Below are positions 1-29,443 of a stretch of DNA of 29,443 nucleotides, one piece after another. The DNA comes from a virus, in the IMG/VR virus record IMGVR_UViG_3300034102_000077, positions 1 to 29,443 of that record. The stretch is one strand, 5' to 3'. The notes beneath the pieces are model-generated. The model had not been told where the DNA came from. It searched no databases and saw nothing but the letters and a program-made list of their open reading frames with translations. A program made the translations under genes and the position numbers. Numbering within the stretch: the first letter of the stretch is position 1; every line of letters starts with the position of its first letter.

Positions 1-53
1 GGGCAAACGAGAATTAAAAGCGTTTTTTATCGCCAATCGAAAGAAAATTAAAA

Positions 54-260
54 ATGGACTATACCGCACACGCAATCGCAGAGCTTTACGCTGTGGCAAA
101 GCATCACAATATCAAGGCTTATGAGATCGCCAATGAAGCTGGCATTACTCGTGTCACGCTGTCTAACTGGAAAAACAAACGCAGCGAACCAATGCTTGGC
201 GCATACCTGGCAGCGTTTCATGCACTCGAGCGCATAATTGCAGCCAGGGCAGTCGATTGA
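54..260 (+). CDS. Small helix-turn-helix DNA-binding protein
   Basis: 68-residue protein with the layout of an XRE/Cro-type helix-turn-helix: around residues 22-45, AYEIANEAGITRVTLSNWKN reads as helix, turn (EAGITRVT) and recognition helix with the typical LSNWKN ending. A second helical stretch (LGAYLAAFHALERI) closes the fold. It probably binds DNA, perhaps as an early regulator, but no operator can be assigned. The start ATG at 54 has only a weak purine-rich upstream sequence. Its TGA overlaps the region just before the next gene's ATG at 263, so the two are probably co-transcribed. The family is inferred from the motif; the regulatory role is a guess. Confidence 0.8.
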   Translation: MDYTAHAIAELYAVAKHHNIKAYEIANEAGITRVTLSNWKNKRSEPMLGAYLAAFHALERIIAARAVD

Positions 261-262
261 TC

Positions 263-607
263 ATGAAGCGATTCGGCAAATACCGCGCTGTCAAAGCGCA
301 GTGCAATGCTGGTCACATGCATGACAGTAAGCGGGAAGCTGCAAAGTGTGACGAGCTTCACATATTGCAAACGGCTGGTGAGATAAGTGATCTGACGATC
401 CACCCGCAATACTGGTTTGTGATAAATGGCAAGCAGCTTAAACATCCCAATGGTAGGCGGGTGGGTTACAAGTCTGATTTTGAGTATATTGAGAACGGGA
501 TGCTGGTGACTGAGGATGTGAAAGGGGTAATCGTTAGGGATTGGCCTTTGCGCCGCGCTGTCTTTAAGGCGCTATTTCCGAATCATGATCTACGGGAGAC
601 CAAATAA
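263..607 (+). CDS. DUF1064 family phage protein (nuclease-like)
   Basis: 114 residues from the ATG at 263; a TTG at 257 in the same frame is possible but overlaps the upstream stop. The pattern DSKREAAKCDELHILQTAGE, then DLTIHPQYW, then YKSDFEYIENG, then VTEDVKG is the signature order of DUF1064 phage proteins, which are regarded as PD-(D/E)XK-like nuclease relatives. The candidate acidic/lysine residues are the Glu in KREAAKCDE, the Asp in KSDFEY and the Glu-Asp-x-Lys in TEDVKG. Such proteins sit in phage replication/recombination modules, and a replication cluster follows here. Family assignment is good; nuclease activity is inferred. Confidence 0.8.
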   Translation: MKRFGKYRAVKAQCNAGHMHDSKREAAKCDELHILQTAGEISDLTIHPQYWFVINGKQLKHPNGRRVGYKSDFEYIENGMLVTEDVKGVIVRDWPLRRAVFKALFPNHDLRETK

Positions 608-643
608 AAATGGGTGACCGAAGCCACCCAAGGTTGTTTTGGT
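608..643 (+). terminator. Candidate intrinsic terminator after the DUF1064 gene
   Basis: TGGGTG (611-616) pairs with CACCCA (625-630) around a short CGAA-containing loop and is followed by a T-rich run (AGGTTGTTTT, 631-640). The stem is short (6 bp plus one pair past a mismatch) and the T-run is interrupted, so this is a weak candidate. It lies directly after a stop codon and before the only sizeable non-coding gap, which favours termination. Confidence 0.45.
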
Positions 644-816
644 AAGGAGCACCAAGCGGCGGATGATACGGGAAAACTGTATGCTGGTCAATGATGTATA
701 AATTCGCTTTTATAAATCACCAAATGCGGTTATATAAGAGCGAGCGGGGAGTGCCCAAGAGAGGAAAGGCACTCAACCCGCTCTAACAACGCCTACTTAG
801 GAAAGGCATCGCTGTA
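641..816 (+). promoter_or_regulatory. Non-coding leader with large imperfect stem-loop upstream of the replication genes
   Basis: Part of the longest gene-free stretch in the window. It holds three TATA-like hexamers (about 697, 711 and 731). Next comes an imperfect hairpin: AGAGCG (737-742) pairs with CGCTCT (779-784), and GAGTGCC (749-755) pairs with GGCACTC (768-774), with an asymmetric internal loop between the stems and a purine-rich loop at 756-767. No clear -35/-10 pair could be set. A promoter plus a structured 5' leader, or a small RNA, would fit. It does not look like a tRNA: the arms are wrong and there is no TTCRA-type loop. Confidence 0.4.
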
Positions 817-864
817 ATGAGTAATACACGCCACAGAACCATGACGCAAGATATTGCGTCATGA
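817..864 (+). CDS. Putative 15-codon leader peptide coupled to the replication initiator
   Basis: ATG at 817, preceded by a strong AGGAAAGG (799-806), opens a 15-codon frame (MSNTRHRTMTQDIAS). Its TGA at 862-864 overlaps the ATG of the initiator gene at 861 in the ATGA arrangement used for translational coupling. The initiator has no Shine-Dalgarno sequence of its own, so ribosomes arriving from this leader would be the natural way to start it. The peptide itself shows no recognisable motif. Coding is inferred from the ribosome site and overlap only. Confidence 0.5.
   Translation: MSNTRHRTMTQDIAS
840..863 (+). promoter_or_regulatory. 10-bp perfect inverted repeat covering the initiator start codon
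   Basis: CATGACGCAA (840-849) and TTGCGTCATG (854-863) are exact reverse complements separated by GATA. The 3' arm contains the whole ATG (861-863) of the downstream gene. As RNA it would form a stable hairpin hiding the start codon; as DNA it could be an operator. The leader ORF reads straight through it, so translating ribosomes would melt it. The repeat is directly visible; the control mechanism is inferred. Confidence 0.6.
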
Positions 865-1559
865 GCATTAAATTAATGAGCGCCGTGTGGGAGCGCGATG
901 ATCTCACATCAACCCAAAAACTTGTTCTATTAGCTTTGGCTGATTGGGCCAATGATGAAGGGCTCTGCTGGCCTTCGATAGATAGGGTTGCTCTTAAGGC
1001 ATCTCTGACAAGCAGGGGTGTGCAAAAAACAATCCGCTCTCTTGAAGAAATGCAGTTTCTTCGCAAAGAAGAAATAAAAGGCAGGGGAAATAAATACTGG
1101 GTTTCTATGCCCACGAACGAGGTTCACCCCCGAACAACGTTCACCCCACCCGTGTCACAGGTTCACCCCTCCCCTGAACCACGTTCACCCAATACATCAT
1201 ATACACATCAATTAACCACCAAGTATATAATAGAGGGGTATCCAGTCTGGTTGCCGATAGAGGCTTGGCAGGGTTGGGTGGAGATGCGGAATCAACGCAA
1301 GCGCCCATTAACAGATCGAGCGAAGGATAGGGCTTACAAGAAGCTGGAAGCCCTGCACTTGGCAGGACACGACATAAACGAATTGCTAGATCGTTCGACA
1401 ATCAACGGCTGGCTCGATATATATGAACCGAAAGGCGCGACCAATGCAGGAAATAGCAAACACGCAGCAGAACCAACCAACCCAATGGTCAGAGCAGTCA
1501 TTGCCAGCCAAGCTCGACGAGCTGCTGATGGGGAGCGACCTACCGACGATTGGGCCTAA
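861..1559 (+). CDS. Lambda O-like replication initiator with N-terminal winged HTH
   Basis: 232 residues. Residues 1-80 (MSIKLMSAVWERDDLTSTQK, then LADWANDEGLCWPSIDRVA) match the helix-turn-helix_36-type domain common at the start of phage replication initiators. It is followed by a Pro/Thr/Ser-rich linker (about 88-125) encoded by the iteron region, and a C-terminal helical domain (about 128-190, WLPIEAWQGWVEMRNQRKRP onward) of the kind found in phage O-like proteins. By analogy with lambda O, the N-terminal domain should bind the iterons in its own gene while the C-terminal part contacts the loader encoded next. Translation probably depends on the upstream leader ORF, because no Shine-Dalgarno sequence precedes the ATG, which sits in a hairpin. 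The next gene overlaps its 3' end. Initiator role confident; details inferred. Confidence 0.8.
   Translation: MSIKLMSAVWERDDLTSTQKLVLLALADWANDEGLCWPSIDRVALKASLTSRGVQKTIRSLEEMQFLRKEEIKGRGNKYWVSMPTNEVHPRTTFTPPVSQVHPSPEPRSPNTSYTHQLTTKYIIEGYPVWLPIEAWQGWVEMRNQRKRPLTDRAKDRAYKKLEALHLAGHDINELLDRSTINGWLDIYEPKGATNAGNSKHAAEPTNPMVRAVIASQARRAADGERPTDDWA
1115..1236 (+). repeat. Predicted replication origin: four iterons plus AT-rich stretch within the initiator gene
   Basis: Four direct repeats GTTCACCC begin at 1122, 1139, 1161 and 1183 (spacings 17, 22, 22). Extended left they read GAAC-N3-GTTCACCC at 1115, 1132 and 1176, with a degenerate GTCA-N3 version at 1154, so three units have an internal dyad (GAAC/GTTC). 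Immediately after, 1191-1236 is strongly AT-rich (AATACATCATATACACATCA and on to TATATAATAG). Iterons with internal symmetry followed by an AT-rich unwinding region, inside the initiator gene's linker, is the arrangement of the lambda origin. The repeats are seen directly; the origin role follows from that analogy. Confidence 0.75.
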
Positions 1560-1968
1560 GTCTGCGGAGACCCTTCAACAGTTTGTGGACGCGCCAAGAC
1601 CACCAATGCCAGACCGCGAACAGGTCGAGGTTATGATCGCGAAGCTATCGTTGGCCACCGCCAGCCAGAAGCGCAGTCAGGAAGAAGAAGCAGAGCGCCT
1701 GGAGCTTTATTGGCTGACGCTGCGGATCTATCCCTTGGTCGATCTGCGAAGCGCGTTCATTAAACTGCTACGCACTTGCAAGTTCATGCCAACGCCAGCG
1801 GAAATAGATTCGGTGGTTCAGAATGAAGGCTATGATCGCAGACGCAGGATAAATCGCGCCAAGCACCTTTTGATGATTCACTATCGGGATTACACGCCGC
1901 CCCAGGAATACGTTACGGCAGAGGAGCTGGCAGAGCTACGGAGCAATCTACAAATTGGCCAAGGATAA
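1444..1968 (+). CDS. Probable helicase loader-like (lambda P/G39P-like position) protein
   Basis: 174 residues from ATG 1444, which has AAAGG about 8 bases upstream. ATG 1423 and ATG 1528 are alternatives in the same frame; 1528 would cut the overlap with the initiator gene from 116 to 32 bases. The centre holds an acidic helix (QEEEAERLELYW) and a stretch reading YPLVDLRSAFIKLLRTCKFM followed by PTPAEI. This resembles the small helical N-terminal domain of G39P/DnaI-type loaders, where a helix pair ends in F-x-P-T-x-A-E-I. Its place directly after the O-like initiator supports loading the host replicative helicase at the origin. No P-loop is visible, so it is not an AAA+ DnaC-type loader. 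Family call moderate. Confidence 0.6.
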   Translation: MQEIANTQQNQPTQWSEQSLPAKLDELLMGSDLPTIGPKSAETLQQFVDAPRPPMPDREQVEVMIAKLSLATASQKRSQEEEAERLELYWLTLRIYPLVDLRSAFIKLLRTCKFMPTPAEIDSVVQNEGYDRRRRINRAKHLLMIHYRDYTPPQEYVTAEELAELRSNLQIGQG

Positions 1969-2131
1969 CGCCAGCGCCGCTACTAGGTTGATGTGCGACC
2001 TGGCTAAGTATCAGGCAGGAAAGCTATCACTGAATGATATACGTCAAAACTGGGCAAATCGTAAGTATGAAGGCGCTCCCAGGGAATGGGCTATCGAGGC
2101 GATTGCACACGCAAAACGACAAAAAACGTAA
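1955..2131 (+). CDS. Small hypothetical protein with TTG start
   Basis: 58-residue frame starting at TTG 1955, preceded by GGAG at 1940-1943 (11 bases spacing) and overlapping the upstream gene's end by 14 bases. It reads MAKDNASAATRLMCDLAKYQ at the start and later NWANRKYEGAPREWAIEAIA, with ordinary amphipathic-helix composition, then a basic tail and TAA. ATG 1991 is a shorter alternative (46 residues). The competing frame across this stretch, from ATG 2034, has atypical composition and is more likely the shadow. Function unknown; placement suggests a replication-module accessory protein. Confidence 0.6.
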   Translation: MAKDNASAATRLMCDLAKYQAGKLSLNDIRQNWANRKYEGAPREWAIEAIAHAKRQKT

Positions 2132-2222
2132 TAAAATGAAAAAAACGCTTTTCTTTATAAAATATCTGGATTATAGAATGGCTATCAGCAAGGGAATTAT
2201 CCCGCTAACAAGGAGACTGATA

Positions 2223-2459
2223 ATGATTACGCTTACACCAGCTTCAAAAAGCCTTTTTATTAGCTTTGCAGAAGATGCCGATAACTGGAGTGGAGAGCCA
2301 TTGCTTGATATTAGCGCAGCACAACGCGGCAACTTAACCGACCTGAAAAAACATGGGTTGCTTACAACTTTCCGCGACGAAGGTTGTGACTGGGTAATTT
2401 TTACAGATGCCGGCAGAGAATTTGCAGCAGCAAACGGCATCGAATATTTTCAAATTTAA
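2223..2459 (+). CDS. Small winged-helix-like hypothetical protein
   Basis: 78 residues from ATG 2223, which has an excellent AAGGAGA just upstream; the frame is open back to 2034 but the upstream part is not protein-like. The sequence pattern FAEDADNWSGEPLL, GNLTDLKKHGLLTTF, DEGCDWVIFTDAGREFAAAN reads as helix, helix, then a beta wing, as in small winged-helix proteins in which LKxxGLL is the recognition-helix region and VIFTDAG the wing end. It may be a DNA-binding regulator. The 91-base gap before it (2132-2222) is AT-rich and could hold a promoter, but no convincing hexamer pair was found. Confidence 0.7.
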   Translation: MITLTPASKSLFISFAEDADNWSGEPLLDISAAQRGNLTDLKKHGLLTTFRDEGCDWVIFTDAGREFAAANGIEYFQI

Positions 2460-2466
2460 ATAAACG

Positions 2467-2504
2467 GGGGGCTTCGGCCCCCACAAAACTAGAGGCTATG
2501 CCTC
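2467..2504 (+). terminator. Tandem stem-loops: UUCG hairpin and GAGGC/GCCTC hairpin
   Basis: GGGGGC (2467-2472), TTCG loop, GCCCCC (2477-2482) is a perfect 6-bp UUCG hairpin. After 9 bases comes GAGGC-TAT-GCCTC (2492-2504). Neither is followed by a T-run, so a classical intrinsic terminator is doubtful. An mRNA stabiliser, processing site or transcription attenuator between the genes ending at 2459 and starting at 2524 is as likely. Confidence 0.4.
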
Positions 2505-2523
2505 GCCAAACTGGAGATTTAAA

Positions 2524-2772
2524 ATGACTTTTATTACTCAAGCAATAGAAACTAAATATATACGAGCCACAGACGTTCGTGGCAGTAGCATTAAAGCAAC
2601 CGCATACGGCGGCAGCATTACAATTGGTTACGACCACGCATTAAACACGGACGGAGCGCACAAGGCTGCTGCTGATGCTTTAATTGCTAAGATGGGTTGG
2701 ACTGGCACATTTACACAGGGCGGAAACGCTAAAGGAAATGGCTACGTATTTGTAAATGTGGAGGGCGCATAA
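2524..2772 (+). CDS. Hypothetical protein
   Basis: 82 residues; ATG 2524 follows CTGGAGA. The recognisable core is IETKYIRATDVRGSSIKATA followed by GSITIGYDHALN and AAADALIAKMGW, a pattern I associate with small phage/plasmid proteins of unknown function: a short beta sheet followed by a helix. The C-terminus is Gly-rich and ends GYVFVNVEGA. It heads a run of small overlapping genes; the ribosome site for the next gene lies inside its last codons, suggesting coupled translation. No function proposed. Confidence 0.7.
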   Translation: MTFITQAIETKYIRATDVRGSSIKATAYGGSITIGYDHALNTDGAHKAAADALIAKMGWTGTFTQGGNAKGNGYVFVNVEGA

Positions 2773-2773
2773 C

Positions 2774-2968
2774 ATGGTTTTAACAGCACACAATCAAAAA
2801 TCTTGGGTGGAAACAATTTGGACCGCGCTAGAAATGGTTAGAGAGGATTGTATACCAGAGGGTGAGCCAATGTATGACGAGCAATGGGGCGATATTTGCA
2901 CTGCTATGGCATGGATTAGTGAAGCGCTTAACATCGAAACTACGGAGTTAGAGGATGAGTTTACATGA
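2774..2968 (+). CDS. Small acidic hypothetical protein
   Basis: 64 residues from ATG 2774; GGAGGG at 2760-2765 gives a good ribosome site, so the in-frame ATG at 2756 is not favoured. It is acidic, with helical stretches (WVETIWTALEMVREDCIPEG; WGDICTAMAWISEAL) and a C-terminus rich in Glu. The acidic, helical character could suit a protein-binding partner or inhibitor, but nothing specific is recognised. Its TGA overlaps the next ATG (ATGA), so it is co-translated with the HTH protein that follows. Confidence 0.65.
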   Translation: MVLTAHNQKSWVETIWTALEMVREDCIPEGEPMYDEQWGDICTAMAWISEALNIETTELEDEFT

Positions 2969-3189
2969 CACCATCTAAACTTAAACTAGCAAGAGTAGCT
3001 ATGGGCTACAGCGTAACAGAGATGGCTGACGCTTTACGCCTATCGCCAGACAATGGCGCAACCAGCATACGCAAGATGGAATCTGGCAAGGTGCGTATCA
3101 GTGGGCCAATAATGGTTGCAGTCGATGCAATGCTAAAAGGCTATGATCCATTCGGCGATGATTATGAGGACGAAGATGGACAATATTAA
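2965..3189 (+). CDS. XRE-family-like helix-turn-helix protein
   Basis: 74 residues. LKLARVAMGYSVTEMADALR followed by LSPDNGATSIRKMESGKVRISGP has the order of a phage-type HTH: the first helix, EMADAL as the scaffold helix, then a recognition helix around GATSIRKMESG. The tail is very acidic (DPFGDDYEDEDGQ). The ATGA overlap with the upstream gene and the 14-base overlap with the downstream DUF3310 gene show operon-style coupling. A transcriptional regulator of the middle genes is plausible but no target site is visible. Confidence 0.7.
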   Translation: MTPSKLKLARVAMGYSVTEMADALRLSPDNGATSIRKMESGKVRISGPIMVAVDAMLKGYDPFGDDYEDEDGQY

Positions 3190-3424
3190 TTCACACCAGG
3201 TTGGTGGAGATCACTACGCATCAAAGACGGTTCAACCTTGGCAAGCCATGGAATCTTGGATGTCGCCAGAAGCTTTTTCAGGTTATTTGCAAGGTAATTG
3301 CATAAAGTATTTATCACGCTATCGTGAGAAGAACGGTATTGAGGATTTGAAGAAGGCGCAGCACTATTTATCTAAGCTGTGCAAGCATGAAAGTGAGAGA
3401 AATGACAAACGCACCAAAGATTGA
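3176..3424 (+). CDS. DUF3310 family protein
   Basis: 82 residues from ATG 3176, chosen because GAGGA lies just upstream and the DUF3310 sequence begins here; an earlier in-frame ATG at 3143 would add unlike residues. Key pattern: HQVGGDHYASKTVQPW, then FSGYLQGNCIKYLSRYREK, then GIEDLKKAQHYLSKL. This is the hallmark of DUF3310 (SaV-like), a small nucleotide-kinase-associated phage domain of unknown activity. It is sometimes fused to, or next to, nucleotide metabolism and DNA-modification genes, and here a DNA methyltransferase pair follows. Confidence 0.85.
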   Translation: MDNINSHQVGGDHYASKTVQPWQAMESWMSPEAFSGYLQGNCIKYLSRYREKNGIEDLKKAQHYLSKLCKHESERNDKRTKD

Positions 3425-3917
3425 ACAACGCAGTGTAGCTAAATTAGTTCCATACGCAGCTAACAGCCGAACGCATACCGATACGCAGATTGCGCAGATA
3501 GCTGCAAGTATTAAAGAATTTGGATGGACTAATCCTATCTTAATTGATGGTAAAGATACTATTATTGCAGGGCATGCAAGGACACTAGCTGCACAAAAGC
3601 TAGGGATAAAAGATGTTCCTGTAATCGTTCTTGATTATTTAAGCGAGGCCCAGCAACGTGCATTAGTTATAGCTGATAACCAACTGGCGGTTAATGCTGG
3701 CTGGGACTATGAAATATTAGCTATTGAACTAGGGGAAATAAAAGACCTTGGATTTGACATAGACTTAATTGGCTTTAGCGCAGGAGAAATTGCAAAATTA
3801 ACCTTCGAAGAAAAGGATTTATATCCTGATTCAAGCGCGAAAGAAATTAACCCAGATGATTACAACATGGGACATCAATGCCCAAAATGTGGATTTGAGT
3901 TTAACGATGATAAATAA
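3402..3917 (+). CDS. ParB-like domain protein with C-terminal zinc ribbon
   Basis: 171 residues from ATG 3402; ATG 3387 is an alternative. The N-terminal half is a ParB/sulfiredoxin-like domain: a V-x-K-L-VPYAANSRTHTDTQI opening, IKEFGWTNPILIDG, then the IIAGHARTLAAQKLG motif and VPVIVLDYLSE. The C-terminus carries CPKCGFEFN, half of a zinc-ribbon. In many phages the same ParB-like module is fused in one chain to a DNA methyltransferase and ends with a similar CPxCG tail. Here it is a separate gene whose stop overlaps the start of a C5 methyltransferase by 11 bases, so it probably acts with that enzyme, for example in target recognition. Function inferred. Confidence 0.8.
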   Translation: MTNAPKIEQRSVAKLVPYAANSRTHTDTQIAQIAASIKEFGWTNPILIDGKDTIIAGHARTLAAQKLGIKDVPVIVLDYLSEAQQRALVIADNQLAVNAGWDYEILAIELGEIKDLGFDIDLIGFSAGEIAKLTFEEKDLYPDSSAKEINPDDYNMGHQCPKCGFEFNDDK

Positions 3918-4977
3918 ACCAGATTGCGCATGGAATTTAGCAGACCTAAATTTAATTCCAAAAAATGGAATAAAGGTAATGAGCACATTTGCTTGTGGAG
4001 GTGGCTCGAGCATGGGATATAAACGTGCTGGATGTGAGGTTATTGCAGCTAATGACATCGATCCAGAAATGGCGTGGCATTATAAGCTAAACATTAATCC
4101 AAAATATTATTTTCTTTGCCCTATTGGCGAATTGCTAGAAATGGAATTACCAGAAGAACTTTATAACTTAGACATTCTTGATGGTTCCCCACCTTGCTCA
4201 ACCTTTAGTATGGCCGGCAGCCGAGAAAAAGCATGGGGTAAAGAAAAGCACTTTAGAGAGGGACAGGCAAAGCAAGTCCTGTCTGATCTATTTTTTGATT
4301 ATCTTGATTTAGTAGGAAAGCTAAAACCAAAGGTAGCTATTGCTGAAAATGTTAAGGGAATGCTAATTGGAAACGCTAAGGGCTATACTAAGAAGGTAAT
4401 GGAGCGATTTAAGGAGTTAGGTTATCGTCCACAATTGTTCCTTCTAAATGGCGCCGATTGTGGTGTCCCACAAAGGCGTGAACGAGTTTTCTTTGTAGCA
4501 ATCCGCAATGACATTCAAAGTCAGCCATTAAAGCTAGCGCCAAAACATAGGTGGATAAGCTCAGGAGAAGCTACGCAGGATTTAAAGCGCCTTACTGTTG
4601 AAGAGATTAAAGATACAAAATCAACAGGTATTGATTTAAAAGCATGGAGCAAAACTCCAGAAGGAGGATGTTATGCAGATTATTTTAAAAAGTACGAAGG
4701 CAGAAACAATGCTTTTTCGCATCAAAAAATTAGCAGCAAGAAACCTTCCTGTACACTAACCGCAACATTTGATAATTTTACTCATTGGAATGAGTGCAGA
4801 AAACTAACTTTCCGCGAATGGAAGCGTCTTGGAAGTTTCCCAGATGATTATCAAGCTAAAACAGATAAAATTGGAAAGTATATGATTGGCATGAGTGTAC
4901 CTCCTAAAATGACTGAACAAGTTGCTCGTGCAGTATGCGAGCAATGGTTAGGTGTAAAACCAACAGAAGCTATTTAA
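3907..4977 (+). CDS. DNA (cytosine-5) methyltransferase
   Basis: 356 residues from ATG 3907 (an earlier ATG at 3856 lies inside the ParB-like gene). All core motifs are present: motif I FACGGGSSMGYKRAG (SAM binding), motif IV DGSPPCSTFS with catalytic Cys97, motif VI ENV at about 147-149, motif VIII QRRERVFFVA starting near 189, then a target-recognition stretch, motif IX RKLTFREWKRLGSFPDDY and motif X KIGKYMIGMSVPP. It should transfer a methyl group from S-adenosylmethionine to C5 of cytosine in phage DNA, most likely to evade host restriction. No cognate restriction gene is nearby. The gene is visibly richer in AAA, TTA and AAT codons than the terminase gene, which suggests separate acquisition. 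The target site is unknown. Confidence 0.93.
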   Translation: MINKPDCAWNLADLNLIPKNGIKVMSTFACGGGSSMGYKRAGCEVIAANDIDPEMAWHYKLNINPKYYFLCPIGELLEMELPEELYNLDILDGSPPCSTFSMAGSREKAWGKEKHFREGQAKQVLSDLFFDYLDLVGKLKPKVAIAENVKGMLIGNAKGYTKKVMERFKELGYRPQLFLLNGADCGVPQRRERVFFVAIRNDIQSQPLKLAPKHRWISSGEATQDLKRLTVEEIKDTKSTGIDLKAWSKTPEGGCYADYFKKYEGRNNAFSHQKISSKKPSCTLTATFDNFTHWNECRKLTFREWKRLGSFPDDYQAKTDKIGKYMIGMSVPPKMTEQVARAVCEQWLGVKPTEAI

Positions 4978-4997
4978 GCAGAGATAGGTGGTAAATA

Positions 4998-5408
4998 ATG
5001 ACCCAAGCTAAACTTACAGCAAAGCAGGAACTGTTCGCTCAGGGAATCGCTGATGGCTTAGGTCAAGCTGATGCTTATCGCATGGCTTATGACTCCAAGA
5101 CTGCATCTGAAGCCAGCATTTATGTGCAAGCATCTAACCTGATGAAAAACTCTAAGGTTGCTCTAAGGGTTGATGAATTAAAATCACAGGTAGTTGAGAA
5201 GCAATTATGGACACGCGAAATGTCTGTCAAAGGGCTGATACAAGCGTATCGCATCGCCCAGGATGCAAAGACATCAACAGGCATGACAGCAGCCGTTAAA
5301 GAGCTAAACGTAATGCACGGCTTCAACGAGCCAACTAAGCTGAGTATCACTGGCAACATGGTTACACGCATCGTGCGCGAAGTGACTGATGACAACGCTG
5401 AAGATTAA
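4998..5408 (+). CDS. Terminase small subunit
   Basis: 136 residues. The N-terminus TAKQELFAQGIADGLGQADA followed by YRMAYDSKTASEASIYVQAS and LMKNSKVALRVDELK is the classic Terminase_2-type HTH layout (KQ-x-F, a helix with an A-YR-x-AY motif, then N-x2-K-S-V-x2-R-I). It recognises phage DNA and hands it to the large subunit for packaging. ATG 4998 follows AGGTGG. The end overlaps the large-subunit start by 20 bases. Length and gene order are normal for the family. Confidence 0.9.
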   Translation: MTQAKLTAKQELFAQGIADGLGQADAYRMAYDSKTASEASIYVQASNLMKNSKVALRVDELKSQVVEKQLWTREMSVKGLIQAYRIAQDAKTSTGMTAAVKELNVMHGFNEPTKLSITGNMVTRIVREVTDDNAED

Positions 5409-6612
5409 AACACCGCGATGGTTCAAGCCATTCCTAAAGCCTAGTCGCTACAAGGGCGCTCATGGTGGACGTGGATCAGGCAAGAGCCATGCCTTTGCGG
5501 AAATGGTTATCGAAGCGCACGTTATGGATCAGCGGCGCAGGACAGTTTGCGTCCGTGAAATACAGAAGTCGCTATCGCAGTCAGTCAAGCGTTTGCTGGA
5601 GCTAAAGATTGAGCAGCTTGGCGTTCAGGATTACTTTGAGATTCAAGAAGCACAAATAAAGTCCGTGCATGGCGATGGACTAATCATCTTCCAGGGGATG
5701 CAGAACCACACTGCCGATTCCATTAAGTCGCTAGAAGGTTATGACTGCGCTTGGGTGGAAGAATCGCAGACGCTATCGCAACGCTCGCTCGACCTATTAC
5801 GTCCGACAATCCGTAAGCCAGACAGTGAGCTATGGTTCACATGGAACCCGCTAAACATTAGCGACCCGATTGATATGCTGCTACGAGGCCCAAGCCCACC
5901 ACCTGATGCTATCGTTGCCCAGGTTAACTATCGAGACAATCCTTGGTTCCCTGACGTACTAAAAAACGAAATGGAATACGACAGGGACAGAGACCCTGAC
6001 AAATACAAGCATGTATGGCTGGGAAGCTATTCATCGAACAGCGAGGCGCGGGTATTCCGCAACTGGAAGATTGAGGACTTCGATACACCAGATGACGCAA
6101 CGCACCGCTTTGGCGCTGACTGGGGCTTTGCATCTGACCCGACAGTTCTAATCCGCTGCCATGTTGTTGGCAGAACAATCTATGTCGATCATGAAGCGTA
6201 TCGTGTAGGCTGTGAGATTATGGATACGCCTGACCTATTCTTTACTGTGCCTGACTCTGAAAAGTGGCCCATCGTTGCCGATAGCGCCAGACCTGAAACC
6301 ATCAGCCATATGCGTAAACATGGCTTTCCAAAGATCATGGCAGCAGTCAAAGGGCCTAAGTCTGTAGAGGAAGGCGTCGAATGGTTGAAGTCTTACGACA
6401 TCATTGTTCACCCTCGCTGCCAACACACGATTGACGAATTAACGTGCTATAGTTATAAAACTGACCCCTTGACAGGACAAATCTTGCCAATCCTTGCAGA
6501 TCGTGATAATCACCTTATAGACGCGCTACGTTATGCGTGCGAGGCCATACGTCGAGCAGTCCCTACAAAGACTTTCGATGTGCAACCTTTGGCAACTGTG
6601 AGTAGGTGGTAA
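5389..6612 (+). CDS. Terminase large subunit (PBSX-type)
   Basis: 407 residues. ATPase half: Walker A GGRGSGKS at 26-33, Walker B CAWVEE at 120-125, and WFTWNPLN around 149-156 (coupling motif region). Nuclease half: RNase H-like acidic residues in FGADWGFASD (Asp244), VADSARPETI (Asp298) and DNHLIDALRYA (Asp378). This is the packaging motor and headful nuclease, which docks on the portal encoded next. The length fits Terminase_3-type proteins. The ATG at 5389 lies inside the small-subunit gene, a common coupling. The following portal gene begins one base after its stop. Confidence 0.95.
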   Translation: MTTLKIKTPRWFKPFLKPSRYKGAHGGRGSGKSHAFAEMVIEAHVMDQRRRTVCVREIQKSLSQSVKRLLELKIEQLGVQDYFEIQEAQIKSVHGDGLIIFQGMQNHTADSIKSLEGYDCAWVEESQTLSQRSLDLLRPTIRKPDSELWFTWNPLNISDPIDMLLRGPSPPPDAIVAQVNYRDNPWFPDVLKNEMEYDRDRDPDKYKHVWLGSYSSNSEARVFRNWKIEDFDTPDDATHRFGADWGFASDPTVLIRCHVVGRTIYVDHEAYRVGCEIMDTPDLFFTVPDSEKWPIVADSARPETISHMRKHGFPKIMAAVKGPKSVEEGVEWLKSYDIIVHPRCQHTIDELTCYSYKTDPLTGQILPILADRDNHLIDALRYACEAIRRAVPTKTFDVQPLATVSRW

Positions 6613-8685
6613 ATGGCTCGATTGAATAAAGAACAACGGTTCCAGAACATCCATCAACAGGCGATGACGGAGTTCGACCGTGTTCAAACATCTGTGCGTG
6701 ATGAGCGCTTGCAGTGCTTACAAGATCGACGCTTCTACTCCATAGCTGGAGCGCAGTGGGAAGGCCCACTAGGTGACCAATACGAAAATAAACCACGCTT
6801 TGAGGTAAACAAGATTCACCTTAGCGTCATTCGTATCATCAACGAATACCGTAACAACCGCATCGCTGTAGACTTTGTGAGCAAAGATGGCGAAGCAAAC
6901 GACAAGCTAACAGAAACGTGCAACGGTCTTTATCGTGCAGACGAACGGGACAGCGGCGCAGAAGAAGCATACGACAACGCTTTTGAGGAAGCAGTCGGCG
7001 GTGGCTATGGCGCATGGCGTTTACGCACTGCGTATGAAGATGAAGAAAACGACGAGGACGAACGCCAACGCATCCGCATAGAGCCAATCTATGACGCTGA
7101 TAGCTCCGTGTTCTTTGATCTGGATGCAAAGCGCCAGGACAAGGCTGACGCTAAGTATTGTTTCGTGCTGTATTCCATGACCTATGAGGCTTACAAGGCT
7201 GAATGGAATGATGACCCAGCAACATGGCCCAAAGTAATCCATCAATATGAGTTTGATTGGGATACGCCTGACGTTGTGTTCGTCGCTGAATACTATCGCG
7301 TTGAAGAAGTGCGTGAGACAGTCCGCATCTTCCTGACGATCCAAGGCGAAGAAGAACGCTATACGCAAGCGGACTTCGATGCAGACGAAACGCTAGAGGA
7401 AACACTAGCCGCTGTTGGAACTGTAGAAGTACGCCAGAAGCGTACTAAGCGTAAGCGCGTCCGCAAGTATATCATGAGCGGTGGCGGCATCCTTGACGAT
7501 ATGGGCTACATTGCTGGCAAGAACATTCCGATTGTTCCTGTCTATGGCAAGCGTTGGTTTGTCGATAACGTTGAGCGTTGCATGGGCCATGTGCGCCTAG
7601 CTAAAGATCCACAGCGCTTGAAGAATATGCAGCTATCGAAGCTGGGTGAGATCAGTGCGCTTTCATCTATTGAAAAGCCTATCTTGATGCCAGAGCAAGT
7701 CTCAGGCCATCAGGTAATGTGGGCAGAGGATAACCTACGCAATTATCCCTATCTGTTAATCAATCCAATCACGGGGCCAAACGGCGAGACTACTGCTGCT
7801 GGCCCAGTTGCTTACACCAAGTCCGCACAGATTCCGCCAGCAATGGCAGCATTACTTGCTCTGACTGAGCAGGACATGGCTGAGATACTGGGAAGCACCC
7901 AGCAAGCCGACAAGATGGTCAGTGGCATCAGCGGCAAGGCTGTAGAGCTTATCCAGACCCGCTTAGATATGCAGACGTTTATTTACATGAGCAACATGGC
8001 TAAGGCTGTGCGGCGCTGTGGTGAGATATGGCTGTCAATGTCGAAAGACATCTACGTTGAAGAAAAGCGCAAGATGAAAACCGTTGGCGCTATGGAGGAA
8101 GTCGGTTCGATTGAACTGATGAAGCCACAGATCGACGAAGAAACAGGCGAACTGATTTACGAAAACAACCTAGGCGATGCCTTGTTCGATGTTGCCGTAG
8201 ACGTAGGCCCATCGTCAAGCAGCCGCCGTGACGCTACAGTCCGTGCGCTTACAGGCATGATGCAAGTTACTACCGATCCAACAACCCAACAGGTTCTGCA
8301 AGCTATGGCTATCATGAACATGGAAGGCGAGGGCATTGGCGACATCAAGGAATACTTCCGCAAGCAGCTAGTCCAGATGGGCGTTCTGAAGCCAACGGAA
8401 GAAGAACAGCAGCAGATGATGGAGGCACAAGCTAACGTGCCTCAAGATCCACAGACTGCTTATCTGTTGGCAGAGGCTGCTAAGGCACAGGCACTGGCTA
8501 TCAAGGCACAGGCTGACACTGAATACACCTTGGCGCGTTCTGAAGAAACGAAGGCCAAGACTATACAAACGCTATCAAGCGTCGATATAGACGAACGCAA
8601 GTCCGCTATTGAGACTGCTGAAAAGATTGGGGCTGCAATACAGCCGCAAATGAATGTGGTTCCACCCTCCACACAATTTGGGTGA
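6613..8685 (+). CDS. Portal protein, P22 gp1-like
   Basis: 690 residues, close to P22 gp1 (about 725). The opening (AMTEFDRVQTSVRDERLQCL, RRFYSIAGAQWEG) and later IRIINEYRNNRIAVDFVSKD are typical of P22-type portals: a helical wing followed by the stem/clip region. The C-terminal part (about 565-660) is Gln/Ala-rich and predicted helical (QTAYLLAEAAKAQALAIKAQ), matching the barrel region of this family. The portal forms the dodecameric DNA channel at one head vertex, binds terminase during packaging and later the gp4-like tail factor. Position between terminase and scaffold agrees with P22. Confidence 0.92.
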   Translation: MARLNKEQRFQNIHQQAMTEFDRVQTSVRDERLQCLQDRRFYSIAGAQWEGPLGDQYENKPRFEVNKIHLSVIRIINEYRNNRIAVDFVSKDGEANDKLTETCNGLYRADERDSGAEEAYDNAFEEAVGGGYGAWRLRTAYEDEENDEDERQRIRIEPIYDADSSVFFDLDAKRQDKADAKYCFVLYSMTYEAYKAEWNDDPATWPKVIHQYEFDWDTPDVVFVAEYYRVEEVRETVRIFLTIQGEEERYTQADFDADETLEETLAAVGTVEVRQKRTKRKRVRKYIMSGGGILDDMGYIAGKNIPIVPVYGKRWFVDNVERCMGHVRLAKDPQRLKNMQLSKLGEISALSSIEKPILMPEQVSGHQVMWAEDNLRNYPYLLINPITGPNGETTAAGPVAYTKSAQIPPAMAALLALTEQDMAEILGSTQQADKMVSGISGKAVELIQTRLDMQTFIYMSNMAKAVRRCGEIWLSMSKDIYVEEKRKMKTVGAMEEVGSIELMKPQIDEETGELIYENNLGDALFDVAVDVGPSSSSRRDATVRALTGMMQVTTDPTTQQVLQAMAIMNMEGEGIGDIKEYFRKQLVQMGVLKPTEEEQQQMMEAQANVPQDPQTAYLLAEAAKAQALAIKAQADTEYTLARSEETKAKTIQTLSSVDIDERKSAIETAEKIGAAIQPQMNVVPPSTQFG

Positions 8686-8702
8686 GTTAATGGGGTTAAA
8701 AC

Positions 8703-9560
8703 ATGAAAACGGCAGAACTGGATAACGACAACATCGACACAATAGACATCGACACAGACATCAATGACCAAGCGGAAGATGAGACCAATTCCATCGACCA
8801 GGCTGATGATGAGGAAGAAGATGACGAAGATGAAGTCGTAATATCTATCGGAGAGGAATCGCCACCTCAAGATGAAGAAGTTCGTGCGCCAGCTTGGGTG
8901 CGTGAATTGCGTAAATCAAATCGGGAAAAAGAGCGGAAGATACGCGAACTGGAAGCAAAGCTAAATACGGCAGCAACTGAGACCAAACCAGTTGCATTAG
9001 TAACTAAGCCAACGCTTGAAAGTTGCGACTATGACTCCGACGAGTATGAACAAAAGCTTGCTGATTGGTATGAGCATAAACGCGAATACGATTCAGTGGA
9101 AGCCAAGGCAGAAGCGCAGCGAGATGCTGAGTCTAAAGCATGGCAGGACAAGCTTAATTCCTATGCGAAGGCAAAATCTTCGTTGAAGGTGCGGGACTAT
9201 GACGAAGCTGAAGCTACGGCTTTAGATACGTTTAACGTCACGCAACAAGGGATAGTTCTACAAGGCTCTGACAATCCTGCTTTGCTTATTTACGCAATTG
9301 GCAAAAGCACTAAGCGAGCTAAGGAACTGGCAGCAATCACCGACCCCGTAAAGTTTGCCTTTGCGGTAGCAAAACTGGAGACTCAGTTGAAAGTAACTAA
9401 CCGTAGGGCGACAACCACGCCAGAACGTACAATCACCTCAAACGGTGGGCGTGTATCTGGTTCCATTGATTCACAACTTGAACGCTTACGCGCTGAAGCT
9501 TTGAAGACCGGAGACTTATCAAAGGTCATGGAGTATAAGCGTCGTAATAAGAAAACCTAA
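8703..9560 (+). CDS. Scaffolding protein, P22 gp8-like
   Basis: 285 residues, extremely acidic at the start (Asp/Glu-rich to about residue 60), then a coiled-coil-like helix (WVRELRKSNREKERKIRELE), a helical middle and a short basic C-terminus (LERLRAEALKTGDLSKVMEY then KRRNKK). A basic C-terminal helix pair is how P22 scaffold contacts coat protein, so the same is expected here. It should direct procapsid assembly and then leave. Its position between portal and coat supports this. Sequence conservation in this family is low, so the call rests mainly on composition and order. Confidence 0.85.
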   Translation: MKTAELDNDNIDTIDIDTDINDQAEDETNSIDQADDEEEDDEDEVVISIGEESPPQDEEVRAPAWVRELRKSNREKERKIRELEAKLNTAATETKPVALVTKPTLESCDYDSDEYEQKLADWYEHKREYDSVEAKAEAQRDAESKAWQDKLNSYAKAKSSLKVRDYDEAEATALDTFNVTQQGIVLQGSDNPALLIYAIGKSTKRAKELAAITDPVKFAFAVAKLETQLKVTNRRATTTPERTITSNGGRVSGSIDSQLERLRAEALKTGDLSKVMEYKRRNKKT

Positions 9561-9578
9561 TTTTTCGGAGTTAATATA

Positions 9579-10853
9579 ATGGCAAATGCTTTTTCAAAAG
9601 AAGAAATTGTTGCCTTTGAGAATATTCTTGAAGGCTTCCATGACGCTTTGATCCTTTCAAAGAACGTCAACATCTACAACACCAATGGCGTAACTATGGA
9701 ACGCGCTCGTGACACCATGTGGCGTCCGCAACCATACATCGCTCAGTCGTTCACTCGTACTGTTGGTACGACGATTGCTTCTAATGTTCAGACGATGACC
9801 CAGCTTTCTGTTCCTTCGACCTTGGGCTTCAGCCCTTGCTCTGCGTGGGAAATGAATGCTTTGGAACTTCGTGACGCGCTGCAAGAAAACCGTCTTGGCG
9901 ATGCTGCAAAGCAGAAGCTTGCTTCGGACATCAACCTTTCCGTTATGGATTTGGCTGCTGCTCAGGGTACGCTTGTTGTTGACGTAGCTACCGCTGCTGG
10001 CGATTATGACGATGTTGCACTTTGCGACAGCATCATGAACGAACAGGGTGTTATGGCTGGTGATCGCTACCTTGCTTTGTCGAGCCGCGATTATAACGGT
10101 ATGGCTGGTAACTTGGCAGTAGCGACTCGCTCGTTCACTGGCACGAAGTCGGCTAACGCATATGAGCGTTCGTTCGTTGGTGAAGTCGCAAGCTTCTCAA
10201 CCTACAAACTTGACTATGCTAACCGTTGTGCTGCTAACACTGCAACTGTCACCATTGACACTCTTGGCGCTCAAGCTCAGTATGTTCCACAGGCGACAAC
10301 CAACAGTGTTTCGGGTATCCTGAACGTTGACAACCGCTATCAGACTGTCACTGTCTCCTCGACAACTGGCGTTCTTGCTGGCGATGCGTTCACGATTGAT
10401 GGCATTGAAGCTGTTCACCACATCACGAAGCGTTCGACTGGCGAACTCAAGACGTTTCGCGTCATTGAAGTTGTCAACGGCACATCGATGGTTATCTCGC
10501 CACCGATCATCGCTGCGACTGCTCCAGCAACTGATGCTGAATTGCAGTACAAGAACGTTGAATTGGTTGCAGCGTCTGCCGCATCTCCGCTCAACTTCTT
10601 GAACATTGCTGCTTCAAGCATCAACCCGTTCTGGCGCAAGGATTCGATTGAACTCCTCCCAGGCCGCTATGCTGTTCCAGATGGCGCTGGCGTTGACGTT
10701 CTTCGTGCATCGACAGATCAGGGTATCGAGTTGGTAATGACCAAGCGTTTCGATCCACTGACCTTCCAGACGCTTTACACGCTGGACACACTGTATGGTG
10801 TGGTTATGACGAACCCAGAAATGGCAGGTATCCTGCTTTTCAACCAAACTTAA
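9579..10853 (+). CDS. Major coat protein, P22 gp5-like
   Basis: 424 residues, almost the length of P22 gp5 (430). ATG follows TCGGAG. The N-terminal region (VNIYNTNGVTMERARDTMWR, then QPYIAQSFTRTVGT) and the central inserted domain (about 243-320, with VLAGDAFTIDGIEAVHHITK and TFRVIEVVNGTSMVISPPII) follow the P22_CoatProtein pattern, the latter matching the telokin-like I-domain. It forms the icosahedral shell around the scaffold. Codon use is strongly biased to GCT, CGT, GTT and TCG-type codons compared with neighbours, as expected for the most highly expressed phage gene. A strong terminator follows directly. Confidence 0.93.
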   Translation: MANAFSKEEIVAFENILEGFHDALILSKNVNIYNTNGVTMERARDTMWRPQPYIAQSFTRTVGTTIASNVQTMTQLSVPSTLGFSPCSAWEMNALELRDALQENRLGDAAKQKLASDINLSVMDLAAAQGTLVVDVATAAGDYDDVALCDSIMNEQGVMAGDRYLALSSRDYNGMAGNLAVATRSFTGTKSANAYERSFVGEVASFSTYKLDYANRCAANTATVTIDTLGAQAQYVPQATTNSVSGILNVDNRYQTVTVSSTTGVLAGDAFTIDGIEAVHHITKRSTGELKTFRVIEVVNGTSMVISPPIIAATAPATDAELQYKNVELVAASAASPLNFLNIAASSINPFWRKDSIELLPGRYAVPDGAGVDVLRASTDQGIELVMTKRFDPLTFQTLYTLDTLYGVVMTNPEMAGILLFNQT

Positions 10854-10860
10854 TAGGGAT

Positions 10861-10890
10861 GGGGGGAGCTTCGGCTTCCCCCTCTTTCTT
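10861..10890 (+). terminator. Intrinsic terminator after the coat gene
   Basis: GGGGGGAGC (10861-10869), TTCG loop (10870-10873), GCTTCCCCC (10874-10882): a 9-bp stem with one G-T wobble capped by a UUCG tetraloop, followed by TCTTTCTT. It lies between the coat stop (10853) and the ribosome site of the next gene (AAGGAG near 10892). It probably limits read-through so that coat protein is made in excess over the downstream tail genes. Confidence 0.85.
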
Positions 10891-10904
10891 CAAGGAGCAA
10901 ACCA

Positions 10905-11078
10905 ATGCCATTGAAAAAAGGTTTCAGCCGCGCAAGCATCGGCAAGAATATCAAGATGGAAGAAAAGTCTGGTCGCCCCAGAAAGCAAGCCATAGCTATT
11001 GCGCTCAATGTAGCACGCGATGCAGCAATGAAAGCAGGGAAGCCATCGAAGGCTCCTAAGCGGAAGGCAAAGAAATGA
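10905..11078 (+). CDS. Small Lys/Ala-rich basic protein
   Basis: 57 residues: MPLKKGFSRASIGKNIKMEE, then SGRPRKQAIAIALNVARDAA, then a Lys-rich tail. AAGGAG precedes the ATG. The pattern (LKKG-x-S, I-x-x-NI-x-x-E, G-x-P-x-KQA-x-AIAL) recurs as a tiny gene near head genes of many phages; its function is unknown. Its strong positive charge suggests nucleic-acid or acidic-protein binding. The stop overlaps the next ATG (ATGA). Confidence 0.75.
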   Translation: MPLKKGFSRASIGKNIKMEEKSGRPRKQAIAIALNVARDAAMKAGKPSKAPKRKAKK

Positions 11079-11251
11079 AGATGGGATTGTATGCCAATAT
11101 CAATGCGAAACGGAATCGCATTAAGGCTCAGAAGGCTGCTGGCAAGACACCAGAGCGCATGAAGAAGGTCGGCAGCAAAGGTGCGCCAACGAAGGCTGAC
11201 TTCATCGCATCGGCAAAGACTGCCAAGCCAGTGAAGGGCAAAACCAAGTGA
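11075..11251 (+). CDS. Small basic hypothetical protein
   Basis: 58 residues: MKMGLYANINAKRNRIKAQK, later GSKGAPTKADFIASAKTAKP, ending in Lys-rich sequence. The opening GLYANINAKR-x-RI and the GSKGAPT element are a recognisable pair in small phage proteins encoded near the coat gene. No function is known. It overlaps the previous gene by 4 bases and its TGA overlaps the GTG start of the next gene, so three genes here are translationally linked. Confidence 0.75.
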   Translation: MKMGLYANINAKRNRIKAQKAAGKTPERMKKVGSKGAPTKADFIASAKTAKPVKGKTK

Positions 11252-11565
11252 CAGACTTCCCAACCATTCTTTATCGCATCCCTGGGCCTCACAAGAAGAA
11301 ACGTGGGTTGACCTATGGTTACAGAGGCGCTGCGGATCAGGAAGCATTTGACGCATTGATCGCCAAGGGCTGGTCTGCGTCTTATGAAGATGCTGCAAGC
11401 AAGCTAGATAAGAAGCCAAAGGCTAAGGCTGTTGAGATTGATGAAGTCTCTGGCCCAAGCCGTGAGGAACTGGAAGTTAAGGCAAAAGAATTAGGGGTAT
11501 CGTTTAATGCACGAACTTCTGATATAACGCTGTCAGATCGCATAACGTCAGCATTGGAAGTCTGA
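11248..11565 (+). CDS. Hypothetical head/neck-region protein with HeH/LEM-like C-terminus
   Basis: 105 residues from GTG 11248, in a GTGA overlap with the upstream stop. The N-terminal part (FPTILYRIPGPHKKKRGLTY, then FDALIAKGWSASYEDAA) is a pattern seen in phage proteins around the connector genes. The last 35 residues (SREELEVKAKELGVSFNART, then LSDRITSAL) resemble the HeH/LEM or Rho-N helix-extended-helix motif, with ELEVKAKELG and LSDRI as the two helices. It may bind DNA or the portal region. Unproven. Confidence 0.65.
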   Translation: MTDFPTILYRIPGPHKKKRGLTYGYRGAADQEAFDALIAKGWSASYEDAASKLDKKPKAKAVEIDEVSGPSREELEVKAKELGVSFNARTSDITLSDRITSALEV

Positions 11566-11566
11566 A

Positions 11567-12046
11567 ATGGGATATACAAAGCGCCAGTTCGTAACGTCAG
11601 CCTTTGAAGAAATAGGCTTGGCAGATTACGTCTTTGACCTTCAGCCTGAACAGCTAGAGGCCGCTTTGCGCCGTTTAGATTCCATGATGGCTGAATGGAA
11701 CGCTGCTGGCATACGCCTTGCATACGCAATGCCAAGCAGCCCACAAGACAGCGACCTAGATACAGAAACCAATGTGCCTGACAGCGCATGGGAAGCTATC
11801 ATCACCAACCTAGCCATTCGGATTGCTCCTGGCTATGGTAAGGCTGTATCTGCTGACACTAAGGTATCAGCTAAGGGCGCTTACAATGTATTGCTGCAAC
11901 GCGCTACATTCCCGCTTGAACAACAGCTTCCATCAACAATGCCATTAGGTCAGGGCAACAAGCCTTGGCGGTGGGATAATCCTTATGTGCGGATTCCTTA
12001 TGATTCTGTAAATGCTGGGCCTGATGGCCCCCTTGATTGGAGTTAA
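11567..12046 (+). CDS. Tail accessory factor, P22 gp4-like
   Basis: 159 residues against 166 in P22 gp4. The opening YTKRQFVTSAFEEIGLADYV, then LEAALRRLDSMMAEWNAAGI, and the later WEAIITNLAIRIAPGYGKAV follow the gp4/head-tail connector pattern of four packed helices. In P22, gp4 binds first to the filled portal ring and starts tail assembly. Its location downstream of coat and upstream of a gp10-like gene matches that order, apart from several inserted small genes. Confidence 0.85.
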   Translation: MGYTKRQFVTSAFEEIGLADYVFDLQPEQLEAALRRLDSMMAEWNAAGIRLAYAMPSSPQDSDLDTETNVPDSAWEAIITNLAIRIAPGYGKAVSADTKVSAKGAYNVLLQRATFPLEQQLPSTMPLGQGNKPWRWDNPYVRIPYDSVNAGPDGPLDWS

Positions 12047-12049
12047 ACC

Positions 12050-12376
12050 ATGCCTACCATTAATCAGCTACCAACCGTAACACAGGTCTCTGGCGGAGAT
12101 CAGTTACCATTATTCGTAACCAACCAAGGCGATGCTCGTCGTTGCTCTGTCACAACGCTTATTGAATATGTTGAAGAAAACTTTGACGCTGTTGTTTGTA
12201 ATTCGGTTCAGACAACGCCATCAACCTTTGCCCAGCTTATCAATCCTGTTGGTAACACTGGCGCACGGGCTTTTATTACTGACGGAAGCACTACGACATT
12301 TGCTGCTACTGTTGCTGGCGCGGGTGCTAACTTTGTTCCCGTATACAGCGATGGCACTGTGTGGAGAGTGGGATAA
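12050..12376 (+). CDS. Hypothetical structural protein, related at its N-terminus to 27439-27852
   Basis: 108 residues. The opening PTINQLPTVTQVSGGDQLPL, then RRCSVTTLIEYVEENF, is a repeatable phage module (I-x-QLP-x-VT-x-V-x-G-D-x-LP, then a T-x2-L-I-x-YV helix). The rest is short-residue-rich and beta-like (GNTGARAFITDGSTTTFAAT), ending in YSDGTVWRVG. The same N-terminal plan occurs in the protein at 27439-27852. Likely a virion decoration or fibre-associated protein; the true role is unknown. Confidence 0.65.
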   Translation: MPTINQLPTVTQVSGGDQLPLFVTNQGDARRCSVTTLIEYVEENFDAVVCNSVQTTPSTFAQLINPVGNTGARAFITDGSTTTFAATVAGAGANFVPVYSDGTVWRVG

Positions 12377-12403
12377 TTTAAACTTAGTTGATGGAGAATT
12401 GAA

Positions 12404-12526
12404 ATGAAAATGAGCGGTGGAAAAGGTTATAGCTACGGCGAAAAGGGTATGGCAATGGCAAAGAAAGCCCCTGCTAAATCTGGCAAGTCAATGATGATGA
12501 CCAAAGCAAAGAAGAAAAAGAAGTAA
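12404..12526 (+). CDS. Very small Lys/Met-rich protein
   Basis: 40 residues: MKMSGGKGYSYGEKGMAMAK then KAPAKSGKSMMMTKAKKKKK. GGAGA lies upstream of the ATG. The extreme basic tail suggests nucleic-acid binding. It is one of a cluster of four basic small proteins downstream of the coat gene and shows no domain. Reality is supported by the ribosome site, the tight fit between neighbours and similar tiny Lys-rich genes in comparable phage regions. Confidence 0.65.
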   Translation: MKMSGGKGYSYGEKGMAMAKKAPAKSGKSMMMTKAKKKKK

Positions 12527-12535
12527 GACGCCTCA

Positions 12536-12934
12536 GTGAAAAAGGATTCGCGCCTTACTCGTGCTGGTGTCGCTGGGTATAATAAGCCAAAGCGCACACC
12601 ATCGCATCCGAAGAAGTCGCACGTTGTTGTAGCTAAAGAAGGTGATAAGGTTAAGACAATCCGCTTCGGGCAGCAAGGCGTAATGGGTTCACCCGCCAGC
12701 AAAGGTGAAAGCGAATCCGATAAGAAGCGCCGCGCATCGTTTAAGTCTAGGCACGCAAAGAATATAGCTAAAGGTAAAATGAGCGCGGCATTTTGGGCGA
12801 ATAAGATTAAGTGGACAATAATTCCAATTGGTATTACAATGACGGCATTTCATGGAGTCCAAAATGCCCAACTTGAATATCAAAGTCCAAGTTATCTGCC
12901 CACGATGTCAGCAAATGAGGGAGGCCAGAAGTGA
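12536..12934 (+). CDS. Basic conserved phage protein with an aberrant C-terminal extension
   Basis: 132 residues from GTG 12536. Residues 1-93 (KDSRLTRAGVAGYNKPKRTP, SHVVVAKEGDKVKTIRFGQQ, then RHAKNIAKGKMSAAFWANKI ending KW) form a well-known conserved phage protein of unknown function, which I recall as normally ending at this K-x-KW. Here no stop follows; reading continues for 39 residues of dissimilar sequence into the start of the HNH gene before a TGA at 12932. The most likely explanation is that insertion of the endonuclease cassette removed the native stop at about 12815. The core protein is probably still functional. Confidence 0.75.
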   Translation: MKKDSRLTRAGVAGYNKPKRTPSHPKKSHVVVAKEGDKVKTIRFGQQGVMGSPASKGESESDKKRRASFKSRHAKNIAKGKMSAAFWANKIKWTIIPIGITMTAFHGVQNAQLEYQSPSYLPTMSANEGGQK

Positions 12935-13322
12935 TGTTGTCCGCAAGGCAGAACGCGATGGGCGAACAATGTTTTGCAAGCCGTGCAGAAACCAAACGCG
13001 CTTTGAAAACAAGCCTCATCCTAGAAAGGGGCGTGGAATTAAAAACGACCCTAGTCGGTATGCAGCGCATCAAAGCTATATGCGGGCAAGGCGCAGATGC
13101 CGTCAAGGTAAGCAGCATCACCCAGCGTATGAGAATGTTGAATTCCGTTTTGCAAGTTTCGAAGAATTCTTTTCTGAACTTGGCCCGCGCCCAGATGGAT
13201 GCTCTATTGATCGGATTAACCCACTCGGTCACTATGAGACTGGAAATGTTAGGTGGGCGACGATTTTGGAGCAGGCAAGAAATCGCCTTCCCAAAGGTTA
13301 TTGGTTAGATATAAGAGATTAA
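12864..13322 (+). CDS. HNH-type homing endonuclease with N-terminal zinc ribbon
   Basis: 152 residues from ATG 12864, chosen for GGAG six bases upstream; ATG 12852 is possible. CPRCQQ (about 11-16) and CKPC (about 38-41) form a zinc ribbon. The C-terminal half carries the phage HNH pattern: SYMRARRRCRQG, then FASFEEFFSELGPRPDGCSI, then DRINPLGHYETGNVRWATIL and EQARNR. Such free-standing HNH genes are selfish elements that cut alleles lacking them. It sits between small structural genes and overlaps the read-through tail of the preceding gene, as expected after insertion. Confidence 0.85.
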   Translation: MPNLNIKVQVICPRCQQMREARSDVVRKAERDGRTMFCKPCRNQTRFENKPHPRKGRGIKNDPSRYAAHQSYMRARRRCRQGKQHHPAYENVEFRFASFEEFFSELGPRPDGCSIDRINPLGHYETGNVRWATILEQARNRLPKGYWLDIRD

Positions 13323-13334
13323 AGGAATTAAATT

Positions 13335-13637
13335 ATGGATGATATTAGAACATTTGCACCAGCTTACGGACAAGGCATTTCCGTAACTCCTGGCGTTGCT
13401 AGTGCGAACTCCGTTCTTGGTAAGAACGTGACATCTCTGTGCATCACCAGCCGCAATTCAGTTGAGTGCTTTGTGCGCGTTGGCACTGGCGCTGGTCTAG
13501 CTGCAACGACTGCTGACTATCTGGTTCCGCCAAACGGTCAGGTAAGCATTAGCAAATTCTTGGATTATGATCGGATCGCATACATCGCCCCTGCTGGCGG
13601 TGGTTCGCTCCACATTCTTCCTGGCGAGGGCTTCTAA
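13335..13637 (+). CDS. Small beta-rich structural protein
   Basis: 100 residues with the run GVASANSVLGKNVTSLCITS followed by FVRVGTGAGLAATTADYLVP, a beta-sandwich-like pattern also common in small phage virion proteins (N-x-V-x2-F-VRVG-x-G-x2-AT-x-D-x-LVPP). It ends in SLHILPGEGF. AAGGAA precedes the ATG. A decoration or head-tail joining role is plausible from position. Its stop overlaps the next tiny gene (TAATG). Confidence 0.65.
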   Translation: MDDIRTFAPAYGQGISVTPGVASANSVLGKNVTSLCITSRNSVECFVRVGTGAGLAATTADYLVPPNGQVSISKFLDYDRIAYIAPAGGGSLHILPGEGF

Positions 13638-13768
13638 TGTTTCTGCTGACGCGCCTTCGGACTCGTCTGCGTTACTTTAACACAGGCGGTGGCCCCGTTC
13701 CTGGTGCGCTTCTTCAAGAGAATGGTGACTTCCTGCTTCTTGAAGATGGCGGCTACATTCTGCTTTAA
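13637..13768 (+). CDS. Tiny protein with repeated L-E-x-G-x-x-L-L motif
   Basis: 43 residues: MFLLTRLRTRLRYFNTGGGP, then a tail made of two similar half-repeats, LLQENGDFLL and LLEDGGYILL. This tandem LL-x-E-x-G-x-Y-LL pattern is a familiar small phage motif of unknown function and could form a beta hairpin on a larger structure. The start overlaps the upstream stop by one base and the gp10-like gene begins 13 bases later, so coding is well supported by packing. Confidence 0.65.
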   Translation: MFLLTRLRTRLRYFNTGGGPVPGALLQENGDFLLLEDGGYILL

Positions 13769-13780
13769 TAGAGTATATCC

Positions 13781-15193
13781 ATGACGCAGATTCCAATCTT
13801 GAGTGGCATATTTACAGACAACGGGCCAGACTTTAGAACGTCCTATCCTGTGAACTTTGTTCCTGTGCCAAAAGCGAATGGAATCAGTAATGGATTTTTA
13901 CGACCCGCTGAAGGCATTGTTGGCAACGGCACTGGCCCTGGCATTGATCGTGGTGGCATAAACTATAACAACGTATGCTATCGCGTAATGGGTTCTAAGT
14001 TCGTTTCGGTTGCCAGCAACGGCGCTGTGACAATCTTGGGTGATGTCGGCAATGATGGTGATTACGTTACGCTAGACTATAGCTTTGAATATATCGGCAT
14101 TGCGTCGAACAACAACTTATTCCTTTGGGATATAGCAACAGGCGTTCTCGCTCAGAACACCGACCCTGATCTTGGCATAGTTCTTGATACAGTGTGGGTG
14201 GATGGCTACTGGATGACCACTGATGGTGAGTTTCTGGTGGTGACAGAACTTAACAATCCGTTCGCAGTGAACCCGCTGAAATATGGTTCGTCAGAAGCTG
14301 ACCCTGATCCAGTGGTTGCCCTGCTGAAGCTACGCAATGAAGTCTATGCGCTCAACCGTCACACCATCGAAGTGTTCGACAACCGTGGCGGAGACCTATT
14401 CCCGTTCCAACGTATCGAAGGCGCACAGATTGAAAAGGGCGTGGTTGGCACACACGCTTGCTGCGTATTCCTTGAGAACATCGCATTCCTTGGTAGCGGC
14501 TTTAACGAAGCGCCTAGTATCTATCTTGCCGCAAACGCAAACGCAAATAAAGTCAGCACGCAAGAGATTGACGAGTTGCTGGCCACATATACTGAAGCGC
14601 AGTTGGCTGGGGTAAAGCTAGAGGCACGGAACGATAGAGCGCATCAGCATCTATATATCCACCTTCCAGATCGCACGATTGTATTTGACGCAGCGGCATC
14701 GCAAGAACTGCAACAGCCTGTTTGGTTCACGTTGACAAGCAGCCTTGTAGACTTCGCTCGCTATCGCGCTCAGAACTTCGTGTGGTGCTATGACAAGTGG
14801 TTGCTAGGCGACCCTACCAGCAACGCCATTGGGTACCTGGTAAAGGATATATCGACGCACTGGGGGCAGAAGGTGCGCTGGGAGTTCGGCACGACCATTA
14901 TATACAACGAAGGGCGTGGCGCAATATTACAGAACATTGAGCTTGTTGGGCTTACAGGTTCAGTTGTGTTTGGCTTAGACCCAACCATTAACACCAGTTA
15001 CTCGATTGACGGGCAGACATGGAGCCAGCAGAAGTTTATCAAGGCTGGTAAGACGGGAGAGCGAGCCAAGAGGCTTGTATGGTTCCACCAAGGCTGGATG
15101 CGTAACTGGCGCGTTCAACGCTTCCAAGGCACATCAGACGCTCATATGTCTTTTGCTAGGCTAGAGGCGGCAATAGAGCCGTTGGCTTACTGA
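13781..15193 (+). CDS. Packaged-DNA stabilisation protein, P22 gp10-like tail factor
   Basis: 470 residues, essentially P22 gp10 length (472). The opening SGIFTDNGPDFRTSYPVNFV and repeated beta blades (GSKFVSVASNGAVTILGDVG; LLKLRNEVYALNRHTIEVFD; HLYIHLPDRTIVFDAA) follow the Phage_stabilise family, a beta-propeller-like hub. In P22 it attaches below gp4 and carries the tail needle and tailspikes. Position after gp4-like and before a needle-like gene is as in P22. Its stop overlaps the next ATG. Confidence 0.9.
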   Translation: MTQIPILSGIFTDNGPDFRTSYPVNFVPVPKANGISNGFLRPAEGIVGNGTGPGIDRGGINYNNVCYRVMGSKFVSVASNGAVTILGDVGNDGDYVTLDYSFEYIGIASNNNLFLWDIATGVLAQNTDPDLGIVLDTVWVDGYWMTTDGEFLVVTELNNPFAVNPLKYGSSEADPDPVVALLKLRNEVYALNRHTIEVFDNRGGDLFPFQRIEGAQIEKGVVGTHACCVFLENIAFLGSGFNEAPSIYLAANANANKVSTQEIDELLATYTEAQLAGVKLEARNDRAHQHLYIHLPDRTIVFDAAASQELQQPVWFTLTSSLVDFARYRAQNFVWCYDKWLLGDPTSNAIGYLVKDISTHWGQKVRWEFGTTIIYNEGRGAILQNIELVGLTGSVVFGLDPTINTSYSIDGQTWSQQKFIKAGKTGERAKRLVWFHQGWMRNWRVQRFQGTSDAHMSFARLEAAIEPLAY

Positions 15194-15966
15194 TGGCTGT
15201 AACTCCACGAAGATTAAGCCTGACACGGGATCAGTTTGCCTCGTTCCTTCAGGACTTTGAGCAGATTAAGCAATTCGAAAATCTATTTGCTACCGTTGAT
15301 ACGATGGCGAACGTGACAACTGATGAGATTAGTATTGCGGCTGGCAACGCTAACGCTACTGCGAATGAAGCAAATGACAGCATTCAAAGGCTTCTGGATT
15401 CTTTAGACAGAGGGCCACCAGCGGCATCACAAGAACAGATTGCAGCACTGCAAGAGCAGATAACGGCGCTTCAGCAGATGCCACCACCAAGGCAGCATCG
15501 CACACCTCGCTACGGCTCTTTCTACGATACGACAACGCAGATACCCGCTGCTATTAACGTTGCGTATGCTATGACCTTTAACACAACCGATTTGTCGTTT
15601 GGCGTGACCAGAGGCAGTCCGACTTCACGCATCTTTGTTGATCGCCCCAACATCTACAACGTGCAGTTTTCAGCACAGGTGCATAAGACATCAGGCGGTG
15701 TTGGGCTTGTATATGTATGGTTACGAAAGAACGGCACAAACGTGCCTGACAGCACTGGACAAATCCGCATCCAAGGCAATGACGGAGAAACGCTTGCCGC
15801 ATGGAATTACATCATCCAGTTGAACGATGGTGACTACATTGAGTTGATGTGGGAAGTAGACGATACATCCGTAGAGTTGCTTGCAGAGGCTGCAACAGCT
15901 ATACACCCATCAATCCCTTCGGTTATTTTAACGGTGACTGACAATATAAGTTCTATGGAGACTTGA
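15193..15966 (+). CDS. Putative tail needle/plug-like protein: coiled coil plus jelly-roll knob
   Basis: 257 residues. N-terminal segment LSLTRDQFASFLQDFEQIKQ then FENLFATV is an anchoring motif common in phage structural proteins. Residues about 40-100 are heptad-like and Ala/Gln-rich (GNANATANEANDSIQRLLDS; EQIAALQEQITALQQ). The C-terminal 150 residues have the TNF/C1q-like jelly-roll pattern (YAMTFNTTDLSFGV, YNVQFSAQVHKT, VYVWLRKNGTNVPDS, YIIQLNDGDYIELMWE). In P22-like phages gp26 occupies this slot as a trimeric needle, and Sf6-type needles end in a TNF-like knob. Needle function is inferred from position and architecture; the coiled coil is shorter than in P22. Confidence 0.6.
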   Translation: MAVTPRRLSLTRDQFASFLQDFEQIKQFENLFATVDTMANVTTDEISIAAGNANATANEANDSIQRLLDSLDRGPPAASQEQIAALQEQITALQQMPPPRQHRTPRYGSFYDTTTQIPAAINVAYAMTFNTTDLSFGVTRGSPTSRIFVDRPNIYNVQFSAQVHKTSGGVGLVYVWLRKNGTNVPDSTGQIRIQGNDGETLAAWNYIIQLNDGDYIELMWEVDDTSVELLAEAATAIHPSIPSVILTVTDNISSMET

Positions 15967-15967
15967 T

Positions 15968-16303
15968 ATGGCTGTAACAACTAAAGTTCTGATTCCAGCT
16001 AAAACGGCTGAGAACACACAGACAACGCAATATACCTCTGTGAACGTTACAACGGTCATTGATAAGTTCACAGCGACTAATTACAGCGCAGCGGCTGCAA
16101 CGATCAGCGTTAACCTTGTGGCAGTGTCTGGCAGCGCAGGAAATGACAACCTTATCGTCAAGACAAAGACGCTTCAGCCATCGGAAACCTACACATTTCC
16201 TGAGCTAGTCGGCCAGGTAATTGTATCAGGCGGATTTATTTCAACTATTGCGGGAACAGCTACAGCTATCAACATCCGCGCATCTGGACGGGAAATATCG
16301 TAA
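15968..16303 (+). CDS. Small beta-rich virion-associated hypothetical protein
   Basis: 111 residues, beta-rich, no Cys: KVLIPAKTAENTQTTQYTSV, VIDKFTATNYSAAAATISVN, then LQPSETYTFPELVGQVIVSG and INIRASGREIS. The alternating hydrophobic pattern and the T-N-Y-S-A-A-A-T-I-x-V element resemble small Ig-like or beta-sandwich proteins in phage structural modules. The start is one base after the preceding stop. Structural role inferred only. Confidence 0.65.
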   Translation: MAVTTKVLIPAKTAENTQTTQYTSVNVTTVIDKFTATNYSAAAATISVNLVAVSGSAGNDNLIVKTKTLQPSETYTFPELVGQVIVSGGFISTIAGTATAINIRASGREIS

Positions 16304-16704
16304 TGAAAAAGCCAATGATGATTATTGAAGGCTTTGCTGGTCTGCGTGAGAGCGAACCATTCATCACCACCGCTGAGAACAAGAAGAACACGAAAATTGT
16401 GATCGACGATTGGATGCTTGGCCCTGAGAACCCCAGCAATGAGAAGGGCGCTAATGCTGAATACTGGATTGCCTTGGGTGTAGCTATGCAAGTCGATGAA
16501 GCTGAGGCTCGTCGGCGCAGATGTTCTAACTGCGAGTATTACGACAACAGCACCATGACCCAAGCCAAGATGGAAAAGATTCCATTTAACGAATGGGACG
16601 TTGATGCTGGCTTCCGTGGCTATTGCCATAAGTTCGAGTTCATCTGTCATGATTTACGTGCTTGTCAAGCACAAGAAGAACGAGAGTTTGAATTTGAAGA
16701 TTGA
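16303..16704 (+). CDS. Cys-rich conserved hypothetical protein
   Basis: 133 residues. The C-terminal third has CSNC (about 73-76), then GYCHKFEFICHDLRACQAQE, giving five cysteines plus histidines arranged as a likely Zn or Fe-S site. The N-terminal half is polar with no motif. I recognise the CxxC-Y-x(n)-GYC-K-F-x-F-x-C pattern as a recurring phage protein of unknown function. It sits directly before the cupin-SET gene. A metal-binding partner of that protein is possible but speculative. Confidence 0.65.
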   Translation: MKKPMMIIEGFAGLRESEPFITTAENKKNTKIVIDDWMLGPENPSNEKGANAEYWIALGVAMQVDEAEARRRRCSNCEYYDNSTMTQAKMEKIPFNEWDVDAGFRGYCHKFEFICHDLRACQAQEEREFEFED

Positions 16705-16774
16705 TTGTGATATGGTTTTGCCACAGAGCCTTAAAGAGCAGCCTGTGGCTCATTTCGTAAAGGTGATGCTGTGA
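16649..16774 (+). CDS. Possible small ORF bridging to the cupin-SET gene
   Basis: 41-codon frame (MIYVLVKHKKNESLNLKIDC then DMVLPQSLKEQPVAHFVKVM and a final L) starting inside the upstream gene and ending with TGA at 16772-16774, which overlaps the GTG start of the cupin-SET gene (GTGA). Two other GTG-start genes here (11248, 28055) use the same overlap with a real upstream stop, which favours this ORF. The ribosome site at 16649 is poor; ATG 16712 would give 20 residues. No motif. Confidence 0.4.
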   Translation: MIYVLVKHKKNESLNLKIDCDMVLPQSLKEQPVAHFVKVML

Positions 16775-17658
16775 CTGCAATATGCCGCACAAAAGACATT
16801 GATACAGTTGAAAGCGTTCTTATTGAGCCTTTCACAAAGGCTTTCAATGAAGCTGATGTTCAGCGTCTAGAGTCGGCACTTCTTGACCTACCACAAGCTG
16901 ACTGCCCTATTACACATCGCTTTGCTCAAGGCATTTACATTCGTGAAGTTCGTATGCCAGCAGATGCTTATATAGTAGGTCATCATCACAAGACTGCTCA
17001 CTTCAACAATATGCTATCTGGTCGCCTTACTATCTTAAACGATGATGGCACAAAGACGGAGCTAGTTGCTCCACAGTCGTTCATTGCACCTCCTGGACGT
17101 AAGATAGCTTACATCCATGAGGATGTGATTTGGCAGAATATCTTTGCTACCAACGAACGTGACGTTGATACGCTTGATGAGATGTTCCTAGACAAAAGTG
17201 AATCTTGGCAGGAATCAAAGAAGTTCAACCAGATGCTGTTGAGCTTTGACCACTCTGAGGATATTGCTGACTTTTACGCAGCGATTGAGGAGTTTGGCTT
17301 TGACGCTGAGACAGTGCGGGAAATATCTGAATTACAATATGACCAGATTCCGTTTCCGCATGGCGAGTATAAAGTTGCGCTGGGTGATAGCCAGATCGAA
17401 GGCAAAGGATTGTTTGCATCTGGTAACATTCCACAGTTTGAGGTAATTGCACCAGCATTGATGGGCGGACTACGCACACCAGCAGGGCGTTATACCAACC
17501 ATTCAAAGAATCCGAATGCAATGATGTTCCGTATGGAAAATGGTGATATATATCTAGTTGCTATGCGCGACATCTCAGGATGCAAGGGCGGCAGCAACGG
17601 CGAAGAAATTACAGTAGATTATCGTCAGGCTTTGATAGTGACGATAGGGGGATATTGA
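16771..17658 (+). CDS. Cupin-SET domain fusion protein (candidate protein lysine methyltransferase)
   Basis: 295 residues from GTG 16771. Residues 45-140 form a cupin: histidine cluster HHHKTAHFNNMLSG (71-84) with GRLTILND, then a PQSFIAPPG (101-109) and an H-E-D-V-IWQNIF element (116-125). Residues 205-290 form a compact SET domain: IEGKGLFASGNIPQFEVIAP, NHSKNPNAMMF (243-253, the N-H-S-x2-PN SAM/lysine-pocket motif), then MRDISG and GEEITVDY (277-284) with the catalytic-type Tyr284. SET enzymes transfer a methyl group from SAM to protein lysine. The substrate could be a virion or host protein; the location among virion genes makes a structural-protein target attractive. Between the domains is an acidic helical linker. 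Activity is inferred from conserved motifs. Confidence 0.8.
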   Translation: MTAICRTKDIDTVESVLIEPFTKAFNEADVQRLESALLDLPQADCPITHRFAQGIYIREVRMPADAYIVGHHHKTAHFNNMLSGRLTILNDDGTKTELVAPQSFIAPPGRKIAYIHEDVIWQNIFATNERDVDTLDEMFLDKSESWQESKKFNQMLLSFDHSEDIADFYAAIEEFGFDAETVREISELQYDQIPFPHGEYKVALGDSQIEGKGLFASGNIPQFEVIAPALMGGLRTPAGRYTNHSKNPNAMMFRMENGDIYLVAMRDISGCKGGSNGEEITVDYRQALIVTIGGY

Positions 17659-17659
17659 T

Positions 17660-18295
17660 ATGAGTGCAGTAGCAGCGGCAGTTATTGGAAGCGCAGTCAT
17701 TGGCGGCGCTGTTTCCATGAGCGCAGCAAGTAAGGCTGGTAAGGCGCAAGTGCAAGCGGCTGATGCTGCTGCGGCTGAACAGCGTGCGGCGCGTGAAGAA
17801 ATGCGGACGCTACTTAACCCTTATGTGTCCGCTGGTACGCCAGCCCTACAAGCTCAGATGGCGGCACTAGGGCTGTCAGGTGCAGAAGCACAGCAAGCAT
17901 TTGTCACGCAGCAAGAGCAAAGCCCATTCTTTCAGTCATTGGCTCAACAGGGTGAAGAAGCAATCCTGCAAAACGCATCGGCAACTGGTGGACTTCGTGG
18001 CGGGAATGTTCAGGGTGCATTGGCTCAATTTCGTCCAGCGTTGCTAAATCAATTCCTTGAGCAGCAATACAGTCGCTTGGGTGATTTGACTAAGGTCGGT
18101 CAAGCATCGGCGGCTGGTGTTGGGGCAAATAGCATGACTGCTGCAAGTAATATTGGCAACGCATATACCAATGCAGGGCAAGCAAGAGCAGGATCAATAT
18201 TAGGTCAAGCCGGTGCTTTCAATCAATCTCTGAATACACTCACTGGCTTTGGCGTTAGTAAAGAAGGCCAAGCAGCATTTGGGAAGCTTTTCTAA
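17660..18295 (+). CDS. DNA ejection protein, P22 gp7-like
   Basis: 211 residues (P22 gp7 is about 229). Hydrophobic small-residue N-terminus (AAAVIGSAVIGGAVSMSAAS), then Ala/Gln-rich helix and the gp7-type middle: LLNPYVSAGTPALQAQMAAL, QSPFFQSLAQQGEEAILQNA, SATGGLRGGNVQGALAQFRP and YSRLGDLTKVGQASA. P22 gp7 is carried inside the head and released into the envelope to form part of the DNA conduit. It is the first of three consecutive genes in the gp7-gp20-gp16 positions. ATG 17660 starts just after the upstream stop; its own stop overlaps the next ATG. Confidence 0.8.
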   Translation: MSAVAAAVIGSAVIGGAVSMSAASKAGKAQVQAADAAAAEQRAAREEMRTLLNPYVSAGTPALQAQMAALGLSGAEAQQAFVTQQEQSPFFQSLAQQGEEAILQNASATGGLRGGNVQGALAQFRPALLNQFLEQQYSRLGDLTKVGQASAAGVGANSMTAASNIGNAYTNAGQARAGSILGQAGAFNQSLNTLTGFGVSKEGQAAFGKLF

Positions 18296-19140
18296 TGGCA
18301 CAACCATACGACTATACCTTACCAAATCCTATGATTGCTTTTGAGCAAGCCTATAAATTTGGAAATTCAATCGCAGCAAGCAAAGCGGAAGATTTAAACA
18401 ATGAAAAAGCAAAAATAGCATTGCAGTCTGTTGCGACTGATAGGTCACCAGAAAACATTGCTAGGGTTTTTCGTGACTTTCCCGCATTAAGAGAACAGAT
18501 TACAGCAAGCGAATCCGTATTAAATGAAGCCCAGAAAGCTGCTGACAACGAATTTCGGTCACAAGTAATAGGTCTAACGAAAAGCGGAAACATAGATTTG
18601 GCACGAGCGCGTCTGCAATCACAAGCAGATGGCTATGCTAATACTGTTGGTAAAGAAAAAGAAGCTAAGGCAGCAAATGCAATGCTTCAAGTATTTGATA
18701 AAAATCCTGATGCCGTTAGTATGACGCTTGGCATTCAGTTGGCTGGAAGCAATAAAGATTTATATGAAGCATTATTTAAAGGTAGTGAATTAACTTCCTT
18801 TCAGAAAAGCCTAGTGGCGGCTGACATTAACCCTAAAAGTCCTCGCGGCATTGCTCTTGCTGAGGCATTTGCAGTTAACCAAGCTGATCCTCTTGTCGAA
18901 ATTGCCACGCCAAGTGGAGGAAAGTTTGTCGGGCCTCGTTCCGAATATTTTAAGCGTTATGGCGAAAATGCGCCAGCGCCAGCAGCAATTGCTCCAGTAG
19001 AGGCAATAGAAATGTTGCTTACTGGCCAAGGGACTGCAGCTGATTTTGATGCTATTTTTGGCAAAGGCAAAGCGGCGGAATACTTAAAATTAAAAGGAGG
19101 TCAGACGGGGAAGCCGTCTGGTAACTTTCAAGGGCAGTGA
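18295..19140 (+). CDS. Internal virion/ejection protein (gp20 position)
   Basis: 281 residues, mostly helical and polar with no signal peptide: YDYTLPNPMIAFEQAYKFGN at the start, long helices in the middle, and a Gly/Pro-rich linker at the end (KGGQTGKPSGNFQGQ). It lies between a gp7-like and a large ejection protein, the gp20 slot of P22, so packaging in the capsid and ejection into the cell envelope are likely. The TGA at 19138-19140 comes immediately after the linker, and a peptidase-like domain continues in the +1 frame, so this product may be only the unshifted form of a longer protein. Confidence 0.7.
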   Translation: MAQPYDYTLPNPMIAFEQAYKFGNSIAASKAEDLNNEKAKIALQSVATDRSPENIARVFRDFPALREQITASESVLNEAQKAADNEFRSQVIGLTKSGNIDLARARLQSQADGYANTVGKEKEAKAANAMLQVFDKNPDAVSMTLGIQLAGSNKDLYEALFKGSELTSFQKSLVAADINPKSPRGIALAEAFAVNQADPLVEIATPSGGKFVGPRSEYFKRYGENAPAPAAIAPVEAIEMLLTGQGTAADFDAIFGKGKAAEYLKLKGGQTGKPSGNFQGQ

Positions 19141-19450
19141 CATAAACCCGATTGGTGATCTTGGAAAGATTGGATTCCGTCCTACTAGTGGATTCAGAAC
19201 ACAGAAGCACCAAGATGCATTAAGGGCGCAGGGCTTGACAACAACAAAGACGGGATCGCATCCTATAGGTGATGGATTAGACTTTTTCCCACCAAAAGGA
19301 ATGTCAATCCAAAGTGCTATTGCTACTGTTAAACAGAAGTATCCAGGTGCTAAGGCTATCCCTAGCAACAAAGGCGCAATTCATATAACCTTCCCAGGCT
19401 GGGGTAAGGCCCCTGACGTAAGTCGTTCTCGCGAAAGATATGGTGTTTAA
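19139..19450 (+). CDS. M15-like peptidase domain in the +1 frame of the preceding ejection protein
   Basis: About 103 residues reading DINPIGDLGKIGFRPTSGFR, TQKHQDALRAQGL, then SHPIGDGLDFFPPKG and IHITFPGWGK. The H-x2-G-x3-D pattern (His41 and Asp48, counting from the GAC at 19139) and the late His82 match the zinc ligands of M15 D,D/L,D-carboxypeptidases and sit next to the expected Arg segment (GFRT). The open frame begins after a TAA at 19085 and contains no ATG, GTG or TTG before TTG 19235, which would cut off the Arg segment; CTG 19118 is the only upstream candidate. It is therefore probably expressed as a +1 fusion to the upstream ejection protein (281+103 residues), or the gene is frameshifted. 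A peptidoglycan-cutting virion enzyme used during entry is the likely role. Confidence 0.65.
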   Translation, partial: DINPIGDLGKIGFRPTSGFRTQKHQDALRAQGLTTTKTGSHPIGDGLDFFPPKGMSIQSAIATVKQKYPGAKAIPSNKGAIHITFPGWGKAPDVSRSRERYGV

Positions 19451-19452
19451 TT

Positions 19453-22116
19453 ATGGCTGAAAATCCCTTTGCACGATTTAAGACAGGTGACACTGTGCAG
19501 GATACATCTCCTTCGCAAGGCGTTCTTATTCCTAAAGAACCTGAAAAGCCAGAAAAGCCAAGAGAGGCTCCTGCTGGCTATCGGTATAATGCTGCTGGCA
19601 ATGTGGAGTTTATCCCTGGTGGCCCCGCCGATCCTGCTGTTATTGCGAAAGAGGCGGCAGCTCGTCGTGGCGGAGAAAAGACTTTTCCTGAAGGTGCAGC
19701 AAATAAACTTACAGAAGATGTAGGCCAAGTAGAGGCATTAACTCGTGCGTTAGGCGGATTCCAAGACGATTTTGCTGGCAGTTTTCTTACTGGGGCCGAA
19801 AGTGCTTTGCAGGGTGCTGGGTTAGATTTTGGCATGGCAACCCCAGGCCAAAGGAATTGGTGGGCTGATTTTAATAGCACTGACAACATTATCCGTAATA
19901 AGCTTTTCGGGTCAACGCTTACTGATGGCGAAAAAGCAGCTTATCTAGCCACTACCATTGCGCCTTACACTGACCCGCAAATAATAAAAGAGAACCTTCA
20001 AAAACGTCTTGATATTATCAAGAAGGCAACGGAGCGTCGTTACAATCGCTATATTGCCGCTGGCTATAATCCAGCAGAAGTTGAGGCAACTGTTGGTGAT
20101 GTTGATTTTCGTATTTTGCCACAAGAAGCTCCAGCTGATACTGGTGCGGGAACAGGCGCAGAACCTGGAACTGAAGCAGAGCTAATTGAGTTTGAGACAA
20201 ACCCAGATTTGGTCGTTGGTAAAGATGGTAAAGTATATAATATTAAAACTGGTGAAGTCGTTCTACTTCCATCTCAAGGTGAACCAACAGGAACAGACAT
20301 TGGGCAATCATTATATGCTGCTGGTGGCGACATAGCTCAAACTGCTGGTGATGTGCTTGGTATTGTTGGTAATCCAGCCAATGCCGCAGTTAATGCGGTG
20401 CTTGGTACAAATCTTTCGACCAATCTTGGTGAAACATTCCGCGAGGCAACTGGCGCACCAAGGGGTGATCCTTTGGCAAGCGCAATTAATCGAGGTATTG
20501 CTACTGCAATGACTGGGCTTGGTGGCGCATCCCTGGCTGCAAGAACCTTGCCTCAAGCTGGTAGACAGATTGCAGCCACATTAACGGAATTACCAACACA
20601 GCAAATAATCGGCGGTGGTACTGGCGCTGCTGCGTCTGAAGTTGTTCGTCAGCAAGGCGGTGGCCCAGTTGCTCAAACTGTAGCTGGTCTTGTAGGTGGC
20701 ACTACCCCTGCGGCTATTGTTCGCCCAAGGCCTACGTCTGTGCCTACAACTGCAACAGCTCCGACAACATCGGCAATGGAAGCATTGATGGCGCAGCCTA
20801 CTGGCCGTGAAATTGTTGAGGCTGGCAGGCAAGCAAATATTCCAATTATGACGTCAGACCTTCCGTCTCGACAGCCAACTACATTTATTGGAGCAGGAGC
20901 ACAAAGGGCTGCTGAACGCATTCCTATTGTTGGAACAGGAGGACTTCGTGCTACCCAACAACAGGCGCGTGAGGATGCTGTAAGAGATTTTCTTGTTGAA
21001 AATTCTGGTGCAATTCCAAAGGATGCTTCCGAAAGATTAGTTGCGGATGCCGTTCGCAAAAATGCTGATACACTGGATAAATATTCCACTAGCAAAGGAG
21101 AGGTTTTCTCTAACGTATCAACGGCTGGCGCTGTTCCACCGACTAACGCTTTGCAAAAAATTGATGAGCAAATTGCAAAACTATCCAGTCGAAGAACGAC
21201 TGCTGGGGATGAAGCGGTTGCAAAATTGCAGGAGTTACGTCAAAAATTAGTCGATGATCGAGACATTTACCAAATGGAATCGTTCCGCAGCGATGAATTA
21301 GGTAATGCCTTTAATGATGCCAATTTGTCCATTGGCGCATCTAACCTTGTGCAAAGGGCTGTTAGAAACGTTTATGGGCCATTAAATGAAGACATTGGTC
21401 AATTCATTTTACAGAATGGCGGTAAGCAGGATTATACTAAATGGCGTGTTGCAAATGCACGATTAAGTGCTGGTTTAGAAGAAGCCAAGCGCAAGTCTCT
21501 TAAAGCTATTTTGCAGCGCGGTGAAGCAGATCCACAAACTATTGAAGCCATGCTTTTCAGTGGCAAGAAAAGTGATGTCGCTGCTTTTTACAGAGCATTG
21601 ACGCCAGAAGGACAGTCTTTGGCTCGAATGGCTGTCGTTAATCGCATTGCTGAAAAAATGGGAACAGGCTCTGTTAGCCCTGAAAAATTTGTTTCTCAGG
21701 TAGAAAAGCAAGCAAACCAAATTGGAGTGTTTTTCTCTGATGCCCAACAAAAAGACTTAAAGGGATTAGTTCGGGCCTTGAATGCTACTAGTAGAGGTGG
21801 CCAAGCTCCAATTATGACGAAAAGCGGTCAGGAAAATTATTTTCCGATAATCGCGGGATTATTTGGCATAGGTTTGGACACCCTTAAAACTGGAGGCGTA
21901 GGAACAGGCCTTGCGGCTACCTTTATCGCAGGTGCTCGACTATATGAAAGCAAACCTGTCCGCACTCTTTTTGCTGCACTAGATAAAACTAAAGCTGGAA
22001 GCGATCAAGAACGGGTAATTATAGGAAAGATTAACGAGAAGTTTGCGCCAATTGTTGCAACACTTTCTGCCGTGAAATCTGAAGAAGAAACGCCAACTGC
22101 TGAAATGCCACAATGA
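19453..22116 (+). CDS. Large internal virion/ejection protein (gp16 position)
   Basis: 887 residues. A short N-terminal disordered stretch rich in Lys/Glu/Pro precedes APAGYRYNAAGNVEFIPGGP, a motif I associate with large phage internal proteins. It is followed by helical regions (IIKENLQKRLDIIKKATERR), a Gly/Ala-rich segment with amphipathic or membrane-prone stretches (about 290-430: AGDVLGIVGNPANAAVNAVL; GLGGASLAARTLPQAG) and long helices to the C-terminus, ending with a hydrophobic Gly-rich segment (ITGLFGIGLDTLK-like, near 799-830). In P22 the large gp16 helps DNA cross the inner membrane. Position after the gp7/gp20-like genes and before the tailspike fits. No enzymatic motif was found. 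Confidence 0.75.
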   Translation: MAENPFARFKTGDTVQDTSPSQGVLIPKEPEKPEKPREAPAGYRYNAAGNVEFIPGGPADPAVIAKEAAARRGGEKTFPEGAANKLTEDVGQVEALTRALGGFQDDFAGSFLTGAESALQGAGLDFGMATPGQRNWWADFNSTDNIIRNKLFGSTLTDGEKAAYLATTIAPYTDPQIIKENLQKRLDIIKKATERRYNRYIAAGYNPAEVEATVGDVDFRILPQEAPADTGAGTGAEPGTEAELIEFETNPDLVVGKDGKVYNIKTGEVVLLPSQGEPTGTDIGQSLYAAGGDIAQTAGDVLGIVGNPANAAVNAVLGTNLSTNLGETFREATGAPRGDPLASAINRGIATAMTGLGGASLAARTLPQAGRQIAATLTELPTQQIIGGGTGAAASEVVRQQGGGPVAQTVAGLVGGTTPAAIVRPRPTSVPTTATAPTTSAMEALMAQPTGREIVEAGRQANIPIMTSDLPSRQPTTFIGAGAQRAAERIPIVGTGGLRATQQQAREDAVRDFLVENSGAIPKDASERLVADAVRKNADTLDKYSTSKGEVFSNVSTAGAVPPTNALQKIDEQIAKLSSRRTTAGDEAVAKLQELRQKLVDDRDIYQMESFRSDELGNAFNDANLSIGASNLVQRAVRNVYGPLNEDIGQFILQNGGKQDYTKWRVANARLSAGLEEAKRKSLKAILQRGEADPQTIEAMLFSGKKSDVAAFYRALTPEGQSLARMAVVNRIAEKMGTGSVSPEKFVSQVEKQANQIGVFFSDAQQKDLKGLVRALNATSRGGQAPIMTKSGQENYFPIIAGLFGIGLDTLKTGGVGTGLAATFIAGARLYESKPVRTLFAALDKTKAGSDQERVIIGKINEKFAPIVATLSAVKSEEETPTAEMPQ

Positions 22117-22175
22117 CCTTTCACAGCAACATAATTTCGGCTATAAGCTCAAAGACGCAAGGGATTAAGTTCTAA
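22113..22175 (+). CDS. Possible 20-codon bridging ORF before the tailspike gene
   Basis: ATG 22113 overlaps the upstream stop (ATGA) and its TAA at 22173-22175 overlaps the tailspike ATG (TAATG). The peptide is MTFHSNIISAISSKTQGIKF. It lacks a ribosome site at its own start, while AAGGGA near its end serves the tailspike. Both junctions being exact suggests translational re-initiation across the gap. It may carry no function as a peptide. Confidence 0.35.
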   Translation: MTFHSNIISAISSKTQGIKF

Positions 22176-24424
22176 TGGCACTTACTCAAGTTACTGGCCC
22201 TTACCCAATATTCACTGATCTAGACGGTACGCCTCTGGATGACGGATACCTGTATATCGGTGCAATCAACGATGACCCTGAGCAGAATCCGATTCAGGTG
22301 TTCTTTGACGCCAACCTAACCATCCCTGCTACTCAGCCTATCCGCACAAGCAACGGCTATGCCTATCGTAACGGAACGCCAGCACTGTTGTATACTGGTG
22401 GCGAGTTCTCCATCACAATCCGCAATAAGCGTAGTGAGTTCGTCCTCTACAGTCCTGTAGGCTATGGCTTCGATCCTGCCGCTGTCTCTGCGTCTGTTGT
22501 CAAGAACGACTTCATTGGCGATGGCGTTACAGTTGCCTTTGTGCTTTCGGCATCTCCTAGCACTATCCTTGCTACCAACGTCTTTATCAATGGAGTTTAT
22601 CAGGAAAAGGATAGCTACAGCCTTTTTGGTAATACCATCACGTTTTCCATTGCTCCGCCACTAAGTTCCAGCATTGAAGTAATGACGAATGAAACTGGAG
22701 TTATTAACTCTGGCAACGCAACAGCTATCTCATACACCCTGACAGCCCCTGGAGCCACCGCACAGACCGTTCAGACGAAGCTAGAGCAATATGTATCGGT
22801 CAAAGACTTCGGTGCTGTAGGCGATACAGCGCTTCAAGCGGCATTAAACGCAAGCGATTATGTGTTTGTAAACGCTGGTACGTATAACGGCCCTATTGAT
22901 ATTACGCAGTCAAATAAAACGCTTGTGATGGCAGATGGCGTTGTGTTCTTTTTGCCTAATGGAACTGTCGTTGGCGGTAGCGTTACTGGCCCTGCAGTTA
23001 TTCAAATTAGCGGCGATAACGTAACCATTCAGGGTGATTTCACTGTCAATGGCAATAAAGCAAACAATAATAGTTCGTCATTTCCTGCAACCGTTCTGAC
23101 AGGTAACTTAAACATTCTTGGTGATAATTGCCAAATTTATGGCACGGCTACTGTGATTAACGCCTATTATCGCGGCGTGACTGTTGGCGATAGCCTTGTG
23201 TCTGGCGGCGAAGTGCAGGGCTTTTACGCCAGTAAAATTCACGTCTCAGAAGCTGACTTCTATTCCGTCATGCTGTGGTCGGTGGTTGACTGGAGCATTG
23301 AAGAAATTCGTGCCACCACCAGCGCACCTGGCGTTGCACGCGATCAGCGCATTCGCACTGGCACGCAATCGTCGGCAACATCTATCTGCGGACGCGGTTA
23401 CATTGGTCTTGCGTACACCAATACGAATTGCGGATTTATTGGCGAAGCAAATACCATTGATGTGAGCATTGACACCGTAATGACGGGCGATGGCGGTAAG
23501 CTGGAGGATTGCACGAATGTTCGCATTGGCCATTGGAATGCTTATGACTGCTCTCGGGCAGCAGCACGTACCGCGTTCTTTCTAAACAACTGCGAAAACT
23601 GCCATGTCGATAGCGTCATCGTCAACAATTTTAACGATGACGGCTCAAATATTCCTGCTATCAATTTTACTGGTGTAGTATCGTGTAGCGTTGGCTCAAT
23701 CGTTTCAGTAGGAAACAATACCAGCACTCCAAATAGCGAATTGCGTATTCGAGAAGCTGACGGTCTTTATTTAGGTTCTGTAGTATTGCGCGATCCAGTT
23801 GGAACGTGTGATGGATTCTTTTACGACCACGGCTATCCTGTTCAGCAGGATATTGTAGTTGAGGATTTAATTTCTCGTGGTCATACAACATGGGACATAA
23901 CTGTTGAAAACAAAACGCCTATTACACTGCGTAATTTTAACTCAGATGCGTTGAATCAATTTCCAACTAACACCTATTATCCGAATATTACAGATAAAGA
24001 CTTTCAAGAAATTGCAGCTTGGTCGCCTACATACACAACAACTGCCACTAATTTTACGTCGGTGACGTATGATGGTATTAACGGCGCTCGATATGTAAAG
24101 CAGGGGAAGGTAGTTTATGTCTCCGGTACTTTACGTACCGATGCCATTACTGTTGGCGCGGCTAGTGGAATTGTAGCGATTGGTAATTTGCCTTTTCCAG
24201 TAAAAAATGACCCTGACGCGTATTCCGCTGTTTCGTTATCTTCGGCCAGCGGCTTTGCGGGGGATGTTCCCCTTAATGGCCGCGCAGTTCCTAGCACATC
24301 TTTGATAGAGTTATATTACCGCACTAGCGTGAATGGTAATGATACTGCTCTAGCACCCGCAGATATGGGTACTGGCGCAAATGCCAACACTCTTGTTTTT
24401 GGCGGTAGTTATGAAACGGATTGA
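22175..24424 (+). CDS. Tailspike with P22-type head-binding domain and beta-helix body
   Basis: 749 residues. Residues 1-110 match the P22 tailspike head-binding domain: TGPYPIFTDLDGTPLDDGYL, DDPEQNPIQVFFDANLTIP and RTSNGYAYRNGTPALLYTGG. Next comes a small beta domain (GDGVTVAFVLSASPSTILAT; VFINGVYQEKDSYSLFG), a connector at QYVSVKDFGAVGD (about 206-218), and a right-handed beta-helix body of Asn/Gly-rich turns to about residue 620, then a C-terminal domain (GARYVKQGKVVYVSGTLRTD). It binds the gp10-like hub and recognises, probably cleaves, a surface polysaccharide. The catalytic residues and substrate cannot be read. AAGGGA precedes ATG 22175. Confidence 0.88.
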   Translation: MALTQVTGPYPIFTDLDGTPLDDGYLYIGAINDDPEQNPIQVFFDANLTIPATQPIRTSNGYAYRNGTPALLYTGGEFSITIRNKRSEFVLYSPVGYGFDPAAVSASVVKNDFIGDGVTVAFVLSASPSTILATNVFINGVYQEKDSYSLFGNTITFSIAPPLSSSIEVMTNETGVINSGNATAISYTLTAPGATAQTVQTKLEQYVSVKDFGAVGDTALQAALNASDYVFVNAGTYNGPIDITQSNKTLVMADGVVFFLPNGTVVGGSVTGPAVIQISGDNVTIQGDFTVNGNKANNNSSSFPATVLTGNLNILGDNCQIYGTATVINAYYRGVTVGDSLVSGGEVQGFYASKIHVSEADFYSVMLWSVVDWSIEEIRATTSAPGVARDQRIRTGTQSSATSICGRGYIGLAYTNTNCGFIGEANTIDVSIDTVMTGDGGKLEDCTNVRIGHWNAYDCSRAAARTAFFLNNCENCHVDSVIVNNFNDDGSNIPAINFTGVVSCSVGSIVSVGNNTSTPNSELRIREADGLYLGSVVLRDPVGTCDGFFYDHGYPVQQDIVVEDLISRGHTTWDITVENKTPITLRNFNSDALNQFPTNTYYPNITDKDFQEIAAWSPTYTTTATNFTSVTYDGINGARYVKQGKVVYVSGTLRTDAITVGAASGIVAIGNLPFPVKNDPDAYSAVSLSSASGFAGDVPLNGRAVPSTSLIELYYRTSVNGNDTALAPADMGTGANANTLVFGGSYETD

Positions 24425-24430
24425 GGCAAT

Positions 24431-25627
24431 ATGATAACGCCAGCCTACTCCTCAACCGCAACAGAACGAGTCTTGCCGCGCATGGCGCTAGACTTTACAA
24501 CTAGTGTGCTCGATCCGCGTGTGACTGTCACGCGGGCTTTAGACACTGCTACCCGCGTAAACAGCAGCGGATATATTGAAACCGTAAACGCCAACCTTCC
24601 GCGATTTGATTACAATCCTACAACGCTTGCACCCAAGGGTTTGCTGATTGAAGAAGCCCGCACCAATTTGATTTTGCAATCTTCCAATGCTTCGCAGTTA
24701 CCGTGGGCTCCCGCATTCAGCGGTGTTGGTACGCTGGCAGTTGTCACGCCAAACGCAGGTGTTTCACCTGATGGAACGAGTAACGCTGTGCGCGTTCAGC
24801 TTAATTGCGTTGATGCTACATCTTCAAGCAACAGGTCTCGCATTCAGCAGATTGTAACTTTGGTAAATGGTACAACATACGCTAAAGGTGTTTGGATTAA
24901 GGCGTATGATGCGTCCAATGTAGGCAAAACTGTACGCGTTTTAATTGAGGGTGCATCTGGTACAAGTGTGTATACTTTAACCGATCAATGGGTTCGTGTT
25001 ACACCAGCAGCAGCAGCCGCTACAGGAGTTGTAGGAACTTTCATGGTTGAAACGCGGGGGACTTTTACCACGCAGACTGCTGACATTTTAATGTGGAACG
25101 CTACATTGGAAGCTGGCGCTTTTTTGACCAGCGACATTATTACTAGCGCGGCCAGCGTAACACGCAACGCTGATGTTGTGAGCATGACGGGAACAAACTT
25201 CAGCGATTGGTATAATACCAGCGAGGGAACGTTTGTTGTAAACGTAAATCAAAGCCCTGCATCTGGTTTAGCTATTGCGCTGGACGCTGCATCTGATGCG
25301 AGCAACCGCATTTCCCTTATCAAAGCTGCTACGTCAGGTTATGCTAACTTCTTTATATTTAATTCTGCTTCTCTTGAAGCAAACATTACCAACGCAAATG
25401 TAATTGGAACGGGAAAAATAGTTGGCGCATATAAGGCCAATAACTGTGCGCTCTCAAGTAATGGAGTTTCTCCGATCGTTGATACTTCTGTAGTTTTGCC
25501 AACTCCTACGTTTTTGCGTATAGGAGCAAGGCAGGATGGCGGAAGTATTTGGTGTGCGGCAATCAAGCAAGTATTTTATTATCCTCAACGATTGACCACA
25601 GCAGAAGTTCAAGCATTTTCTAAGTAA
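24431..25627 (+). CDS. Fibre-like/carbohydrate-binding-type virion protein
   Basis: 398 residues of beta-rich sequence. The stretch LPRFDYNPTTLAPKGLLIEE followed by ARTNLILQSS is a conserved element (L-x-GLLIEEART-N-L) of phage head-spike and fibre proteins. Two beta-sandwich-like parts follow (TYAKGVWIKAYDASNVGKTV; GTFVVNVNQSPASG) and the C-terminus reads like a lectin/LamG-type jelly roll ending IKQVFYYPQRLTTAEVQAF, as in many phage receptor-binding proteins. No head-binding domain is present, so it must attach via another protein. Role: second adsorption protein, inferred. Confidence 0.75.
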   Translation: MITPAYSSTATERVLPRMALDFTTSVLDPRVTVTRALDTATRVNSSGYIETVNANLPRFDYNPTTLAPKGLLIEEARTNLILQSSNASQLPWAPAFSGVGTLAVVTPNAGVSPDGTSNAVRVQLNCVDATSSSNRSRIQQIVTLVNGTTYAKGVWIKAYDASNVGKTVRVLIEGASGTSVYTLTDQWVRVTPAAAAATGVVGTFMVETRGTFTTQTADILMWNATLEAGAFLTSDIITSAASVTRNADVVSMTGTNFSDWYNTSEGTFVVNVNQSPASGLAIALDAASDASNRISLIKAATSGYANFFIFNSASLEANITNANVIGTGKIVGAYKANNCALSSNGVSPIVDTSVVLPTPTFLRIGARQDGGSIWCAAIKQVFYYPQRLTTAEVQAFSK

Positions 25628-25636
25628 GGATTTAAC

Positions 25637-27361
25637 ATGGCTTTGACTAAAGCAACCTATTCAATGATTGCTGGTGCTGCCAGCAACATCCAAGATTTTG
25701 GGGCTGTTGGAGATGGAGTAACTGATGATGCTGCAAGCATTCAGTTAGCACTAAACTCTGGCGCAAAAAGTGTGTTCATTCCAGCAGGAACATATCGGGT
25801 AAATACAACACTTGAAATTCCAAGTGATGTGGAAGTGTGCGGTGTTGGAAATTCGTCAATCATCTCTTTGGGTGCGAACGCCAGTGTCATTTTGATTGAC
25901 GGAACATCCGACGTGTATTTACATGATTTCGCAATTGATGGAAATCGCGCCACGTACACCAGCACAAGCAACAATGCTGTGTTCATAGATTGGCGCAGCA
26001 CAGCTGGAACCAATGTCAGGTTGGAAAACCTTTACATCCACGATATCGGTGGTGTTGGTATTATTGGACTTGCTGCTGTTGGAACGCCATCATCAGGTGT
26101 TCAAATTGAAAAATGTCGTGTTGAAAACACTGGCGCTCACGGCATCATCACACAAGACTACATTTCGGATGTGTCAATTTGCAACAACACCGTGAAAGCA
26201 AGTGGTCTTGGATTCGCAGATCGCCCTGGAATCACTGCAAGTCGTTACGGTAAGAACGTCATTATCAGTAACAACATTTGCATTGGATCAAGTTCTGCAC
26301 TTGGCACAAGTGCTCATGGCATTAGCATTGATACTACTGAAAACGCTACTTGCACAGGTAACATTATTTCTGGGTGGAAAGGTTACGGTATTGAGGTTGG
26401 ATTTGTAACAAACGGCACATTCCAAGGAAACTCAATCACTGGTTGTACACGAGCATCTATTGCTTTGCCTGGAATTGAATCTGCGTCTTCCAGAAACGTC
26501 AACGTTTCTGTTATTGGGAACACTTGCAACAGCGGAAGTAACCAAGGCATTTACGCATTCATGTCTGGCGGCACAGGAACATTTTTTCATGAGAATATTG
26601 TTGTCTCTGGAAATTGTGTCAATGGAAGCACAACGCAGTCAGGCATCGAAATAAACTTTGTTAACCGACTACTGGTTGCCAACAACTCAGTGAATAACTG
26701 TTTCTTATCTGGTTTGTATGTTGATAACTGCAAAGAAATTAACATAACCGGAAATAATCTTATTTATAACAACGCAACAGCTATTAAAAATGTTTCTTCG
26801 CTTACTTTGGTTGGTACAACTGCAACTGTTACGTCAACCGCGCATGGCTATTCAAACGGTGACATTATAACTATCTGGGGCGCTACACCAGTAAACTATA
26901 ACGGCAGCGCGGCTATTTCAAACGTCACTGCGAATACGTTTGACTATACCACAGTATCTGGACTTACGTCGCCAGCGGCTGGGGAAATTCAATGTACAAA
27001 AAGCAATTCTTTTTCGCATGGCGGCGCTCGTGTTTTGTGGTCTGTATTGACGACCAAAGAAACTTGCATTTTCGGCATTAATCTAATCGACAAAAACGCA
27101 TGGCGAAATGTGTTCGATGTGACCATCAATGGACTTTATGGTTATATTAACGACTGGCTTATTTTACGTGAGGTTCGCGGTGTGCCTCCCGTTAATCTTC
27201 TGACTAGCGGAGCAATAGCCAACGAACGTGATCGCATGGCGCTTTTTATGATAAACAACAAATGGGTTGCTGCATATAACAACGCAGGAACCTCAAATTA
27301 TGCAGTTCTTGAGCTTGATGGTTCCGACACCGCTTGGTCTAACAGCGCCACTGCACCCTAA
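25637..27361 (+). CDS. Second beta-helix tailspike/receptor-binding protein (pectate-lyase-like fold)
   Basis: 574 residues. Opens with LTKATYSMIAGAASNIQDFG then AVGDGVTDDAASIQLALNSG and VFIPAGTYRVNTTLEIPSDV, the standard start of the pectate-lyase-superfamily beta-helix in phage spikes. Repeated coils follow (LHDFAIDGNR; LENLYIHDIGG; GNIISGWKGYGIEVGF; NNSVNNCFLSGLYVDNCKEI), then a small domain at about 390-445 (VTSTAHGYSNGDIITIWG). The short N-terminal peptide is the usual branching adaptor instead of a P22 head-binding domain. Together with the spike at 22175 it gives two potential polysaccharide specificities. Confidence 0.8.
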   Translation: MALTKATYSMIAGAASNIQDFGAVGDGVTDDAASIQLALNSGAKSVFIPAGTYRVNTTLEIPSDVEVCGVGNSSIISLGANASVILIDGTSDVYLHDFAIDGNRATYTSTSNNAVFIDWRSTAGTNVRLENLYIHDIGGVGIIGLAAVGTPSSGVQIEKCRVENTGAHGIITQDYISDVSICNNTVKASGLGFADRPGITASRYGKNVIISNNICIGSSSALGTSAHGISIDTTENATCTGNIISGWKGYGIEVGFVTNGTFQGNSITGCTRASIALPGIESASSRNVNVSVIGNTCNSGSNQGIYAFMSGGTGTFFHENIVVSGNCVNGSTTQSGIEINFVNRLLVANNSVNNCFLSGLYVDNCKEINITGNNLIYNNATAIKNVSSLTLVGTTATVTSTAHGYSNGDIITIWGATPVNYNGSAAISNVTANTFDYTTVSGLTSPAAGEIQCTKSNSFSHGGARVLWSVLTTKETCIFGINLIDKNAWRNVFDVTINGLYGYINDWLILREVRGVPPVNLLTSGAIANERDRMALFMINNKWVAAYNNAGTSNYAVLELDGSDTAWSNSATAP

Positions 27362-27362
27362 G

Positions 27363-27448
27363 GAATAAAGGACAAAGACCATGTTAAAAGCAGCACCAAA
27401 CCAAACATGGCTGACCGCAAAGAATAAAGGATTAAGAAATGGCTGACC
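27363..27448 (+). repeat. Short duplicated start-region repeats
   Basis: The 10-mer GAATAAAGGA occurs at 27363-27372 and 27422-27431, each 7-9 bases before an ATG, and ATGGCTGACC occurs at 27407-27416 and 27439-27448. The first ATG (27381) opens only a 21-codon frame and the ATG at 27407 a 6-codon frame; the second set starts the gene at 27439. This looks like a small local duplication that left a decoy start region in the 77-base gap. Confidence 0.5.
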
Positions 27449-27852
27449 AAAAGATTTCCCAGTTAACAGCAGTTACTACTCCGCTTGCGCTGACCGAAGA
27501 ACTTCCTGCCGTTCAAAGCGCCACGACTAAGAAGGTCACGGTGCAACAGATGCTGACAGGCGTAATCGTAACTGATGCTACAACCTCACGCACTTTGTCT
27601 GCAACGGATAACGGCAAGATCATCTACTGCACATCAGGTTCTGCTGTGACGATCACTTGTGCTGCCAGCTTGGGTGCAGGGTTTAACGTCACCATCATTC
27701 AGGGCGGCGCTGGCAAGGTCACTGTCGCGGCTGGTGGACAAACGCTTGTATCTTACTCATCACTGTTCAGCACAATGGGCCAGTACGCTGTCATCTCGCT
27801 TATAGCGCCTGTTGCTAATACATTCATCGCTGCGGGTAATCTCGGCGTTTAA
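27439..27852 (+). CDS. Small structural protein, N-terminal module shared with 12050-12376
   Basis: 137 residues. ADQKISQLTAVTTPLALTEE then LPAVQSATTKKVTVQQMLTG matches the I-x-QL-x-x-VT-x(n)-LP-x(n)-T-KK-VT-V-x-Q-L module seen in small phage proteins and in the gene at 12050. The remainder is a repetitive beta sequence (TSRTLSATDNGKIIYCTSGS; GAGFNVTIIQGGAGKVTVAA), like short collar, decoration or fibre-tip proteins. AAAGGA precedes the ATG. It lies between the spike genes and lysis genes. Function unknown. Confidence 0.7.
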   Translation: MADQKISQLTAVTTPLALTEELPAVQSATTKKVTVQQMLTGVIVTDATTSRTLSATDNGKIIYCTSGSAVTITCAASLGAGFNVTIIQGGAGKVTVAAGGQTLVSYSSLFSTMGQYAVISLIAPVANTFIAAGNLGV

Positions 27853-27875
27853 TTTACAAATACGGGTGAGATTAA

Positions 27876-28058
27876 ATGGCTACCATTGACGAAACACAAG
27901 CACAACTTAACACCCATGAACAAGTCTGTGCGTTTCGATACGAAAGTATCTGTGCGCGGATGAAGCGTATTGAGAGCATTGGTATCACTGCTTGTGGCGC
28001 AATCATTATGCTGCTGATAGGCATATTAGTAAGCGTCTTGCAAAAGGGTGCTGTGTGA
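27876..28058 (+). CDS. Small membrane protein of the lysis cassette
   Basis: 60 residues: a polar helical N-terminus (DETQAQLNTHEQVCAFRYES, ICARMKRIESI) and one C-terminal membrane helix (IGITACGAIIMLLIGILVSV). The architecture (soluble coil then a terminal TM) resembles XhlA-type or other holin-accessory proteins. Its TGA overlaps the endolysin GTG, tying it to lysis. It may be an antiholin or holin partner of the protein at 28449; which is unresolved. Confidence 0.65.
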   Translation: MATIDETQAQLNTHEQVCAFRYESICARMKRIESIGITACGAIIMLLIGILVSVLQKGAV

Positions 28059-28447
28059 GCATTGTTCTAGGTCAACGTAGCCTTTCACGGCTTGAGGGTG
28101 TCCACCCTGATCTAGTGCGCGTTGTAAAGAAGGCTGCTGCAATATCAGATTTAGACTTCACTGTGCTTGAAGGTCTCCGCACTCTGGAACGGCAACGTAA
28201 ATTGGTTGCAGAGGGCGCATCGAGGACAATGAAGTCTCGGCACCTTACTGGACACGCAGTCGATCTTGCTCCGCTGATTGATGGCAAGGTATCTTGGGAC
28301 TGGCCTATTTACCATAGACTAGCTAAGATCATAAAGGCTGCTGCGGCAGATGAAAAGGTTCCGCTCACCTGGGGCGGTTCGTGGCGAGCTTTTAAGGATG
28401 GCCCACATTGGGAATTACCTTGGGCTTTTTATCCGAAAGGAAAGTAA
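28055..28447 (+). CDS. M15-family endolysin (L-alanyl-D-glutamate-type peptidase)
   Basis: 130 residues from GTG 28055 in a GTGA overlap with the upstream gene; AAAAGGG lies just upstream, so longer in-frame starts are rejected. Zinc ligands of M15 peptidases are visible: SRHLTGHAVDL (His63, Asp70) and GPHWEL (His118), with the Arg segment EGLRTLERQR at 39-48. Length matches T5-like endolysins (about 137). It cleaves the peptide stems of peptidoglycan at the end of infection. No signal peptide, so it needs the holin at 28449. Confidence 0.92.
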   Translation: MSIVLGQRSLSRLEGVHPDLVRVVKKAAAISDLDFTVLEGLRTLERQRKLVAEGASRTMKSRHLTGHAVDLAPLIDGKVSWDWPIYHRLAKIIKAAAADEKVPLTWGGSWRAFKDGPHWELPWAFYPKGK

Positions 28448-28448
28448 T

Positions 28449-28631
28449 ATGAATAAGGATCAATTATTTGGAATTGTTCGTACACTTGCTGCGGCTGGCT
28501 TTGGCTATCTGGCAGGAAAAGGTCTCATCGACGGTGCAACGGCTGAAGCATTGGCTGGTGCAGTAGCAACTATTGGCGTTGCTGTATGGTCTGTTATTAG
28601 CAAGCAGCCAGTAGTAGAGTCCGCAGAGTAA
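28449..28631 (+). CDS. Pam3-gp28-like putative holin
   Basis: 60 residues from ATG 28449, preceded by AAAGGA. NKDQLFGIVRTLAAAGFGYL, AGKGLIDGATAEALAGAVAT, then IGVAVWSVISK match the layout of the Pam3-gp28 family of phage holins, with two moderately hydrophobic helices separated by a short loop (KGLIDGAT) and a polar acidic tail. It would oligomerise in the inner membrane to let the endolysin out. Its stop overlaps the spanin ATG (TAATG). Confidence 0.8.
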   Translation: MNKDQLFGIVRTLAAAGFGYLAGKGLIDGATAEALAGAVATIGVAVWSVISKQPVVESAE

Positions 28632-28843
28632 TGAAGTTCCTGACGCTCTTACTGGGCATTCTGGACAAACTGTTGGGTGCTTGGGCAGAGAGCCGTTGGA
28701 AGCAGCAAGGGCGTCAGGAAACAATCAAGGAAACGAACGATGCTATTAATGAGCAAATCGCACTTGGCGAAGCTGCTATTATCGTCCCTGATCCTGAGCG
28801 CACTGAGCGGCTGCGCGACCGTTTCGACCGTTCCCGTAAATAG
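28631..28843 (+). CDS. Inner-membrane spanin-like protein (Rz-type)
   Basis: 70 residues: N-terminal hydrophobic stretch MKFLTLLLGILDKLLGAWAE followed by a charged, coiled-coil-like helix (WKQQGRQETIKETNDAINEQ) and a basic C-terminus. This is the i-spanin plan, one N-terminal TM plus a periplasmic helix, but shorter than lambda Rz (153) and with a slightly amphipathic TM. The overlapping lipoprotein gene at 28740, in a different frame, is the expected partner. Together they fuse inner and outer membranes in the last lysis step. Confidence 0.7.
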   Translation: MKFLTLLLGILDKLLGAWAESRWKQQGRQETIKETNDAINEQIALGEAAIIVPDPERTERLRDRFDRSRK

Positions 28844-28973
28844 CTATTGCGCTATTGCGAAGCCCATTACCTATGACGCAAAGCAAGACACGCCTGAGAC
28901 AGTAGCGGAAGTCGAGTTGCACAATGGCGTATTTATTTGCTTATGCGAGGCTGATTGTCCGAAAGGCAAGTAA
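28740..28973 (+). CDS. Outer-membrane spanin lipoprotein (Rz1-type)
   Basis: 77 residues from ATG 28740, which has AAGGAA upstream; it starts inside and extends beyond the i-spanin gene. The signal peptide (SKSHLAKLLLSSLILSALSG) ends in a lipobox LSGC, giving Cys25 as the lipidated first residue. The mature part (VPVNSYCAIAKPITYDAKQD, TPETVAEVELHNGVF) has the o-spanin feature of an E-x-HN helix end. Four cysteines beyond the lipobox are present near the ends, including a CLCEADC cluster. It anchors in the outer membrane and pairs with the i-spanin. Confidence 0.85.
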   Translation: MLLMSKSHLAKLLLSSLILSALSGCATVSTVPVNSYCAIAKPITYDAKQDTPETVAEVELHNGVFICLCEADCPKGK

Positions 28974-29443
28974 ATGGCTTTCCCATTAAAAATAGATGAA
29001 GCGTTGTTTCAATATGCAACGCCCCGCCAGCGCGAGGTGCTTGAAGCAGTTAATCTACATGGAAGCGCTAAAGCTGCCTCTATTGCATTAGGTATCAATG
29101 TGGGCGCAGCAAGCGATGCTTATATTGCAGTCAAAAAGAAGGCGGCATTGCAGGGGTATGCTCCTGAAAATGATTTCACCCGACCAGTGCCAAACGGATA
29201 TGTTACTAAAGGCGTGTCCACCTACTATAATTCTGAAGGCAAACCATCTGGGCAATGGGTAAAGGCTTCACTTAGCCATCAGGCGCTCATAGACGCGATG
29301 CGTGAGACAGTCGATGGCTTTAAGGATCAGATAGACCCCGCAAGCGTTATCATCGCTCCAGCGGCTTCTGAGGAGCTTCTGTGCAACCTTTATACGTTTA
29401 CCGACTACCATCTAGGGATGCTCGCCTGGCATCAAGAGGGTGG
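28974..29443 (+). CDS. HTH plus metallophosphoesterase-like protein, partial (runs off the window)
   Basis: 156 codons are visible and the frame is open at the edge. Residues 15-58 (TPRQREVLEAVNLHGSAKAA, then SIALGINVGAASDAYIAVKK) form a HTH of the type that follows a PRQ-x-E-VLEA element in phage proteins. The last part, NLYTFTDYHLGMLAWHQEG, contains D-x-H-x-G (Asp144, His146), the first metal motif of calcineurin-like phosphoesterases; phage HTH-phosphatase proteins with this LYTF-TDYHLGMLAW segment exist. Starts at ATG 28974 directly after the spanin stop. It may be a DNA- or nucleotide-directed phosphatase. Confidence 0.65.
   Translation, partial: MAFPLKIDEALFQYATPRQREVLEAVNLHGSAKAASIALGINVGAASDAYIAVKKKAALQGYAPENDFTRPVPNGYVTKGVSTYYNSEGKPSGQWVKASLSHQALIDAMRETVDGFKDQIDPASVIIAPAASEELLCNLYTFTDYHLGMLAWHQEG

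Follow-up and report, generated by a model that had tools for sequence, protein, structure and literature searches.

A stretch of viral DNA at positions 861-1968 very likely contains the replication origin of the phage inside the gene for its own initiator, and very likely works by the mechanism proposed here. The DNA analysed is the whole of the 29,443-nt IMG/VR record IMGVR_UViG_3300034102_000077 (hereafter the window), which is probably a fragment of the viral genome. Sequence comparison lends the origin reading good support, whereas experimental support is lacking, there being no binding or replication data. In the proposed mechanism, dimers of an HTH_36 winged-helix initiator would bind the four dyad iterons located in the linker-coding part of its own gene; the start of the recognition helix (Arg52 and residues 53, 55 and 56) would read the half-site GTTCACC, with Lys56 setting the specificity class; the array would load several initiator dimers, and the resulting strain would open the adjoining AT-rich phased element (1191-1236), whereupon the C-terminal domain and the P-like product of gene 1423-1968 would recruit the host DnaB helicase.

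The initiator and its P-like neighbour

Judged by sequence, the initiator belongs to HTH_36 and is neither a lambda O nor a RepA_N protein. Its residues 15-66 match the HTH_36 profile of Pfam (PF13730) with 36.4 bits against a gathering cut-off of 25, and its PHROG match is 'replication initiation O-like' (E 3e-27). Neither Phage_rep_O (PF04492) nor RepA_N (pfam06970) was among the Pfam families matched at E up to 0.1, and a profile of the DNA-binding domain gave no match to lambda O (E 0.2) or phi80 gp15 (E 0.05). The protein is divided into an HTH_36 winged helix (residues 1-84), a linker (approximately 85-122) and a C-terminal helical domain (123-232, helical from 133 on in the AlphaFold model), with helices at 40-47 and 51-63 and a two-stranded wing at 67-81 predicted within the winged helix. 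Compared with the N-terminal domain of pSK41-type RepA, the model scores Z 8.7 (4pql_B) and Z 8.6 (4pt7_B), values equalled by many unrelated winged helices; Foldseek alone returned no match at E up to 0.001 for either the initiator model or that of its neighbour. The linker, which the first-pass annotation had described as low-complexity, is indeed predicted to be disordered over most of residues 87-122 (pLDDT <50 at 87-96, 100-105 and 107-122), and it is this segment, between the DNA-binding and C-terminal domains, that encodes the iterons (Table 1).

The two genes resemble the O and P pair in layout and predicted fold, because the best structural match of the AlphaFold model of the 1423-1968 product (pLDDT 84) is lambda P in its complex with DnaB (9oa1_Y, Z 10.0 and 1.7 A over 72 residues), ahead of SPP1 G39P (1no1_A, Z 7.3). 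The fold predicted to be common to these helicase loaders is not accompanied by recognizable sequence similarity: no Pfam family, Phage_lambda_P included, matched the product at E up to 0.1, and phmmer found no match to lambda P (E 0.32) or phi80 P.

Table 1. Features of the proposed origin and adjoining genes (positions in the window)
Feature	Position	Strand	Basis
O-like replication initiator gene, 232 aa	861..1559	+	HTH_36 match, PHROG match, AlphaFold model
Codons of predicted recognition helix (residues 51-63)	1011..1049	+	AlphaFold helix; residues 52, 53, 55 and 56 at helix start covary with iterons
Iteron 1, CGAAC-GAG-GTTCACCC	1114..1129	+	read from sequence
Iteron 2, CGAAC-AAC-GTTCACCC	1131..1146	+	read from sequence
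Iteron 3, imperfect left arm, TGTCA-CAG-GTTCACCC (TGTCA 1153-1157)	1153..1168	+	read from sequence
Iteron 4, TGAAC-CAC-GTTCACCC	1175..1190	+	read from sequence
AT-rich stretch, proposed unwinding region	1191..1236	.	71.7% AT
Three degenerate second-element units, 11 bp apart: ATACATCA 1192-1199, ACACATCA 1203-1210, AACCACCA 1214-1221	1192..1221	+	2, 2 and 1 mismatches to AACC[AG]T[CA]A; comparison with family motif
P-like gene, predicted DnaB helicase loader	1423..1968	+	AlphaFold model; overlaps end of initiator gene in another frame

The iteron array and the AT-rich stretch

The sequence GTTCACCC starts exactly at 1122, 1139, 1161 and 1183, where four iterons had been placed by the first-pass annotation, with start-to-start spacings of 17, 22 and 22. 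Both strands of the whole window together hold 6 copies against 0.65 expected, a number reached in 0 of 100 shuffles. The dyad extension GAAC-N3-GTTC, claimed for three of the four copies, is present at 1115, 1132 and 1176, and the left arm of the copy at 1161 is imperfect. This left arm, TGTCA (within 1153-1160), corresponds to the half-site core of the Arg56 class described below and is possibly the relic of a change of class.

Comparison with shuffled sequences reveals a constraint at the level of the DNA, as had been supposed, rather than of the linker protein. Given their spacing, the iterons are translated in different frames of the gene (0, 2, 0 and 1), as the peptides VHP, TFTP, VHP and RSP, and an 8-mer of any kind present in four copies arose in 0 of 5000 synonymous-codon shuffles of the gene and in 1 of 5000 resamplings by the codon usage of the window. 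One might regard the repeats as arising merely from a linker peptide that is repetitive and rich in proline, without any function in the DNA, and the low complexity and disorder of the linker would suit that; yet three frames and different peptides are involved, synonymous shuffling abolishes the repeats and, among relatives, the class of the DNA site follows the recognition helix and not the peptide, so that this explanation is barely conceivable.

The stretch at 1191-1236 is 71.7% AT, compared with 50% for the gene and 53% for the window, and is at least as AT-rich as 99.2% of the 46-base stretches of the window. The AT-rich run reported earlier is thus real, yet a more fitting description is a phased series of degenerate copies of a second motif (see below), and the earlier finding as a whole is right and somewhat richer than stated. 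GC skew rises steadily across the window without a turn and is uninformative as to the origin, the record probably being a fragment.

Iteron classes and exchange of modules among relatives

The relatives compared were the best 80 of 90 from a scan of viral contigs which, together with the window, provided 76 full genes, 63 of them distinct. The N-terminal domain of the window type is present in 41 of the 63, and these, counted by eye, fall into three classes of recognition helix with their own iterons: VQK with GTTCACC (14 genes), VQR/IQR with TGTCACC (10) and KKRAVQ(L/I) with ATGCACC (17). The three classes of iteron occupy the same position in genes whose domains are nearly the same and whose recognition helices differ to match. 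In the alignment of homologues, which had been proposed as a check, the array is fixed in place over all 41 distinct genes while the residues of the linker drift, varying with the class (VHP/TTFTP, CHP/HSVTP and MHP/TKDIP). The 17/22/22 spacing is that of the GTTCACC and TGTCACC classes, and in the ATGCACC class the second site is degenerate.

Exchange of modules is likewise evident from the comparison. The C-terminal domain of the window, with the P-like partner, also follows N-terminal domains of three other kinds (in 16, 3 and 3 distinct genes); the window-type N-terminal domain is combined with this C-terminal domain and the partner in 19 distinct genes and with the C-terminal domain but without the partner in 17 more, and in 5 genes the window-type domain and its array are joined to other C-terminal domains. 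The array travels with the N-terminal domain, the point of exchange being inside the AT-rich stretch or immediately beyond it. Since both sit in one gene, reader and site are exchangeable as a single cassette.

Two further observations concern this set. Three unrelated N-terminal domains preceding the same C-terminal domain (L051, L057, L054 and L068) have linker repeats of their own, for instance TTGCCC, AACCCAGTGGGTT and GGAACAGTCCC. In addition, two initiator genes of different N-terminal type (L013 and L056) are located on one viral contig of 68,853 bases, which may represent two prophages or a joined assembly.

Covariation of the recognition helix with the iterons

As the protein and its site lie on one stretch of DNA, each sequenced relative amounts to one paired observation of helix and target, made without an experiment. 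A set of 427 loci from viral contigs, GTDB genomes and named phages, many of them overlapping, yielded 399 ORFs with the domain, 249 of them distinct. Linker sites were identified by a de novo search for repeated dyads with a spacer of 3, for which shuffling of codon order puts the 95% level at a score of 5; this score was reached by 220 of the 249 genes (29 were dropped), and removal of near-duplicates left 111. Genes with short linkers (10 of 157 distinct genes) were left out.

Residues 55 and 56 of the helix track particular bases of the half-site across the 111 genes. The half-site is GTTCA in 12 of the 13 genes with Gln55-Lys56, whereas G occupies position 2 in all 20 genes with Gln55-Arg56 (TGTCA in 12, TGGCA in 3, TGCCA in 2, CGCCA in 2 and TGACA in 1) and C occupies position 5 in all 13 with Arg55. 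The remaining Gln55 genes (n=58) have mostly ATGCA, CTGCA, CTTCA/G and CTGCG half-sites, and in 7 of the 111 residue 55 is neither Gln nor Arg. The pairing of Arg with G fits the ordinary chemistry of amino acid-base contacts.

The associations were tested in three ways. When each gene was contrasted with the gene most similar to it outside the helix but carrying another residue at the position concerned (pairs share no rows and may share branches), the association of Arg56 with G2 went the same way in 22 of 24 contrasts, that of Lys56 with GTTCA in 12 of 13 and that of Arg55 with C5 in 13 of 13, with none opposite in any of the three and no difference in the remaining 2 and 1. A partial Mantel test of helix against iteron, controlled for the remainder of the domain, gave r 0.32, a value reached in 0 of 2000 permutations, as against r 0.10 for that remainder when the helix was controlled for. 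The third test, on a tree built without the helix columns, was poorly resolved (68 columns, 46 of 76 inner branches open): the starred independent pairs, 2 for Lys56, 3 for Arg56 and 1 for Arg55, included none opposite and were not significant. Among the 84 columns of the domain, those best associated with half-site positions p1, p2, p4 and p5 are 53, 56, 52 and 55, respectively, all of them in the recognition helix; for p3, column 48 leads, with 24, 3 and 46 close behind, and the helix residues offer no clear explanation. The covariation is observed, whereas binding by the helix is inferred from it.

It is also conceivable that the sites belong to a regulator of the host. The LexA-type SOS box of Gram-positive bacteria, GAAC-N4-GTTC, has similar half-sites, and LexA is itself a winged-helix protein with a weak match to the domain profile (3k2z, E 0.011). 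We nevertheless regard such an assignment as very improbable, given that the spacer in the window's array is 3 and not 4, that arrays consist mostly of 3 to 7 sites, and that the half-site shifts to TGTCA, ATGCA, CTTCA or ATGCC together with the initiator's own recognition helix.

A further helix class, AVI/AVM followed by D or E (e.g. GRTAVIDA; L474, L482, L481 and L454), goes with CGGAC-type dyads at a 17/22 spacing, and the code may accordingly extend to further specificities.

Held-out test of the code

With the rules fixed beforehand, 62 loci from new genomes of four groups were set aside; their 65 ORFs, from which 13 already seen and 3 with short linkers were dropped, included 48 new distinct ones, with many domains less than 50% identical to any earlier domain. 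The first, fixed finder scored 32 genes, and its outcome was weak: Arg56-G2 held for 3 of 8 (converse 21 of 24), Arg55-C5 for 6 of 9, Gln55-A/G for 7 of 8 and Lys56-GTTCA for 0 of 1 (converse 31 of 31). Inspection of the linkers revealed degenerate arrays that the finder had mis-registered and many helices that are not of the VQ/VR type.

A finder anchored on the CC that follows the half-site was designed after these failures had been seen, and its results are therefore post hoc. On the training genes (99 of the 111 scored), it gave Arg56-G2 in 19 of 19 (converse 80 of 80), Arg55-C5 in 13 of 13, Gln55-A/G in 82 of 86 and Lys56-GTTCA in 12 of 13. On the held-out genes, 25 with non-canonical helices were left out and 8 of the 23 canonical ones had fewer than 2 sites; the 15 scored gave Arg56-G2 in 5 of 5 (converse 10 of 10), Arg55-C5 in 2 of 6 (three of the misses being near-identical), Gln55-A/G in 7 of 9 and Lys56-GTTCA in 0 of 1 (L485, which has GTGCA). 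On these results, we take Arg56-G2 as the firm rule, Lys56 as one that holds near the window, and Arg55-C5 as not general.

A phased second element after the iterons

In most relatives, the last iteron is followed on the coding strand by AACC[AG]T[CA]A, repeating every 10-12 bp. Exact copies in 74 clusters number 109, compared with 9.8 in synonymous shuffles (maximum 16 in 200 shuffles), and at least one is present in 49 of the 74; the reversed motif has 2 copies in the same clusters and the minus strand 0. With one mismatch allowed, 74 successive pairs are spaced 10, 11 or 12 bp, and 48 of 53 multi-copy genes carry the element in more than one frame. The 46 held-out clusters contain 48 copies against 6.5 expected (shuffle maximum 13), with at least one in 19 of 46, and all 16 multi-copy genes use more than one frame. 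None was found in 6 Phage_rep_O loci or in 1 DUF1376 locus, the latter control being limited by the presence of that gene in only 1 of 148 genomes.

On the evidence of this motif, the AT-rich stretch of the window is a degenerate copy of the family-wide element. We propose that the element is an unwinding or loading region, its reader being unidentified. In phages mEp013 (L497) and ZF40 (L498) and Vibrio phage D67 (L093), the element is one base longer, AACCAGTCA.

The principal competing explanation is autorepression, with the iterons serving the initiator as operators for silencing its own gene and the origin lying elsewhere on the phage. Dyad sites bound by a winged helix would look identical in that case, and another origin cannot be excluded, since the record may be a fragment. 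However, the array is fixed and begins some way into the gene (250-330 bp), away from the promoter; the only other occurrences of GAAC-N3-GTTC in the window, at 13406 and 13852, lack CACC; most relatives have the phased element next to the array; and the O-P gene pair is present. Autorepression is thus unlikely, and an origin within the initiator gene remains the preferred reading, with opening of the DNA, loading of the helicase and origin activity inferred.

With only slightly more confidence than doubt, we suggest a broader interpretation, whereby these genes amount to a library of initiators, natural and self-labelled, from which the specificity of a winged-helix family can be deduced for individual residues (G2 is read by Arg56, GTTCA is set by Lys56 and C5 often goes with Arg55). 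On the same interpretation, the iterons are followed by a class-independent element, AACC[AG]T[CA]A, which recurs about once per helical turn; as it is conserved across DNA-binding specificities, C-terminal domains and host phyla, its reader would be something general, either the initiator bound to the single strand after opening or a conserved replication factor of the host. The tracking of G2 by Arg56 across relatives is a testable reading of how initiators choose their targets. How origin specificity changes, and how replicons escape incompatibility, are old questions that could be addressed from sequence and then at the bench. A position is likewise predicted for many origins not annotated so far, carried by Pseudomonas, Sphingomonas, Burkholderiales and Xanthomonadales prophages, among others. 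Should the phased element prove real, it is a candidate for a signal of general use in unwinding or loading, different from the one in lambda. Literature searches, confined to the listed part of the open-licence papers matched, found no account of the recognition code or of the second element.

Comparison with known systems

By analogy, the case of the window appears to work like the lambda, pSK41/pPR9 and PLE systems, each of which shares a part of its arrangement. The lambda origin lies within the O gene and comprises four dyad iterons and an AT-rich stretch (PMC5043065, in the part available; NC_001416 annotation). Likewise, the window has four dyad iterons in the middle of an initiator gene, an AT-rich stretch beside them and an overlapping downstream partner with the predicted fold of P. 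The first-pass annotation had matched the region to the lambda origin, and as a layout the match stands (winged helix, iterons in the linker, AT-rich stretch, C-terminal domain and P-fold neighbour); it does not extend to the family, which is not lambda O, the window's initiator having a DNA-binding domain of another family without a match to Phage_rep_O. Moreover, iteron spacing is 17/22/22 in the window and 20/24/23 in lambda, and the lambda-O-family loci (n=6) lack the phased AACC[AG]T[CA]A element of the window's relatives. Lambda-O-family genes (L500, L503, L504 and, from lambda itself, L095) share an AT-rich sequence of the ACAAAAGA type after their own dyads, unlike the AACC element.

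In pSK41-type plasmids, the origin lies inside the rep gene. The initiator of plasmid pPR9, a hybrid with an N-terminal domain of pfam13730 (= HTH_36) and with its origin region in rep, is functional and supports replication, according to the accessible part of the published account (PMC5703833). The same part describes, as in the window's relatives, an origin in the rep coding region and an N-terminal domain that is swapped together with it on a constant C-terminal domain (PMC5703833). By contrast, pSK41 uses RepA_N and binds the DnaG primase (PMC5703833, same portion). In our comparison, the pPR9 initiator differs from that of the window in having a helix other than the VQ type, and the long repeats over the linker of its rep gene (L432) belong to a different sequence type and are not accompanied by the AACC element.

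For RepA of the Vibrio satellite PLE, the part of the source available to us reports that the DNA-binding domain, on a conserved C-terminal domain, covaries with the iterons, as in the present case, and that cognate pairs are required for replication; the PLE origin is, by contrast, intergenic, with iterons of approximately 30 bp (PMC8263062).

Elsewhere in the window, the description of the virion module as P22-like is borne out by a match of the portal protein to P22_portal (E 6e-156), and at 3387-4977 a ParB-like gene overlaps a gene for a cytosine-5 DNA methyltransferase.

Follow-up and report, generated by a model that had tools for sequence, protein, structure and literature searches.

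The break in reading frame between an ejection-protein gene (ORF A) and a peptidase-like M15-type domain, found in an IMG/VR virus record of 29443 bases (hereafter the window), is very probably best explained by programmed +1 ribosomal frameshifting at UUU_C, which would give products of 281 and 384 residues (table 1). Comparison of related sequences suggests that translation in many uncultured phages, as well as in one or more phages in culture, probably involves the skipping of a single base at a recurrent cassette. This is composed, in order, of a Shine-Dalgarno (SD) sequence GGAGGY, a hairpin of 6-8 bp immediately after it, a linker of 5-6 nt and UUU_C/U, with a 0-frame stop almost always at most four codons further on. 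A preliminary description of this DNA had given the coordinates of ORF A and of the M15-like frame, as well as the M15-like ligands, as we recover them here. It had also raised a programmed +1 shift by which a virion protein would be made both plain and with a wall-active tail, a proposal to which the conserved junctions described below lend strong support.

Table 1. Features of the window around the proposed shift site
Feature	Position	Strand	Remarks
P22 gp7-like ejection protein	17660..18295	+	Pfam P22_gp7 2e-07; phrog_598 DNA ejection 6e-31
ORF A, 0-frame product	18295..19140	+	ATG start; 281 aa; TGA 19138-19140
Internal Shine-Dalgarno GGAGGT	19096..19101	+	In-frame Gly-Gly
Hairpin CAGACGG-GGAAG-CCGTCTG, 7 bp	19102..19120	+	Starts right after the SD; folds at -12.3 kcal/mol (z -5.1), every shuffle being less stable
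Linker GTAAC, 5 nt, hairpin to shift codon	19121..19125	+	
Proposed shift site UUU_C (TTTC)	19126..19129	+	All tabulated +1 junctions have UUU_C or UUU_U
+1-frame extension, M15-type zinc domain	19127..19450	+	106 residues after Phe278; TAA 19448-19450; predicted fused product 384 aa
0-frame stop TGA	19138..19140	+	Three codons after the shift codon
P22 gp16-like DNA transfer protein	19453..22116	+	phrog_770 7.1e-50; tblastn to P22-like phages

ORF A occupies the slot of P22 gene 20, between the gp7-like and gp16-like genes, and the head and ejection block of the window is P22-like (portal, phrog_156 1.1e-138; gp7-like; ORF A; gp16-like). Matches to phrog_917, which is annotated as "released from the phage upon host infection", were obtained for four of 39 ORF A homologues (best 1.1e-05) and not for ORF A itself. 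Its predicted model is alpha-helical (mean pLDDT 80), and a PDB search with this model gave no significant match. The proteins upstream of the junctions belong to one family, with all 152 of the 152 full-length ones in a single blastp component. Residues 1-278 of ORF A would be common to both predicted products. Elsewhere in the window, the product of a gene with a GTG start (16771-17658) has a SET domain (Pfam 3.2e-07) and, at its N terminus, a weak match to cupin; such a protein is unusual in a phage, and its gene lies among the virion genes. A second, separate M15-type gene (27992-28447; TTG start listed; Pfam Peptidase_M15_4; phrog_465 endolysin, 5.6e-61) is probably the lysis endolysin.

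The M15-type frame, +1 relative to ORF A, is open from 19094 to 19450 and encodes ...TFKGSDINPIGD...TSGFRT.KHQ...SHPIGDGLDFF...GAIHITFPGWG. The earlier observation that no usable start precedes the domain is borne out, ATG, GTG and TTG all being absent from the +1 frame ahead of the domain and inside its first 20 codons. The bases at the break are identical in a separate IMG/VR contig (IMGVR_UViG_3300042563_000028). Moreover, a scan of viral contigs with the window type of domain (M15a) gave 62 loci, in all of which the break is kept at the same place; every M15a relative found thus departs from the single continuous frame that the preliminary description had suggested looking for. Since the break is conserved, it is not the recent mutation or base-calling error that had been listed among the options. 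The phase of codon-position entropy switches at the junction, and downstream the third positions of the +1 frame carry 1.18-1.37 bits versus 0.32-0.60 at positions 1 and 2; judged by this pattern, the downstream frame is under coding constraint.

The shift had originally been placed at CAG-UGA-C, with AAGGG as stimulator and UGA-C as a weak stop. Two relatives, L016 (TTT TAA GGG TAG TAA at the junction) and L061 (TTT TGA), indicate that UUU, and not the CAG before the stop, is the last codon common to both frames, so that in the window the join falls at UUU_C, three codons upstream of the stop. Neither AAGGG nor UGA-C is conserved: in L016, L033 and L044 a stop replaces CAA or CAG. Third-position variation just before UUU fits the 0 frame (GGT/GGC/GGA/GGG) and after UUU fits the +1 frame, and both frames join at UUU_Y without a gap.

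We examined 158 distinct +1 junctions, picked by reading frame alone, from phages, prophages and the cultured cyanophage Pam1. In this unfiltered test the whole element (SD, hairpin and UUU_Y) is present in the correct frame in 157, the sole exception being L360, where SD and UUU_C are in place and the hairpin is longer and less regular. Among the 159 junctions tabulated, the slippery tetranucleotide is UUU_C in 152 and UUU_U in seven, and GGAGGN or GGGGGN is found in all 159, by the rule of that search. The 0-frame stop, which may be TAA, TGA or TAG, comes 0-4 codons after UUU in 153 (overall range 0-15 codons) and, as TGA or TAA, directly after it in seven; CGN follows UUU in 66. The spacing is similarly regular over 118 distinct cassettes: the hairpin starts directly after GGAGGN in 115, 89 linkers measure 5 nt and 20 measure 6 nt, and the distance in line from SD to shift codon is 24 nt in 96 and 27 nt in 15. 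The loci, though drawn from many samples, are not independent. The preliminary description had seen AAGGAGGT as a distant start signal and had missed the hairpin directly after it; the conservation of this sequence points to a stimulator and not to a start.

These 118 cassettes contain 40 distinct pairs of hairpin arms. In the class with 7 bp and a 5-nt loop (21 sequences) 97.3% of cells are paired, with 43 double changes and a covariation of 0.76 versus 0.17 when shuffled, and in the 7-bp class with a GNRA tetraloop (14 sequences) 100% are paired, with 0.94 versus 0.43, both sets (A5 and A6) having been taken from predicted folders, which favours covariation somewhat. Pairing in the two classes lies far above shuffled and slid controls. 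Shorter hairpins of 6 bp have UCCG or GCAA loops. A structural search for the cassette over the loci returned 185 matches in 6.5 Mb versus two in a mirrored control of equal size, and exactly one match on both strands of the window. The pattern matches in L204 and L209 are gene starts of an unrelated protein and were discarded. In Rfam the cassette has no match.

An exact-pattern search of viral contigs with the CAGAC...GTCTG form identified, among the matches listed, non-homologous domains behind the same cassette, namely M15a, M15b, M15c, M15d, SLT transglycosylases and others. M15b bears the signature SYHxxxxGAVDI...GPHWH, while M15c and M15d correspond to Pfam Peptidase_M15_3. The window ORF A and its counterpart in L328, which has M15b in place of M15a, share 49% identity over the length of ORF A (blastp). 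At the level of sequence, the hydrolase modules are interchangeable on one ejection-protein family. In L189 (TTT 1494) and L203 (TTT 1794) the cassette precedes a domain with no Pfam match (NNPGNLRVPG...), possibly a further wall-active type, and in L487, a bacterial genome locus read on the reverse strand (TTT 1197), the long +1 frame has an extra domain (GSISTVR...) before an M15d-like one.

The predicted model of the window M15a domain (mean pLDDT 90.6) has LysECD7 (Z 6.8, 91 residues aligned) and ChiX (Z 6.5) as its nearest solved structures. All structure matches with Z of at least 5 are LAS-type folds (M15 endolysins, ChiX, Hedgehog, VldE), and the Foldseek E value is only 0.0096. The peptidase label given to this domain holds in part. 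The zinc ligands, H-x6-D and a later His (H53, D60 and H94, numbered on the translation of window 19103-19447), are invariant in alignment A1, as is the Arg of TSGFRT. M15 and other LAS enzymes use as general base an acid at -3 or a His at -2 from the last zinc His. This base is absent here, the window reading NKGAIHIT and alignment A1 holding only non-acidic residues next to that His. H36, D57, N89 and D105 are likewise invariant in M15a; one of them could replace the general base, or the M15a domain could only bind. M15b and M15c retain H-x-H and M15a is without the usual base, so that a wall-cutting role is likely for the domain group and putative for the window's own copy.

The element also occurs outside viral contigs. 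Bacterial loci with it were found in Pelagerythrobacter marinus (L144; Sphingomonadales) and in two genomes of the same order (L468 and L469). In the cultured phage Pam1 the cassette reads GGAGGT-CAGGCGG CTCCC CCGCCTG-CTGGC-TTTT (L498 3937-4279; ON014753.1 about 11173-11515). The 0 frame of its "DNA/protein translocase" gene ends in FSDWL*, and the +1 frame continues into an M15b domain that is annotated only as a 49-aa fragment, Pam1_15. Sphingopyxis phage VSN-002 (gene_41) has M15b fused in frame, without the cassette. Among named phages, searches with the cassette DNA gave chance matches only, and neither the region (blastn) nor the M15a domain (tblastn) had any match. The Manatee Spring contigs, PfAn1 and Pan3 have no hydrolase running on from a cassette at this gene end. 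The cassette-DNA search is insensitive, since Pam1 was nevertheless found via its M15b domain. The exact cassette pattern was absent from 385 genomes of the class to which the L144 genome belongs, where stem sequences differ.

Two kinds of variant depart from the +1 arrangement. Four loci (L139, at 2985-3012; L407, L409 and L425, near 2500) lack the cassette and require a -1 shift, carrying C_CCU_UUC, a standard -1 heptamer. In nine others (L163, L222, L238, L253, L372, L376, L380, L398 and L434) the cassette is retained although the hydrolase lies in frame 0. In eight of these the +1 frame ends after 2-4 codons and the +2 frame runs for 11-45; in the ninth, L372, the SD and hairpin are weakened and the +1 frame is, by eye, longer. 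The sequences of these nine loci are suggestive of a mirror arrangement in which shifting would make the short form, a grade we give because some of the loci are related and the pattern partly follows from the coding sequence.

The following course of events would account for the conserved junction. Ribosomes on ORF A would read GGAGGU and then the hairpin, which can refold behind them. With UUU in the P site, tRNA-Phe, whose anticodon GAA re-pairs on UUC or UUU, would slip one base forward to UUC with perfect pairing, the slip being aided by the SD:anti-SD duplex, by the refolded hairpin 5 nt upstream, or by both. Given that SD and hairpin stand head to tail, the geometry implies that 5-6 nt would separate the SD from the P-site codon once the hairpin has refolded. 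Ribosomes staying in frame would stop three codons later and those that slip would add the M15-type domain. We infer that the shift occurs, and at an efficiency such that the ejection protein in virions would be largely the plain form, a smaller share carrying a wall-cutting or wall-binding tail. In bacteria UUU_Ynn is especially +1-prone and an internal SD stimulates +1 shifting at 3 nt (PMC5009743), and an upstream hairpin stimulates +1 shifting on 70S ribosomes (PMC6321510). Two features of the cassette count against the +1 reading. In line, the SD is 24-27 nt from the shift codon versus 3 nt in release factor 2 (RF2), and a distance of 5-6 nt results only when a looped-out hairpin is left out of the count. 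In addition, a hairpin of 7 bp lying 5 nt from the P codon would have to form inside or at the mRNA exit channel.

The strongest competitor, which we nonetheless judge improbable, is internal initiation or termination-reinitiation, whereby the SD, with the hairpin shortening the distance, would set off translation of the hydrolase on its own from a non-AUG codon, CTG 19118 for instance, as the preliminary description had also considered. GGAGGT is indeed a near-perfect SD, strong enough for start function, and 112 of the 159 junctions have an NTG 9 nt ahead of the +1 codon; yet the remaining 47 have none at that position, and the CTG there is the end of the hairpin arm (TCTG), hence explained by the stem. 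Initiation at CTG 19118 is unlikely because this codon belongs to the 3' arm, and only 106 of the 159 junctions have CTG there. The separate hydrolase start envisaged for relatives does not appear either, no start codon being conserved at any position. Furthermore, such initiation would leave unexplained the invariant UUU_Y, the in-frame GGA GGT, the 0 frame open to UUU in all relatives, and the four -1 and nine in-frame fusions. The chances of -2 frameshifting or short bypassing in place of +1 appear very slim: the frame relation alone cannot separate +1 from -2, but after a -2 slip from UUU tRNA-Phe would land on ACU, GCU, CCU and similar triplets, without pairing, and UUU_Y is a known +1 site (PMC5009743). 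We give equally little credence to the hairpin being a signal for recombination or processing of DNA or RNA, for example a site of hydrolase-module exchange, with frameshifting incidental. Modules are indeed swapped behind an identical cassette, but between stems of very different sequence nothing is preserved except pairing, spacing and frame, as suits an RNA with a role in translation and not a homology site, and only decoding calls for UUU_Y and the 0-frame stop; the exchange of modules may be a consequence. Finally, a mutation, pseudogene or assembly error in the window contig, always possible for a frame break in a single contig alone, has a negligible probability against the same break at more than 150 distinct loci in many metagenomes, at three bacterial genome loci and in the Pam1 genome, and against the coding constraint on the downstream frame.

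Returning to +1 frameshifting, we lean towards viewing the cassette as a previously undescribed composite recoding element, in which the SD and the abutting hairpin, whose helices may stack at the mRNA exit, would jointly drive slippage at UUU_Y. It would act as a general module that plugs unrelated peptidoglycan-active domains onto one ejection protein at a set ratio, and the frame-0 loci would keep it to make the short form, so that the ratio would be under selection. In a partial coverage of the literature, we found no published frameshifting paper on ejection or internal virion proteins that describes this system. The cassette would explain why annotation of these phages has overlooked wall hydrolases or broken them into fragments, Pam1 being an example, and suggests that some short-tailed phages set by recoding the number of injected proteins with a wall-active tail. 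Pam1 and its host are both cultured, and the claim is therefore directly testable.

The closest known parallel is the prfB (RF2) cassette, which likewise has an internal SD upstream, a +1 slip of the P-site tRNA and a 0-frame stop, a minority of RF2 genes using UUU_U (PMC5009743). In contrast to the 3-nt spacer of prfB, the SD here lies 24-27 nt away, the interval being taken up by a hairpin; the stop, in RF2 a UGA directly after the shift codon, is here of any kind and usually 1-3 codons later (directly after UUU in 7/159); and the outcome would be a virion protein lengthened at its C terminus, autoregulation not being apparent. The slippery tetranucleotide is shared with the UUU_Ynn sites of bacterial tests, of yopN-tyeA and of influenza A (UCC_UUU_CGU), UUU_CGN being also the commonest form here, whereas the conserved SD and hairpin stimulators and the modular fused domain are not. 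Designed constructs offer another parallel, in which a stable hairpin placed shortly before a +1 site stimulates the shift by mimicking an internal SD (PMC6321510), while the hairpin described here is natural, conserved and accompanied by an SD. Lambda G-GT, the T3 capsid and the Listeria PSA capsid and tail similarly have a shifted minority product with a common N-terminus, and the direction of the shift differs among relatives in phage frameshift fusions (PMC5009743); here the target is an ejection protein, the tail is wall-active and the signal is different. In-frame hydrolase fusions (gene_41 of VSN-002; SLT domains of other phages) also place a wall-active domain on an injected virion protein, but they have no cassette and, the fusion being in frame, every copy of the ejection protein carries the domain. 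To the few known bacterial +1 stimulators, the cassette would add a recurrent structured signal whose natural covariation data define the allowed geometry.
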